Shown here piece after piece: positions 1-52,448 of a DNA stretch of 52,448 bases. Under the pieces are notes generated by a model. It was not told the DNA's origin. It ran no database searches and was given only the letters and a program-made list of their open reading frames with translations. The position numbers and the translations under genes were made by a program. The DNA is from Phycisphaerales bacterium (GTDB lineage Bacteria; Planctomycetota; Phycisphaerae; Phycisphaerales; SM1A02): NCBI GenBank assembly GCA_009692045.1, contig SIAA01000012.1, positions 1 through 52,448 of the forward strand, given 5' to 3'. How positions within the stretch are numbered: the first letter of the stretch is position 1; every line of letters starts with the position of its first letter.

Positions 1-1383
1 TCGGGCGCGCATCAACGGACCTTTGATCAGGTGGAACTCTCCGTGGCCACGGAGTATGCCGCCGAGGATGCCGACATCGCCTTGCGCCTGCACCAAGCGC
101 TCGCCGCCAGAGTCAAGGCGCTGGGGATGCAATCGCTCCTGAGTGAGGTGGAACTGCCCCTGATCGAGGTCTTGGCTCGAATGGAGATCGCTGGAATCAA
201 AGTTGACTCCGATGAACTCGACAGGCAGCGGGCTCGATTGCAGAACGAACTTGAGTCATTGCGCGGGCGCATCGCGGCCGCGTCGCCCCACCCCATCAAT
301 CCTGACAGTCCGCGCCAGTTGGCGGCGGCGCTCTTCAATCGGCCCAATCAAAGTCCTCCTGGACTGGGGCTGCGCGTGCTGAAGCGAACGAGGACTGGTG
401 CCTCGACCGACAGCGAGGTGCTAGAGCGGCTCATGGCGGATCCAGAGGTCACCACCCAACTGCCGAGCTTGGTGCTGGAGCACCGGCAACTGAACAAGCT
501 CGTGGGTACATACCTGATCGCTCTCAAGGAGGCGATCGATCCGGTCACGGGAAGGATTCATGCCAGCTTTCATCAGACGGGGACGGCCACGGGGCGGCTC
601 TCCAGCAGTGATCCCAATCTGCAGAACATTCCCATTCGAACTCCGGTGGGCCGTGATATCCGCAAGGCATTCGTGGCCCCTTCAGGCTTCCTGCTTCTAT
701 CGGTCGACTACTCGCAGGTCGAGCTGAGGATGCTGGCGCACCTCTGTCAGGACCCCGCTCTCATGGAGGCGTTCCACAGTGGAGTTGACATTCACACTGC
801 CGTGGCAGCGGAAGTGAATGGAGTGTCGATAGCGGAGGTCACCAAGGATCAGCGGTCCGCTGCCAAGATGGTGAACTTCGGAATCGTCTATGGCATCACG
901 CCATTCGGTTTGGCGCGCAGACTTGGACCGGGAACGCGCCAGGAGCGAGCCAAGGCCATCATCGATGATTACCGCGCCCGCTTCTCCGGCATCGCGGCCT
1001 TCCTCGCCGCCTGCATTGAGAAGGCGCGCGAGCAGGGGTTTGTCTCAACCATCCTCGGTCGTCGCCGCAGCATTCCCCAAGTGCACAGCCGCAATCCTGC
1101 CGAGCGAGCCTTCGGAGAGCGAATCGCAGTCAACTCCGTGGTGCAGGGCAGTGCCGCTGATCTGATCAAGGTGGCAATGTTGCGGGTCGAAAGAGCTATG
1201 AGCGAGCAGTTTCCCCGCGCGCGACTCCTCCTTCAGATTCACGATGAACTGGTGCTGGAGGTTCCCGAAGGGGAGGCTGAAGCCGCCCTCAAGGTCGTCG
1301 TTCACCAGATGGAGACTGCGATGAGTTTGCGCGTACCGCTTAGGGCAGAGGGCGGGTTTGGTGCCGACTGGTCGCAGACATGA
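1..1383 (+). CDS. polA: DNA polymerase I, C-terminal part (5' end outside window)
   Basis: The reading frame is open from base 1, so the gene enters from the left; about 460 C-terminal residues are present. They cover the end of the 3'-5' exonuclease-like domain and the whole polymerase domain. Counting from base 1, motif A (DYSQVELRML) starts at residue 236, the O-helix motif (RSAAKMVNFGIVYG) at about 285, and motif C (QIHDELVLEV) at 412, with catalytic aspartates at 236 and 415. Phe293 sits where Pol I enzymes have the Phe that discriminates against dideoxynucleotides. The segment GTATGRLSSSDPNLQNIP is also typical. The enzyme fills gaps in repair and replaces Okazaki primers. The 5'-nuclease domain, and whether the 3'-5' exonuclease is active, cannot be judged here. 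A tRNA promoter starts 19 bases after the stop. Confidence 0.97.
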   Translation, partial: SGAHQRTFDQVELSVATEYAAEDADIALRLHQALAARVKALGMQSLLSEVELPLIEVLARMEIAGIKVDSDELDRQRARLQNELESLRGRIAAASPHPINPDSPRQLAAALFNRPNQSPPGLGLRVLKRTRTGASTDSEVLERLMADPEVTTQLPSLVLEHRQLNKLVGTYLIALKEAIDPVTGRIHASFHQTGTATGRLSSSDPNLQNIPIRTPVGRDIRKAFVAPSGFLLLSVDYSQVELRMLAHLCQDPALMEAFHSGVDIHTAVAAEVNGVSIAEVTKDQRSAAKMVNFGIVYGITPFGLARRLGPGTRQERAKAIIDDYRARFSGIAAFLAACIEKAREQGFVSTILGRRRSIPQVHSRNPAERAFGERIAVNSVVQGSAADLIKVAMLRVERAMSEQFPRARLLLQIHDELVLEVPEGEAEAALKVVVHQMETAMSLRVPLRAEGGFGADWSQT

Positions 1384-1401
1384 GAGCAACTGTTCTCTTC
1401 G

Positions 1402-1429
1402 TTGACAGCCTCAACTGCCCAGATACAAT
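1402..1429 (+). promoter_or_regulatory. Sigma-70-type promoter of tRNA-Asp
   Basis: TTGACA at 1402-1407 matches the -35 consensus fully. TACAAT at 1424-1429 differs from the -10 consensus at one base. The spacer is 16 bases. Transcription would start near 1436, about 35 bases before the tRNA 5' end. This is the best consensus promoter I found in the window. Confidence 0.75.
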
Positions 1430-1470
1430 CGGGTGCTCGACTGGTGTAGAGCAACCAGTTGGAGTTTATT

Positions 1471-1544
1471 GGGGCGGTAGCTCAATTGGTTAGAGTACCG
1501 GCTTGTCACGCCGGTGGTTGCGGGTTCGATTCCCGTCCGCCTCG
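1471..1544 (+). tRNA. tRNA-Asp (GTC)
   Basis: A complete cloverleaf can be folded by eye. The acceptor stem GGGGCGG pairs with CCGCCTC (one G-U), followed by discriminator G. The D stem is GCTC/GAGT. The anticodon stem CCGGC/GCCGG encloses loop TTGTCAC, giving anticodon GTC (Asp). The T stem GCGGG/CCCGT encloses TTCGATT. No CCA is encoded. A consensus promoter lies upstream and a perfect hairpin begins two bases downstream. Confidence 0.97.
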
Positions 1545-1546
1545 TT

Positions 1547-1574
1547 CAAGACCTTCGCAAGTGCGAAGGTCTTG
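1547..1574 (+). terminator. Perfect 13-bp hairpin directly after tRNA-Asp
   Basis: CAAGACCTTCGCA (1547-1559) and TGCGAAGGTCTTG (1562-1574) are exact reverse complements around a 2-base centre. The stem starts two bases after the tRNA discriminator. No T-run follows (GCAATTAAAC), so it is either a non-canonical terminator or a 3'-processing/stability structure. Confidence 0.6.
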
Positions 1575-1606
1575 GCAATTAAACTCAGCTAGTGGTGTAG
1601 TCGCAG

Positions 1607-2164
1607 TTAGTCGTGCCACTTGATGCTGCATCCCATGGCGGGGATTTGCACCTCTGGACCGGGCTGACCAGCGAGCAGCAGTGTGATCGCACCGCGCAAG
1701 TCGGCGCCGGTAGCGGCGACGCCGCTTCCGGGGCGGGAACTGTCTAGTTGCCCGTGGTAGAAGAGTTGGTGGCGCTTATCGAAGAGGAAGAACTCCGGGG
1801 TGCAAGCGGCGTGAAAGGCCTGGGCAACGCGCTGGGTTGCATCGAAGCAATAGGGGAAGGTCCAGCCGGCACTTCGAGCATGCGGACCCATCTTGCTGGG
1901 AGCATCAGCGGGATAGGAGAGTGGGTCATTGGCACTTATTCCCACGACCGCGACTGCATTCTCGGAGCAGAACCGGCCCAGTTGTGCCAGCGCCGATTGA
2001 ATGTGTGTCACATAGGGGCAGTGATTACTGATGAAGGCAATCAGCAGGGGTTGCAAGTCGAACTGAGTTGGAGAAACGAGCCGCCCGGTGACAGTATCAG
2101 CCAGTTCAAAAGGGGGAATAGTCGCTCCAAGGGCAAGAAGTGAAGAGCTCTGAACTACGGGCAT
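1607..2164 (-). CDS. Thioredoxin-like redoxin (AhpC/TSA family)
   Basis: With the ATG at 2164 the protein has 185 residues. It shows the thioredoxin-fold redoxin pattern: an N-terminal strand region (IPPFELADTVTG), then SNHCPYVTH with Cys49 at the start of the active-site helix, then ...TPEFFLFDKRHQLFYHGQLD with a cis-Pro (TPE). It ends in GCSIKWHD, a tail that goes with the NHCPYV group of cytoplasmic redoxins. A single active-site Cys plus Cys179 near the C terminus suggests a peroxiredoxin or redox-sensor type of chemistry rather than a CxxC thioredoxin; this is inference. The frame stays open 28 codons upstream to 2248, but that low-complexity Ser-rich extension would overlap the divergent small gene at 2202, so I chose 2164. 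No Shine-Dalgarno is visible. Confidence 0.85.
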   Translation of the reverse strand: MPVVQSSSLLALGATIPPFELADTVTGRLVSPTQFDLQPLLIAFISNHCPYVTHIQSALAQLGRFCSENAVAVVGISANDPLSYPADAPSKMGPHARSAGWTFPYCFDATQRVAQAFHAACTPEFFLFDKRHQLFYHGQLDSSRPGSGVAATGADLRGAITLLLAGQPGPEVQIPAMGCSIKWHD

Positions 2165-2201
2165 GGGGCAACCGTAGGCAGTTGGTTGATAGGCTTCAAG
2201 T

Positions 2202-2387
2202 GTGCCCGAAAGATTCGATGATGATGAAGACCCCAGTGACGATGACATTGAGCGCTTCGGCGGCGAGGAAGATTCGCAGACGGAGGCGGCTGCAGCAAAG
2301 GAGTTGGGAAATAGGGGAAGAGCAGTGGTGGTAATCCTGCTGCTGCTGGTTATATCCGGAGCGCTGGCCGTGGTGCGATGCGTCTGA
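2202..2387 (+). CDS. Small acidic single-pass membrane protein
   Basis: A 61-residue reading frame starts with GTG at 2202, directly downstream of an in-frame stop at 2190. The N-terminal half is very acidic (about 12 Asp/Glu in the first 20 residues, PERFDDDEDPSDDDIERFGG). It is followed by a short Ala-rich linker and a hydrophobic segment at about 42-60 (AVVVILLLLVISGALAVV), with Cys at the penultimate position. This acidic-head/membrane-tail layout resembles small proteins of Planctomycetota that often carry a zinc ribbon between the two parts; no zinc ribbon is present here. It lies head to head with the redoxin gene, 37 bases apart. Function unknown. Composition and the clean membrane helix argue for a real gene, but length and GTG start leave doubt. 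Confidence 0.5.
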   Translation: MPERFDDDEDPSDDDIERFGGEEDSQTEAAAAKELGNRGRAVVVILLLLVISGALAVVRCV

Positions 2388-2405
2388 TTGAAGCCAGAAT
2401 TGGCT

Positions 2406-2432
2406 CGAGGCTCAGCCAGTGGCCGAGCCTCG
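2406..2432 (-). terminator. 12-bp hairpin directly after tRNA-Lys
   Basis: Read on the minus strand, CGAGGCTCGGCC and GGCTGAGCCTCG form 12 pairs (one G-U) with a 3-base loop. The stem starts two bases after the tRNA-Lys 3' end. As at tRNA-Asp, no U-run follows. Confidence 0.5.
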
Positions 2433-2434
2433 AA

Positions 2435-2508
<74 letters not shown>

Positions 2509-2517
2509 GAAGCGGTG

Positions 2518-2523
2518 AGTATA
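2518..2523 (-). promoter_or_regulatory. -10-like element before tRNA-Lys
   Basis: On the minus strand TATACT (five of six consensus bases) lies nine bases upstream of the mature tRNA 5' end, in the short gap after secA. No good -35 is seen at 16-18 bases. The tRNA may use this weak promoter, be co-transcribed with secA, or both. Confidence 0.3.
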
Positions 2524-2530
2524 GCGTTGG

Positions 2531-5500
2531 TCACTTTGCTCCGTGGCAGTGCTTGAACTTCTTGCCGCTGCCGCATGGACACAGTTCATTGCGACCGACG
2601 GCTGATGCCGCGTTCGCCTTGGGTTTGGGAATGCGCAGGCCGGCGGGAGTTTCCGCGGCCGAGGATTGCTGGGCGATCGCCTGATCACGCTGCTGAGTTG
2701 CTGTGGGTGCGGGCGCGGCGGCAGCGGTGAGTGCGGCGCCACTCGGTTGCGAGGCTGCTGTCGGGGTGCCGTTCCCACTGGCTGGCTCGGGGCGGTTGGG
2801 CGGCTGCTTGGCAACCTGAGGCACCATGCGCGCCTTGAAAACAAGGTCGGTGACCTTGTCGCGCATCATCACTTCCATGTCTGTAAAGAGCCGCGCCGCC
2901 TCCTTCTTGAACTCGATCCGCGGGTCCTTCTGGCTGAATGCTCTGAAGCCAATGGCATCCCTCAGTTGGTCCATGGCGTGCAGATGATCTTTCCAGCACT
3001 GGTCGAACACCTGCAGCAGCACCCACCGCTCAAAGTGGGTGAGTTCACTACGCTGCACTTCGCGAATTTGCCGATCGAGGAACCCGACGGGATCAATCCC
3101 CGCCTGGGTCTGTTCCTCGGCAGAAATGCGAATCCACATGTGCTCCTTCAACCAGTCAGCCACCGCTGAACTACTGGGGCACTTGGAGGCGATCTCCGCA
3201 GCCCGAGCCGCGATGTGGGCGTCATCCCATTTAGCTGCTTCCGCCAAGAGAAGAAGTTTCAACTCGCGTGGATCATGACTCGGCATTGATTCAGGCTGCC
3301 AGTCAAGTTGGTAGCGGGCCCGGCACCACGCACAGAACTGAGCCAAGGCACCCGCGGGATTGGCTTGGAGATTCGCCGTCGTGAACTCCAAGGCAAACTC
3401 GATGGGATAGGCGCGCTCGCGTTGTCGATAGGACGCTCGCGCGGCATCAATCACCTTGTTGGCTCCATCCTCCATAGACTCAGTACCCGCAAGGGTGTCG
3501 GCAGGCAAATCGATGCCGAACTTGTTCTTGGCCCAACCGAGAAATGCCTTGGCGCCGAAGTCGCGCGCCAGCATGGGCTTGAGGGGCGACAGGTTGATGC
3601 TTCTGAATCTCCGCTCCATTGCGGCATCGATGACGCGAAGCGCTCCCTCGCGGTCGCCGAGCATAACGGCCTGGGCATCCACTTCGGCGCCGTAGGTTTT
3701 CGCGGCCCAGTCAGCCAAACCCTTGCCGTCCCACTCGGCAGATTCCACACCATCGGGCATGTACTCGCCCGCGGTTGTATGGATCACTGTTGTGGCCTCC
3801 TCGATGGCATCGACGACGGTGCGATCGATTACCTCCTCGTGATCTAGACCTTTGAAGCGCTCCGCCTCCACGGAGACGGAGAAGTTTTCGAGAATCCACT
3901 CGCTGATGCACCGGGGCGCGTGCATGGGAGAGAGGAAGGTATCGGCCGCGTCGCGCACCGCTTCAGCTATGAAGGAGAACACAGAGGTGGAAATGCCCTT
4001 GGATTCCAGAACGGGCTGCCGCATTCCATAAAAGGTGCGGCGCTGGTGCTCCATCGGCTCGTCGTAGTCGAGAATGCTCTTGCGAATCTGGAAGTTGCGC
4101 TCTTCCACCTTGCGCTGAGCCTTCTCCAGAGCTCGAGTGAGCATGGGATTCTCCATGACATCGCCCTCGCGCATTCCCAAACTGGAGATGAGTCGCAGGG
4201 TGGCCTTGCCAGCGAACATCTTCATGAGATCATCATCGAGCGCCAGAAAAAATCGGCTTGCTCCTTGATCGCCCTGGCGACCCGACCGTCCTCGCAACTG
4301 GTTGTCGATGCGGCGACTCTCGTGGCGTTCCGTGCCCACGATGTGCAGCCCTCCCATTTCCTCAACATTCTTGAAGATACGCAGACGGTGCAGCATGAAG
4401 GACCCGCCCCGATCGAGCGCGTCTTCGCAGGCACTGGCAGACATATTGGCTGCCTTCTTCTCGGCGATGTCTCGCTTTTCGACTACCCAGGCTCGCAGGC
4501 AGACAAGGCGAGCATCGGATTCGGCTCCGGCATCCGCCGCGACCGCGCCCTTGACATGAGTCTTGGCGAGGTGTTTCCACACCAGCCCCATCACCGCATC
4601 CTCGGACATGCCCGCATCTGCCTCACGGGGCGCGATGCCCCGCCGCTTCCAATGCTCGATCAACTGCGCGGGGGTGATGCTGCGCAGTTTGATATCGGTG
4701 CCGCGACCCGCCATATTGGTGGCGATCATCACCGCGCCGAGAGTGCCGGCACCCGCAACGATGTCCGCCTCACGTTCATGCTGCTTGGCGTTGAGAACCT
4801 CGTGGGGCAGATTGTGGGAGGCCGTGAGCATGCGGCTGAGCATCTCGCTTTTTTCAACGCTGGTCGTTCCCACGAGAACCGGGCAGCCGGCATCGTGATA
4901 GCCCTTGATCTCCTCCACCACATTGGCCCATTTGTCCTTCTGATTGAGGAATACCAAGTCCTGCCGATCGGTTCGTCGCACGGGAACATTGGTGGGGATG
5001 GAGACCACATCGAGGCGGTAAATCTCATGGAACTCTGTGGCCTCGGTGTCGGCCGTACCCGTCATGCCCGAGAGGCGCTTGTAGAGCTTGAAGAAGTTCT
5101 GGATGGTTACCGTCGCCATCGTCTGCGTCTCTTCCTTTATGGTCACGCCTTCTTTGGACTCAATCGCTTGGTGCAGACCATCGGACCACTGCCGACCAAC
5201 CATCTTGCGGCCCGTGTTCTGGTCGACGATGACGATGCCCGTTGACCCCTCGCCATCAGGCGCGACCACATAGTCTCGGTCTCGCTGATAAACCGTGTGA
5301 GCGCGGATCGCCTGCTCGAGCAGATGGGGCAGATCCATGTTCTCGCCCACATAAAAAGAACCAATCGCGGCCTCGCGTTGCGCCTCTTCGATGCCCTCGT
5401 GACTGATGGAGGCGCGCTTTTTGTCCATCTCCAGTTCGTAGTACTGAGTGTGCTTGTCGCGCGTGTGCTCGAGCACGGGGATGGACTTGCGCGCCGAATC

Positions 5501-6622
5501 GAGCTGCTTTTTCAGAGCGGGAACCTGAACTCGATCGCGAACATTGCGAATGTCGCCCTCGATCCCCGCTGCCTGGGCCTGCGCTGCGCGCACGGCCTCG
5601 TCGGCCTGGTTCCACTCTGACTGGCGAGCCACGAGGTGCTTGGCCAGTCGGTCGGCGATCTCGTAGCGCGGCTTCACCTGAAAGGCGGGCCCAGAGATGA
5701 TCAACGGGGTGCGCGCTTCATCGATCAGGATCGAGTCCACCTCGTCAACGATGGCGTAGTCGCGGTGACGCTGCACTTGATCTTCCGCCGTGGTTTTCAT
5801 GTTGTCGCGCAGGTAGTCAAAGCCAAACTCGCTAGTGGTGCCGTACACGACATCACACTGATAAGCCTCGCGCTTCTCCTCAGTCGATTGCATGTGGAAG
5901 GGATGGATCGCGCCCACGGTGAGACCAAGAGCTCTGAAAAAGGGGAAGGTCCAGTCGCGATCACGCTGCACCAGGTATTCGTTGACAGTGACCACATGAA
6001 CCTGTTTCTTCTCGAGACAGGCGAGATAGGCGGCGAGTGGCGCCACGATGGTCTTGCCCTCACCCGTTTTCATTTCCGCGATACGCCCCTCGCTCAGAAC
6101 GATGCCACCTATGAGCTGCACATCGAATGGCCGGGCGCGGAAGGGAGGTCGACTCTGGGGATGAAGGGCGCGTACTGCCTCGTAGAGTGCTGGGGGGATG
6201 TCGACGAACTGCCACGCTGCCAACGGGCCATGGCAGCCACGAAGTTCACCGGTGGCATCACGGGCGGGTGTTGCCGCAATCTCGCTTTGCACAGACTCGT
6301 ATAGCACCCGTGCCTCGGGGGGGAGTTGCTGGGGATCAAACCCCAAAGCGGGGTCAAAGATATTGCGCAGACCGACTGATCGGTCCATCGCCTCACGCGC
6401 CACCGCAAACACATCCGGGATCAGGGATTGAGCCGTCGCGCCCTCGGCCAACCGCTTCCGCAGCACCTCGGTCTGCTGCCGGAGTTCCCCATCCGTAAGG
6501 GGGCGAATGGTAGGTTCGAGACGATTGGCGGCATCCACTATGCGCAGGTAGTGACGCACCATGCGCTGATTGCGGGTTCCGAAGATTTTCTTGGCCAGAT
6601 ATCCAAAGACGGGAACGCCCAT
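2531..6622 (-). CDS. secA: Preprotein translocase ATPase SecA (greatly enlarged)
   Basis: This motor drives secretory proteins through SecYEG. The 1363 residues far exceed the usual 830-950. Order: NBD1 with Walker A (EMKTGEGKT, 183-191) and DEVD (293-296); the preprotein cross-linking region, which holds a charged coiled-coil-like insert (about 320-405); NBD2 with MAGRGTDIK (638-646) and ESRRIDNQLRGRSGRQGD (768-785); a second insert at about 655-745 before the HIVGTERH motif (760-767); a helical region in which a W-centred module recurs five times (Trp at 909, 972, 1030, 1099, 1157); a conserved scaffold end (QKDPRIEFKKEA); a Pro/Ala-rich linker; and a C-terminal SEC-C zinc motif (CPCGSGKKFKHCH, 1348-1360). 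The ATG at 6622 has an AAAAGGA Shine-Dalgarno eight bases upstream. It is probably cotranscribed with, or closely followed by, tRNA-Lys. Confidence 0.97.
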   Translation of the reverse strand: MGVPVFGYLAKKIFGTRNQRMVRHYLRIVDAANRLEPTIRPLTDGELRQQTEVLRKRLAEGATAQSLIPDVFAVAREAMDRSVGLRNIFDPALGFDPQQLPPEARVLYESVQSEIAATPARDATGELRGCHGPLAAWQFVDIPPALYEAVRALHPQSRPPFRARPFDVQLIGGIVLSEGRIAEMKTGEGKTIVAPLAAYLACLEKKQVHVVTVNEYLVQRDRDWTFPFFRALGLTVGAIHPFHMQSTEEKREAYQCDVVYGTTSEFGFDYLRDNMKTTAEDQVQRHRDYAIVDEVDSILIDEARTPLIISGPAFQVKPRYEIADRLAKHLVARQSEWNQADEAVRAAQAQAAGIEGDIRNVRDRVQVPALKKQLDSARKSIPVLEHTRDKHTQYYELEMDKKRASISHEGIEEAQREAAIGSFYVGENMDLPHLLEQAIRAHTVYQRDRDYVVAPDGEGSTGIVIVDQNTGRKMVGRQWSDGLHQAIESKEGVTIKEETQTMATVTIQNFFKLYKRLSGMTGTADTEATEFHEIYRLDVVSIPTNVPVRRTDRQDLVFLNQKDKWANVVEEIKGYHDAGCPVLVGTTSVEKSEMLSRMLTASHNLPHEVLNAKQHEREADIVAGAGTLGAVMIATNMAGRGTDIKLRSITPAQLIEHWKRRGIAPREADAGMSEDAVMGLVWKHLAKTHVKGAVAADAGAESDARLVCLRAWVVEKRDIAEKKAANMSASACEDALDRGGSFMLHRLRIFKNVEEMGGLHIVGTERHESRRIDNQLRGRSGRQGDQGASRFFLALDDDLMKMFAGKATLRLISSLGMREGDVMENPMLTRALEKAQRKVEERNFQIRKSILDYDEPMEHQRRTFYGMRQPVLESKGISTSVFSFIAEAVRDAADTFLSPMHAPRCISEWILENFSVSVEAERFKGLDHEEVIDRTVVDAIEEATTVIHTTAGEYMPDGVESAEWDGKGLADWAAKTYGAEVDAQAVMLGDREGALRVIDAAMERRFRSINLSPLKPMLARDFGAKAFLGWAKNKFGIDLPADTLAGTESMEDGANKVIDAARASYRQRERAYPIEFALEFTTANLQANPAGALAQFCAWCRARYQLDWQPESMPSHDPRELKLLLLAEAAKWDDAHIAARAAEIASKCPSSSAVADWLKEHMWIRISAEEQTQAGIDPVGFLDRQIREVQRSELTHFERWVLLQVFDQCWKDHLHAMDQLRDAIGFRAFSQKDPRIEFKKEAARLFTDMEVMMRDKVTDLVFKARMVPQVAKQPPNRPEPASGNGTPTAASQPSGAALTAAAAPAPTATQQRDQAIAQQSSAAETPAGLRIPKPKANAASAVGRNELCPCGSGKKFKHCHGAK

Positions 6623-6630
6623 GGGCGGAC

Positions 6631-6637
6631 TCCTTTT
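6631..6637 (-). promoter_or_regulatory. Shine-Dalgarno site of secA
   Basis: On the minus strand AAAAGGA lies eight bases before the ATG at 6622. It fixes the secA start. Clear ribosome-binding sites are scarce in this window. Confidence 0.7.
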
Positions 6638-6699
6638 CTTGATGCGAGTTGAAAGTGATGACTGCTATCGCAGAGTGTTCTGCGAGCCACGACGAAACG

Positions 6700-6975
6700 C
6701 TAGTGGTTCGTGGTGGGGGGTGGCTGCGCGGCAAGGCAGCGGCTGGAGGCGCGGCAGAGGCGGCAGGCGTACTGTTGGCTGCGGCAAGAGGAGACTGCGC
6801 TCGGGCGCATAACCGCAATCCGAGGCGATCTGCACGCAGCGATGCAGGCGCCCGCTGAGCGATCCGTGACAACAGAACTGACCGCACTGCTAGTGAGCCA
6901 CTGCTGTACTGCCGGTGCAGCAACTCCCGCCAAGCAGGCAAGAAGTACCAACAGAGCTGGTTGCAGGCTGGGCAT
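6700..6975 (-). CDS. Possible small secreted Cys-rich protein (doubtful)
   Basis: The 435 bases between secA and the epimerase (6623-7057) hold no recognisable gene. The only candidate is a 91-codon minus-strand frame from ATG 6975. Its N terminus looks like a signal peptide (MPSLQPALLVLLACLAGVAAPA), then comes a Ser/Ala/Arg-rich part with about seven cysteines and a Pro-rich tail. The composition after the signal-like segment is typical of GC-rich noncoding frames and there is no Shine-Dalgarno site. Longer frames on both strands in this stretch are not supported either. Treat as a weak candidate. Confidence 0.2.
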   Translation of the reverse strand: MPSLQPALLVLLACLAGVAAPAVQQWLTSSAVSSVVTDRSAGACIAACRSPRIAVMRPSAVSSCRSQQYACRLCRASSRCLAAQPPPTTNH

Positions 6976-7057
6976 GCAGGAGCATTGTTGCCGCAAGTTG
7001 GCGGCATTGCAAGGCAAAGGCTGGGCACAACTGCTCCATATCTGCTTGAATTGCCGG

Positions 7058-8410
7058 ATGCCCTTTGATGTCTTCTCATCGCCGATGCCGGTTTCGCCCT
7101 CGGTGGCAGCCCGCTGGCACATGAGCGCCGGAGGCCAGATTCGACTGCTGTCGCCGTGGAGTGATTCCAAGTTTGTCTCCGGTAGTTGCTCCGTTACTCC
7201 CGGCTCATCAACTCTGCAAGCAACTGGCAGAGGTCCGCTGCGAGGCACTCGTCTGCTCCACCGCGAACTTGTTAGAGAGTGTTACGGTTTCACCGAGCGA
7301 CAGATCACCGGGAGGCTTTCATCTTGGGTTCACTCCCACCGCTTTCTGAAGGGGACTGACGCGCAGTCATGCGTTGTTGAAGATCGAGTGCAATGGACCG
7401 CGCCGCGCTGGACTGAGAGCCGCATCCGCCCTGAGGTCGCACGATTATTGCACTTCAGACATCGTCGGGCGCTGCGCGATCTCTCTCGTGAGGCTGAGTG
7501 CCCATCACTTCGACGACTCACCGTTGGCATCACGGGCGCTCGCGGTTTCGTAGGGTCAACTCTGAGTGCATTTCTCAGCGCCGCGGGGCACCAAGTGGTG
7601 CCCATCGGCAGAACCGGAAGCGAGATCGATGCGCCACCGGAGGGTCTTGATGCGCTGGTGCATCTGGCCGGGGCGGGTCTGGCGAACAGACGATGGAGCT
7701 CCTCTCGCAAGAAACTGCTGTTCAGCAGCCGCGTCGATGTGACGAAGGCTCTGTGCAGCACTCTGGCAAGGATGCAAGCTCCGCCCCCTGTGCTCATCTG
7801 TGCTTCTGGAATCGGCTACTACGGAAGCGGTGCGCAAGAGAGCCCGCAGACTTATCCGGGGAGCAACTTGGGAGTTGACGAATCTGCTCGAGCCGGCAGT
7901 GGCTTTCTAGCCGAACTGGCGCTTGCTTGGGAGGGAGCGGCTGAGGAGGCACGCGCCGCCGGACTACGCGTTGTTCACTTGCGGCTCGGAATGATTGTTG
8001 CTCGCAGCGGCGGCGCACTCGGAGCGATGGAGCCGGCGTTTCGCATTGGGGTCGGCGGAAGGATTGGCTCCGGTCGGCAGTGGGTGCCGTGGATCCACAT
8101 GGATGATGTGCTGGGGATCGTGCACCGGGCCATCATCGATCACACATTCACTGGCCCCTACAACGCCGTTGCGCCCGGGCAGTGCACGCAGTACATGTTC
8201 GCCCGCGACTTGGCTCGTTCGCTGAATCGCCCAAGTCTTCTCCCACTTCCTGCCTGGATGGTGAGAACGGCACTCGGACAGATGGGCGACGAGTTACTCC
8301 TCCGGGGAGTGCAGGCGGTACCGGCTCGACTGCAGGACTGCGCCTACAGGTATGCCTTCAGCGACATCGAGTCAGCTCTTCGGTTTGAGTACGGCCTTTT
8401 CGACCACTGA
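7058..8410 (+). CDS. SRPBCC domain fused to TIGR01777-type NAD(P) epimerase
   Basis: The 450-residue protein has two parts. Residues 1-145 match the SRPBCC (START-like ligand pocket) pattern found in front of this epimerase family: QIRLLSPW near 27-34, FTERQITGRLSSWVHSHRF at about 78-96, VVEDRVQW, and a final helix ending RHRRALRDL. Residues 153-450 are a short-chain dehydrogenase-like epimerase of the TIGR01777/YfcH family: nucleotide-binding GITGARGFVG (157-166), LVHLAGAGLANRRW (200-213), ICASGIGYYG (247-256) and VPWIHMDDV. The family's substrate is unknown; a lipid- or isoprenoid-like ligand for the SRPBCC part is a guess. I start at ATG 7058, because the open frame upstream (from 6710) shows no domain signal. 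The last 39 bases overlap the convergent MFS gene. Confidence 0.85.
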   Translation: MPFDVFSSPMPVSPSVAARWHMSAGGQIRLLSPWSDSKFVSGSCSVTPGSSTLQATGRGPLRGTRLLHRELVRECYGFTERQITGRLSSWVHSHRFLKGTDAQSCVVEDRVQWTAPRWTESRIRPEVARLLHFRHRRALRDLSREAECPSLRRLTVGITGARGFVGSTLSAFLSAAGHQVVPIGRTGSEIDAPPEGLDALVHLAGAGLANRRWSSSRKKLLFSSRVDVTKALCSTLARMQAPPPVLICASGIGYYGSGAQESPQTYPGSNLGVDESARAGSGFLAELALAWEGAAEEARAAGLRVVHLRLGMIVARSGGALGAMEPAFRIGVGGRIGSGRQWVPWIHMDDVLGIVHRAIIDHTFTGPYNAVAPGQCTQYMFARDLARSLNRPSLLPLPAWMVRTALGQMGDELLLRGVQAVPARLQDCAYRYAFSDIESALRFEYGLFDH

Positions 8411-9544
8411 CCTGCTCCGAATCCCGATGCGAACCGCGGGGATCAGTGCTGTCCCCGCCACCACGCATACGCAGGCGATGATCGCGGCGGAGGATCCAAG
8501 GCCCACGCCAACTAGTGCTGCTGCCGGCCCCAATACATAACCAACTCCTATGAGCGCCTCGAAGGTGCCACCGGCTTCAACATCGGCCCCACCAACTGCC
8601 ATGGCGTAGTAGAGGCTGGCGTAATAGAGGGCTCCCTGCCCTGCGCCGAACAGAACGAACCCTGCGGCCAATACCGGCACGCTGCGCCCGATCACGATGA
8701 GGGCGAATCCGCCGGCAAGCAGCAGCACTCCCACAGCAAGAGCCGACCACTTGCCATGCCAAAATGTGGAGGGGCGCAGCACGATCACGATTCCAACTCG
8801 GGCCCACATCCATGTTGCGGCGAAGGCGGTTTGCCAAACGGCATCGATCTCCCGGTCATTGAGCAGGAAGGGGAGGAGCGGTCCGAGAGCACCTACGAAC
8901 ATGTAGCAGATGGGCAGGAGAAAGCGCGTCGCCTTTCGCAGCTCGTGATATACGGCTGGCAGATGTCGGTGCTCGCCCTCGGGAGCATGGGGGGCGGGAT
9001 CGCGGGGAAACACCCAGAGCAAGCCAATGCTCAGCAGAGAGACTGGAGCAAATGCGACGATCGCCAACTGCCCTGAAGCAGCGGCAATGAAGGGTGCTAT
9101 GAGGATCAGACAGACTGCTACCGCCGACATCCAGGCGATGTTGAAGAATCCAATCGCTGTCCGCAGTTCGCGCCCATGCCGCCCGCTGGAAACGTAGCTC
9201 TCAATGATGGGCCACATGAGTGCCGAGATACCGCTGACAACCAGAACACTCGCGACCAGTCCCGCAGGTCCCGCCAGCGCCAGCGTGGCACCGAGCGATT
9301 GCATGACGAGGATGAGGCTCAAGACTCCTCGGGTACCCATGCGGCCGCGTCCCCACGAGACCAGCCTGGAACTGAACAGGGCGGCGGGAATATAGATGGC
9401 GCTAGCGGCAATGGCGAGCAACAGGTTTTCGGCTCGAGAAAACTTGTACTCGTGCTCGGCGACAAAGAAGGCGCCGGTCCACAGCAGTCCCGAGCCCAGC
9501 GAGTTGAGCCATGTGAGTGTGCCAAGTGCCCAGAGAGGAACCAT
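8372..9544 (-). CDS. MFS transporter
   Basis: The 390-residue protein is almost entirely hydrophobic and folds into about 11-12 membrane helices split by a charged central loop (FPRDPAPHAPEGEHRHLPAVYHELRKATRF, near residues 195-224), the two-bundle layout of the major facilitator superfamily. The loop between helices 2 and 3 is basic and Gly-rich (SWGRGRMGTRG), in the place of the family's GxxxDRxGRR motif. The substrate cannot be inferred. Its ATG (9544) lies 48 bases from the divergent tRNA-Arg and its 3' end overlaps the epimerase gene by 39 bases, so the two mRNAs are complementary at their tails. Confidence 0.8.
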   Translation of the reverse strand: MVPLWALGTLTWLNSLGSGLLWTGAFFVAEHEYKFSRAENLLLAIAASAIYIPAALFSSRLVSWGRGRMGTRGVLSLILVMQSLGATLALAGPAGLVASVLVVSGISALMWPIIESYVSSGRHGRELRTAIGFFNIAWMSAVAVCLILIAPFIAAASGQLAIVAFAPVSLLSIGLLWVFPRDPAPHAPEGEHRHLPAVYHELRKATRFLLPICYMFVGALGPLLPFLLNDREIDAVWQTAFAATWMWARVGIVIVLRPSTFWHGKWSALAVGVLLLAGGFALIVIGRSVPVLAAGFVLFGAGQGALYYASLYYAMAVGGADVEAGGTFEALIGVGYVLGPAAALVGVGLGSSAAIIACVCVVAGTALIPAVRIGIRSRSVVEKAVLKPKS

Positions 9545-9592
9545 CTTGGGATCAGAGATTACGCCCTACTAGTTGCTAACATTTGCCCCTCA

Positions 9593-9666
9593 GTCCGCGT
9601 AGCTCAATTGGATAGAGCGTCGCCCTCCGAAGGCGAAGGTTGCAGGTTCGACTCCAGCCGTGGACG
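9593..9666 (+). tRNA. tRNA-Arg (CCG)
   Basis: Acceptor stem GTCCGCG pairs with CGTGGAC (one G-U), with discriminator G. The D stem is GCTC/GAGC. The anticodon stem TCGCC/GGCGA encloses CTCCGAA, giving anticodon CCG (Arg, CGG codon). The T arm GCAGG-TTCGACT-CCAGC has one A-A mismatch in the middle of the stem. No CCA is encoded. The next start codon (mazG-like gene) is only 21 bases downstream and there is no terminator between them. Confidence 0.93.
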
Positions 9667-9687
9667 CTTCTCCCTTACGCTGTGTGC

Positions 9688-9972
9688 ATGCGCATCAGCG
9701 AATTTCAACAACACATCAAAGACCGTTACTTCGCCACCGACAACGCCCGCGGCGCCGCCGGGACTTTCGTGTGGTTCGCCGAGGAGTTCGGCGAACTAGC
9801 CCGAGCGATCGGCAAACATCAGCGGGGAGACCCGGTGTCGGAGAACCTGCGGGAAGAGTTCGCTGATGTCATGGCCTGGCTGGCCACACTCGCCAACATC
9901 ACCGGGGTTGACCTAGAAGAGGCGATTCGCGCCAAGTACATGGAAGCCGGCGGACCTAAGGGAACCAAGTGA
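9688..9972 (+). CDS. MazG-like nucleotide pyrophosphohydrolase
   Basis: The 94-residue all-helical protein carries the metal-binding pattern of MazG-type enzymes: ExxE (EEFGE, residues 32-36) and ExxD (EEFAD, residues 56-60), on two helices about 20 residues apart. Such enzymes hydrolyse (d)NTPs to monophosphates and pyrophosphate. The single short domain resembles the small MazG-like/dUTPase-like forms. The frame is open further upstream into the tRNA, so the ATG at 9688 (MRISEFQQHI) was chosen. It follows tRNA-Arg by 21 bases with no terminator and overlaps the HIT gene by four bases (GTGA), so tRNA-mazG-HIT probably form one transcript. Exact substrate unknown. Confidence 0.88.
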   Translation: MRISEFQQHIKDRYFATDNARGAAGTFVWFAEEFGELARAIGKHQRGDPVSENLREEFADVMAWLATLANITGVDLEEAIRAKYMEAGGPKGTK

Positions 9973-10415
9973 GTACTGGTTGCGCGATCTGCGAGCAACA
10001 TGCCGATCAGGCTGGGCGTGGCCTCGTCGCTTGGGAGGATGATCTCTGGCTGCTTCGACACCACCCTAGTCCCGCTCCTCTGGTGGGTTGGTTGCTGCTC
10101 GATGCCAAGCGGCATGTTGATGGCGCGGCATCCTTCAACTCAGCCGAGCAGAGCGCATTCGGCGCCGTGCTGCAGCGAGCCTGCGCGGCCCTGCGATCGG
10201 CCAGTGGCTGCGAGCGCGTCTACACCATTGCATTCGGGGAGTCAGCTCATCACTTTCACATGCACTTGGTGCCGCGCTCCTCCCAGCAGAAGGGCACATC
10301 AGCCTGGGAGGTCGCTGACTTCTACCGAGAGGTGGTGGCGGAGCGGATTGCGGGAGTAGAACAGGATGCGGCCGCGAGCATGGTCAGCCGGCTGGCGAGG
10401 TTGCTAGCGCTCTAG
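9969..10415 (+). CDS. HIT-family protein
   Basis: The 148-residue protein has a C-terminal histidine triad HFHMHLV (His95, His97, His99), the nucleotide-binding and catalytic motif of HIT hydrolases/transferases. The N-terminal part contains CAIC (5-8), similar to zinc-linked CxxC starts of many HIT proteins, and a WLLLDAKRHVD segment typical of the fold. Members hydrolyse nucleoside phosphoramidates or dinucleoside polyphosphates. The GTG start overlaps the mazG-like stop by four bases, suggesting translational coupling and a shared role in nucleotide clean-up (inference). The 3' end overlaps the convergent flavoprotein gene by 32 bases. Confidence 0.88.
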   Translation: MSTGCAICEQHADQAGRGLVAWEDDLWLLRHHPSPAPLVGWLLLDAKRHVDGAASFNSAEQSAFGAVLQRACAALRSASGCERVYTIAFGESAHHFHMHLVPRSSQQKGTSAWEVADFYREVVAERIAGVEQDAAASMVSRLARLLAL

Positions 10416-11682
10416 CGGCTGCTGTCCCTGCCAGATAGCCGCTGGCCCAAGCCCACTGAAAGTTGAAGCCGCCGATTCGTCCGTCAACATCGAGAACCTC
10501 GCCGCACAAATACAATCCCGACGTGCGCCGACTCTCCATGGTGCCTAGATCAACCTCGCTGAGCGGTACCCCTCCCGCGGTGACTTCCGCGTAGTTCCAG
10601 CCTCGATCTCCCGTGACGGGTAGTGGAGTAGAGGTTGCAAGTAGGGCAAGGGTGCGCCGAGCCTCGCGGGAAACCTGCCTCGGTGTGCTGCTGTAAGGCA
10701 CCTTTGCCTGATGGCAAATGGCGCGGGCGAATCGTTCCGGCCACTGCTCCTGCAGGTAGGAACCGATACCGCGCGAATTGATGGCCAGCAAATCGGCATC
10801 GAATGCCTCGGCATCGGCGCACTTACTCCAGTTGACACTCAATGAGGTCTGGGAGTCGTTGATCACAGCGTGGCGCCAGTGACGACTCATGTCAAGGACG
10901 GCTGGTCCGCTGATCCCGAAGTGAGTACACAGCACACTGCCTTCGATGACGAGTGGTCTGGTCCCCGGCGTGCGCAGTATCAGGCCTGCGTTGATGCTGA
11001 TCCCTGCGAGAGCAGTGATCCAGTGGGAGGATGGCAGCAGAAGAGGAACGAGGGCAGGGACAACATGGGGAGTAGATGTGTGACCTAAAGTTTGAGCGAT
11101 TGCGAGTCCGGAACCATCCGAACCAGATTTGGGAAGGCTGCAGCCGCCGGCCGCCAACACCACCCGCTGGGCGGCGATACATCCGAACTCGCCCCGCAGC
11201 AGAAATCCGCCGCCGCGCTGCGGTGGGAGTACCTCGCATGAGGCAACCCGCGCGGGGTGAATCAGAGTGACACCCGTGCTAGTGGCTGCGGTAACGAGGG
11301 CATCCAGGACCGTTTTCGCGCTGTCTGTGACCGGAAACAGCTTGCCCGTTTCCTCGCGCTTCAACTCAACGCCTAGATCGCGAAAGAACTGAACTGTTTT
11401 GTCAACCGGGAAGGATCGCAGCACCAGACGCCGCGCCGCCGGTGTTGAACCCCAGAAGTCGCGTTCACTTACAGAGTGGTGGGTCACATTGCAGCGGCCG
11501 CCCCCGGCAACGAGAATCTTTGCACCCAGAGACCTGGCTGCGTCAAGCGCCAGCAGTTTCAGCGGTACCCCCGCCTGCGAGGCAGTCCTACCCGCCCAAA
11601 TCGCCGCAAAGAGACCAGCCGCACCGGCTCCGATTATGCAGATGTCACAGGCATCAGAGTCGTGGATGGGTGATGTAGGCAT
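10384..11682 (-). CDS. BaiN/HI0933-family flavoprotein (NAD(P)/FAD-dependent oxidoreductase)
   Basis: The 432-residue protein opens with an FAD-binding Rossmann motif (CIIGAGAAGLFAA, GxGxxG at 18-23). Further family marks are KILVAGGGRCNVTH near residues 58-71 and, near the C terminus, GRIGGFNFQWAWASGYLAG. This is the pattern of the HI0933/YhiN/BaiN family, whose physiological substrates are mostly unknown. The ATG at 11682 was chosen because it lies seven bases after the upstream M14 stop, whereas the open frame beyond it would overlap that gene. It is the last gene of the minus-strand run that starts with recG. The 3' end overlaps the convergent HIT gene by 32 bases. Confidence 0.9.
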   Translation of the reverse strand: MPTSPIHDSDACDICIIGAGAAGLFAAIWAGRTASQAGVPLKLLALDAARSLGAKILVAGGGRCNVTHHSVSERDFWGSTPAARRLVLRSFPVDKTVQFFRDLGVELKREETGKLFPVTDSAKTVLDALVTAATSTGVTLIHPARVASCEVLPPQRGGGFLLRGEFGCIAAQRVVLAAGGCSLPKSGSDGSGLAIAQTLGHTSTPHVVPALVPLLLPSSHWITALAGISINAGLILRTPGTRPLVIEGSVLCTHFGISGPAVLDMSRHWRHAVINDSQTSLSVNWSKCADAEAFDADLLAINSRGIGSYLQEQWPERFARAICHQAKVPYSSTPRQVSREARRTLALLATSTPLPVTGDRGWNYAEVTAGGVPLSEVDLGTMESRRTSGLYLCGEVLDVDGRIGGFNFQWAWASGYLAGTAAARALATSPAG

Positions 11683-11689
11683 GCCTGAG

Positions 11690-13501
11690 TCAAGGCTTCG
11701 CCGCGTTCTCAGCGAGCATGACTTCCTGAGTGAGGTCAACCGCTTTCTCTGCCGTGTATGTCACTGTCGCCTTTGTTCCGGCTTGACCCTGCACGATGAA
11801 CCTAAAGAGACGACTGGATAGACCGGGAATGCCGCTCTGCAACAGCAGCCGCGCTGGTCGGTAGCGCACGGCCTCCATGGTGCGGTCAGTGCGATCGTCC
11901 AGTTCACCCGCCGATACGACCTGCACACCGGTGCCGAGTAACTCAAGGCGATCGGGCTGGCCAATGCGTTTCTGAGCAGCCCGGGCGGTGCGCGATGAAA
12001 TGGGGCGATCATTGAAAACCTCGACATCAATCTGCCACAGGCCATCGGGCAAAGCCTTCACCGCAGCCGGCGCCATTCGCAGCAGCGGCATGCACTGAGC
12101 GTGATAGGTCGTGAAGGCGAAGTTGCGGTGGCTCTCCTCCTCCAACATGAACGGCGGGGGGATGCGGCTCGACCATTTGTCGCCGCCTCCAACGAGCACG
12201 GTGCCGTAGTCGGGATGAGGCACCTCTTTCCAGTCAGAGAACGTCTGACCCAGGAGCATTCGGTCGGTCCAGCGCATGTCCGCCGCCTCGTCCGGCGCCT
12301 GACCACTCTGCAATATGCGTTGCTCAGTCCAGAGTTCATTGGTGAGACTGATGATGCCCAGGCCCTCCGCGGTCCAGTTCACGAATCCACCTCGCACTGG
12401 GTAAAGATCGCTGTGGATGACCATCGATCGGTAGAAGGGGAGCATCTCCACACCAGCGGTTTGGATCGTCTGGTAGGTCGTCTTGTCAGCTGCGGGATAC
12501 TCGCCCTCGCGGCTCGGGTGACCAGGCCCTCGCAGAATCATTCCGCCAGCATTGTGATAGCTCTGAACTGCGGCGATGTTGGGATGCCGGAGAATGAACT
12601 GGGCTATCGCCTGGGTTTCCGGCCAGCACAGCGGCCACTTTCCTGCGCCATCCTGCACAAACTCTGGTTGCCAATCGCTGGGCCAGTTGCGATTCATGTC
12701 GTAACCACCGAGTCCGTCCTCATTGCTGCGGCCATCAGCATCGTTGTCAATGCCCTCCGAACCCGCCATCGACCAGTCCCCGTGTCGGACCGTGCCATCA
12801 GGAAGAACTTCGCGCGCAACATATTCAAAAATGCGGGGATCATCCACCTTGCGGCGATGAGTTCCATTGGGATCGCGCCGCCACATCATGCCGACCGACC
12901 CATCGCCATCCAGATCGTCGGGTCCATCTTCATCGCAAACTCCGTCACGATCATCATCGATGGGCGCCTGTCCGGTTCTGCTGGAGTGGCTGCTGCTGGG
13001 ACCGCGGAACCAGCCGTCGCGTCCGTCCGGATTCACGCTGACCATGAAGTAAAAGGCGCATCTATCCACGAGTGCCTTCACATCAGGCACCTGGTCGTAG
13101 CCACTGGTCAGATACCAGAGCGAGTAAAGCACCACCTCACTTGCTTGAATCTCGTTTCCATGAATGTTGCCGTCGATCCACATGGCAGGTTTGCTGGTGT
13201 CGATCCCCGTTTGTGAATTGTTGAGGGTTGCAACCAGCAGCGGCCGACCCTGCACGCTGCTGCCGATCTGCTCGATAGAAAGGAGAGAGGGGTAGGCGGT
13301 TGCGAGTTTCCGCACCATGTCGTTGAGCTCCTCGGAGGAGTAGAAACGATTGAATGCAATGGGAACTCTGGAGGTGATCTGCTGCTGCGCGTGAGCCGGG
13401 CTGCAAAGCAGCAGGAGAGGAACAATCAGTGCGGTGAATCCTTGCGACTGCGATGCCACTGCAGCGAAGCTCTGGACGATGGATCGGTTCATCAAATACA
13501 T
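11690..13501 (-). CDS. Secreted M14 zinc carboxypeptidase with Asp-rich insert
   Basis: The 603-residue protein has an N-terminal signal peptide ending about SPAHAQ (residue 39). The M14 fold keeps all key residues: zinc ligands H114 and E117 (DGNIHGNE) and H316 (QSYHNAGG), substrate-binding N270-R271 (YDMNRNW), and catalytic E389 (LTNELW). Between the second strand and MNRN lies an insert with repeated DxDxDG-like runs (DDDRDGVCDEDG, DLDGDG, DNDADG), similar to calcium-binding loops. The C-terminal 200 residues form a separate, probably beta-rich domain. The protein should trim C-terminal residues from peptides in the cell envelope. ATG 13501 overlaps the previous stop by one base; a second ATG three codons on (13492) is also possible. 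It is paired with an inactive paralogue just upstream. Confidence 0.9.
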   Translation of the reverse strand: MYLMNRSIVQSFAAVASQSQGFTALIVPLLLLCSPAHAQQQITSRVPIAFNRFYSSEELNDMVRKLATAYPSLLSIEQIGSSVQGRPLLVATLNNSQTGIDTSKPAMWIDGNIHGNEIQASEVVLYSLWYLTSGYDQVPDVKALVDRCAFYFMVSVNPDGRDGWFRGPSSSHSSRTGQAPIDDDRDGVCDEDGPDDLDGDGSVGMMWRRDPNGTHRRKVDDPRIFEYVAREVLPDGTVRHGDWSMAGSEGIDNDADGRSNEDGLGGYDMNRNWPSDWQPEFVQDGAGKWPLCWPETQAIAQFILRHPNIAAVQSYHNAGGMILRGPGHPSREGEYPAADKTTYQTIQTAGVEMLPFYRSMVIHSDLYPVRGGFVNWTAEGLGIISLTNELWTEQRILQSGQAPDEAADMRWTDRMLLGQTFSDWKEVPHPDYGTVLVGGGDKWSSRIPPPFMLEEESHRNFAFTTYHAQCMPLLRMAPAAVKALPDGLWQIDVEVFNDRPISSRTARAAQKRIGQPDRLELLGTGVQVVSAGELDDRTDRTMEAVRYRPARLLLQSGIPGLSSRLFRFIVQGQAGTKATVTYTAEKAVDLTQEVMLAENAAKP

Positions 13502-15438
13502 CAGCGAGCCTCCGGAATCGTAGTTAGGGCCGCGGCAGGGAAGGAGCGCACCTTGCCGCCTTGAATGGTCAGGGATTGCGGCTGCGATAGAGGGAAGTCC
13601 ATGCTGACGGTGATTAGCTCCTCAGGAGCTGCTCGAACGATCCACGAGGCATCTTCACGGCCACTGGAACCGGCAAGTCGGTTGATAATGATGGTGGGGC
13701 GACCTGCCACGATGCGATCTACCGGGACAGAGATGCGCAGATTGATCGGCCGAGGCACTCGGTTCGTCACGCCCATTTTGGTTGCGGTTGGAAACGCTCC
13801 ATCATTGATGATGGCTAGATCGATGCGGTAGAGACCCGGTGCCAGTGTCGTGACTACCGGTACATCGCAGCGCACTAGCGGTGAGCGCCGCGCAAGGTCA
13901 CTGATGAGAGCCGCTGCATGGGCGCTGGCGGCAGCCACATCGCTGGCGGGAATCTCGGTGCGCGCTCCCCCTCGGAAGCCGCCGATTTCAACCTCCCCCT
14001 GGGTCGGGTGCGAGAATGACTTCCATGGAGCGAATCTGCTCGATACGCCCTCGGAGTCAAACCATGTGAGCCACGCGGCTGCTTCTTCATCAAAGGCTTT
14101 GGAGGCATCGCTCGCAGGAGGAGGAACAGACTCCCCGGGGCGCCCCGATCTTCTTCCTCTACCACCACCCGCGCGACCACCGCCACCGGGTGGGCGACCC
14201 TGCCCTCTTGCTTCAGGGGCGGTTGGTTCGGCGGCAGGATCGACTGCTGGCGGCGCGACTGCCGAGGCGAGCGTTTGTGGCGGCGCATCAGGCGCATGAT
14301 CCGTGGCACCAGCATCCACCGCTGCCGGTTCAGGGGGCTTGGGGTCGGGTCTTCCCCAGAGTTGACATCCGAAGGCAGGAATCCCGCGGTGCTGGTAGGC
14401 CCACAGAATGAACGACCCATGCAGATCCGAGTCAGCGGCGCGCGACTGCTTGGAGGTCTCTTTCCAGAACTTGGCCACCTCGCCGTAGAGCGAGGCATCT
14501 CCCGAGTCGAGAGCGAGAGGGCCATCGGCATCGCGCGTTGACGAGTCGGGCAGTTTCACCAGAGTGTCATTGCGGCCGAGCACCAAGATGGAGCAGATGT
14601 TGCCATGATCGGCGACGAAACTGGCCAGCGTCCTCGACTCTGGCTCGCTCAGAGCGTAAGGGCCGGAGTCAACCTCGAACTCGCGCCACTTCGCAGGGAA
14701 GTTGCGATCTGGATCAACTCCACCTTGAGGGTCCTCTCCGAGCAAGCCATCCCCATCACTGTCCGCGGCCTCCACTGCGATTGACCACACCGCCACTTCA
14801 CCCTTGTCATGATCGGCAAGCTTGAGAAGTCGCTGGTCTCTTGGATCAGACATCCAAGATGCCGCTCCCTCGCCAGCGGGGGGGTTGCTGCGACGGATGG
14901 TGGTGATCGCTCCATCACCATCAAGGTCACGCGGAGGATCTTCATCGAAAGCCCCATCGGAGTCATTGTCGATTGCGCGGGCATTTCGGGCGGCGAGTTC
15001 CGGCGGAAGTGAGGCGCCGCGATCGAAGGCATCGGGATTCCCAATCGGCACTATATAGATGGTGTAATCGGCGATGGTTCGATCATGGGGATCGGCCACC
15101 AGCGACTCGGCGGCGGCGACAGCGGCTGCAGCGCTGGTTCGATGATGTCCATCCATGCCGGCGACCACCAGAACTGCCGGCCGAGAGTCAGCGCGTTGCT
15201 GGTCTTCACTGAGAGTCATCATGCGAATGGCTGAGCCCGCGGCGCTGCTTCCGATCGTGGAGACCCTGATTGCTCCCGGATATCTGCTGGCCACACGATC
15301 GATGTCTGCCTGGATCGACGCTGTTGTGGTCTGAGCGCTGGCAGGGAGAACCTGCAACACGGCAACAGTGAGCGCGAGTGCTGCGGCGATCTGCTTCGGG
15401 CTAGTGAGAAAGCAAGGGCAAGTGGGCAGGTGTTTCAT
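13501..15438 (-). CDS. Catalytically dead M14 peptidase paralogue, secreted
   Basis: The 645-residue protein has a signal peptide (cleavage near LPASAQ, residue 36) and aligns with the downstream M14 peptidase: IGSSAAGSAIRMMTL matches IGSSVQGRPLLVATL, and the DxDxDG insert is shared (DNDSDGAFDEDP, DLDGDG, DSDGDG). The active site is lost. The zinc motif DGNIHGNE reads AGMDGHHR here (H to G97, E to R100), the third zinc His is replaced in LVLGRND (about G288), and the catalytic Glu is Gln359 (GCQLW for TNELW). Arg245 (PDRNFP) remains. A Pro/Ala/Gly-rich low-complexity stretch (about 365-440, with GGGRGRR runs) precedes a C-terminal beta-rich domain. It likely binds peptide or acts as a partner for its active neighbour; this is inference. 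Confidence 0.85.
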   Translation of the reverse strand: MKHLPTCPCFLTSPKQIAAALALTVAVLQVLPASAQTTTASIQADIDRVASRYPGAIRVSTIGSSAAGSAIRMMTLSEDQQRADSRPAVLVVAGMDGHHRTSAAAAVAAAESLVADPHDRTIADYTIYIVPIGNPDAFDRGASLPPELAARNARAIDNDSDGAFDEDPPRDLDGDGAITTIRRSNPPAGEGAASWMSDPRDQRLLKLADHDKGEVAVWSIAVEAADSDGDGLLGEDPQGGVDPDRNFPAKWREFEVDSGPYALSEPESRTLASFVADHGNICSILVLGRNDTLVKLPDSSTRDADGPLALDSGDASLYGEVAKFWKETSKQSRAADSDLHGSFILWAYQHRGIPAFGCQLWGRPDPKPPEPAAVDAGATDHAPDAPPQTLASAVAPPAVDPAAEPTAPEARGQGRPPGGGGRAGGGRGRRSGRPGESVPPPASDASKAFDEEAAAWLTWFDSEGVSSRFAPWKSFSHPTQGEVEIGGFRGGARTEIPASDVAAASAHAAALISDLARRSPLVRCDVPVVTTLAPGLYRIDLAIINDGAFPTATKMGVTNRVPRPINLRISVPVDRIVAGRPTIIINRLAGSSGREDASWIVRAAPEELITVSMDFPLSQPQSLTIQGGKVRSFPAAALTTIPEAR

Positions 15439-15446
15439 CTAGGTAT

Positions 15447-16151
15447 TCACATCTCGGTGTGGAGGTTGGCCTCGTCCATCAAGTAAAGTCCGATGAGCCA
15501 CTTTTCCACGATATAGGGCTCGATTCGCAGAATGCCAGTCACAGTACCGTAGCGAATGGTGTGGCGCTTGCTGCTGTCAACGGCGCTGGTCAGGGCGACT
15601 TCGATAGCGTCATAGGGAGTGGGCGGTACGCCGATACAGCACCCATCCCATTGGTTGAGCATGCACAGCAGCTCGTCGGACTCAGTGGCGATGAGGGGGA
15701 AGGCAACATATCCGCTGATGCGCACCCACTGTCCCTGCATCATGGCAATGCGCTCGGGGATCAGCCTTTCCCCGAGGCGCGGGATGAAGGTATCTCCGGC
15801 GCTCATCAGGTAGTCCCAGTTGAGTTCGAACGGATTCTCTTTGCTGCCATCGCCGTGAAATGTCCACTTGCCATCCGCCAAGGTTGAACCGTCTGCCTGT
15901 ACCTCAAGTTTGCTGGGAATGATCGTGGCACCGGGGACTGTTCCCCGTGCGGGCGGTGGAGACTTCGCGGGCGTTGACGGCGCCGCATCAGGTGCGTGCA
16001 CCGCATTTGGCGCCCCGGGAATCACGCTGCTGTTCGGCGCTGCCGGGTCGATCAGGCCGGGGGTGCGCGCTTGATTGAACATCGAGGAACCCACGAAGTA
16101 GGCGGCAACTGCAGCTGCAATGATGATGGCGATGGCGAGGGCTCGCGGCAT
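15447..16151 (-). CDS. Membrane-anchored DUF3299 protein
   Basis: The 234-residue protein has one N-terminal membrane helix (about 4-22), a Pro/Ala-rich linker to about residue 75, and a C-terminal globular domain. The domain shows ISGYVAFP, then a double cysteine in WDGCCIGVPPTPYDAIEV (Cys171-172), the mark of DUF3299. Proteins of this family often lie beside a LolD/MacB-like ATPase and an FtsX-type permease, and that context is linked to zinc in Vibrio (the Zrg system, as I recall it). The same arrangement occurs here: the permease stop is three bases upstream. The two cysteines could bind metal. The exact role is unknown. Confidence 0.8.
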   Translation of the reverse strand: MPRALAIAIIIAAAVAAYFVGSSMFNQARTPGLIDPAAPNSSVIPGAPNAVHAPDAAPSTPAKSPPPARGTVPGATIIPSKLEVQADGSTLADGKWTFHGDGSKENPFELNWDYLMSAGDTFIPRLGERLIPERIAMMQGQWVRISGYVAFPLIATESDELLCMLNQWDGCCIGVPPTPYDAIEVALTSAVDSSKRHTIRYGTVTGILRIEPYIVEKWLIGLYLMDEANLHTEM

Positions 16152-16154
16152 GGC

Positions 16155-17447
16155 TTACCCGAGGGGCCGCAGATTGTCGGCGACGCTGGTTCGGTAGGCG
16201 CGGGCAGCGGGAATCACACCGGCCAAGCATGCCAGTGCGATGGCACCTCCGGTCACAGCAGCCAAAGTGCCGGCCTCCAGAGTTGGATCAATCACCAACC
16301 CTACCTTTGCTCGCAGCGCGTCAGCGGCAGCCATCGCCGCAAAGTGAGCCATCGCCAATCCGGCCGCCGACCCAGCGAGTCCAATGAGAGCACTCTCACT
16401 CAGAATCAGCATGAACACGCGCATCTGGCTCGCTCCGAGCACGCGGATGATCGCCACCTGGCGGCGGCGGAGATCCATTGAGTTGTACAGAGCCAACAGG
16501 ATCGCCACCGAACTGGAGAGCAGTACCGCGATGCCCAGAGCTATGAATAGTGAGTCGATGTCACCGACTATGCGGAACAGTTTGTCGACCTGATCAGCTG
16601 GCATGGCCACGGTAATGCTGGTGTCTCGCCTCAGCCGATCGAACTGCCCCTGCATGGCCGCCGTCGCATCGCGGCCCGGCCGAGTGGGGAGCCGTAGCAT
16701 TGCTCCGGTGATCTTGCGGTCCTCATCGGTGAGGTCATGCGCATCGACATGGGCGTGATCGTGTCCATCATGATCAACATGATCATCATGCTCGCGCTCG
16801 GCCCGATCCTCGGCGTGGATGATCCAGGTGCTCTCTAGGTCAGTGAACAGGGCCCGATCATGAGCACTGGCCGTGGGAGCAAGAACTCCCACTACCTCAT
16901 AGAGATGATCGGCATGCTCGTGTCCACCTTCACCACTCCATGCCCCGTGCGTCAGGGCGATGCGGTCTCCTAGGTGCAATCCAAAGTCCCGCGCTGCCTG
17001 CGCCCCCGCAACCACCTGGAAGTTGCTGGCGAAAGGCACACCTTCGGCGAACTGCCAGGACTCACCCACCGCAGGCTGAAAGCGCGAGAAGAACTCAGTC
17101 GTTGTCGCCATCACCGGTGCGCCGCGATAGGAATCACCCAGTTGGGTAGGAATGCACCACTCCCAGGGGAATGACTCCTTCAGGCTCTGGAACTGCTGCC
17201 AAAGCAGCGGATTGGCAGGGGGATTGGCATAGAAGACGCCGTTGAGAACCGCAACAAGTGGACTGGCATCGGCGCTCACCAGTAGATGCATGTTCCCGGT
17301 GCCGCGCCGAAACGATTGCTGCGCCGAGGAGCGCATGGAAAGCAATACCAAAAGAATCGCCACGGATACTCCCACCATGAGAGTCGTGACGCAGCTGGAG
17401 AAGGCACGCAGGCGCAGACTGCGAATAATGAAGGAGAGCCAACTCAC
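16155..17447 (-). CDS. FtsX/MacB-type ABC permease with His-rich loop
   Basis: The 430-residue protein has an N-terminal membrane helix (about 16-38), a large extracytoplasmic region (about 40-300) and three C-terminal helices, with the cytoplasmic segment YNSMDLRRRQVAIIRVLGAS between them. This is the FtsX-like permease layout. The extracytoplasmic part holds GGHEHADH (174-181) and a dense His/Asp stretch at 211-237 (HDDHVDHDGHDHAHVDAHD), which looks like a divalent-metal-binding loop. Family members act as mechanotransmitters or lipoprotein/peptide exporters. With the DUF3299 neighbour, a zinc-linked function is likely but unproven. It overlaps the ATPase gene by four bases. Confidence 0.9.
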   Translation of the reverse strand: MSWLSFIIRSLRLRAFSSCVTTLMVGVSVAILLVLLSMRSSAQQSFRRGTGNMHLLVSADASPLVAVLNGVFYANPPANPLLWQQFQSLKESFPWEWCIPTQLGDSYRGAPVMATTTEFFSRFQPAVGESWQFAEGVPFASNFQVVAGAQAARDFGLHLGDRIALTHGAWSGEGGHEHADHLYEVVGVLAPTASAHDRALFTDLESTWIIHAEDRAEREHDDHVDHDGHDHAHVDAHDLTDEDRKITGAMLRLPTRPGRDATAAMQGQFDRLRRDTSITVAMPADQVDKLFRIVGDIDSLFIALGIAVLLSSSVAILLALYNSMDLRRRQVAIIRVLGASQMRVFMLILSESALIGLAGSAAGLAMAHFAAMAAADALRAKVGLVIDPTLEAGTLAAVTGGAIALACLAGVIPAARAYRTSVADNLRPLG

Positions 17448-18109
17448 TGCGAGTTCCCTTGGCGCGCGGCGGCGATGCAGGTGGTGAAGCGGCGAGCAAC
17501 TTCAGGATCATGACTGGCACATAGAAGAGCTGCACCGCTGGCTCGGCAGGTCTCCTGCAGCAGAGTCAGGGCGGCATCGCGGTTCACCGGGTCGAGGCTG
17601 GCGGTCGGTTCGTCGGCGAGCACCAGTGTCGGTCGAGCGGCTACCGCCCGTGCCACCGCGACGCGCTGCTGCTGTCCAACGCTAAGGCGATCAACGAGCG
17701 CATCTACACGCTCTACACCGAGCTTCGTCAGGAGAGACTGAGCGCGTTCACGGTGTTCACTGCGGGGAAGGCCGCTGAAGCGGAGCGCTAGAAGGATATT
17801 TTCCAAGGCCGAAAACCCCTGCAAGAGGTTGAACACCTGAAACACCATGCCGATGGAACGACCTCGGAATCGGTCACGCGCGGCCCCGCGCAGCGTTCCG
17901 ATCTGAACTCCATTCACAGCAATCGATCCGCTGTGGGGTGACTCAAGCCCAGCAACTAGATTCAGGAATGTGCTCTTTCCCGTGCCGCTGCTCCCTAGGA
18001 GCAAAGCCTGTTCACCGGGAGCCAGAGCCACATCGGCGAAGGCCATTGAGGGGCCATTTGCATAGCAAAATGTCACGCCAGAGGTGTCCAGCACGGTCGG
18101 ATTGGGCAT
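17444..18109 (-). CDS. ABC transporter ATP-binding protein (LolD/MacB-like)
   Basis: The 221-residue single-domain ATPase contains Walker A (GSSGTGKS, 39-46), Q-loop region (GMVFQVFNLL), signature (LSVGQQQRV), Walker B (LVLADEPT) and the switch His (LLCASHD). The signature has V in place of the usual first G (LSVGQ for LSGGQ). The spacing and the FNLL sequence place it with the LolD/MacB/FtsE group that pairs with FtsX-type permeases. Its stop overlaps the permease start by four bases, so they should form a complex. It starts 11 bases after the recG stop and is probably part of the same transcript. Confidence 0.93.
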   Translation of the reverse strand: MPNPTVLDTSGVTFCYANGPSMAFADVALAPGEQALLLGSSGTGKSTFLNLVAGLESPHSGSIAVNGVQIGTLRGAARDRFRGRSIGMVFQVFNLLQGFSALENILLALRFSGLPRSEHRERAQSLLTKLGVERVDALVDRLSVGQQQRVAVARAVAARPTLVLADEPTASLDPVNRDAALTLLQETCRASGAALLCASHDPEVARRFTTCIAAARQGNSQ

Positions 18110-18120
18110 CGCGGGCGATC

Positions 18121-20235
18121 CTACCCAACCCCTGCTAGCCCGAGGGCATTGCCATACGCGCGCATGAGGATTTGCCGGATCGGCACCTCAGTAGGTTCTG
18201 CCAACCGCGGGCTCCGCTCAATCCACTGCCGGGCATCCTCGCGCGCGGCCTCCAGGAGAGCCAAGTCTTGCTCGATATCTGCAACCTTGAAAGGTGGAAG
18301 TCCTGATTGCCGCTGACCGAGGGCCTCACCCGGTCCCCGCAAACTCAAGTCCAGTTCACCGATCCGGAATCCATCAGTTGTGGTAGCGATGGCATCGAGC
18401 CGGGCTCGTGCATCATCAGTAACTGGATCTCCAAGAAACACACACAAACTCGGTTTGCTCCCGCGCCCTATGCGCCCCCGAAGTTGATGCAACTGTGCCA
18501 GACCGAATCGCTCGGCGTGCTCCACCACCATGAGGGTGGCTTCGGGGACATCGATACCGACTTCAACTACCACGGTCGCCACTAGAACCTGACACTCACC
18601 GCAGGCGAACTGACGCATCACTTCATCGCGCTCGGCTGGGGGCATGCGCCCATGTAGCTGACCGATGCGCACGCCCCGGAACGCTCCCGTTGCCAATAGC
18701 TGCGCATGGGTTCCCACCGCCTTCAATCCCGCTGCAGATTCCTCGACCGCAGGGACAATGACATAGGCACGCTCTCCGCCGTCAAGACGCCGCCTGACAT
18801 AGGCGTAAGCCTCGCTCGATCGCGCTGATTCCAAGACTCGCGTGGCGATTTCCATGCGCCCGGGCAAGCGCCCGCGCATGGTGGAGACATCGAGGTCACC
18901 CAGGAATGCCAAGGCAAGAGTGCGCGGAATGGGTGTGGCAGTCATCACAAGAACATGGGGCGTCGTGGCGTCCTTCCCCTGACTGCGAAGGTGAGCGCGT
19001 TGTTCCACTCCGAAGCGATGCTGTTCGTCGACTACGGCAAGAGCCAGACTGTGAAATGCCACCCCGGTGCTGAGCAGAGCATGGGTGCCGATGGCAATGT
19101 GAGCGGAACCACCGGCGATCGCGGCGCGAACCGCGGCCTTCCCCGCGCCGCTCCTGCCGCCGCTGAGCAGCACGACGCGCACATCGGTGCCGGCGAGCAT
19201 CGCTGAGACTGTGCGGTAGTGCTGCTGGGCCAGGATCTCCGTGGGCGCGATGATGGCAGCCTGATGCCCATGGGCGACTGCGGCAAGCATGCCATAGACC
19301 GCAACGGCAGTCTTGCCGCTGCCAACATCTCCCTGCAAGAGCCGATTCATGGGGCGAGTCGCCGCCAGATCTGCAGCGAGTTCCCTGGTCGCCTTGTCCT
19401 GAGCGGGGGTGAGCGTGAAGGGCAAGCGGGCACGAATGCGCGCCTCGATCGCGGGTGTGATGGGCAGGGAGTGAGCTTGAAGTTCATGATGAATCTGCCA
19501 CCTTCGCATGGCGATCCCCAACTGCAGCACTAGCAACTCGCCATAAGCGATCCGCATCCGCCCCTCGCTCGCCTGCGCCCGCGTGTTCGGCTGATGCAGG
19601 GCTCGGTAGGCAGCGCTCAACTCTAGAAGCTCTCGGGAGGTACGCAGCGATGCGGGCAGAGGATCCACCGTCGATTGGCAGAGCGATTGGAGATTGACGC
19701 TCACCAACTCCTCAATGCGGGTCGACGGCATGCGCTCCGATGCTGGATAGATAGGCTTCAATCGAGCAGTGCGAGGAGGATCAGTCTCTGAACTTGGTTC
19801 CCAAACTGGATTGACCAGCTCCAGGTATGCACCCTGCAGTTTGCCCTTTCCCCGAACGATGCCGCTCACACCGGGATGAAGTTTCCGTGCCATCCACGGT
19901 GCGCGGAACCACACAAGTCGCACTGATCGATCGCTGCACTCAAGCGTCGCCTCGATGCGACCTGACCTTCCTGGAACCGTTCGCACCCGCGCCACACTGC
20001 CACGCAACTGCACGATTGCCCGGGGATCGAGAAGCACGGCCTGTATTGCCTGCTCCACCGTCGACTCGGCCAGCTCATCCTCATATCGGGACGGAGCGTG
20101 AACAAGCAGGTCCATCGCCGTCTCAAAGCCGAGTTCCCTCAGCGCCTTGGCATCCCGCTCGCGTAGTCCAACAAGGCTCTCGAGTGGAGCTGGGGTGAGA
20201 GTCCGAGGCTCGATTGGCTCGTCCGACTGCCCCAT
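18121..20235 (-). CDS. recG: ATP-dependent DNA helicase RecG
   Basis: RecG reverses stalled forks and processes branched DNA. With the ATG at 20235 the protein has 704 residues, a normal length. Order: N-terminal wedge/OB domain (about 60-150), then helicase motifs I (LLQGDVGSGKT, Walker A at 302-309), Ia (APTEILAQQH), II (VVDEQHRFGVEQR, 401-413), III (VMTATPIPRTLALAFLGD) and VI (FGLAQLHQLRGRIGRG). The DEQH box and TATPIPRT are characteristic. The frame stays open 62 codons further upstream, but that part is antisense to xseA and shows no conservation. The start lies 22 bases from the divergent xseA start. It heads a seven-gene minus-strand run. Confidence 0.96.
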   Translation of the reverse strand: MGQSDEPIEPRTLTPAPLESLVGLRERDAKALRELGFETAMDLLVHAPSRYEDELAESTVEQAIQAVLLDPRAIVQLRGSVARVRTVPGRSGRIEATLECSDRSVRLVWFRAPWMARKLHPGVSGIVRGKGKLQGAYLELVNPVWEPSSETDPPRTARLKPIYPASERMPSTRIEELVSVNLQSLCQSTVDPLPASLRTSRELLELSAAYRALHQPNTRAQASEGRMRIAYGELLVLQLGIAMRRWQIHHELQAHSLPITPAIEARIRARLPFTLTPAQDKATRELAADLAATRPMNRLLQGDVGSGKTAVAVYGMLAAVAHGHQAAIIAPTEILAQQHYRTVSAMLAGTDVRVVLLSGGRSGAGKAAVRAAIAGGSAHIAIGTHALLSTGVAFHSLALAVVDEQHRFGVEQRAHLRSQGKDATTPHVLVMTATPIPRTLALAFLGDLDVSTMRGRLPGRMEIATRVLESARSSEAYAYVRRRLDGGERAYVIVPAVEESAAGLKAVGTHAQLLATGAFRGVRIGQLHGRMPPAERDEVMRQFACGECQVLVATVVVEVGIDVPEATLMVVEHAERFGLAQLHQLRGRIGRGSKPSLCVFLGDPVTDDARARLDAIATTTDGFRIGELDLSLRGPGEALGQRQSGLPPFKVADIEQDLALLEAAREDARQWIERSPRLAEPTEVPIRQILMRAYGNALGLAGVG

Positions 20236-20257
20236 GTGTGGCTCGTACCATACTTCG

Positions 20258-21604
20258 GTGGAACAAAACCTGTTTGATCGCGACAGCACCGAGGCAAAGC
20301 CGTGGACGGTCAGCGAAACGAACAGCCGCATCCAGAGTGCCATGGAGAAGGGGTTGCCCGCTGAGGTTCTGGTAATGGGCGAGGTGAGTGAATTCTCCGC
20401 CAAAGCCCATTGGTACTTCAAGTTGAAGGATCAGAGCGCAGCGCTTTCTTGCACCATGTGGCAGAGTGATGCTCGCCGCGTCGCTACTCCGCCCCGCGTC
20501 GGCGAAGTAATCATCGCTCGAGGCAGACTGGGGCTCTGGCCGGCGCAGGGCAAGCTGCAGCTGATCGTCAACTCGATCAAGATTGCCGGGGCAGGCACGC
20601 TGGAGCAACAGCATCAGGCGCTCTGTCTTGAGTTGAAAGCCGCAGGCTATTTTGAGGAGGCGCGCAAGCTCAGATTGCCGGTGTATCCCTGGCGCATTGC
20701 GATTCTCACCAGTCTTGCCGGGGCTGCCGTGAATGACTGTATCGACACCGCTAGGAAACGGATGCCAGCCGTGGAGCTGCTCCTTGTGGACATTCCCGTA
20801 CAGGGCAAGGGAGCTGCGGCTGAGATCGCTGATGCCATCCGCGCCGTCGACCGAAGAGCGCAGGAGTTGGGGGTGGATCTGATCCTGGTGACGCGCGGAG
20901 GCGGCAGCGCCGACGATCTCTGGCAGTTCAACGAACGCGCCGTTGCCGACGCAGTCTTTGCCTGCAACTGCCCGATCGCCAGTGCCATCGGCCACGAGCA
21001 CAACACCACCATCATTGACCTAGTGGCGGATGCTTCGTTTGCCACACCGACTCAAGCGATGGCTCACATACTTCCTGATGCGACAGCACTTCAGGAAGAG
21101 TTGCTGCATCGGTCTCAGCGGCTGAGGCAGAGTGTCAGGCGCGTGGTCGGTACCTGGCTGCAACAACACTCTGCAGAAGCGCGGGCACTGCGCTCGGCCG
21201 GTGGGATTGCGCTCGATCGCTGCCGCACGACATTGCTGCGAACCGAGTCACGCCTAGAACGAACGCGCCCGACAGCTCAGCTAGCGGCACGAAGTGCGCG
21301 GCTGACCGCAGCGATCGAGCGGTTTCAGTCGGCGATACGCGGGCTGATGCGGGATCGGCTGCGGGTGGTAGACAGTTCGGCGCGTTCACTCGAGGCGCTG
21401 GGCCCGATGCAGGTCTTGAAGCGGGGATATGCCATGGTGCGCGATAGCAGCGGGCGGCTGATCAGGTCATGCAGTCAGGCTCAGGTCGGCGACAAACTCA
21501 TCACCACTCTTGCCGATGGGGAGTTCACCTCTGAGTTGCTGCTGAGCAAGCCACTACCGGTGCGCGACACCGAACCTCATCATCGATGTATTCCCGAGCC
21601 TTGA
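20258..21604 (+). CDS. xseA: Exodeoxyribonuclease VII large subunit
   Basis: The protein is about 448 residues from GTG 20258 (VEQNLFDRD). It has an N-terminal OB fold (VSETNSRIQSAMEKG; HWYFKLKDQSAALSCTMW) and the catalytic domain with TRGGGSADDLWQFNERAVADAV and ASAIGHEHNTTIIDLVAD, followed by a long helical region and a C-terminal strand (LKRGYAMVRDSSG). The enzyme degrades single-stranded DNA with the small subunit encoded next. An upstream in-frame ATG (20234) is possible but would overlap the recG start codon. xseB begins 15 bases downstream, so the two subunits are co-expressed. Confidence 0.95.
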   Translation: MEQNLFDRDSTEAKPWTVSETNSRIQSAMEKGLPAEVLVMGEVSEFSAKAHWYFKLKDQSAALSCTMWQSDARRVATPPRVGEVIIARGRLGLWPAQGKLQLIVNSIKIAGAGTLEQQHQALCLELKAAGYFEEARKLRLPVYPWRIAILTSLAGAAVNDCIDTARKRMPAVELLLVDIPVQGKGAAAEIADAIRAVDRRAQELGVDLILVTRGGGSADDLWQFNERAVADAVFACNCPIASAIGHEHNTTIIDLVADASFATPTQAMAHILPDATALQEELLHRSQRLRQSVRRVVGTWLQQHSAEARALRSAGGIALDRCRTTLLRTESRLERTRPTAQLAARSARLTAAIERFQSAIRGLMRDRLRVVDSSARSLEALGPMQVLKRGYAMVRDSSGRLIRSCSQAQVGDKLITTLADGEFTSELLLSKPLPVRDTEPHHRCIPEP

Positions 21605-21619
21605 TAGACTTCACCCGCG

Positions 21620-21925
21620 ATGGCACTGAGACGCAGTAAGTCGGCAGATGAATCACCGCCAATAAGCGGGGGAGATTCCTCCCGTCCCAGCCCGATCCCC
21701 GCCCAGAGTTTTGAGGACTGCATGCGGGAACTTGAGCAGATCGTGGGACAGATGGAGCGGGGCGAAGTGACGCTGGAGGAGTCGATCTCGCGGTATCAGC
21801 GGGGCGCCGACCTGGTGAATCAATGCCGCGCCGTGTTGAGTCAGGCGCAGCAGTTGATCGAGAGAATCTCGGCCAAGTCGTTGGCTGCTGATGCCCGTCC
21901 GACATCCGATGAACCAACTCACTGA
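21620..21925 (+). CDS. xseB: Exodeoxyribonuclease VII small subunit
   Basis: The 101-residue protein has a disordered Ser/Pro-rich N-terminal 28 residues and then the XseB helical hairpin: SFEDCMRELEQIVGQMERGEVTLEESISRYQRGADLVNQC. That segment is the family signature. It ends in a short polar tail. It sits 15 bases after xseA and overlaps or abuts the prepilin peptidase gene, depending on the start chosen there. Confidence 0.95.
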   Translation: MALRRSKSADESPPISGGDSSRPSPIPAQSFEDCMRELEQIVGQMERGEVTLEESISRYQRGADLVNQCRAVLSQAQQLIERISAKSLAADARPTSDEPTH

Positions 21926-23204
21926 TCAATCGCATCTCGCCGTGATGCCCGACTGGCTGTTGCTCTCGCTTCCCCATTCAGTCGGTATCTTTTTCACATT
22001 CGCCTTTGGTTGTTGCGTGGGGAGTTTCATAAATGTGTTGGTGCATCGCCTGCCTCGCGGCATGAGCATCGTTCATCCCCCAAGTCGCTGTCCCATCTGC
22101 GGAGTGCGTCTCGGTTGGCGGGAGAACTTACCGGTGGTGGGGTGGTTGCTGCTCGGTGGCCGATGCAAGGCCTGCCTCGTCAAAATTCCCAAGCGCTATC
22201 CCCTCGTCGAAGCTTTTACGGGAGGAGTTCTGGCACTGCTGTACATGGTTCTGTACTGCATTCCTGGCGATGACACCCTAGGGAGAATCGGAGGAGGATT
22301 CTGGTTTGCTCATGGATTCGCCACAGGATTCCCCTCCTTCTTCGTCTTGGCTTTCATGTTGTCCATGTTGATCGCCGCAACGCTTATCGACGCGGAGACA
22401 TTCACGATTCCCTTGAGCCTCACCGTGGTGGCAACCATCGTTGCCTTCGTTGGCTGGGGGCTGCAGGGTCTCTGGCGCGGCGGCCATGCGGCGGGCGATT
22501 GGCCGATTGGGCTACTTGGCTGGCAGGGTGTCGGAGGGGCAATCGGCGGGGTGGTTGGAACCATCATCTCCAATGGGCTTCTGCGAGCTGGGGTCCTCAA
22601 ATCGAGTTTTGCCGATTACGGCTTGTTCTTGAAAGACGGCGAGCCGCTGGCCGATTACCCCCATGCCCGCCGGGAGATGGGGACGGAGTTCAAGTTCCTT
22701 CTAGCACCCGCTGCCGGAATCATCCTTGGAGCGTGGCTGGGTTCGATGGAGACTGGCGCCGCGCCACCTCTGCCACTCTCCTCGATCGCTTCCTCCATGT
22801 GCGGGTATCTGGTAGGGGCCGGTTTGGTTTGGGCGATTCGGATGGGCGGAACACTGGCATTTGGCCGCGAAGCCATGGGATTGGGAGATGTTCACCTCAT
22901 GGGGGCAGTAGGCGCGGCTCTGGGCGCGACATGGGTGAGCGTTGCCTTCTTTCTGGCACCGTTCATCGCATTGACTTGGGTTGCAGGAGCGGGGATGTTG
23001 CGCCGAAAGGGGCGGGAGGGGGGAGAACTTCCCTACGGTCCCCATCTGGCCGCGGCTGCGGCGCTCTGCATCTTTGCCCGTCCGGTGATTCTGGATCTGG
23101 GTCGCACACTTTTTCCGGCTCTGGTCGAACCCCCGAAGTTGCCGACTGACCTCGGATTTGTTTTCCACAAAGTGTGGTGGGGGCTTGCATTCATCAGCAC
23201 ATGA
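21909..23204 (+). CDS. Prepilin peptidase (A24 family), enlarged
   Basis: The protein cleaves and N-methylates type IV prepilin-like proteins at the inner membrane. It is about 431 residues, versus about 260-290 usually. The N-terminal part has a membrane helix, GSFINVLVHRLPRGMSI, and a zinc tetra-cysteine (RCPIC, Cys61/64; RCKAC, Cys86/89). The two catalytic aspartates are in LIDAETFTIP and in MGLGDVHLMGA. Between them lies an insert of more than 100 residues with ADYPHARREMGTEFKFLL, a segment I associate with planctomycete versions. Start choice: ATG 21909 overlaps xseB by 17 bases; ATG 21891 or 21945 are alternatives. No pilin or secretion ATPase genes are nearby. Confidence 0.88.
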   Translation: MNQLTDQSHLAVMPDWLLLSLPHSVGIFFTFAFGCCVGSFINVLVHRLPRGMSIVHPPSRCPICGVRLGWRENLPVVGWLLLGGRCKACLVKIPKRYPLVEAFTGGVLALLYMVLYCIPGDDTLGRIGGGFWFAHGFATGFPSFFVLAFMLSMLIAATLIDAETFTIPLSLTVVATIVAFVGWGLQGLWRGGHAAGDWPIGLLGWQGVGGAIGGVVGTIISNGLLRAGVLKSSFADYGLFLKDGEPLADYPHARREMGTEFKFLLAPAAGIILGAWLGSMETGAAPPLPLSSIASSMCGYLVGAGLVWAIRMGGTLAFGREAMGLGDVHLMGAVGAALGATWVSVAFFLAPFIALTWVAGAGMLRRKGREGGELPYGPHLAAAAALCIFARPVILDLGRTLFPALVEPPKLPTDLGFVFHKVWWGLAFIST

Positions 23205-23267
23205 TGTTGCAATACACCCATTGATCCGGTAGGCGCCGGACAGCATGGATCCGCTGTTCATAAACTC

Positions 23268-23274
23268 GAAAGGA
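23268..23274 (+). promoter_or_regulatory. Shine-Dalgarno site of the OmpA-family lipoprotein
   Basis: GAAAGGA lies six bases before ATG 23281 and selects that start over an upstream in-frame ATG at 23245, which would break the lipoprotein signal layout. Confidence 0.65.
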
Positions 23275-23280
23275 ATCGAC

Positions 23281-23898
23281 ATGAACTCTCTCCTACTCTC
23301 CTCTGTTTCATTGGTATTTGTCGGACTCGTTTCTACTGGTTGTGACAACCAACTCAAGGATGGAAACGCTGCGCTTCTGAAGGACAACGAAGCGCTCCGC
23401 ACCCAACTTGCCGACAAGACTGCAGAACTTGATGCCGCCAACTCCCGCCTCGATGATGCGACCGCATCTGAGGGTGCTATGGAGGAGGCGATCACGGATG
23501 CCAGCGCATTCGATGGCATCGAGGGCGTAACCGCAACTGTCGTCGGGAACGAAATCCATATCTCGATCGAAGGTGATGTGCTCTTCGATTCGGGCAAGGA
23601 CTCGATCCGCAGCGATTCGCGCAAGTCACTCGACAAGGTGACCAATGCCATCGCCAAGAATCATCCCGGTGCGCTGATTCGCGTTGCGGGCTTTACCGAT
23701 ACGGATCCCATCAAGAAGAGTGGCTACAAGAGCAACTATCACTTGGGATTTGCCCGGGCCTATGCCGTTCGTGAGTACCTCGTTACGCAAGGTCTCGAGA
23801 GCAAGATGATCTCGCTCTCAAGCTTTGGTCCCGATGCACCACGCGACACCAAGGCCAAGAGCCGACGCGTTGAAGTTGTAGTTGTCTCTCAGAGCTGA
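23281..23898 (+). CDS. OmpA-family peptidoglycan-binding lipoprotein
   Basis: The 205-residue protein has a signal peptide ending in a lipobox-like LVSTGC (Cys21), a charged coiled coil (about 25-62, with heptad Leu in KDNEALRTQLADKTAELDAA), a linker, and a C-terminal OmpA domain. The domain contains VLFDSGKDSIRSDSRKSL and the peptidoglycan-binding pattern AGFTDTDPIKKS...NYHLGFARAYAVREYL, ending GPDAPRDTKAKSRRVEVVV. The coiled coil between lipid anchor and OmpA domain resembles Pal/Lpp-like spacers that tie the outer membrane to the wall. The -3 lipobox residue is Ser, slightly unusual. Confidence 0.88.
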   Translation: MNSLLLSSVSLVFVGLVSTGCDNQLKDGNAALLKDNEALRTQLADKTAELDAANSRLDDATASEGAMEEAITDASAFDGIEGVTATVVGNEIHISIEGDVLFDSGKDSIRSDSRKSLDKVTNAIAKNHPGALIRVAGFTDTDPIKKSGYKSNYHLGFARAYAVREYLVTQGLESKMISLSSFGPDAPRDTKAKSRRVEVVVVSQS

Positions 23899-23927
23899 GC
23901 GATACCTCGCGCTCTCCGAAGTGACCG

Positions 23928-24923
23928 CTAGAACTTCATGTCCAGCCCCTCGTCGCGGATCTTTCGCAAGAGGAGTTGCATTTCAGCCATCGACTCTTTG
24001 AGTTTGGTGGCTGCATCGGTGAGAGATTGATAAAGGTCGGGATTGGTGATCAACCTCCCGACGGTACCTTGACCTGATCTGGCATCAGCCGCAAGACGCT
24101 CGACCTGTTCGAGCGTCTTGCTCATTTGATCGAGCACTGGCAGCAGCGATCCCGTCACCTCATGGGCATCCATCTTGACTTGGGTAGCGGTTTGGGCAAC
24201 CGCATCAAGCGCCTCAGTTGCATGCTCAATCAGCACATTTGCCTTCCAAACGGCGCTGCGCGCATCAGCACGCATCTGCTCGTCACCGAGCCATGCGTCA
24301 GCGTTCTTGAAGGCTGACTCGGCGCTCTTGAGGACCTGGTTGAGGCGACGAACCGCGCTGCGAACATTGAACTCCCCCTCGGGTCCTTCGCCGGTCTCGG
24401 CAACGAGTGTGTTCAGATTGCCGGCAAGATTGCCGACAGCATCAATAGTAGCGTTGAGTGAGTCCAGCTTTCCATCGAGCGCCGCCATCAATCGCTCTTC
24501 CATACTGAGGAACTTGGCGCTCAGGGTTGCCGTGCCGTCATGCGCGAGGGTTGGCTGATCCGGTGCAACGGAATCTGGCAAAACGAGATCAACGCGCGTC
24601 CCGACTCCGATGAGTGCAGTGATTGATGTGACTCCGACAGTAGCGGGGATGGCGACATCCTCTCGGATAGCAAGCAGAATCAATACCGGCGGTGACTCAC
24701 CGGGGTGGACCGCGATGCTGGAGACGGTCCCAATCGGCACCCCGTTCATCGTCACCATGCTCCCGTCGCGAATTCCTGTGGCTGAGTTGGCGCGAAGCGT
24801 GACTGTGTAGTTGCTCTCAAACAGGGCGGACAACTCGCCGAAGGACAGAAGCAACCAAGTCAGCCCGATGAAAGCCACGATCGCGGTCAATCCAACGGTG
24901 AAGTTGCGGGTGGTTTCTCTCAT
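23928..24923 (-). CDS. MlaD/MCE-domain protein
   Basis: The 331-residue protein has one N-terminal membrane helix (about 9-28), then an MCE domain (YTVTLRANSATGIRDGSMVTMNGVPIGTV, about 38-66, and the following strands to about 115), then long helices (120-320). Near the C terminus is SGQGTVGRLITNPDLYQSL, common in stand-alone MCE proteins. MCE proteins form rings or tubes that carry lipids across the periplasm in Mla-type ABC systems. It follows the MlaF-like ATPase gene by six bases. The usual MlaE permease gene is not between or beside them, so this system must use a permease encoded elsewhere. Confidence 0.9.
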   Translation of the reverse strand: MRETTRNFTVGLTAIVAFIGLTWLLLSFGELSALFESNYTVTLRANSATGIRDGSMVTMNGVPIGTVSSIAVHPGESPPVLILLAIREDVAIPATVGVTSITALIGVGTRVDLVLPDSVAPDQPTLAHDGTATLSAKFLSMEERLMAALDGKLDSLNATIDAVGNLAGNLNTLVAETGEGPEGEFNVRSAVRRLNQVLKSAESAFKNADAWLGDEQMRADARSAVWKANVLIEHATEALDAVAQTATQVKMDAHEVTGSLLPVLDQMSKTLEQVERLAADARSGQGTVGRLITNPDLYQSLTDAATKLKESMAEMQLLLRKIRDEGLDMKF

Positions 24924-24929
24924 GGCTGC

Positions 24930-25724
24930 CTAGGCATCATCGCCGCTTCCCCGCAGCGCCGCCAGTTCTTCGGGAGAGGCTTCGCCCAACATGAAGCGGC
25001 GGACGACTGGATCTTGACAGGTTCGGAACTCATCTGGAGTGCCTTCCAGGTGGACTTTACCACCATGGAGCATGATGAATCGGTCGCCCACCTTGAAGGC
25101 GCTGGCCATGTCATGGGTGACCACAATGCCAGTAATCCCCAACTTGCGAGAGAACCGAAGAATGATCTCGTTGATGACATCAGCGCGGATGGGGTCAAGG
25201 CCGGTAGTCGGTTCGTCATAGAGGATGCAGCGCGGTTCCAGCACGATCGCCCGCCCCAGTGCCACCCGCTTGCGCTGTCCACCCGAGAGTTCGGCAGGCA
25301 TCTGGTTTAGACACTGCTCCAGACCCACTAACCGCAGCACCCGAGCTACCCGCGAAGCAACAATGGTTTCGTCTTCGACACCATGTTCACGCAAGGGAAA
25401 GGCAATGTTGTCGCCCACGGTCATGGAATCAAAGAGAGCACTTTGCTGAAACAGGAAGCCGATCTCGCGGCGGATGGGCCCGAGGGAAGTCTCATCGAGG
25501 CGATCTATGCGCGTGTTCTGAAACCAGACTTCACCCCGATCGGGGCGCAGCAGTCCCACTAGGTGCTTCAGCAACACACTCTTGCCGCAGCCGCTGGGGC
25601 CGATGATCACCGTTGTCACGCCCGGGGCGAACTCCAGGTTGATTCCTCGCAGCACGGGCTTGCGACCGAATGACTTGCAAAGGTTCTGCACCCGAAGGAG
25701 CGGTGGCGCTGGAGGCTCCGTCAT
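24930..25724 (-). CDS. MlaF-like ABC transporter ATP-binding protein
   Basis: The 264-residue ATPase has Walker A (GPSGCGKS, 42-49), signature LSGGQRKRVALGRAI, Walker B (CILYDEPTTGLDP) and switch His (VVTHDM). The LSGGQRKRVALGRA form and the sequence IGFLFQQSALFDSMTVGDNI are typical of MlaF/Mkl ATPases of MCE lipid transporters, and the gene is followed by an MCE protein gene six bases downstream. I chose ATG 25724 (MTEPPAPP); the open frame extends 47 codons further upstream across the divergent Nudix gene without any recognisable sequence. Start codons of the two divergent genes are 15 bases apart. Confidence 0.93.
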   Translation of the reverse strand: MTEPPAPPLLRVQNLCKSFGRKPVLRGINLEFAPGVTTVIIGPSGCGKSVLLKHLVGLLRPDRGEVWFQNTRIDRLDETSLGPIRREIGFLFQQSALFDSMTVGDNIAFPLREHGVEDETIVASRVARVLRLVGLEQCLNQMPAELSGGQRKRVALGRAIVLEPRCILYDEPTTGLDPIRADVINEIILRFSRKLGITGIVVTHDMASAFKVGDRFIMLHGGKVHLEGTPDEFRTCQDPVVRRFMLGEASPEELAALRGSGDDA

Positions 25725-25739
25725 GGGGTGAACCCTATC

Positions 25740-26273
25740 ATGACGGCGATGGAAGTAGCGCGCCCGAAAGGAAACTTTGTGTATCGCGGCAGCCTCATTT
25801 CCATTGAGCAGGTCGAACTTGTTGATAGTGCGGGGAAGACCCAGATGCGGGACATTGTGCGCCATCCGGGCGCAGTCGTCGTCGTCCCCGTTCTGCCTGA
25901 TGGCAGTCTGGTGATTATTCGCAACTTTCGCATTGCCGTGGGGGAATGGCTCGAGGAGTTCTGCGCGGGGAAGTTGGAGCCAGGCGAGAATCCCCTGCAG
26001 GCGGCTAGCCGTGAACTTGAGGAGGAGACGGGCTACCGCGGCGGCAGAGTTGAACCGCTGGGCTCTTTCTACTCTTCTCCCGGGTTCACCGACGAGCTAA
26101 TGCAGGTATTCGTAGCGACCGAGCTCACTCAGGTCGGCCAGCGTCTGGAGCCCGATGAGCGCATCGAAGTCGCCATCCGCACCCCGTCCCAAATGCAAAC
26201 CTCCATCCAGAATGGCGGCATTCGGGATGCCAAGACCATCGCCGCCTTTCAACTATGGTCAAGCAAATCGTGA
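25740..26273 (+). CDS. Nudix hydrolase, ADP-ribose pyrophosphatase type
   Basis: The protein is about 177 residues. It carries a full Nudix box, beginning GKLEPGENPLQAASRE and continuing LEEETGY (G-x5-E-x7-REUxEExGU), preceded by RNFRIAVGEWLEEFCAG and followed by GSFYSSPGFTDELMQVFVA. The Pro in SSPGFTDE about 16 residues after the box is a mark of ADP-ribose pyrophosphatases. These clear free ADP-ribose and related NDP-sugars. Starts at GTG 25728 or ATG 25749 are also possible; ATG 25740 gives a 15-base gap to the divergent ATPase. The rhomboid gene follows 15 bases after the stop. Confidence 0.9.
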   Translation: MTAMEVARPKGNFVYRGSLISIEQVELVDSAGKTQMRDIVRHPGAVVVVPVLPDGSLVIIRNFRIAVGEWLEEFCAGKLEPGENPLQAASRELEEETGYRGGRVEPLGSFYSSPGFTDELMQVFVATELTQVGQRLEPDERIEVAIRTPSQMQTSIQNGGIRDAKTIAAFQLWSSKS

Positions 26274-26288
26274 CCTTCTCCCGCGTGA

Positions 26289-27422
26289 ATGGCAACTGCG
26301 GCTAATCTTGCGACCCGAATGGGTCTTTCTGACCGAGATTATCTGCGCGGTTCCGCTACCCCCGCTGGGCGAGTGCGCCTGGGCGCACGCGGGCTCACCG
26401 CTACTACCTGGATCATTCTCATCTGCGTCGGCGTGTTTGTCGCTGATGCGTTTCTGACACCTGCGCTTCCGGCGCAGTGGATCTACACCGGCACCAACTA
26501 CACCGTGCCCATGGCACAGCGTGCCGACGAGTCGCAGCTTGTGACCAAAGCCATCACACCGACTTCGGGTGGCAAGGCGGTGCAGGCTCTAGGTGTGAAG
26601 GTGCAAGGAGGTGCTGCGGGCGGAGTCATTCCGGTGGGAGAGAATCTCTATCGCCGCATTCTCTTTCTGCAGAAATGGCTCTACTTCTCCACTTCAACAG
26701 CGCTGGTTTCCTGGATCCCTGGTGCTGGAGTAAGCGGATTCGAAGTGTGGCGATTCCTCGGGTTCCAGTTCTGCCACTACAACCTGAGCCACATTATCTT
26801 CAATATGCTGGGGCTGTTTTTCTTCGGACCTATCGTCGAGGCCTATCTGGGATCGAAGCGATTCGTGGCCTTCTACCTGCTCTGCGGCATCGCCGGTGCC
26901 GCTTTGTATCTGCTACTCAATGCTGGCGGCATCGCAGTCCAGTCTCTCACCGGCGGGCGGGCGGTATTACCGGGACTGCTGCTCTCAGACCCTAACACCC
27001 CCCTCATCGGCGCCAGCGCCGGAGTCATGGGTGTCCTCATCGCCTCGGCACGGTTGCTTCCCAATGAGACTGTCTTGCTCTTCTTTGTGATTCCTATGCG
27101 ACTTGCCACGGTTGCTTGGGGAATCGTGATCATCTCTATCGCATCCATTTATTTCAACTGGAATAACTCGGGGGGTGAAGCAGCTCACCTCGGCGGAGCG
27201 ATAGCGGGTTTCTATCTGATCCGGCGGCCGCAACAACTCCATGCCATATTTGACTTCTTCGGTCGCGCCGATCCCACCAGCGTGGTTTCCAAAGTGCGCC
27301 GCAGACCAACATCCACCGCAGAGGTTGATCGCATTCTCGACAAGATCCGCGAGCACGGCATCGGGGCGCTTGACGATGCTGAGAAACAAACGCTGCGGAG
27401 TGCCTCAAGGCGTTCTGACTGA
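26289..27422 (+). CDS. Rhomboid-family intramembrane serine protease
   Basis: The 377-residue membrane protein has the rhomboid catalytic dyad: Ser243 in GASAGVMG and His300 in GEAAHLGG. The accessory motif HYNLSHIIFNM (His163, His168, Asn172) lies on helix 2. A loop of about 75 residues sits between the first and second membrane helices (about 60-130), longer than in GlpG. The soluble C terminus (about 320-377) has VSKVRRRPTSTAEVDRILD and a helical SHOCT-like shape, DKIREHGIGALDDAEKQ, seen behind rhomboid domains in several bacteria. Substrate unknown. It is followed by tgt after five bases. Confidence 0.9.
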   Translation: MATAANLATRMGLSDRDYLRGSATPAGRVRLGARGLTATTWIILICVGVFVADAFLTPALPAQWIYTGTNYTVPMAQRADESQLVTKAITPTSGGKAVQALGVKVQGGAAGGVIPVGENLYRRILFLQKWLYFSTSTALVSWIPGAGVSGFEVWRFLGFQFCHYNLSHIIFNMLGLFFFGPIVEAYLGSKRFVAFYLLCGIAGAALYLLLNAGGIAVQSLTGGRAVLPGLLLSDPNTPLIGASAGVMGVLIASARLLPNETVLLFFVIPMRLATVAWGIVIISIASIYFNWNNSGGEAAHLGGAIAGFYLIRRPQQLHAIFDFFGRADPTSVVSKVRRRPTSTAEVDRILDKIREHGIGALDDAEKQTLRSASRRSD

Positions 27423-27427
27423 GGTCG

Positions 27428-28588
27428 ATGGCGCTGCGCTTTGAAATGCTCGCGAAGGCCAGCGCCTGCCATGCCCGACTAGGTCGGGTTCACACCGCAC
27501 ACGGTTCCTTTGACACGCCCGCCTTCATGCCGGTGGCGACAGCGGGGGCCATGAAAGGGCTGACTCCAAGCCAGGTGAGTGGAACCGGCTCGCAGATCAT
27601 CCTCAACAACGCCTTTCATCTCATGTTGAGGCCCGGAGCCGCTCGGGTGCGAAGTCTGGGCGGTTGTCATGAGTTCATGCGCTGGAGCGGGCCGATCCTT
27701 ACTGACTCTGGTGGCTATCAGGCCTTCTCCATGTCGGACATTGTCAAGCTTGATGAGACGGGAGTGGAGTTCCGTTCTTTCGTCGATGGAGCCAAGGTGC
27801 ACATGTCTCCCGAATCAAGCATGCAGGTGCAGCAGGATCTGGGATCCGACATCGCCATGGCCTTTGATGATTGCGCTCCACTGGGGGCGCCTCAGCCCAG
27901 CCGGGATCGAATCCGCGAGGCTCACGAGCGCACCCTTCGCTGGCTGGAGCGCTGCGTGAAAGCGCACCGCAGCGATACGGCGCAATCTCTCTTCGGCATC
28001 GTGCAAGGTGGATCAGATCTCGATCTGCGACGTGCCAGTGTGCAGGGAGTGTGTGCTCACGATCTACCGGGATATGCCATCGGCGGCGTAGCCGTGGGGG
28101 AATCAACCCAAGCCATCAGGGAAGTCGTGGCATTCACCGCGCCGCTTCTGCCTGCTGATCGACCTCGCTACCTCATGGGAGTCGGGTATGAGTGGGACAT
28201 CGTGGACGCAGTCGCCAGCGGCATTGACATGTTCGACTGCGTCCTTCCGACCCGCAACGGTCGCAATGGCACCTGCTTCACCACGATCGGACCAGTGCGA
28301 CTGAAAAACGCAGTTCATGCGCAGGAGAGTGCCCCTATAGACAGCAGTTGTGACTGCGAATGCTGCGCTGGAGGCTTCAGCCGTGCCTATCTGCGCCATC
28401 TCTTTATGGCGGGGGAGATGCTGGGGCCGATTCTGGCAAGCCTGCACAACATCCGTCACTTTCAACGGCTGCTATTGGACATTCGGAGCGCAATCCGCGA
28501 AGATACTTGGCTCGGGCTTGAGACCCGTTGGCCTTGCCTCGCGGCAGGGCGTATCGGAGCCCGACATCAACAGGAACCAGACTCATGA
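27428..28588 (+). CDS. tgt: Queuine/preQ1 tRNA-guanine transglycosylase
   Basis: The enzyme swaps guanine 34 for preQ1 in GUN tRNAs, including the tRNA-Asp (GTC) of this window. The 386 residues contain the TIM-barrel motifs: TDSGGYQAFS (base and nucleophile region), GIVQGG, GYAIGGVAVGE, RYLMGVGYEWDIVDAV, FDCVLPTRNGRNG, and the zinc site CDCECC with a distal His (LASLHNIRH). All catalytic regions are intact. The stop overlaps the yajC start (ATGA), forming the common tgt-yajC-secD order. Confidence 0.96.
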   Translation: MALRFEMLAKASACHARLGRVHTAHGSFDTPAFMPVATAGAMKGLTPSQVSGTGSQIILNNAFHLMLRPGAARVRSLGGCHEFMRWSGPILTDSGGYQAFSMSDIVKLDETGVEFRSFVDGAKVHMSPESSMQVQQDLGSDIAMAFDDCAPLGAPQPSRDRIREAHERTLRWLERCVKAHRSDTAQSLFGIVQGGSDLDLRRASVQGVCAHDLPGYAIGGVAVGESTQAIREVVAFTAPLLPADRPRYLMGVGYEWDIVDAVASGIDMFDCVLPTRNGRNGTCFTTIGPVRLKNAVHAQESAPIDSSCDCECCAGGFSRAYLRHLFMAGEMLGPILASLHNIRHFQRLLLDIRSAIREDTWLGLETRWPCLAAGRIGARHQQEPDS

Positions 28589-29016
28589 ATAACTATGCGA
28601 TCACACTCGCTTCTCTAGGTCGATTTCAGGATGCTCCACCCCTCGCTGGTACCCAACCAGCGGTGACCGCTGCTGTTCCTGCGGCAACAGGCGCCCCCGG
28701 CACCGCGGGCGCACCTGCCGCACCTTCGGCGGGCGGCATGGACGGGTTCCTGATCATGATGATCATCTTCATCGTGGTGATGATCGGAACATCGATATGG
28801 TCCCAGCGCAAGGAGAAGAGGCGCTCGCAGGCCATGATGAGTGGTCTGCGTAAGCATGATCGCGTCCTGACCAACGCCGGTCTGATCGGTTCGATCGTGG
28901 AGCTGAAGCCCGACACGGTTGTTCTAAAGGTTGACGAGACCTCGAATGTTCGGATCACATTCCTTAGATCGCACATTTCTCAGGTGCTGGAGAAATCGAC
29001 CTCCTCCGAGGAATGA
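28585..29016 (+). CDS. yajC: Preprotein translocase subunit YajC
   Basis: The 143-residue protein has an Ala/Pro/Thr-rich N-terminal 50 residues, one membrane helix (about 54-72) and the YajC core: SQRKEKRRSQAMMSGLRKHD, then RVLTNAGLIGSIVELKPDTVVLKVDE, then a strand with RSHISQVL. It belongs to the SecDF-YajC complex that assists SecYEG. The extended N terminus is longer than in E. coli (110 residues). ATG 28585 overlaps the tgt stop by four bases, indicating translational coupling. Confidence 0.93.
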   Translation: MNNYAITLASLGRFQDAPPLAGTQPAVTAAVPAATGAPGTAGAPAAPSAGGMDGFLIMMIIFIVVMIGTSIWSQRKEKRRSQAMMSGLRKHDRVLTNAGLIGSIVELKPDTVVLKVDETSNVRITFLRSHISQVLEKSTSSEE

Positions 29017-29088
29017 GTGGTGCTCGAATCGATTGTGACGGAGCGCTCGCCTACGAAGTCTCGTGATCCCCGCTAGGTACCTCAACTG

Positions 29089-32000
29089 ATGAAAAACATT
29101 CTTCCGAAACTCCTCTTTGTTGCCTTCCTGGTTGCCATCTGCTTCTGGCAGGTGTGGCCACCGGAAGAGCAAATCAAGTTGGGTAAGGATCTGCGCGGCG
29201 GAGTGAGCTTGGTCTATCAGGTCGAGATGCCCAAGGACTCCCTTGACCCTCAGGGAGTCTTGGCGCAGATGATCGACTCTCTCAAGCGGCGTGTGAATCC
29301 GCAGGGAGTTCTCGACATCTCCTTCCAGCCTCAGGGTGATGATCGCATTGAGATCGTCATGCCCCTGCCCAGCCCCGAGGTAAAGGCGCTGCAGGATGCC
29401 TATCTAGCTCTGCTGGACACCACGGCTGCCCGCACCGATATTCGCCCTAGGCAGCTTGATCGACTTCTCGAAACTGGGCATGCCACGGATCTTGCGCCTG
29501 CTCCCGCGGATGGCGCTGCTGCCGATGCGAACTCTCTGCGTGACCTGCTGACTCGATTGCAAGCTGGGGTGCAGAGTTCAACTCAGGCTCGTCAGGAGTA
29601 CCAATCTGCTCTGGAGCGCTCTGCCGCAGCCGAGGAACTCGGCCCCATCGAGGACCGCATCGCCGCCAGCGAGATTCAGTCGAAGGTCTTGCGCGAGCAG
29701 GTGCTGGCGCGAGCTGCCAGCACGCAGCGCCTCAAGCGAGCCCTGAGTCTGCCCACCGAAGCTGCGCGAAGTGACGCCAAGTCGCCACGCGATGTCGAAA
29801 TAGATTCGATCAAGAGTTCTCTCCCCGACTTTTCAGTGCAGATTGACGCATTGGTCACAGCTCATGATGCCTATTCCTCGCAGGTCACGGGTTACGAAGA
29901 CCCCGAAGACCTCAAGCGACTCTTGCGGGCAGCAGGAGTTCTGGAGTTTCGCATTGCTGTGAGCGCTGCTGCTCCCCAGGGCGTGAATCCCGACGACATC
30001 CGCAATCAGTTGGCTGATCGTGGCCCGACTGGCACCGACTCGGCCGTGGCTCGTTGGTTCCCCATCAATGATCTGAAGCAGTGGTACGAGACTCCTGAGC
30101 AGCTCGAGGCGCTCCTGAGTGATCCCACCGAATATATGAAGGCTCGCGACTTGGTGGGAGCGTCCTACGAGGGTCGTCCCTACCTTCTGCTATACACCAG
30201 TGATGCGTTGAGCATGGTTCACTCGGGGCAGTCGCAGTGGTCAATGGTACGCGCCTTCCGCTCGCAGGATGAACTGGGTCGCCAGTCCGTGGCTTTCCAA
30301 CTCGATCACGCCGGCGGCTCCATGATAGGCAGGCTCACCGGACCAAATGTGGGCAAGGCCATGGCCATCGTGCTCGACGGTCAGGTCTACAGCGCCCCCC
30401 GTTTGCAGAGCCAGATAAGTGGCAGCGGCCAGATCACCGGAAGCTTCACCGACAGTGATGTGCAGTATCTGGTTCGCGTGCTCGAAGGCGGGGAGCTGGA
30501 AGCACGGTTGCTACCCGAGCCCGTCTCCACCTCGATCCTCGGGCCAGCCCTGGGTCGCGACAATCTTCTGCGTGGACGCGATGCTGTTGTCTACTCCGTT
30601 CTGGCAACCGCCGTAGTGATGGTGATGTACTACTTCGGTGCCGGTGTCATCGCCAATATCGCCCTCGCCATCAATGTGATCCTGATCTTCGGAATCACCG
30701 CCATGGTCGATGGCACTTTCACACTTCCCGGCCTCGCTGGTGTGGCCCTGAGCATTGCCATGGCTGTCGATGCCAATGTGCTTATCTACGAACGCGTTCG
30801 CGAGGAGCTGATTGACAACAAGGAGCCACTCAAGAATGCGCTTCGATTGGGATACGCCAGAGCGCTCAGCGCCATCGTCGACGGCAACATCACCAATCTC
30901 ATCGTCTGCGTCGTGCTCTATAAGGTTGCGGCCACTGAGGTGAAGGGATTCGCGCTCACTATGACGATCGGGGTATTGACCACGCTATTCACGGCGTTGT
31001 TCGTCACCCGCGTTCTGTTCGCCATCTACACCGATGTGTTCAAGTGCCGAACTCTGCCCATGCTTCCCACGGTTTTCCCCTTCGTGGCGCGACTGCTGCA
31101 TCCCCGCCTTGATTGGATGGCGATCCGCTGGCCCATCTGGGTAGTTTGCATCGGCTTGGGACTGGCTTCGCTGGCAGTGGTCGTCGAGCGAGGCCGCGAA
31201 CTGCTGGAGACAGAGTTCCGCGGCGGAGTAACCATGACCATGAGCACCCGCATGGCTCGCACGGGAGAGCCGACGGGATCCAATGGTGGATTGCTTCTGT
31301 CCCGACCCGCTGTTGAATCGCGAGTTCGCACCATCGGCGAGAAGGCGGCACCGGGATCCGTTGCAAGTGAGTTGCGTTCCGCAAATGTGTTGACGGTGGG
31401 AGAACTGTCGGGCAACTTCGAGTCAACCTCGTTCCAGATCAAGGTGGCCAATCCCGCCAATCTGGAGTCATCGGGCACACTGACCGAGGACCTGGTGAAT
31501 GCCATCGGCGATGAGTTCGCTCAGGACATCGATGTGGTGATGCCATCCAGATTCACTGGGCTCGGTGTTGCTGACAGCTCCAAGTTCACCTTCCCCATTC
31601 AGCATCAAACTCTTGGCGCCAACATCGGCCGTCCGGCAGTCAGTGATCAAGTTCATGACTACATGGGTGGGGTGGCGGTCGTGCTCGAGGGCATAGACCC
31701 GCCCGTTACCGTGCCCGCGGCACTCAGCAGAATTGCTCGCATGCGATCCCAGCCCGACTTCTCACTTCAGGCTGGTAGGGCAACCGAGGTTATAGGACTG
31801 GATGCAGTGAATCCAGCAGACCCCAGTCAAGGGTACAGAGCGATCGTGGTGCTGGTAGCAGACCCAGCCGTCAACCTCGACAAGGTCGATGCTGCAACTT
31901 GGTCGACAAACCTAGCCGACGCGGAATGGTCACTGATCTCTGCGGCGTTTGGCCAGAAGCTGAGTCTTGATCAGGTCAACTCATTCTCACCTCGTGTTGC

Positions 32001-32610
32001 GGAAAACCTGGCACAAAGTGCCATTGTTGCGGTTGTATTGAGCCTAATAGGCATGCTGCTCTATATCTGGCTGCGGTTCTCCTCCTTCAGATACTCGGCC
32101 GCCACCATAGTGGCTCTGATGTTCAACTTGTCAATCTGCCTGGGCGCTCTCTCGGTGAGCACTCTGATTGGCCAGTCATCCTTTGCCGCTTCCATCGGGC
32201 TGGAAGAGTTCCGCATCGATCTCAATGTCATTTCGGCTCTGTTAACGATCATCGGCTACAGCCTGAACGACACGATCGTCATCCTCGACCGCATCCGCGA
32301 GAACAAGGGCAAGCTGCCCTACGCCAGCCGCCGGGTGGTGAACAACTCGATCAACCAGACCTTCAGCAGAACCGTGCTGACCGGTGGTTCGACCATCGCC
32401 ACGGCGGTGATTCTGTACTACATCGGCGGAACCGGTATCCGTCCCTTCGCCTTCACCTTCCTTGTTGGTTTGATTGCGGGTACTATTTCCTCAGTCGTGA
32501 TTGCTGCTCCCTTGTCTTATAGCAAGGACGCAGATGCAAGTGAGGCTAAGACTGCAGATGGGCATGCAGACGAGGCCATGGAACAGAACACAGCCCCGAA
32601 TCAAGTTTGA
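29089..32610 (+). CDS. secDF: Fused protein-export membrane protein SecDF
   Basis: The 1173-residue protein joins SecD and SecF. SecD part: first helix (8-22), LGKDLRGGVSLVYQVEM, a large periplasmic region with an extra helical, Ala/Arg/Glu-rich insert (about 105-260), the P1 head, and a five-helix bundle with AVDANVLIYERVREEL (D561 region). SecF part starts near residue 674: EFRGGVTMTM, then a periplasmic domain, and the bundle with TIIGYSLNDTIVILDRIREN. The protein uses proton flow to pull secreted proteins out of the channel. The C terminus is acidic. It follows yajC by 72 bases. Confidence 0.96.
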   Translation: MKNILPKLLFVAFLVAICFWQVWPPEEQIKLGKDLRGGVSLVYQVEMPKDSLDPQGVLAQMIDSLKRRVNPQGVLDISFQPQGDDRIEIVMPLPSPEVKALQDAYLALLDTTAARTDIRPRQLDRLLETGHATDLAPAPADGAAADANSLRDLLTRLQAGVQSSTQARQEYQSALERSAAAEELGPIEDRIAASEIQSKVLREQVLARAASTQRLKRALSLPTEAARSDAKSPRDVEIDSIKSSLPDFSVQIDALVTAHDAYSSQVTGYEDPEDLKRLLRAAGVLEFRIAVSAAAPQGVNPDDIRNQLADRGPTGTDSAVARWFPINDLKQWYETPEQLEALLSDPTEYMKARDLVGASYEGRPYLLLYTSDALSMVHSGQSQWSMVRAFRSQDELGRQSVAFQLDHAGGSMIGRLTGPNVGKAMAIVLDGQVYSAPRLQSQISGSGQITGSFTDSDVQYLVRVLEGGELEARLLPEPVSTSILGPALGRDNLLRGRDAVVYSVLATAVVMVMYYFGAGVIANIALAINVILIFGITAMVDGTFTLPGLAGVALSIAMAVDANVLIYERVREELIDNKEPLKNALRLGYARALSAIVDGNITNLIVCVVLYKVAATEVKGFALTMTIGVLTTLFTALFVTRVLFAIYTDVFKCRTLPMLPTVFPFVARLLHPRLDWMAIRWPIWVVCIGLGLASLAVVVERGRELLETEFRGGVTMTMSTRMARTGEPTGSNGGLLLSRPAVESRVRTIGEKAAPGSVASELRSANVLTVGELSGNFESTSFQIKVANPANLESSGTLTEDLVNAIGDEFAQDIDVVMPSRFTGLGVADSSKFTFPIQHQTLGANIGRPAVSDQVHDYMGGVAVVLEGIDPPVTVPAALSRIARMRSQPDFSLQAGRATEVIGLDAVNPADPSQGYRAIVVLVADPAVNLDKVDAATWSTNLADAEWSLISAAFGQKLSLDQVNSFSPRVAENLAQSAIVAVVLSLIGMLLYIWLRFSSFRYSAATIVALMFNLSICLGALSVSTLIGQSSFAASIGLEEFRIDLNVISALLTIIGYSLNDTIVILDRIRENKGKLPYASRRVVNNSINQTFSRTVLTGGSTIATAVILYYIGGTGIRPFAFTFLVGLIAGTISSVVIAAPLSYSKDADASEAKTADGHADEAMEQNTAPNQV

Positions 32611-32611
32611 T

Positions 32612-32630
32612 CGCCGACACCAGATCGGCG
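32612..32630 (+). other. Small intercistronic hairpin before the LysM gene
   Basis: CGCCGA (32612-32617) and TCGGCG (32625-32630) form a six-pair stem with a seven-base loop, two bases after the secDF stop and seven bases before a strong Shine-Dalgarno (32637-32643). There is no T-run. It may modulate downstream translation or protect the secDF 3' end. Confidence 0.35.
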
Positions 32631-32636
32631 AAGTGC

Positions 32637-32643
32637 AAGGAGG
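32637..32643 (+). promoter_or_regulatory. Strong Shine-Dalgarno of the LysM gene
   Basis: AAGGAGG lies four bases before ATG 32648, the best ribosome-binding site in the window. It rules out the longer in-frame start at 32501 inside secDF. Confidence 0.8.
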
Positions 32644-32647
32644 CACA

Positions 32648-33625
32648 ATGAACCGCGGTGGAAAACTTGTTGTTGTTAGCGTGGTCGTGCTTTTCATGGT
32701 GGCGGGGATGTACTACGCATTCTTTGCTCCATCACCGACCGATACGACGGACTACACACTGAACGAACCTCTGCCTGAGGCTCCGGTAGTGAAGCCAACG
32801 GTGGAACCGTCCATCACGGCGACGCTTCCAGCGCCGCCCAGCAGCAATGTGTTCAGCAATGCCAATGCGAACAAGCCCACGCTGCCCTCGATCGATGCTC
32901 CGCCAGTTGCGGCGGGCGCGACTCCTGGTCCAGCAATCGCCGCAGCAAATAGTGCACCTGCAGTTGCAACTTTGCCCACACCAGTTATCCCTAAGGCTGC
33001 ACCCATCATCGCATCGCCTGCTCCGCGAGCTGCCAACACATCGCCGACCATCACCACGGCAGCCACCGACTACACCGTAAAGTCCGGTGACACTCTTTCG
33101 TCGATTGCCGCCAACTACTTTGGCTCAGCCAAGCAGTGGCAAGCCATTGCCAAGGCGAACCCTGGGATGGATCCGGTGAAACTCGCCGTTGGTCAGAAGA
33201 TTAGGTTGCCTGCAAAGGGAACAGCGAATCCGGCGTCTGCATCCGCTGCCGGATTACAACCGGCAACTGTCGGCGCATCTCGGACTGCCGCTGTCGGCGA
33301 GTACACCATCAGGTCTGGCGACACGCTTTCCTCCATCGCTGCTCGATATCTAGGGAAAACCAGCGCCTGGAAAGAGGTTTATGAACTCAACAAGACCGCC
33401 ATCGGTGCCAATCCCGCGGCGCTCAAAGTGGGGATGAAACTGCGATTGCCAGGGAAGGCCATTGCGGCTGATGTCCCCGAGGTGCCCGTACTTCCTGCTG
33501 TCAGCCCCACACTCATCCCGGGTCCCGTTGGCGCTGTGCCTGTCATCGCACCGCCAGTAGCAGTGCCGGCGACTCCAGTGCTTCCGGCAAATTCACCTGT
33601 CCTTGTCCCGCCTTCAGGAAACTGA
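32648..33625 (+). CDS. Membrane-anchored protein with two LysM domains
   Basis: The 325-residue protein has an N-terminal membrane helix (about 7-26), a long Pro/Ala-rich spacer (28-140) and two LysM domains: DYTVKSGDTLSSIAANYFG (141-189) and EYTIRSGDTLSSIAARYLG (219-269). It ends in a Pro/Val-rich tail. LysM domains bind N-acetylglucosamine polymers such as peptidoglycan. The protein should sit in the inner membrane with the LysM units in the periplasm. It follows secDF by 37 bases with its own strong ribosome-binding site. No enzymatic domain is seen. Confidence 0.88.
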   Translation: MNRGGKLVVVSVVVLFMVAGMYYAFFAPSPTDTTDYTLNEPLPEAPVVKPTVEPSITATLPAPPSSNVFSNANANKPTLPSIDAPPVAAGATPGPAIAAANSAPAVATLPTPVIPKAAPIIASPAPRAANTSPTITTAATDYTVKSGDTLSSIAANYFGSAKQWQAIAKANPGMDPVKLAVGQKIRLPAKGTANPASASAAGLQPATVGASRTAAVGEYTIRSGDTLSSIAARYLGKTSAWKEVYELNKTAIGANPAALKVGMKLRLPGKAIAADVPEVPVLPAVSPTLIPGPVGAVPVIAPPVAVPATPVLPANSPVLVPPSGN

Positions 33626-33648
33626 GTCCGACGAGTTTCAGATTTGAA

Positions 33649-34416
33649 TCATGAGCACCTCGCTGCGGCCACTATGACCTCAGCGAGGTGTTTCGTTTGG
33701 GTGGTACCCACAATCAGGCAACTCACAGCCTCGTGCGCCAGAATGAAGGGCACCGCCTCGAGCACCTTGCTACGACCGCTGCCTAGTGGTTTCTTCACCA
33801 TCACGCCAACATGGCGGCGCGCCGCTTCGTCGAGAACTACACGCATGGAGTCATCATGGGGGCCGTACTCCACCATCAACACTTGAATGCGAGGATCATC
33901 GAGGGCGAGCCCGAATCCCTCGAGGGTGCGACCGGAGAAGCCAATCATGCCCACTCGTCCCGCCGATTGTTCCCGTTCCAGTTGCTTGAGACAACTTCCG
34001 TCTCGGAGAATGGCGACATCGTCCGCGTCGGCATGAATGTGCACGATGTCGAGACAGGGCCGCTGCAACTTGGTCATGCTGGTGCGGATGCTCTGCTCCA
34101 CCGCAACGGTGGAAAAATCGTAATGGCTGCTGCCCTCATTGAAAGTCTCACCTACTTTGGTAGAGATCAGCACACCACTCCCCGCCGGAACTGCTTCTCC
34201 GATTCGAGCTTCAGCCAAGCCGTAGGCAGGGGCGGTGTCGATGAGTCGAACTCCCAGTTGCAGAATCTCCGAGATGAGCACGCGGCTCTGAGCATCGCTC
34301 GGTAGTGGGTATTCCTCTGGGTACTTGATGCCCGTGTTTCGCCCAATCTTGAAGCTTCCCCAGGCGATGCAGGGGATCTCCCGTTGGCACCGGGGCAGGG
34401 GTCTAAGCGGAATCAT
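33649..34416 (-). CDS. Aldo/keto reductase family protein
   Basis: The 255-residue protein follows the AKR barrel: RLIDTAPAYG with Asp60 and Tyr65, LISTKVGE with Lys87, and LDIVHIHADADD with His126/128, which give the D-Y-K-H catalytic set. Later come GRVGMIGFSG, VMVKKPLGSG and LIVGTTQTKHLAE (the NADPH phosphate-binding end). It is somewhat shorter than usual (about 280-330). Start: ATG 34416 overlaps the upstream FAD enzyme stop by four bases (ATGA), so the two are translationally coupled and may act on one metabolite. Substrate unknown. Confidence 0.88.
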   Translation of the reverse strand: MIPLRPLPRCQREIPCIAWGSFKIGRNTGIKYPEEYPLPSDAQSRVLISEILQLGVRLIDTAPAYGLAEARIGEAVPAGSGVLISTKVGETFNEGSSHYDFSTVAVEQSIRTSMTKLQRPCLDIVHIHADADDVAILRDGSCLKQLEREQSAGRVGMIGFSGRTLEGFGLALDDPRIQVLMVEYGPHDDSMRVVLDEAARRHVGVMVKKPLGSGRSKVLEAVPFILAHEAVSCLIVGTTQTKHLAEVIVAAARCS

Positions 34417-35657
34417 GGCCAGTCTCTCCAGTCTGCACAATCCCAGGGAGGGGATGCGATGCCAAGCATTTCGCCGCTTTGAACACAGTGTTCCAGAGGA
34501 GCCAAGCCCGGTTGATCAGCAGTCGATAATCGAGCGGCCACGGCAGATGCAACCACTTCAGCCGCCTGAGGAGCGAGCACCAGCTTGGTGGGCCAGAGCG
34601 TACAGATCGGCCAGTCAACTTCCACGGCTGGGTCATCGGGTCGACAACCGCCGTTCTCCTTCTCAGCTCGATCGATCAGATAGTTTGCCCATCGCGTACC
34701 GCGCAAATCCAGCCCCGGCAGGCAGTCGCGAAGAGCTTTTTCCAAATGGTGCCCGAATGCGGTTTCATTCATCGACGCTCCGCTTTCGGCTAGCTCACCG
34801 CCGATGTGCCAAACAGTTGTTCCGTCCTGACATCTACCGCTGGTAACAGTCAGGCGCGTGCGCGCACCATCTATGCAGTGCCCATTCAACTGGGGCAGTG
34901 ATTCTCCTTGCACCAGCCCTTGCCTCAGTGGCCGGAGTTGCATCGCAGGCGCCACGCGCCCCGCCATTCTCAGGAGCGAAGCATTTCCCGCGCCGGCAGC
35001 AAGTACTGCGCCTCGCGCCGTGACGGTCAGATGATTGGCATCGGTTGATTCGCCAGGGCTACCCGTGCCCGGCTCCGAACCTAGCCGCACTAAGCAGCGC
35101 ACGCCCTCACGCTCTGGGCCAAGGCGCATCACCGTGCCTTTCAGGCACGAGTTTGGCCTGACACGATGAAGCTCTCGTAGAAGCGAGCAGGGGTCTATCA
35201 CCCTCTCGGGCAATCGCAGTACATCTCCCGGGCAACTCTGCAAAGCTGCTGGTCGATCCGAGCTGCCGACTGCCTCTGGCTTCACCGCCAGAGTCATGCT
35301 TGCACCCTTGAGCACAAGAGCAGAAGTCAACCCACTGGTTCTCCAGAGCCAGCAGTTGTCAGATATGACTTCGACCGCACGCAGATCAGGTTGTGCTTGC
35401 CCTGACATCATGGCTGTCCACCGACTCACCTGGGCACTGGCGCAGGCGGCAGCTGCAGAAACAATGCCGCTCAGGGCATACTTCGTGCCCGAGTGAAGGA
35501 TCCCCTGCGAGCAAGATGTCTGCCCATCTCCGAGTGCAGTGCGTTCGATCAGAAGCGACCGGATTGAGCGGGCTTCGAGGGCTCGCAGTGCGAACATGCC
35601 GGCGGCCCCGCCACCGATCACCAAGCAGTCAACTTCAACTGCCGACCGCTCATTCAT
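34413..35657 (-). CDS. FAD-dependent oxidoreductase (DAO/GlpA-like fold)
   Basis: The 414-residue protein starts with an FAD-binding motif (CLVIGGGAAGMFALRALE, GxGxxG at 15-20), then a typical TSCSQGILHSGTKYALSG, close in style to the GlpA/D-amino-acid-oxidase group (TS...GLIHGGLRY-like). ARGAVLAAGAGNASLLRMAG is the second dinucleotide-fold mark. The C-terminal part, ending DCADWRDWP, is not diagnostic. I start at ATG 35657; the open frame beyond it (to 36767) is antisense to isocitrate dehydrogenase and carries no motif. The 66-base gap to the divergent dehydrogenase is the only room for both promoters. Substrate unknown. Confidence 0.82.
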   Translation of the reverse strand: MNERSAVEVDCLVIGGGAAGMFALRALEARSIRSLLIERTALGDGQTSCSQGILHSGTKYALSGIVSAAAACASAQVSRWTAMMSGQAQPDLRAVEVISDNCWLWRTSGLTSALVLKGASMTLAVKPEAVGSSDRPAALQSCPGDVLRLPERVIDPCSLLRELHRVRPNSCLKGTVMRLGPEREGVRCLVRLGSEPGTGSPGESTDANHLTVTARGAVLAAGAGNASLLRMAGRVAPAMQLRPLRQGLVQGESLPQLNGHCIDGARTRLTVTSGRCQDGTTVWHIGGELAESGASMNETAFGHHLEKALRDCLPGLDLRGTRWANYLIDRAEKENGGCRPDDPAVEVDWPICTLWPTKLVLAPQAAEVVASAVAARLSTADQPGLAPLEHCVQSGEMLGIASPPWDCADWRDWP

Positions 35658-35723
35658 CTTGAGTTTCCACGGTGTCGCGGGCTTTGCCAAGCGGCATAGT
35701 ATCGGGCTACTAAGAGGTGAAGC

Positions 35724-36746
35724 ATGAGTCATAAGGTAGTTCTGATTCCCGGAGATGGCATCGGTCCAGAGGTGGCCCATGCCGCGCGTCGCATCCTCGA
35801 CGCTGCTGCCGCCCCACTCGAGTGGATAGAGCGGCACGCGGGAATCGCCGCCCTGCAGCGAGGCTTCAAGGATGTCCTGCCTCAGGAAACTGTCGATGAA
35901 GTAGAGCAGTGCGGCGTGGCACTGAAGGGCCCTTGCACCACACCAGTTGGCGGCGGATTCTCCTCGGTCAATGTGGCCATGCGCAAGCGGCTGAATCTTT
36001 ACGGCGCTGTCCGCCCGGTGCGCTCCCTCGCGGGAGTACCGACGCGATTCGAGGGCGTCGATCTGGTAGTAGTGCGCGAGAACACCGAGGGCCTGTATGC
36101 CGGCATCGAGAATGAAATCACGCGCGGGGTGGTGACCAGCCTCAAAGTAGCAACAGAGGAAGCTTGTACTCGGATCGCTCACTTTGCCTTCCGATACGCC
36201 GTGGCTAGAGGCCGCAAGAGAGTTACGGTGTTTCATAAGGCCAACATCATGAAACTGTCTGATGGCCTCATGCTTCGCTGCTCCAAGACGGTGCATGACA
36301 ATTGGTATCCCCAAATCGTCTACGACGAGTTGATTATTGATGCCGCGTGCATGCGACTCGTTCAGGACCCCACGCGCTTCGATGTGATCATGATGGAGAA
36401 CCTTTATGGGGATGTCATCAGCGACCTTTGTGCGGGGTTGGTGGGGGGGCTCGGAGTAGTCCCCGGTGCCAATATCGGCGAGCACACTTCGGTATTCGAG
36501 GCAGTGCACGGCTCGGCCCCCGATATTGCTGGAAAGGGGCTCGCGAACCCTCTCGCGATTGTCATGAGCTCGGTGATGATGCTCAATCATCTTGCCGAGA
36601 CGCGCGGCGATGAGGCTTGCAAGAAGGCGGCCAATAAGGTGCGCGATGCCTACAACCGAGCCTTGTTGGATGGATGCAAGACCCGAGACCTCGGCGGCGA
36701 ACTTGGTACCGATCAGTTTGCTGACGAGATCATTGCGCGTTTCTAG
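35724..36746 (+). CDS. Isocitrate dehydrogenase, NAD-type (isopropylmalate dehydrogenase family)
   Basis: The 340-residue enzyme has the beta-decarboxylating dehydrogenase motifs: LIPGDGIGPEV (7-17), SSVNVAMRKRLNLYGAVRPVRS (80-101, with Ser81, Arg87 and Arg97 lining the substrate site), VVVRENTEGLYAGIE, FHKANIMKLSDG, ENLYGDVISDLCAGLVGGLG (metal-binding Asp) and HGSAPDIAGKGLANP. The S-x-N-x3-R-x-x-L-x-L-Y run and VRENTEGLYAG favour isocitrate over 3-isopropylmalate. It oxidises isocitrate to 2-oxoglutarate in the TCA cycle. A Shine-Dalgarno AGAGGTG precedes ATG 35724. Isopropylmalate dehydrogenase cannot be fully excluded. Confidence 0.88.
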   Translation: MSHKVVLIPGDGIGPEVAHAARRILDAAAAPLEWIERHAGIAALQRGFKDVLPQETVDEVEQCGVALKGPCTTPVGGGFSSVNVAMRKRLNLYGAVRPVRSLAGVPTRFEGVDLVVVRENTEGLYAGIENEITRGVVTSLKVATEEACTRIAHFAFRYAVARGRKRVTVFHKANIMKLSDGLMLRCSKTVHDNWYPQIVYDELIIDAACMRLVQDPTRFDVIMMENLYGDVISDLCAGLVGGLGVVPGANIGEHTSVFEAVHGSAPDIAGKGLANPLAIVMSSVMMLNHLAETRGDEACKKAANKVRDAYNRALLDGCKTRDLGGELGTDQFADEIIARF

Positions 36747-36803
36747 AGCGAAGGGGTAGGACACCAAGGCTCTGCTGCCTCCTGGAGCTGCTGCACGGCA
36801 GCC

Positions 36804-37679
36804 TCATGGTGCTGTGAAGAAATTGCTGAGCGCCTCTCGCACTTCTCTGGGTGCGTCGGCAAACACCACATGACCTGCTCCCGGAATGCGTACACAGCGG
36901 CAGTCCGGCAGCAACTCGGCAAATGTGTCACACATAGATATGTCCGTTAGTTGATCGGCATCGCCCCAAACCACCAATGTTCGCGCCCGGATCCGGGGCA
37001 ATGCCCCGCGCACGCCATCAAGCAGGAACTCCCGCATCCCCTCAATGATGTCGGCAGTTGCCTCGCGGCGGCGAGTTGCGTCACTAACGAGACTCCGGCG
37101 AAAGAACCCGGGCACGAATGGGGGGCGCGCGAAAGCCAACTTCAGCATGCGGTCTAGATCGCTCAGCGAGGCGAAGTCCAGAGGATTCACCCCGGCCTCG
37201 ATGCCTTGCATGAATGCATTTACACGCCCGGGGCGCACCCCTGCAGGCGCCAGCAGCACCAGACGATTCACACGGCTCGGGAACTCCGCTGCATAGGCGG
37301 CGGCCAGCGAACCACCCATAGAAGTTCCCACAAGATCCCACCGAGCGATGCCCAGTTGCTTCCGCAGGCCCTCGATTCCCTCGAGGTAATACTGGGGGCT
37401 CGGCACAGCCCCTGCGGGCAGGTCATGCTCTCCGAATCCGGGCAGGTCGATGGCGATTACCCTCTGCCAAGGTGCGCGCCACGACATCGTAAGGAGCATG
37501 GCATCCTTGCTGGTTGCGAATCCATGCAGGAAGAGACTCGGCACACCATCACTTCGTCCCGCCTGAATCATGGGCCACCGATCTCCATCGACGGTGATGA
37601 GGCGATGGCGGAAACCTCCCGCCAAGTAGACCGCCCGCATGGCACCTCGATGTATGGCACCAGCTAGCCAGTTCCTCAC
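36804..37679 (-). CDS. Alpha/beta hydrolase
   Basis: The 291-residue protein has the alpha/beta-hydrolase layout: SLFLHGFATSKDAM (oxyanion region), VIAIDLPGFGEHDLP, nucleophile elbow VGTSMGGS (Ser120), acid in VVWGDADQLTD and His in IPGAGHVVFADAP. The N terminus (1-25) is hydrophobic with Arg residues but is not a clear signal peptide. The fold covers esterases, lipases, dehalogenases and C-C hydrolases; the substrate cannot be told. It starts four bases after the stop of the RluA-type gene and so belongs to the same transcript. No matching pathway genes lie nearby. Confidence 0.85.
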   Translation of the reverse strand: MRNWLAGAIHRGAMRAVYLAGGFRHRLITVDGDRWPMIQAGRSDGVPSLFLHGFATSKDAMLLTMSWRAPWQRVIAIDLPGFGEHDLPAGAVPSPQYYLEGIEGLRKQLGIARWDLVGTSMGGSLAAAYAAEFPSRVNRLVLLAPAGVRPGRVNAFMQGIEAGVNPLDFASLSDLDRMLKLAFARPPFVPGFFRRSLVSDATRRREATADIIEGMREFLLDGVRGALPRIRARTLVVWGDADQLTDISMCDTFAELLPDCRCVRIPGAGHVVFADAPREVREALSNFFTAP

Positions 37680-37683
37680 TCGA

Positions 37684-38430
37684 TCAATCTCCTACCCACA
37701 AGCCGGGAATCAACTCGCGGATCCGATTCACAAGTTCTGTTGGAGGAGGCGCAACAACCAGCACTCGAAGCCCCGTCCCCGGATGGGTGAACTCCAACTT
37801 CCACGCGTGCAGCATGAGCCCACGATCGCCACCGCTTTGAGCGTTGGCATTGGGCGGCATCAGCGGTCGGTAGATGTGGTCGCCGACGACGGGTGCTCCT
37901 ATGTAAGCCATGTGGGCCCGAATCTGATGAAGCCTTCCCGTGGTGATGCCGACCGAGAGGAGCGAGTACTCACCGAGGCGGCCAATCGTCCTCCACTCAG
38001 TGCCGGCCTCATCGCCATTGCGCCCGACCACCGCTACTTTCAGACTCCCTCGCCTCACCTCCGCGATGGGGTAGTCGCAGCTGCCACTGGACGAGGGCAA
38101 TCGACCCTTGACCAACGCGAGATAGGTCTTGCCGATAGTGCGTGCCGCGAACTGCCCGCGCAGAGAGTCATAGGCTGCCGCTGTTCTCCCGATGATCAGA
38201 CATCCGCTCGTCATCCGGTCCAGGCGGTGGACGAGTCCCCAGTCCCGCGGGGCGCCCAGCAACGCCAGTTCCTTACCCCACTGGGCGAATGCCCCGTTGA
38301 GAATCGTGTCACGCATGTGTCGGGCCCCGGGTTCACTCGCGACACCTACCGGTTTCTTCAAGACGACAAACGCAGCATCCTCCAGGAGAACTTCGCAGGG
38401 GATTGAGGGGTTCGACTCGGGAGCCTTCAT
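37684..38430 (-). CDS. RluA-family RNA pseudouridine synthase
   Basis: The 248-residue protein has the family motifs: VLKKPVGVASEPG (near 23-35), the catalytic loop VHRLDRMTSGCL with Asp71, IGKTYLALVKG, and GRLHQIRAHMAYIGAPVVGDHIY. No S4 RNA-binding domain is in front, so it resembles the short RluA/RluC-like or TruC forms rather than RluD. It converts particular uridines of rRNA or tRNA; the target position cannot be inferred. ATG 38430 is 26 bases from the divergent deacetylase start; the alpha/beta hydrolase gene follows closely. Confidence 0.92.
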   Translation of the reverse strand: MKAPESNPSIPCEVLLEDAAFVVLKKPVGVASEPGARHMRDTILNGAFAQWGKELALLGAPRDWGLVHRLDRMTSGCLIIGRTAAAYDSLRGQFAARTIGKTYLALVKGRLPSSSGSCDYPIAEVRRGSLKVAVVGRNGDEAGTEWRTIGRLGEYSLLSVGITTGRLHQIRAHMAYIGAPVVGDHIYRPLMPPNANAQSGGDRGLMLHAWKLEFTHPGTGLRVLVVAPPPTELVNRIRELIPGLWVGD

Positions 38431-38456
38431 GCTCTCGTATCATCGCACGACTTGTC

Positions 38457-39251
38457 ATGTCAGGCACGATTCTGCTGACCTTTGATGTCGAGGAGTTTGA
38501 CGCGCCCCTCGAGTACGGCCGAGCTCTTTCATTGCCGGATCAGATGGCAGTTGGGCAGCAGGGCTGTGAGCGGGTGCTGAAAATGCTTGGGCAAACTAGG
38601 CGCCGGGCAACTCTGTTTGTGACCGCATCCTTTGCCGCTTACGCGCCCGCTCTGATCAAGTGCGCCGCAGCGAGCCATGAGATCGCTTCACATGGATTGA
38701 CTCATGGGCCAGTCCGAGCGGGAGATGCGAAGGACAGCCGCGAGCTTCTCTCCCAGTGCAGCGGCCAGGCCATCAGAGGATTCAGATCTCCCCGCATGGG
38801 GCTGATCAACCCTGGCGAGTTGATTACGGCTGGTTATCAATGGGACTCATCGGTAAACCCAGTTTGGCTTCCCGGCCGTTATGACAATCGCCACCTGCCT
38901 CGGGTGATTACGCAGTCGGATGGGCTGGTTGAGATTCCCGCGTCCTGTACTCCGACCCTCCGCCTACCTCTTTTCTGGCTGAGCGTGAAGAATCTGCCGC
39001 TGGCGTTCATCTTGAGCGCTGCCCGCCGCTGCCTCGCCCTTGACGGCCATCTGATGCTCTACTTTCATCCATGGGAGTTTGTCGACCTGGCACATTCGGG
39101 GTTGCCGCGCTACATGCGCCACCCTTGCGGAGAAGTCATGATGGATCGACTGCTGTACTTGCTAGAGCATCTGGAGCGCGATGGCGAGTGCCTTGGCACT
39201 TCTGACTTCCTCGCGCGCCGAGGCTTCGTCAATGAGCGATCGCCCTCATAG
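38457..39251 (+). CDS. Polysaccharide deacetylase family protein
   Basis: The 264-residue protein begins directly with the catalytic strand, TILLTFDVEEFD (Asp10 catalytic base region), then RRATLFVTASFA, and the metal site SHEIASHGLTHGPV (H79xxxH83), GFRSPRMG (motif 3), and LMLYFHPWEF (motif 5). This is the NodB fold; the DVEE form is shared with the DUF3473-linked deacetylases of exopolysaccharide systems. There is no signal peptide, so it is probably cytoplasmic and may act on lipid-linked sugars. The chosen ATG lies 26 bases from the divergent RluA-type start. No other exopolysaccharide genes are near. Confidence 0.87.
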   Translation: MSGTILLTFDVEEFDAPLEYGRALSLPDQMAVGQQGCERVLKMLGQTRRRATLFVTASFAAYAPALIKCAAASHEIASHGLTHGPVRAGDAKDSRELLSQCSGQAIRGFRSPRMGLINPGELITAGYQWDSSVNPVWLPGRYDNRHLPRVITQSDGLVEIPASCTPTLRLPLFWLSVKNLPLAFILSAARRCLALDGHLMLYFHPWEFVDLAHSGLPRYMRHPCGEVMMDRLLYLLEHLERDGECLGTSDFLARRGFVNERSPS

Positions 39252-39280
39252 GATCCCGCTGCCGATGAGTTCTAGACAGC

Positions 39281-40480
39281 ATGACTGACATTGCAGACCG
39301 ACAGTTTGGAGAGCCCGCCACCGCGCGCAGACTTCGCCCATTCGGCGAGAGCATTTTCACCACCATGAGCGCTCTGGCGGTGCGACACAGCGCCATCAAT
39401 CTGGGCCAGGGGTTCCCTGACTTCGAGCCTCCCGAGTTTGTGCGCAGCGCGGCGAAACGCGCTCTAGATGGGGGGTTCAGCCAGTACGGACGATCCTTCG
39501 GCTTGCCTGAAGTGAATCGCGTCCTCTCTCGGCAGCTGCTGGGAACAACCGGTAATGAGTACGACCCCGACTTGGGGATTTGCGTCACGGCAGGGTGCAC
39601 CGAAGCAATCGCAGCGGCAATGCTGGGACTTCTTGATCCCGGTGATGAAGTGGTGATGATGGATCCCTGTTACGACTCCTACGCTGCCTGCGTCGTGATG
39701 GCAGGGGGAGTCCCGCGACGCATTGCGCTCTCACTTCCCGGGTTCCGCATTGACGAGGCAACACTTCGGGGAGCCTGCAGCACCCGCACCCGGGCCATTC
39801 TCCTCAACTCACCCCATAATCCCACAGGTCGCATATTCGATGAGGAGGAACTAGCCGCAGTAGCGCGCATCGCCACCGATATAGGGTGCATCGTCATCTC
39901 CGATGAGGTCTATGAGTGGATCACATTCACACGCAAGCATCTCTCCATCGCGTCGCTGCCGGGGATGAGCGCAAGAACGCTAGTCCTCTCCAGCTTGGGA
40001 AAGACTTTCAGTTGCACGGGGTTCAAGGTGGGATGGGCGGCAGGTCCGAATCACTTGGTAGCGGCTGTTCGAGCGGCCCATCAGTTCCTTACATTCTGCA
40101 GTGCCACGCCGCTCCAGCAGTCTGCCATTGCAGCCTTTGCCAACCTGGAGGAGTACCTCCCCAGTTTGAGATCTGACTATCTGCGGCGGAGGGACCAGAT
40201 GGTGCATGGTCTGCAGCAAGCCGGATTCTCCTGCATTACACCCGAGGGCTCCTACTTCATCGTGGCGGAGCACGGTCACCTCGGCCTCGGAACTGATATC
40301 GACGCGGCTCAAACTCTAGTGCGCGAGGCCAGAGTGGCGACGATTCCCGTCAGTGCCTTCTATGGGGATCCCGCCGCCAATCCCCACTTTCTCCGCGTGG
40401 CTTTCTGCAAGAGTGACGAAACAATCTCCGAGGCTTGTCGCCGACTTCAGGTCTACTCCCGCCGTAGAGGGCAGGGGTGA
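39281..40480 (+). CDS. Class I/II PLP aminotransferase (methionine/kynurenine transaminase-like)
   Basis: The 399-residue enzyme has the fold-type I pattern: INLGQGFPDFEPP (39-51), YGRSFGLPEVNRVLSRQL, VTAGCTEAI, LNSPHNPTGRIF (Asn180), VISDEVYEWITF (Asp208, Tyr211) and the PLP-binding Lys241 in SSLGKTFSCTGFKVGW, plus a C-terminal FLRVAFCKSDETI with the substrate carboxylate Arg. GQGFPDF and DEVYEWITF are typical of the YbdL/kynurenine-oxoglutarate transaminase branch, which favours methionine or aromatic amino acids. It starts 29 bases after the deacetylase stop and may share its transcript. Confidence 0.9.
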   Translation: MTDIADRQFGEPATARRLRPFGESIFTTMSALAVRHSAINLGQGFPDFEPPEFVRSAAKRALDGGFSQYGRSFGLPEVNRVLSRQLLGTTGNEYDPDLGICVTAGCTEAIAAAMLGLLDPGDEVVMMDPCYDSYAACVVMAGGVPRRIALSLPGFRIDEATLRGACSTRTRAILLNSPHNPTGRIFDEEELAAVARIATDIGCIVISDEVYEWITFTRKHLSIASLPGMSARTLVLSSLGKTFSCTGFKVGWAAGPNHLVAAVRAAHQFLTFCSATPLQQSAIAAFANLEEYLPSLRSDYLRRRDQMVHGLQQAGFSCITPEGSYFIVAEHGHLGLGTDIDAAQTLVREARVATIPVSAFYGDPAANPHFLRVAFCKSDETISEACRRLQVYSRRRGQG

Positions 40481-40538
40481 GAGATCACTCCGGCTCTCTG
40501 ACGCGAAGCAGCCAGCAAGGGCACACTCTCGGCGGTTC

Positions 40539-40547
40539 TGCTACACT
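40539..40547 (+). promoter_or_regulatory. Extended -10 promoter of rplU
   Basis: TGcTACACT combines an extended TG with a -10 hexamer that differs from consensus at two bases, 23 bases before the rplU start. No clear -35 element is seen, which fits an extended -10 promoter. Confidence 0.5.
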
Positions 40548-40570
40548 GGCGGATTCCTCGGAGAACCCCC

Positions 40571-40921
40571 GTGTACGCAATTATCGAAGATAGTGGAACT
40601 CAGATCAAGGTCACCCCGGGCGATGTCATCGATATCGACTTGCGCGAAGTCCCCGCCAACGGTGGGCTCATATTCAGCAAGGTGCTTGCGATCGGAACTG
40701 CCGATGGCACTCCGGCACGCATTGGCGCTCCCTATATCGCTGGTGCCTCCGTTACCGCGGAGTTTGTAACGACCGGAGATGACGGAGACAAGGACAACGA
40801 GACTGCTGAGGTCTCAGTGAAGACGGTCTCCAACAACTATTCCCGTCGCAAGGGATGGCGGCGCAAGCGCGGCCAGAAGCAGCGTTACCTTCGCGTGAAG
40901 ATCGCCTCGATCGCCGGCTGA
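40571..40921 (+). CDS. rplU: 50S ribosomal protein L21
   Basis: The 116-residue protein starts with a GTG codon (MYAIIEDSGTQIKVTPGD) and shows the L21 pattern: DIDLREV, FSKVLAIG, IGAPYIAGASVTAEFV and a basic end NYSRRKGWRRKRGQKQRYLRVKI. An acidic insert with DDGDKDNET around residue 75 slightly lengthens it. L21 binds 23S rRNA. An extended -10 promoter and a short purine run (GGAG) precede it. L27 (rpmA), usually next to rplU, is absent: the following gene is on the opposite strand 11 bases away. Confidence 0.95.
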   Translation: MYAIIEDSGTQIKVTPGDVIDIDLREVPANGGLIFSKVLAIGTADGTPARIGAPYIAGASVTAEFVTTGDDGDKDNETAEVSVKTVSNNYSRRKGWRRKRGQKQRYLRVKIASIAG

Positions 40922-40932
40922 CCTACTCATTC

Positions 40933-41862
40933 TCACCCGCGCAGTGTCTGCTCGATGCGTGAGACATGCTCGGTTGCGCCAGTAATGGCACTCAAACAAA
41001 CTGACTCGCACAGCGCCGCCAGGCGGGGGAGCGGGACCACGGATTCTGGCAAACCGGTGCAGGCAACCGCGTTTGCGAGTGCGGGCGATTTCTCTGACTC
41101 GATCACGGCGCCGAGTCGATCACTCCAAAGGAATTGATCGGCATTGAGATCGACTATGCCGAATCCTCCCACGGCACACAGGCGCCGCACCCGAGTAAAT
41201 GCATCGTTAGAGAGCGTTGCCATGAGAGTCGACCCCGACTCCGAGCTCATCTGCATCGTCACCGTTCCGCGGAAGTCGTGGAATGCCCGCAGAGCACCAA
41301 GCCGCCTAGCCGAAATGGCGCGCTCGCAGAGGCGCGGAGTCGAAGTGGCGCGGGCCAGTTCCCATCCATGGTCAAGCGCGGCAGCACACGCCATCACATC
41401 GCTCAACTGTGAGAGAAGGACTCCCTCACCGCAATCGTCCAAACTCAAAACAGTCGCGGCGAATGGAGCCGAGGACTGAGAGCAGACATCCAATACCCGT
41501 GCAAAGCCCACGCTCCCCGAGGCTCCGCCCAAAACGCCATAGTTGAACAGTTCCGGCACTTCGAGCCACGATTCACTGGGTACACCCAGAAGCATTCGCC
41601 GTGATAGTGAGTTCGACAGCGGCATATTCTCCTCCGCCCCCCAAACCCACACTTCGCACTCCCGTGCCGCAAGCAGGAAACGCCTAGGGTCGTTGAACTT
41701 TGGCTCCACGGACCGGAACATCGACGGGATCTGCACGCCGTGCGGTGCACCTATAAGTGTCACCTCTCTGTTCGTTGCCAGGAGGAGCAGCCACTCAGGA
41801 GCATCGGTCCCGAGCCAGAGCGCTACTGGTGGGCAATCGCGTGATGTTGAGAACCCATCCAT
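40933..41862 (-). CDS. Uncharacterised protein, faintly Gfo/Idh-like
   Basis: I do not recognise this 309-residue protein with certainty. The N-terminal part (VALWLGTDAPEWLLLLATNREVTLIG) could be a Rossmann-type strand-helix-strand without a GxGxxG. The middle is rich in Ser/Ala/Leu. The C-terminal part ends LPRLAALCESVCLSAITGATEHVSRIEQTL, which resembles the last helix of Gfo/Idh/MocA oxidoreductases (LCEAxxLSxxTGExES). If so, it is a divergent member with the cofactor site eroded. ATG 41862 was chosen; the frame stays open upstream but there runs antisense to RNase P RNA. The gene lies head to head with rnpB and tail to tail with rplU. Confidence 0.65.
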   Translation of the reverse strand: MDGFSTSRDCPPVALWLGTDAPEWLLLLATNREVTLIGAPHGVQIPSMFRSVEPKFNDPRRFLLAARECEVWVWGAEENMPLSNSLSRRMLLGVPSESWLEVPELFNYGVLGGASGSVGFARVLDVCSQSSAPFAATVLSLDDCGEGVLLSQLSDVMACAAALDHGWELARATSTPRLCERAISARRLGALRAFHDFRGTVTMQMSSESGSTLMATLSNDAFTRVRRLCAVGGFGIVDLNADQFLWSDRLGAVIESEKSPALANAVACTGLPESVVPLPRLAALCESVCLSAITGATEHVSRIEQTLRG

Positions 41863-41932
41863 GAGATCTATAGCGCAGTCTAAATAGTTACGGCAGCAAC
41901 ACCACCCCCTCAAGCATTTGCGTAGACTCCCG

Positions 41933-42310
41933 CTGCGATTAGGCAATCGCCGCCAGGGATCAAACCCTGGTTGAGGAAAGTCCGAACACGACAGGACACG
42001 GTGGTGGCTAACGGCCACCAGCCCGCGCGCCGGGCTAGGGACAGTGCCACAGAAAATACACCGCCTGCTCCTCACGGAGTCGGTAAGGGTGAAATGGTGC
42101 GGTAAGAGCGCACCGCTCGCTTGGTGACAAGCGAGGCAGGGCAAACCCCACCGCGTGCAAGCGCAAGCAGCCCGCTGGCTCCGGCCAGCACCTGCGGTCC
42201 GCAGGTAGGGCGGGTAGCGTGCTAGGAGGCCGCCGGCAACGGCGGTCCAGAGAGGAATGGTTGCCGAGGACCGAAAGGTCCTTTACAGAATTCGGCTTAC
42301 GGTCGCAGGC
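41933..42310 (+). ncRNA. rnpB: RNase P RNA (bacterial type A)
   Basis: The catalytic RNA that removes tRNA 5' leaders. The universally conserved P4-strand GAGGAAAGTCCG is at 41973-41984 and the partner ACAGAA...GGCTTAC is at 42285-42300. P1 pairs CTGCGATT (41933-41940) with GGTCGCAG (42301-42308), which sets the ends. GACAGTGCCACAGAAAATA lies in the expected middle. The length, about 378, is usual for type A RNA. A U-tailed terminator follows immediately. No strong promoter is seen in the 70 bases upstream. Confidence 0.95.
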
Positions 42311-42312
42311 GC

Positions 42313-42341
42313 CCCCGGCTCACAAGGCCGGGGTCTTTTTT
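42313..42341 (+). terminator. Intrinsic terminator of rnpB
   Basis: CCCCGGC (42313-42319) pairs with GCCGGGG (42327-42333), loop TCACAAG, followed by TCTTTTTT (42334-42341). It directly follows the RNase P RNA. It is the only classical GC-stem plus U-run terminator I found in the window. Confidence 0.9.
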
Positions 42342-42476
42342 CCACCACCGGTGGGGCGTGGGAAGACCGCAGTCCACAATTGATTAGAAATCCGCAACTT
42401 TGGTGCTTGAGATTCCTGTGCGGCAGGGGAGAATCACATCTGCTTCAGGCGTACCAATGTTGGAGATGGTTAGGGA

Positions 42477-42521
42477 TTCGTGCGAACAATCACGGACGGA
42501 CTTCGTACCTATTCGCACGAA
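42477..42521. repeat. 10-bp inverted repeat upstream of the DUF2617 gene
   Basis: TTCGTGCGAA (42477-42486) and TTCGCACGAA (42512-42521) are exact reverse complements 25 bases apart, in the 215-base leader between the rnpB terminator and ATG 42557. It could be an operator for a dimeric regulator or a 5'-leader hairpin. Apart from this repeat I see no other element in 42342-42556. Confidence 0.45.
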
Positions 42522-42556
42522 CTTGGCTCGAGACACCTTTCAAGGACAGAACCCGA

Positions 42557-43111
42557 ATGAACAGTCTTCAGTCATACATGATGCTCCTCTATCGCAAAGC
42601 CGTCCATCCCGAGTTTTTCGGGATTGAGGGGCGTCGCCGCATTGAGCACGCTGGCATGGAAGCCGAGGGCTGGATTTTTCGCGGTGGCCATGCGATCAGG
42701 TTTCAGCATGAGGGGCTCTGCCTTTGTGAAGTGGTTTCCGATCAGGTCACCTCTTTACCCGGCGGCGGTTTGGGCGCATCTCTCCCCTGCGCTGGTGAGC
42801 GCGATCATCAGGAGACTCTCTCCGAGCGCGTCTCGTACATGACAACGATTCAAACAGAGACGCTCTCCGAGCACCTCTATCTTGGCACCTACAAGGAAAT
42901 GTTGAATCACGGTCGAGAGCACGGATCTTTGCTGAGCCTCTGGACCGACGGTTCTGGCAAGCCAAATCTGTCCGTCGTGGACTTGCAGCGCTACAGCGGC
43001 GAGATCCATGTTCAGGCGTATCACCTGCGGAGTGACTGCACCATGGTGCTTCGCACCCAGTCGATGTTTCAAGTTGCCAAGGCAAAAACTCCAGCACCGA
43101 TCAAGGCCTGA
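42557..43111 (+). CDS. DUF2617 protein
   Basis: The 184-residue protein matches the DUF2617 pattern found mainly in Planctomycetota and Actinobacteria: MLLYRKAVHPEFFGIEGRR (about 9-27), AIRFQHEGLCLCEV (about 46-59), SYMTTIQTETLSEHLYL, LNHGREHGSLLSLW, VQAYHLRSDCTMVLRTQSMFQ (about 155-175). The function of this family is unknown. Start: ATG 42557 with AAGGA ten bases upstream; the longer open frame runs back into rnpB and is not coding. It directly abuts the UDG gene, whose ATG starts at the last base of the TGA stop, so the two may be co-expressed. Confidence 0.8.
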   Translation: MNSLQSYMMLLYRKAVHPEFFGIEGRRRIEHAGMEAEGWIFRGGHAIRFQHEGLCLCEVVSDQVTSLPGGGLGASLPCAGERDHQETLSERVSYMTTIQTETLSEHLYLGTYKEMLNHGREHGSLLSLWTDGSGKPNLSVVDLQRYSGEIHVQAYHLRSDCTMVLRTQSMFQVAKAKTPAPIKA

Positions 43112-43920
43112 TGCCCATCGAATCGGCACGGCTTCTGCGCATAGCACGACAGGCAGTTCTGACTGATTTGAGCTTGGGCGTCGACCTCGTGCCCATAGGC
43201 TGCATCCGCACACCATCATCATCCCGCGTGGCTGTGAGCGCACCTGAGCCGACTCCTGCCGCTGCTCCATTGCCGCGCGTTGCGACTTTGCCGCGCCCAG
43301 CGCCGAGCGTGGGCACTGGTCCCAAAGCTGAGAAGCTCTCTATGCTGCATGCCCGTCACGATGCGGAGTGTCTCCACTGCACTGGCGTGACAACTCACAC
43401 TCAGACCGTCTTTGGTGAAGGCAATCCGGACGCGAAGCTGATGTTTGTCGGGGAAGCACCCGGCGAAAATGAGGACAAGGTGGGCAGGCCGTTTGTAGGG
43501 CGGGCAGGGCAGAAGCTCGATGAGATGATCGCCGCCATGGGACTTAGGCGCGAAGATGTCTACATCGCCAATGTGCTCAAAAGTCGTCCCCCCGACAATC
43601 GGACCCCTCTCGGTGAAGAGGTAATGGGGTGCGGTCCTTGGCTCTCTGCGCAGATTGAAATCATCCAGCCTCAAGTGCTTGTTTCGCTGGGGGGGCCAGC
43701 CACCAAGTACCTGCTTGGGCTCGAACAAGGAATCACTAAACTGAGGGGCATCTGGGCGCAGTGGCAAGCAACTGGCTCCGAGACCCAAATGAAGCCCATT
43801 CGAGTGATGCCGACCTTTCATCCGGCGTACCTGCTTAGGAACTACACGGTGCAGACCCGGCAAGAGGTCTGGTCGGACTTACAGCAGGTGATGGAAGCCT
43901 TGGGGCTTTTGGCCAAATAA
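43111..43920 (+). CDS. Uracil-DNA glycosylase family 4-like protein, one Fe-S cysteine missing
   Basis: The 269-residue protein has a disordered Pro/Ala-rich N-terminal 70 residues and a family 4 UDG domain: FVGEAPGENEDKVGRPFVG (112-130, catalytic GEAPG motif), AGQKLDEM, and HPAYLLRN (237-244). Family 4 enzymes carry a 4Fe-4S cluster on four Cys. Cys87 and Cys90 (ECLHC) and Cys174 (MGCGPWL) are present. The third ligand, normally in VLKCRPP, is Ser158 here (VLKSRPP, codon AGT at 43582-43584), with the C-x15-C spacing otherwise kept. The cluster may be three-ligand, labile or lost. It begins within the DUF2617 stop (one-base overlap). Confidence 0.9.
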   Translation: MPIESARLLRIARQAVLTDLSLGVDLVPIGCIRTPSSSRVAVSAPEPTPAAAPLPRVATLPRPAPSVGTGPKAEKLSMLHARHDAECLHCTGVTTHTQTVFGEGNPDAKLMFVGEAPGENEDKVGRPFVGRAGQKLDEMIAAMGLRREDVYIANVLKSRPPDNRTPLGEEVMGCGPWLSAQIEIIQPQVLVSLGGPATKYLLGLEQGITKLRGIWAQWQATGSETQMKPIRVMPTFHPAYLLRNYTVQTRQEVWSDLQQVMEALGLLAK

Positions 43921-44034
43921 TCGCAGTGATATTTTGAAAACTCGCCATGTGGCGCATCCAAATGACGATCTGCATCGAATAGTGTGTTAGAGGGATGGAA
44001 AAGGATTGCGGGAAGGGCACAATGCCTATCTCGC

Positions 44035-44122
44035 AGACCCCGCCGCATATATGCGACGCGTCCCCACAGAGAGCCCCCCCACGAGGAGCCTGTCGCGACG
44101 CAAGTCTGCGGCGGGCTCTTTT
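44035..44122 (+). ncRNA. Possible structured RNA or complex terminator
   Basis: In the 208 bases between the UDG and MEMO genes, AGAcCCCGCCGCA (44035-44047) can pair with TGCGGCGGGcTCT (44107-44119): 12 pairs and one mismatch, followed by TTTT. The 59-base interior holds palindromes GACGCGTC (44055-44062) and GTCGCGAC (44092-44099). A competing stem AGAGCCC (44070-44076) with GGGCTCT (44113-44119) would use the same 3' strand. It could be a small RNA or the terminator of the upstream transcript. Confidence 0.4.
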
Positions 44123-44128
44123 CCTTTA

Positions 44129-45361
44129 CTAGTTGCAGAAAGCGATGGCAGATGAGGTCACCAAGGCGGCCCGTTGCTCATCAACCACACCCGAGTATTC
44201 GAGCATTGTTGGCTCCGCTCCTGGACATGCGGCCAGGGCCGCAGTCATGTTGCCAATGCTGCACCATCGGGTGGCGTTTCTGTGCGCTGTCATGGCTTGG
44301 ATGAAGGCAGCGGCGTCTCCCTTGCAGTACTCGCCCAGCATGGCCCGATCATGAGCCTCGACCTCCGCCAAGCGAGCATCATCAACTGGGGCATCGTCTC
44401 CGAACTGCGGACCGATGTGACTCAAGTCGGCACTTGCTATCACTAGCGTGTTCCCACCGGCGCGCTCCAGAACGATTGGCAATGCGCGAAGAAGTTCCTC
44501 GTGACTGACCCGTGCGCCATCGTCGGACATCATGCCTCTCATGGGATCGGGAACCAGCAGTCCGCAAACTGGCACACCGGGCATCAGGTGCGCTATCCAG
44601 GGTAAGTGGAGCTGGATTGAGTGTTCACCTACGTGATCAAGTTCATCCTTATAGAGGCGGTCTCCCAGCTCGTTGCCCAGAATCTCCAGCAGAGTCTGGT
44701 CCGTCTCCACGCGACCTAGCGGGGTGTCAAAGCCCATGCGGGCGCCAACAACGCCATCACCGAGCCCGAAGTGATTGGTTCCCAGAACGATGATGCGGTC
44801 AGGCTTGACATCAGGATTGAGAGATCGATAGGCGGCGGCGTAGTTCTTGCCGCCGCGTTGCAGGTCAAGGTGCGGCGCTACCAATCCAAGAGGCTGCGAG
44901 CCAAGTTCCGGGTCTTCGGCCGCTGTCAGCAAACTCGACATTTGCTCTACGGCCTTCTCAGCTGTGTCGCCAAAGGCGGTGGAGGCGCCAATCTCGTAAG
45001 CGCCGCGCGCCCGCAATCGATCCAGCAGTTCGCGCTCGAGACGCTCAGAAGTAGGGCCCCATATGAGGCCGACGGCATCCATGCGCTGCACAAGGTCGAT
45101 CAGAGCTGGTTCGGGTGCCTTGACTTGTGCGGCAATGTCTGCAAGTTCTCGGTCGCCCTGAAACAGTGTGATGACCGGAAACACACCAGCTGGGACAACC
45201 AACATTTGCCCAGCAAGATTGGTTGGCTCTCTCAGTCCCACGACCTGTTGCTTGTCGTTCATTCCCGCGATGGGCTGGAAGGGACGCACATGGGGACGGC
45301 GGAGGTGCTCGGGAAGCTCACTGATCGTCTGCGCAGGCATAGGCGGATCAGTGTAGGGCAC
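44129..45361 (-). CDS. MEMO1/AmmeMemoRadiSam B protein with N-terminal extension
   Basis: The 410-residue protein has a C-terminal MEMO domain (about 155-408): GLVAPHLDLQRGGKNYAAAY (His163), IVLGTNHFGL (His197), VGEHSIQLHLPWI and VIASADLSHIG. These are the conserved residues of the MEMO fold, related to class III extradiol dioxygenases. The N-terminal 100 residues (VVGLREPTNLAGQMLVVP...FPVITLFQGDRELADIAAQV...LIDLVQRMDAVGLI) look like a PqqD-like or winged-helix peptide-binding domain. Usual partners AMMECR1 and a radical SAM enzyme are not in the window. Function uncertain. ATG 45340 is an alternative start. Confidence 0.85.
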   Translation of the reverse strand: MPYTDPPMPAQTISELPEHLRRPHVRPFQPIAGMNDKQQVVGLREPTNLAGQMLVVPAGVFPVITLFQGDRELADIAAQVKAPEPALIDLVQRMDAVGLIWGPTSERLERELLDRLRARGAYEIGASTAFGDTAEKAVEQMSSLLTAAEDPELGSQPLGLVAPHLDLQRGGKNYAAAYRSLNPDVKPDRIIVLGTNHFGLGDGVVGARMGFDTPLGRVETDQTLLEILGNELGDRLYKDELDHVGEHSIQLHLPWIAHLMPGVPVCGLLVPDPMRGMMSDDGARVSHEELLRALPIVLERAGGNTLVIASADLSHIGPQFGDDAPVDDARLAEVEAHDRAMLGEYCKGDAAAFIQAMTAHRNATRWCSIGNMTAALAACPGAEPTMLEYSGVVDEQRAALVTSSAIAFCN

Positions 45362-45473
45362 GCCGAAGGGTACTTACATTCAGATTATGAACCTCAACTT
45401 GCTTGTTTTTGGTGAACTGCATCGGGGAACGCCCGATAGAGACAGTCTGTCAGCCAACTGGGTCAATCGCCGC

Positions 45474-45479
45474 TAGAAT
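45474..45479 (+). promoter_or_regulatory. -10-like element upstream of the DUF1573-ankyrin gene
   Basis: TAGAAT (five of six consensus bases) lies 44 bases before ATG 45524. No good -35 is seen. The weak call rests on position and the hexamer. Otherwise 45362-45523 shows no element I can name. Confidence 0.35.
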
Positions 45480-45523
45480 CTCCTCCCCACGCAACTTCCA
45501 AGACTTCCTTTTAGAGAGACTCC

Positions 45524-47284
45524 ATGACCACGATCAAGTTTTTCACTGCAGTTGCATTGACCACGATTGTTGCGCTGACCGGTTCACCCGCTCAGGCAAT
45601 CCAGGGCACCGGCACCTCCCCGACCGCGCCGGTAAAGCCAGCGCCCCAGACTGCCCCCGGCACAGGAGATGTTCGATCAGCCAAGTCTGCTCCCAAGCGC
45701 GATATTGCTACGCAGGGCAAAGAGGTGCTCACCCCTTCGGCAACGAAACCTGCAAACTCTGTGGTAGGCGATGCTGAGCCGACAACATTAGGCGCAACTC
45801 CGCAATCAGCCGTCGCCCAAACACCAGCGCCACTGACCTTTGACCCACCGCTATTGAATCTCGGTGAGATGCAGGCGGATGTCGCCAAGTCGGGCAAGAT
45901 CAAAATCCAAAACAATGGCACTGAACCCATTCGGATTCTCAAGGCGATTCCCGGCTGCGGCTGCACAACGGCGGGCTGGCCCAAGGACCCGATTCCGGCG
46001 GGAGAGTTTGCCGAGATTGAGATCACGCTGAAGCCGGGCCCGAAGCAGGGCACCCATCTGAGCAAGCGCGTGACTTTTCAAGTAGAGGGGTACGCGCCCT
46101 TGCTCCTGACTGTCGAAGGCGATGTTGCCGAGTACATCCACATGGTCCCGGACATCATCGATGCGCCTTCGCCAGAGAAGCCCTCCGAAGGAAGGATCAC
46201 GCTCACTAGCGCCGATGGCACCCCATTCAAGGTGACTAATGCCAATCCGGCTGTGCTCAAGGAACTCTCCACCGAGGCTAAGACCGAGCAGGTTGTCTAT
46301 GTTGATTGGGCACGCTGGGAAGAACTGGGCCGCGGGATCAAGCTCACTCTCTCGACCGATCACCCCAAGTCACAAACGCTCAGTGTGATCGTCAAGCGCT
46401 CAATCAAGACAGCCGATGGAATCACGCCGCCCGCGCCCGCCCGACCAACGAAGGCCGCAAGCCCGATTGTGGCAGCATCCCGCATTGGCGATGTGAGTCG
46501 CGTGCAGCAGGAAATCGGTGGCGGCGCCAATGTGAACGAGGCCGATCCCGCCAGCGGGCGCTCGGCTCTGCACTGGGCTGCCAAGGAGAACAAGGTCGAG
46601 GTCATTTCGCTGTTGATTGCGGCCAAGGCTGATCTCAACTTGGGCGATCGAACGGGCAAGTCCGCTCTCGCGATCGCCGCTGAGAGTGGCTCACTTGAAG
46701 CGACGCGCATGCTTATCGAGGCTGGAGCCACGGTAAATCACCGTGATGCCATCCAGGGTTCGCCGCTCCTGTGGGCTGCGGGTCTGGGCACACCGGAGAC
46801 AGTTGCTGTGCTGATCGAGGCCGGCGCCGATGTCAACATCGTCGATGTGAATGGCTTGACCCCGCTGCTTTGGGCGGCAGGCATCGGTAATCCCGAGACG
46901 GTGAAACTGCTTCTCGCCCGCAACCCTGATCTGAAGATTGCCGATCAAGTGACAGGCGACACGGCGCTCCTGCGCGCAGTCCGAAGCGGCAAGCCACAGA
47001 GCGTGAAACTGCTGATCGAGGCCGGCGCCGATGTGAATGCAGTGAATCGTCAGGGGCTCACGCCGCTTCTCATTGCGGCTGGTACGGGTACCCCCGAGAA
47101 GTTGCAGTTGTTGCTCGACGCGAGAGCTGACATGGGTGCTATGAACTCCCAGGGAATGGATGCCAAGGAACTGGCGAAGCGCCGCAGCGATCAGAACGCC
47201 GAGGCAGTTCGAACCCTGCTCGGCGTTACAGTCGATTCGGCACCGGCTCCGGTGTCGGCCCCAGACGCAACTAAGCCCGGCTGA
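45524..47284 (+). CDS. Secreted DUF1573-ankyrin repeat fusion protein
   Basis: The 586-residue protein has a signal peptide (cleavage near SPAQA, residue 25), a Pro/Ala/Thr-rich linker (26-100), and a DUF1573 (Ig-like) domain at about 103-200: LTFDPPLLNLGEM, KIKIQNNGTEPIRILKAI and the hallmark PGCGCTTAGW (143-152). A second beta-rich stretch (201-293) follows, and then about seven ankyrin repeats (315-570) with clear consensus such as GRSALHWAAKENKVEVISLLI, GSPLLWAAGLGTPETVAVLI and EAGADVNAVNRQGLTPLL. Both modules bind proteins. It probably acts in the periplasm or at the surface; its partner is unknown. Confidence 0.88.
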   Translation: MTTIKFFTAVALTTIVALTGSPAQAIQGTGTSPTAPVKPAPQTAPGTGDVRSAKSAPKRDIATQGKEVLTPSATKPANSVVGDAEPTTLGATPQSAVAQTPAPLTFDPPLLNLGEMQADVAKSGKIKIQNNGTEPIRILKAIPGCGCTTAGWPKDPIPAGEFAEIEITLKPGPKQGTHLSKRVTFQVEGYAPLLLTVEGDVAEYIHMVPDIIDAPSPEKPSEGRITLTSADGTPFKVTNANPAVLKELSTEAKTEQVVYVDWARWEELGRGIKLTLSTDHPKSQTLSVIVKRSIKTADGITPPAPARPTKAASPIVAASRIGDVSRVQQEIGGGANVNEADPASGRSALHWAAKENKVEVISLLIAAKADLNLGDRTGKSALAIAAESGSLEATRMLIEAGATVNHRDAIQGSPLLWAAGLGTPETVAVLIEAGADVNIVDVNGLTPLLWAAGIGNPETVKLLLARNPDLKIADQVTGDTALLRAVRSGKPQSVKLLIEAGADVNAVNRQGLTPLLIAAGTGTPEKLQLLLDARADMGAMNSQGMDAKELAKRRSDQNAEAVRTLLGVTVDSAPAPVSAPDATKPG

Positions 47285-47336
47285 TGAATCCAGGCATAGC
47301 GGGCCGTAGGATTCCTGCCAACCACGAGGAACAGCG

Positions 47337-48857
47337 ATGCCACAGTCACCCTACTCCCAGATCCTCGCGCTGGCTCGTGAAGCGCACCTGATCGGCGGCA
47401 CAGAAGCCATCCTCTCTTGGGACCAAGAGACCATGATGCCATCGGGTGGCGTGGAATATCGCAGTCGCCAGGTTGCCCAGTTGGCGCGCCTGCATCACGA
47501 GATGGCAACGGCGCCCCGCGTCGGAGAGTTGTTGAACCAGTGTGAACAACCCAGCGGCTTGAACGGGGCTGATCCTGATTCCGCTCCTGCCAACCTGCGA
47601 GAACTTCGGCGCGACTATGACCGGGCTACCAAACTTCCTGGTTCGTTGGTTGAGGAACTGGCCAAAGTCTCCAGCGTTTCTCAGCACGAGTGGGCGCAGG
47701 CCCGTAAGGAGAGCGACTTTGCCCGCTTTCAGCCTCATCTCTCCCGACTGGTTGAGTTGAACCGGCAGAAAGCCGAGTGCCTAGGCATCCCGAGTAGCGG
47801 CGAGGCATGGGATGCGCTTGCTGACCTCTATGAGCCCGGTTGCACCGCGGCCGACGTTGTCAAGGTATTCATACCCCTGCGCAAGCGCCTGCAGGCTTTG
47901 CTGGACAGAGTGCTCGGCTCGAGCAAGGGTCCCTCAAAGCGATTCAATGAAACTGCGCTGCCCATCGAGGCGCAAGAGCGGTTTGTCCGCTTCATCGCCG
48001 AGTCAATCGGTTTCGACTTCTCCCGGGGCAGACTTGATCGATCGACTCATCCCTTCTGCGGGGGAAGTCACTGCAATGACATTCGCATGACTACTCGGTA
48101 CAGCGAGACCTGCGTCAATGATGGGCTCGGTTCCACCATGCATGAGAGCGGTCACGGCATGTATGAGCAGGGGATTCGCTTTGAGCACATTGGCACGCCC
48201 ATGGGCGAAGCGGTGAGCCTGGCAATCCATGAGAGTCAGAGTCGATTGTGGGAGAACCAAGTGGGCCGCAGCCGTCAGTTCTGGCAGTGGACCGCTCAGC
48301 AACTGCCCAAGTATTTCGACGATCGCGTCGCGGGATTCCCGGTCGAGGAACTTTATGGTGCGGCCAATGTAGTGGAGCCCGGATTCATCCGCGTCGACGC
48401 GGATGAGGCGACCTACAACATGCATGTGATGATTCGGTTCGAGCTCGAGCGCAAGCTCATCGATGGCTCGCTCGATGTTGCTGACCTTCCCGGCGCGTGG
48501 AACAGCCTCTACCGCGAGTACCTTCAGGTGGATGTGCCAGATGACCGCCGTGGCTGTCTGCAGGATGTGCACTGGAGCATGGGGGCATTCGGGTACTTCC
48601 CGACATACACCCTGGGAACGCTCTATTCAGCCCAGTTTTTCGAGTCGGCCTGCGCGGCGAATCCCGGACTGGTAGAGGGATTCAGCAAGGGCAAGTTCCA
48701 GCCCCTGCGCGAGTGGCTCAACGACAACATTCATGTTCAGGGTCGCAAGTTCCGCCCAGCGGAACTGTGCGTGCGAGTGACAGGCAAGCCCCTGAGCGCT
48801 GAGCCATTGATGCGCCACCTCGAAGGCAAACTCTTGCCGCTCTACGGCCTGATCTGA
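47337..48857 (+). CDS. M32 metallocarboxypeptidase
   Basis: The 506-residue protein is an M32 (Taq-type) carboxypeptidase, all helical and cytoplasmic (no signal peptide). The zinc motif is HESGH (269-273) followed by GMYEQGI; the third ligand region is the family's IHESQSRLWENQVGRS. DRSTHPFCGGSHCNDIRMTTRY and the C-terminal AFGYFPTYTLGTLYSAQ are further family marks. The enzyme trims a broad range of C-terminal residues from peptides. A Shine-Dalgarno-like CGAGGA lies six bases upstream of the ATG. The 3' end overlaps the convergent membrane protein gene by 16 bases. Confidence 0.93.
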   Translation: MPQSPYSQILALAREAHLIGGTEAILSWDQETMMPSGGVEYRSRQVAQLARLHHEMATAPRVGELLNQCEQPSGLNGADPDSAPANLRELRRDYDRATKLPGSLVEELAKVSSVSQHEWAQARKESDFARFQPHLSRLVELNRQKAECLGIPSSGEAWDALADLYEPGCTAADVVKVFIPLRKRLQALLDRVLGSSKGPSKRFNETALPIEAQERFVRFIAESIGFDFSRGRLDRSTHPFCGGSHCNDIRMTTRYSETCVNDGLGSTMHESGHGMYEQGIRFEHIGTPMGEAVSLAIHESQSRLWENQVGRSRQFWQWTAQQLPKYFDDRVAGFPVEELYGAANVVEPGFIRVDADEATYNMHVMIRFELERKLIDGSLDVADLPGAWNSLYREYLQVDVPDDRRGCLQDVHWSMGAFGYFPTYTLGTLYSAQFFESACAANPGLVEGFSKGKFQPLREWLNDNIHVQGRKFRPAELCVRVTGKPLSAEPLMRHLEGKLLPLYGLI

Positions 48858-49258
48858 GACGGCTGTTGATTACGCCCGCGGCCGGGAACTTTGCCGAACA
48901 GCGATAGCGGCACCACTACCAACAGCCAGAATGGGACCATTCCGACTCCGGGGATCGCCTCGAGTACCAAGGGCACGAGCAGGAGCGGCTGTCGACCCAA
49001 AATGGCAAATATCAGTCCCGCAGTAACGATGTCAATCCCCACCTGAACTGGGGGCACAAGGGTGAACACGGCCGAAAGAACATCGCTGACTGCGGCGACA
49101 CCGATGGCCGGCACGACTCGCTTCCAGCCAAAGCGTTCGATTAGCGCAGAAGTTGCGGGGGACTGCGCCGAGGTCGCTTGTGAGCTCGCTGCGCCAGGAG
49201 TGGGATTGCTGCCATCGGTTGCGTTCATCGGTGTGCTTGTTTCAGTAAGTAGATCCAT
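48842..49258 (-). CDS. Small uncharacterised membrane protein
   Basis: The 138-residue protein has a disordered Ser/Thr/Pro-rich N-terminal 38 residues and then three or four hydrophobic segments: VVPAIGVAAVSDVLSAVFTLV, QVGIDIVTAGLIFAIL, and PLLLVPLVLEAIPGVGMVPF plus WLLVVVPLSLFG. A short basic tail follows. I do not recognise a family. It may act as a small membrane partner. ATG 49228 (ten codons later) is an alternative start. A 13-base palindrome sits directly upstream of the ATG. Confidence 0.6.
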   Translation of the reverse strand: MDLLTETSTPMNATDGSNPTPGAASSQATSAQSPATSALIERFGWKRVVPAIGVAAVSDVLSAVFTLVPPVQVGIDIVTAGLIFAILGRQPLLLVPLVLEAIPGVGMVPFWLLVVVPLSLFGKVPGRGRNQQPSQIRP

Positions 49259-49259
49259 G

Positions 49260-49272
49260 ATTGCTGAGCAAT
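49260..49272. repeat. 13-base palindrome between divergent genes
   Basis: ATTGCTGAGCAAT is a perfect 6-bp inverted repeat around a single base, starting two bases upstream of the minus-strand ATG at 49258 and 60 bases before typA. It could be an operator or block ribosome access to the membrane protein mRNA. Confidence 0.4.
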
Positions 49273-49298
49273 AATGCGTGCCGGAAGCCTACTTTGGC

Positions 49299-49304
49299 TA
49301 TACT
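49299..49304 (+). promoter_or_regulatory. -10 element of typA
   Basis: TATACT (five of six consensus bases) lies 28 bases before the typA start codon. No clear -35 is present. Confidence 0.45.
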
Positions 49305-49331
49305 CACCCCTCGCCCAAAAGGAAAGAATAA

Positions 49332-51206
49332 GTGTCCGTCCACCACGCCAACCTCAGGAATGTGGCGATAATCGCCCATGTCGACCACGGCAAGACCACT
49401 CTTGTCGATGCCATGCTTCGCCAATCCTCTGCCAGTGCCGAGGTGGAGCAGGGGGCCGAGTGTGTCCTCGACTCCAATCCTTTGGAGCGAGAGCGCGGCA
49501 TCACCATTCTCGCCAAGAACTGCTCGGTTGAGTATGTGCTTCGCGGTGGGGAGTCAAAGGGCCAACGGATTCGCGTCAACATTATCGATACTCCCGGCCA
49601 CGCCGACTTCGGTGGCGAGGTTGAGCGCGTCCTTCGCATGGCAGACGGATGCGTGTTGCTGGTCGACGCCCTCGAGGGGCCGATGCCGCAAACGAGGTTT
49701 GTGCTGCAGAAGGCGCTCGAAGTCGGGCTGAAGCCCATCGTGGTGGTGAACAAGTGCGATCGCCCTGAGGCGCGCTGTGACAAGGTGGTGGAGGAGGTAT
49801 TCGACCTCTTAATCGAACTTGGCGCTGACGATATCGCGCTCGACTTCCCTCTGGTCTTTGCCTCGGGTCGCAACGGCTGGGCATCCTTCGATCGCACAGA
49901 CATGAGCCGCGGCGTTGACGATCTCTTTCAAGCGATCACGGCGCGGGTAGATGCACCGGCCGATGATCCTGATGGTCCGCTGCAGTACCTCGTCACCAAT
50001 CTCGATTGGTCCAGCTATGTGGGCCGAATCGGAATCGGCCGGGTGTTCCGGGGCGTCATCAAACCATCTACGCAAGTAGGGGTGTGCAAGGCAGATGGAA
50101 CCGTCAAGCGCGCCCGCATCATGGCGGTCAAGCGTTTTGAAGGTCTCTCGCGTCAGGTATCGGAGCAGGTATTCGCGGGTGATTTATGCGCGGTGGAAGG
50201 CATCGATGATCTGGAGATCGGGGACACCATCGTGGCGCTGGACACACCCGAGCCGATGCGCCGCGTAGTCGTCGATGAGCCCACATTGCACATGGTGTTT
50301 CGCATCAACGATGGCCCATTCGGGGGCCGTGAGGGTAAGTTTGTAACCAGCAGACAGATTTCTGAGCGCCTCGATAAGGAGCTCGAGCGCAATGTCGCAC
50401 TGCAGGTTTCGCGCGGCGAGACCGCCGACGAGTTTCGCGTCAGCGGCCGAGGCTTGCTGCACCTAGGCGTCCTTCTGGAGACCATGCGCCGCGAGGGCTA
50501 CGAACTCACGGTGGGCAAGCCGGAGGTGGTCGAGAAGGAAATCGATGGCGTGCTGTGCGAACCTTGGGAACGCCTCTCCGTCGATACCGCCAATCACGCC
50601 ATGGGATCGGCGCTCGAGTTGCTGGGATCGCGGGGCGCCGAAGTACAAAAGGTTGACCCCCGAGGAAACAGGCTCCACATCGAGTCGATCATTCCCGCCC
50701 GCAGCCTCATCGGCATGCGCACTCGGATGCTCAATGCCACTGGTGGAGAAGCGGTGATGCATCACTCCTTCGACAGCTGGCGACCGGTGCGCCCGGGAGA
50801 GCGGCGCCGTTTGAACGGGGTATTGATTGCCACCGAGAGCGGCTCGGCCACCACCTTCGCGCTGATAAACCTTGCTGATCGCGGCACCATGTTCATTCGA
50901 CCTCAGGATGCCATCTATGAGGGACAGATCGTGGGCGAGAACTGCAAGGACAACGATCTCAATGTCAATGTGGTCAAGTTGAAGCCCATGTCCAATGTGC
51001 GTGAGTCGAGCAAAGAGGCAACGGTGGTGCTGAAATCGCCGCGAATACTGAGCCTGGAAGCGGCTCTTGAGTACATTGAAGACGATGAACTCGTCGAGAT
51101 CACTCCCACGATAGTGCGAATGCGCAAGCGGATACTGCGCGAGGCGGAGCGCCGCCGCGCTGAAAGAAGTTCGCGCGACCGCGCCGAGGCAGTTGCTGGT
51201 AAGTGA
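49332..51206 (+). CDS. typA: Ribosome-associated translational GTPase TypA/BipA
   Basis: The 624-residue GTPase has G1 AHVDHGKT (15-22), the switch I region with RERGITI, G3 DTPGHADFGGEV, G4 VVNKCDRPEA and G5 FASGRNG. After the EF-Tu-like domain II follow the EF-G-like domains and the TypA-specific C-terminal region (IIPARSLIGMRTRMLNAT, GTMFIRPQDAIYEGQIVGE, KEATVVLKSPRILSLEAALEYI). TypA helps 50S assembly at low temperature and stress. The GTG start is preceded by AAAAGGAAAG (AGGA eight bases away). It is followed by lysC after 25 bases. Confidence 0.96.
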   Translation: MSVHHANLRNVAIIAHVDHGKTTLVDAMLRQSSASAEVEQGAECVLDSNPLERERGITILAKNCSVEYVLRGGESKGQRIRVNIIDTPGHADFGGEVERVLRMADGCVLLVDALEGPMPQTRFVLQKALEVGLKPIVVVNKCDRPEARCDKVVEEVFDLLIELGADDIALDFPLVFASGRNGWASFDRTDMSRGVDDLFQAITARVDAPADDPDGPLQYLVTNLDWSSYVGRIGIGRVFRGVIKPSTQVGVCKADGTVKRARIMAVKRFEGLSRQVSEQVFAGDLCAVEGIDDLEIGDTIVALDTPEPMRRVVVDEPTLHMVFRINDGPFGGREGKFVTSRQISERLDKELERNVALQVSRGETADEFRVSGRGLLHLGVLLETMRREGYELTVGKPEVVEKEIDGVLCEPWERLSVDTANHAMGSALELLGSRGAEVQKVDPRGNRLHIESIIPARSLIGMRTRMLNATGGEAVMHHSFDSWRPVRPGERRRLNGVLIATESGSATTFALINLADRGTMFIRPQDAIYEGQIVGENCKDNDLNVNVVKLKPMSNVRESSKEATVVLKSPRILSLEAALEYIEDDELVEITPTIVRMRKRILREAERRRAERSSRDRAEAVAGK

Positions 51207-51231
51207 GTTTCGGCCGAGAAGGGACACCCCA

Positions 51232-52448
51232 TTGGCGACCATGGTCATGAAGTTTGGCGGAACATCGGTGGGAGATGCCGCGCGCATCCGCCGCTCGGTA
51301 TCCCGCATCGCCAAGGAAGTGTCGCTGGGCAACTCAGTGGCAGTGGTGGTGAGTGCCATGGGTCACACCACGGATCAACTGATTGAACTTGCCGAGCAGG
51401 TGACTGCCCATGCCAGTCGGCGCGAGATGGACATGCTGATGGCCACGGGAGAGCAGGTCAGTGCCGCCATGGTGACCATGGCGCTTCAGGAGCTGGGCGT
51501 TGATGCTCTGAGCCTGACTGGAGCGCAGGCGGGGGTTCACACGGATGGCGTTTATGGAAGAAGCAAGGTGACCCGGGTCGATCGCAGCGCGCTGGCGCAA
51601 CATATGGACCGAGGTGTGGTGCCGGTTGTGTGCGGATTCCAGGGTCTAGCTCCCAATGGCGATGTGACAACGCTCGGGCGCGGTGGTTCTGACACCACCG
51701 CGGTAGCGATCGCCGCCAGCCTCGATGTCGTCAGCACTGGTGGCTGCTGTGAGATTTACACCGATGTTCTCGGCGTCTACACCGCTGATCCCCGTCTGGT
51801 GCCGGGGGCGGTCAAGCTGGAGCGGATCAGCTACGAAGAGATGCTGGAGTTGGCGGCGCTAGGAGCAGCAGTAATGCATCCCCGTGCTGTAGTGTTTGGT
51901 GACAGATTTGGTGTGCCCATTCATGTTCGGCACAGCCAGAGTCCGGAAACGGGCACAATGATCCTCAGGGAGACCGCCGACATGGAAGACATAGCTGTAG
52001 TTGGATGTGCTTTGAAGATGGACCTAGGTCGAGTCTCGTTCCGGCGCATTCCCCGGCCCATCGGAATACAGGGCCGCATTTTTGAGCGCATCGCCAAGGC
52101 AAACATCAGCGTCGATGACATCGTGCAGACCGAGTTCGGTGATCAGACCACCATCTCCTTTACGGTGGATCACGCCGATCTGTCCGATGTGAAGGAGGTC
52201 GCAGGCGCGGTGCTTTCCGAGTTCGGCAGCGGAGAACTCGCCATCGAAGTTGGGTTGGCCAAAGTCTCGATAGTTGGCGTGGGAATGAAGAGCCACGCGG
52301 GAATCGCCAGCAGGATGTTCCGAGCATTGGGTGATGCCCAGGTCGCAATCCACAACATCACTACTAGCGAGATCAAGGTCTCATGCATAGTCGACAAAGC
52401 GAGCGGGCAGCGGGCTCTCGAGGCCGTGCACGCGGCCTTCCACCTGGA
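51232..52448 (+). CDS. lysC: Aspartate kinase, N-terminal part (3' end outside window)
   Basis: About 405 residues are present before the window ends without a stop. The start of the kinase domain is VMKFGGTSVGDAARI (ATP/Asp site); TTLGRGGSDTTAVAIA and IYTDVLGVYTADPRLV are the other catalytic motifs. Two ACT domains follow: VVGCALKMDLGRVSFRRI (about 250 on) and VSIVGVGMKSHAGIASRMF (about 345 on), where lysine or threonine feedback binds. It phosphorylates aspartate at the head of the lysine, threonine and methionine pathway. TTG 51232 is preferred, because AAGGGA lies seven bases upstream; ATG 51241 is the alternative. Confidence 0.94.
   Translation, partial: MATMVMKFGGTSVGDAARIRRSVSRIAKEVSLGNSVAVVVSAMGHTTDQLIELAEQVTAHASRREMDMLMATGEQVSAAMVTMALQELGVDALSLTGAQAGVHTDGVYGRSKVTRVDRSALAQHMDRGVVPVVCGFQGLAPNGDVTTLGRGGSDTTAVAIAASLDVVSTGGCCEIYTDVLGVYTADPRLVPGAVKLERISYEEMLELAALGAAVMHPRAVVFGDRFGVPIHVRHSQSPETGTMILRETADMEDIAVVGCALKMDLGRVSFRRIPRPIGIQGRIFERIAKANISVDDIVQTEFGDQTTISFTVDHADLSDVKEVAGAVLSEFGSGELAIEVGLAKVSIVGVGMKSHAGIASRMFRALGDAQVAIHNITTSEIKVSCIVDKASGQRALEAVHAAFHL

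Follow-up and report, generated by a model that had tools for sequence, protein, structure and literature searches.

A ZrgA-less Zrg-family ABC module joined to a dead/active M14 carboxypeptidase pair in one Phycisphaerales family

Introduction

The window, a stretch of 52,448 nucleotides from a Phycisphaerales bacterium, contains a tight run of genes in which an ABC transporter pair and a DUF3299 protein stand beside two M14 paralogues. This arrangement raises the question of whether the transporter genes and the M14 genes form one functional unit or are merely neighbors, and, if they form a unit, whether zinc is what couples them. In the Zrg system, zrgE encodes a DUF3299 protein, zrgB the permease, and zrgC the ATPase, as listed in Table 1 of PMC9817125. 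The direction of transport in this family is disputed, with zinc import supported in the available portion of PMC9820375 and pyochelin-cobalt export argued for in that of PMC11481552. To place the locus, we compared 121 genomes of the same order (the window's included), in which f1 denotes the window's own family and f2 and f4 two other families. Locus maps were drawn from profile searches; greedy gene calling had mistaken antisense reading frames of the M14 and permease genes for genes in many loci.

Results

Layout of the seven-gene run

The seven genes all lie on the minus strand and, in transcription order, are separated by 11, -4, 3, 8, -1, and 7 bases, including two overlaps; the initial annotation had described gaps of 11 bases or less and several overlaps. 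Its gene identities agree with Pfam and NCBIfam, and are as follows.

18121-20235, minus strand: recG (Pfam RecG; NCBIfam NF008168 over cut-off), the upstream neighbor
17444-18109, minus strand: ABC ATPase, ZrgC-like, of LolD/MacB type (Pfam ABC_tran, 3e-29), overlapping the permease gene by 4 bases
16155-17447, minus strand: ZrgB-like type VII permease with a GTG start (Pfam FtsX and MacB_PCD)
15447-16151, minus strand: ZrgE-like DUF3299 protein with an N-terminal hydrophobic segment (profile and fold match to 4hsp)
13501-15438, minus strand: M14a, pseudo-carboxypeptidase with an export signal by reading (Pfam M14)
11690-13501, minus strand: M14b, M14 carboxypeptidase with an intact active site (catalytic residues) and an export signal by reading (Pfam M14)
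10384-11682, minus strand: HI0933/BaiN-like flavoprotein, the last gene of the run (HI0933_like; TIGR00275, 343 bits against a cut-off of 184)

NCBIfam gave no match for M14a, M14b, or the DUF3299 protein. The layout suggests that the run is co-transcribed as an apparent operon. Within it, promoter-like sites (1, with 2.4 expected) and terminator-like sites (5, with 5.4 expected) showed no excess, a finding that counts as weak evidence in Planctomycetota.

The ATPase, permease, and DUF3299 protein resemble the Zrg transporter

The DUF3299 protein falls just below the Pfam PF11736 cut-off (20.7 versus 22 bits; 21.4 bits in the genome search), and its assignment comes from profile and fold. Our family profile, A1, found the solved DUF3299 protein PA4066 (4hsp) with an E value of 1.3e-3, and Foldseek placed 4hsp at rank 1 (E = 1.1e-5) with a moderate TM score of 0.41/0.52. 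The motif W-D-G-C-C-x-G-x-P-P is invariant across 35 rows, and one Cys and the PPxP core are common to four proteobacterial members. A plasmid search with the DUF3299 protein gave no match.

The permease has four transmembrane-like segments, a MacB-like ectodomain, and a His-rich loop. With the permease family profile A2, three proteobacterial permeases scored 238-248 bits, whereas FtsX-type paralogues from the same genome reached only 26-70 bits (5 of the 7 other FtsX places were scored). These reference permeases come from three plasmid records, out of 114 with a permease match, in which the gene order is DUF2796-ATPase-permease-DUF3299; ZrgB of Vibrio cholerae itself lies outside the comparison. 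In the permease tree, the Zrg-type set and the own-genome paralogues were separated at 90/91, with the bootstrap unsettled and the branches long. The order ATPase-permease-DUF3299 is met in the window and in most relatives: the nearest-start spacing between ATPase and permease is -4 in all 19 linked loci, and the permease directly adjoins DUF3299 in 55 of the 60 best places (two of the others are cut and three lack it). The three plasmid records and PMC9817125, as far as its Table 1 goes, thus agree with the initial annotation in placing DUF3299 with this kind of ABC pair in the Zrg system.

The permease had also been described as His-rich, and its loop indeed carries 8 His in 30 residues. At least five His in 30 residues occur in 33 of 55 permeases, compared with 0/57 M14b, 0/59 M14a, 0/76 DUF3299 proteins, and 7/55 ATPases. 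H178, H196, and H211 are invariant over 30 rows and H167 and H176 nearly so; H167, H178, and H211 are also present in the three proteobacterial permeases. ZrgA (DUF2796, PF10986), in which the V. cholerae His-rich element lies according to the accessible text of PMC9820375, was not found in the window's genome. Among the 121 genomes, four had a PF10986 match at an E value of 1e-3, and one match is over the cut-off, in a genome without a DUF3299 match. Because ZrgA is missing, we speak of a Zrg-family transporter module rather than a Zrg system; by homology, the ATPase, permease, and DUF3299 protein are such a module without ZrgA. It is possible that the His-rich segment of the permease ectodomain replaces ZrgA as a metal-binding surface.

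Compared with ZrgABCDE of Vibrio and PA4063-PA4066 of Pseudomonas, the locus shares the adjoining ATPase-permease-DUF3299 genes, the permease profile match, the DUF3299 fold and motif, and a His-rich element. However, the His-rich loop here lies in the permease, the M14 pair and the flavoprotein gene are added, and both ZrgA and, at the run, a candidate operator of ZnuA-family genes (see below) are absent.

A catalytically dead M14 protein precedes an intact one

The dead and active M14 paralogues of the initial annotation are confirmed by their catalytic set, the His-Glu-His zinc ligands and the catalytic Glu. The window's M14a has none of the four residues and its M14b has all four. Likewise, the set is complete in 0 of 56 M14a rows, 52 of which keep none of it, and complete in 57 of 57 M14b rows. 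By the catalytic-residue criterion, M14a is therefore a member of the M14 sequence family and not an M14 peptidase. The nearest solved structures to M14b are carboxypeptidases T and A. Both proteins are predicted to be secreted, judging from their export signals.

Wherever both genes of an order-level locus are readable, M14a comes before M14b. Moreover, the tandem recurs across Planctomycetota in many families, with M14a first in 19 of 20 loci (in the remaining one the contig ends first), and the dead/active pairing is far more widespread than its link to the ABC transporter. In one linked genome (G099), M14a and M14b are fused in a single frame in which no internal export signal was read. 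Most likely, M14a and M14b would form a heterodimer in which the pseudo-enzyme steers the enzyme. A plasmid search with M14a returned one archaeal record only.

Inactive M14 proteins kept by evolution are known as AEBP1, CPXM1/2, domain III of CPD, and Ecm14; in the part of PMC11266112 available, the third of the three peptidase units in CPD lacks activity, and the pseudo-peptidases described are animal or fungal. In contrast, the dead copy found here is bacterial, adjoins its active partner, and occurs in many families. Among the titles and abstract openings searched, no bacterial M14 pseudo-peptidase was found.

The two modules are joined in a single family

The order ATPase-permease-DUF3299-M14a-M14b recurs in 19 of the 121 genomes (window included; in G048 the contig ends inside M14a), which is not chance. 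All 19 belong to f1, where DUF3299 and M14 are adjacent in 19 of the 23 genomes having both, covering nine genera by taxonomic labels. The corresponding count in the sister families f2 and f4 is 0 of 21. The proposal of one unit thus stands inside f1 and fails as a general system, and relatives with M14 unlinked to the ABC genes, which had been named in advance as counter-evidence, do exist in those two families. The phylum sample hardly tests linkage: just two genomes outside the order have DUF3299 and M14, on different contigs.

With DUF3299 as a proxy for the ATPase-permease-DUF3299 module, co-occurrence with M14 appeared strong across all 121 genomes (44 with both, 16 and 16 with one, 45 with neither; p 2e-7). 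Of these, 44 belong to none of f1, f2, and f4; they gave no DUF3299 match and three for M14. Inside the families no association is left, and M14 cannot be predicted from DUF3299 (Fisher p 0.50 in f1; 0.86 in f2 and f4 together). Furthermore, DUF3299 and its permease are present in five f1 genomes (L031, L036, L044, L054, and L060) in which M14 gave no match; in L031, the flavoprotein gene follows DUF3299.

These observations, along with the confinement of DUF3299-M14 linkage to one family, favor a neighborhood without a shared task, in which the M14 pair once landed between the DUF3299 and flavoprotein genes and stayed in a convenient operon. The flavoprotein gene, which looks unrelated, comes after M14b in 17 of the 18 linked loci that are readable at this point; as it is attached as tightly as the M14 pair, tight attachment alone is no proof of a shared task. 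However, such a neighborhood fits less well with the behavior of recG. The initial annotation had counted recG within the run, and it does adjoin the block in the window, but it is missing upstream in 8 of the 17 linked loci with a readable upstream side (four genera), and there the ABC-DUF3299-M14 block stays joined. We therefore judged recG to be an upstream neighbor and not part of the unit. In the M14b tree (quick mode), a clade with an SH-aLRT of 90 unites 17 linked rows with three unlinked rows from a single genus, so the join of the modules looks like one event. This linked lineage, assigned by tree in 20 of 22 genomes and by position only in G048 and G099, occurs in 22 f1 genomes, all of which have DUF3299, and in 0 of the 8 without DUF3299 (p 1e-4, a value inflated by linkage and shared ancestry). 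Taken together, we consider a neighborhood without a shared task somewhat unlikely.

Zinc regulation

The initial annotation also suggested that zinc couples the genes, and regulation lent this no support. Zur-box patterns of other phyla had no match upstream of 40 ABC operons from recG-less loci, and a similar set had none before 20 ZnuA-family genes; a motif was therefore learned from the ZnuA-family genes themselves. ZnuA-family genes (PF01297) are present in the window's genome and in 107 of the 121 genomes; PF01297 also covers manganese and iron proteins. The candidate operator has an exact match at two places in the window's assembly, both before the ZnuA-family gene, and was found neither at the seven-gene run nor at any ABC or M14 operon start examined. 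Binding of the operator by Zur and a zinc role of the gene are putative, and the operator's absence is evidence, not proof, against zinc-starvation control of the run. A search for a shared operator ahead of the same 40 ABC operons gave a best dyad in 4 loci, compared with 3-4 in shuffles. Two further leads were set aside: no link to these genes was seen in the available portions of the work on the cyanobacterial ZepA zinc system (PMC10957091) and of a Zur review (PMC6103462).

These results bear on a Zrg-like uptake of zinc or another metal, in which DUF3299 and the permease would capture the metal and the zinc peptidases would be clients or release metal-binding peptides. The similarity of the permease to its Zrg-type counterparts and its frequent His-rich stretch are consistent with such uptake, as is a ZnuA-family gene directly upstream of an M14 pair in G022. 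However, the G022 arrangement is that of one genome, a ZnuA-family gene is already at hand here and in most relatives, ZrgA is nearly absent from the order, and the candidate operator lies at none of the ABC or M14 operon starts examined. We thus regard metal uptake as the task of the run as quite unlikely.

Discussion

Our preferred reading, tentative and at a little less than even confidence, is a composite envelope operon made once in one Phycisphaerales family from a Zrg-family ABC module and a dead/active M14 pair. In the simplest view, two modules that live apart elsewhere were joined once. The ABC pair would drive movements of the ectodomain by mechanotransmission. On the outer side of the inner membrane, the ectodomain may in this way handle a metal, a metal bound to a ligand, or a peptide. 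Peptides in that compartment would have their C termini trimmed by the M14 pair, in a manner similar to the handover of substrates from YbbAP to TesA. The M14 proteins may also contact the permease.

This reading gains support from the kept order within f1, the block that stays joined without recG, the constant M14a-M14b order, and the natural fusion, as well as from the relationship of the permease to Zrg-type permeases, its conserved His residues, and the YbbAP-TesA precedent. It is weakened by the independence of DUF3299 and M14 within families, the restriction of adjacency to f1, the five M14-less f1 genomes, and the equally attached flavoprotein gene. In addition, the accessible text of PMC9820375 reports that V. 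cholerae growth under zinc chelation was unaffected when only zrgE was lost.

In YbbAP-TesA of Escherichia coli, the genes for a type VII ABC transporter and for a periplasmic hydrolase occur together (PMC12646458, in the portion available). The likeness lies in this association, seen here in the gene order. The differences are that TesA acts on esters and thioesters whereas M14b is a carboxypeptidase by family, and that YbbP, which comes up in the fold search at ranks 32 and 33 with target lengths of 799 and 804, is larger than the permease of the run.

The initial annotation offered an FtsEX-like alternative, in which the ABC pair controls a wall or peptide hydrolase; here the M14 pair would be that hydrolase, turned on and off through direct contact with the ABC proteins. 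FtsEX, MacAB-TolC, and LolCDE share the type VII architecture with the run, FtsX belongs to the same ABC superfamily, and the operon does supply a hydrolase. However, the best fold and sequence matches of the permease are LolCDE/LolF, YtrF, and MacB, with LolCDE/MacB first and FtsX only at ranks 43, 45, and 49 among the 50 fold matches listed. Outside f1, moreover, the ABC module has no M14 gene nearby (in G080 an ABC pair is 6.7 kb away), and the closeness of M14b to carboxypeptidases T and A does not point to the cell wall. FtsEX-like control is thus very unlikely, and we do not claim membership of the run in FtsEX, MacAB-TolC, or LolCDE.

A further possibility, which we consider unlikely, starts from the M14 pair: an ancient two-subunit secreted carboxypeptidase of Planctomycetota, with M14a as obligate partner, would in one family have been taken on as periplasmic partner by a Zrg-family transporter without ZrgA, giving a type VII ABC-peptidase machine in which the pseudo-enzyme acts as adaptor.

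Overall, we find the dead/active M14 pair to be the most interesting feature of the locus, as it sets a pseudo-enzyme beside its enzyme in many planctomycete families, and the natural fusion in G099 makes the heterodimer idea directly testable. The ZrgA-less branch with its His-rich permease is a natural comparison for the role of DUF3299 (ZrgE) and for the direction of Zrg transport.

Arrangement of the seven-gene run

The assembly totals 2.17 Mb in 74 contigs, and contig 32 is the window. The initial annotation described seven closely spaced minus-strand genes, and this arrangement was borne out by the gene gaps and by family searches.

10384-20235, minus strand: recG, ABC ATPase, permease, DUF3299, M14a, M14b and flavoprotein genes
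11690-15438, minus strand: M14a and M14b, the two M14 peptidase paralogues within this run

The spacings between consecutive genes are 11, -4, 3, 8, -1, and 7 bases. The searches assigned the products to RecG, to an ATPase of ABC type, to a permease with FtsX and MacB_PCD domains, to two M14 proteins, and to an HI0933/TIGR00275 flavoprotein, and the DUF3299 protein scored a little below its family cut-off. Hydropathy suggests four transmembrane segments and a large ectodomain in the permease. The N termini of the DUF3299 protein, M14a, and M14b are hydrophobic, and we read the first as a probable anchor and the other two as probable export signals; hydropathy by itself is indecisive here because the flavoprotein N terminus scores equally high.

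The ABC module is related to Zrg

A profile of 30 planctomycete permeases gave 238-248 bits for three proteobacterial permeases of DUF2796-ATPase-permease-DUF3299 operons, termed ZrgB-like by this operon context (Vibrio cholerae ZrgB lay outside the comparison). The same profile gave 26-70 bits for five of seven other FtsX-domain places in the own genome, the comparison leaving out two contig-45 places that share one long frame. The ectodomain residues H167, H178, and H211 are also present in the three ZrgB-like proteins. The permease was rightly called His-rich at the outset, with 8 His in 30 residues in the window protein, and 33 of 55 planctomycete permeases reach at least 5 His in 30 residues (two short rows dropped). 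By the same measure, the controls gave 0/57 for M14b, 0/59 for M14a, 0/76 for DUF3299, and 7/55 for the ATPases. The best 80 of 261 permease loci come from genomes of environmental origin; most are labelled as Phycisphaerales, as Planctomycetota, or with some other planctomycete name, and the rest as "uncultured bacterium" or otherwise.

The permease model (pLDDT 90.6) finds its best fold matches in LolCDE and MacB. The DUF3299 model (pLDDT 90.8) matches 4hsp, the Pseudomonas protein PA4066 (E 1.1e-5, moderate TM), with no other match below E 0.001; among the weak matches that follow are what we take to be OB-fold proteins. The motif W-D-G-C-C-x-G-x-P-P is unvaried across 35 DUF3299 rows. Two Vibrio studies place Zrg under Zur, for zinc acquisition, and describe growth as unaffected when zrgE alone is lost (PMC9817125, PMC9820375). 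In P. aeruginosa, PA4064-4065 is reported to export pyochelin-cobalt as a MacB-type transporter (PMC11481552). In contrast to Zrg, the planctomycete module lacks the binding protein ZrgA, and its permease is often His-rich. No ZrgA was found in the own genome, and a search of 121 genomes gave four at E 1e-3, one of them above the cut-off.

A dead/active pair of M14 proteins

The annotation of one dead and one active M14 paralogue held across the order: all four catalytic residues are present in 57/57 M14b rows, and the full set in 0/56 M14a rows (three short pieces of 59 dropped), 52 of which retain none. M14a carries a signature of its own at the catalytic positions, with Asp in 50/56, His in 39/56, and Gly in 53/56, followed two and three residues further on by His (36/56) and Asp (55/56), respectively. 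The solved enzymes nearest M14b are carboxypeptidases T and A. Both proteins contain DxDxDG-type loops in which several Asp/Glu are invariant or nearly so (31 rows each), which suggests that M14a and M14b may bind calcium. In one genome (G099, L038 10004-13711), both form a single 1235-residue frame, and as we read it the junction probably carries no export signal.

Beyond the order, 20 loci (L278-L297) were hand-picked from the upper part of a list of 80 M14a-matched genomes, 19 from outside the order and one (G010) an order member already examined. The first M14 copy lacked the full catalytic set in 20/20, and the second was complete in all 18 that were fully readable, one further copy being cut and one lying past a contig end. 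A pair inactive by sequence in its first member and intact in its second is thus widespread in Planctomycetota. The dead copy comes first across many families of the phylum (L278-L297, L027-L142), as at every locus of the order showing both genes, where they are adjacent.

Distribution and linkage of the two modules

The DUF3299 protein and M14a were each searched against one set of 121 order-level genomes, and seven gene profiles were mapped onto the fetched neighbourhoods; family and genus labels (f1, g1, etc.) were assigned by the search tool. DUF3299 was matched in 60 genomes, M14a in 60 (G039 on a weak match, 1e-4), and both in 44. Of the 60 genomes with DUF3299, 55 have a permease gene immediately adjoining their best DUF3299 place, and these 55 fall in families f1, f2, and f4; the best places of G028 and G120 are cut by contig ends. 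In three f2 genomes (G065, G080, and G098; loci L062, L069, and L078), the stretch fetched around DUF3299 contains neither a permease nor an ATPase of this family, implying that the DUF3299 protein can stand apart from the pump. The own genome has a second DUF3299 gene (L068 8975-9649, contig C19) with no ABC pair nearby, among S9 peptidase-like, phosphodiesterase, UbiA, TatD, and DHQ-synthase-like genes, surroundings that presumably resemble an Ebo cluster. Other f1 genomes carry ABC-less DUF3299 copies in partly shared surroundings.

The proposal of a common ABC-M14 unit stood in part: the order ATPase-permease-DUF3299-M14a-M14b is found in 19 of 23 f1 genomes with both DUF3299 and M14, in nine genera, but DUF3299-M14 adjacency is confined to f1, with 0/21 such genomes in f2 and f4. 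Of the four unlinked f1 genomes, three belong to g7 and the fourth to g4. In f2 and f4 the nearest case is G080, with an ATPase-permease pair of the family (L115 1-1532) about 6.7 kb from an opposite-strand M14 pair (8212-11933) and its sole DUF3299 match on another contig with no adjoining ABC genes. In a phylum sample of 294 genomes, the M14a profile (E 1e-20) matched 80 and the DUF3299 profile (E 1e-10) 23; this scarcely tests linkage because only G261 and G334 outside the order match both, on separate contigs.

The main rival explanation is plain neighbourhood, in which the ABC module and the M14 pair adjoin without a shared task. It is favoured by the independence of DUF3299 and M14 presence within families, both in f1 (23 genomes with both, 5 with DUF3299 alone, 6 with M14 alone, and 2 without either; p 0.50) and in f2 and f4 together (21, 11, 7, and 2, respectively; p 0.86), and by one locus (L031) where the flavoprotein gene follows DUF3299 with no M14. 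Against it, the block stays together where recG is missing. Upstream recG is present in 9 of 17 usable linked loci (of 19; L034 and L039 are cut too near upstream) and absent from eight, in four genera; all eight retain ATPase-permease-DUF3299-M14a-M14b, and seven the flavoprotein. Spacings in linked loci are -4 (ATPase-permease), 3 to 96 (permease-DUF3299), -4 to 52 (DUF3299-M14a), -4 to 7 (M14a-M14b), and -11 to 22 (M14b-flavoprotein), values biased short because the start codon closest to the preceding stop was chosen.

In a quick-mode M14b tree of 57 rows, built without the G099 fusion and without the G048 locus that a contig end truncates, the linked loci and genus g7 form a single 20-row clade (SH-aLRT 90); six f1 genomes without DUF3299 fall with f4, and G013 with f2. 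A join that arose once and was later broken in g7 fits best. This linked lineage also argues against mere neighbourhood: 22/22 of its f1 genomes (20 from the tree, G048 and G099 from position) have DUF3299, and 0/8 f1 genomes without DUF3299 carry it, with a p of 1e-4 that is inflated because these genomes are related by descent and the majority are linked.

Candidate operator of ZnuA-family genes

Upstream of 20 hand-picked ZnuA-family (PF01297) genes of the order (regions including L243-L261), the dyad GTAGC-N4-GCTAC, a candidate operator, occurs in 14 at no more than one mismatch, 11 of them exact. In the own assembly, the exact dyad occurs just twice, at an offset of 20 bases, ahead of the ZnuA-family gene of this genome (C72:19562-19595, L262), and one-mismatch dyads occur at 34 further places, none on the window's contig. 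The window has no dyad at up to one mismatch and 16 at two, against 14.5 expected, which is chance level. The 116 neighbourhoods and the window together hold 12, all one-mismatch, where simple shuffling of the 116 gives 72, and none of the 12 sits, by position, at an ABC or M14 operon start. If Zur binds the dyad and the ZnuA-family gene serves zinc, both of which we infer, the operon would lie outside the zinc-starvation response. In G022, a genome without a DUF3299 match, a ZnuA-family gene (6e-51) lies immediately 5' of the M14a-M14b pair (L139 7734-8717).

Proposed function of the operon

We hold the view that the operon encodes one envelope unit of a pump and a secreted peptidase pair. 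A Zrg-family type VII pump would act on a metal, a metallophore, or a peptide, and the secreted carboxypeptidase M14b, with its pseudo-enzyme partner M14a, would trim peptides in the pump's compartment. YbbAP-TesA is a precedent for a type VII pump able to work with an adjacently encoded hydrolase (PMC12646458); direct contact between pump and peptidase pair in the present operon would be hypothetical.

Among the titles and abstract starts listed, no match was found on the ZrgA-less branch, the M14 join, or the M14 pair; subscription papers fall mostly outside this scope, and it is no proof of novelty. The parts of the operon are of known kinds. Three things are apparently new: a branch that lacks ZrgA and has a His-rich permease, the joining of this branch to the M14 pair, and, above all, the widespread dead/active M14 pair itself.
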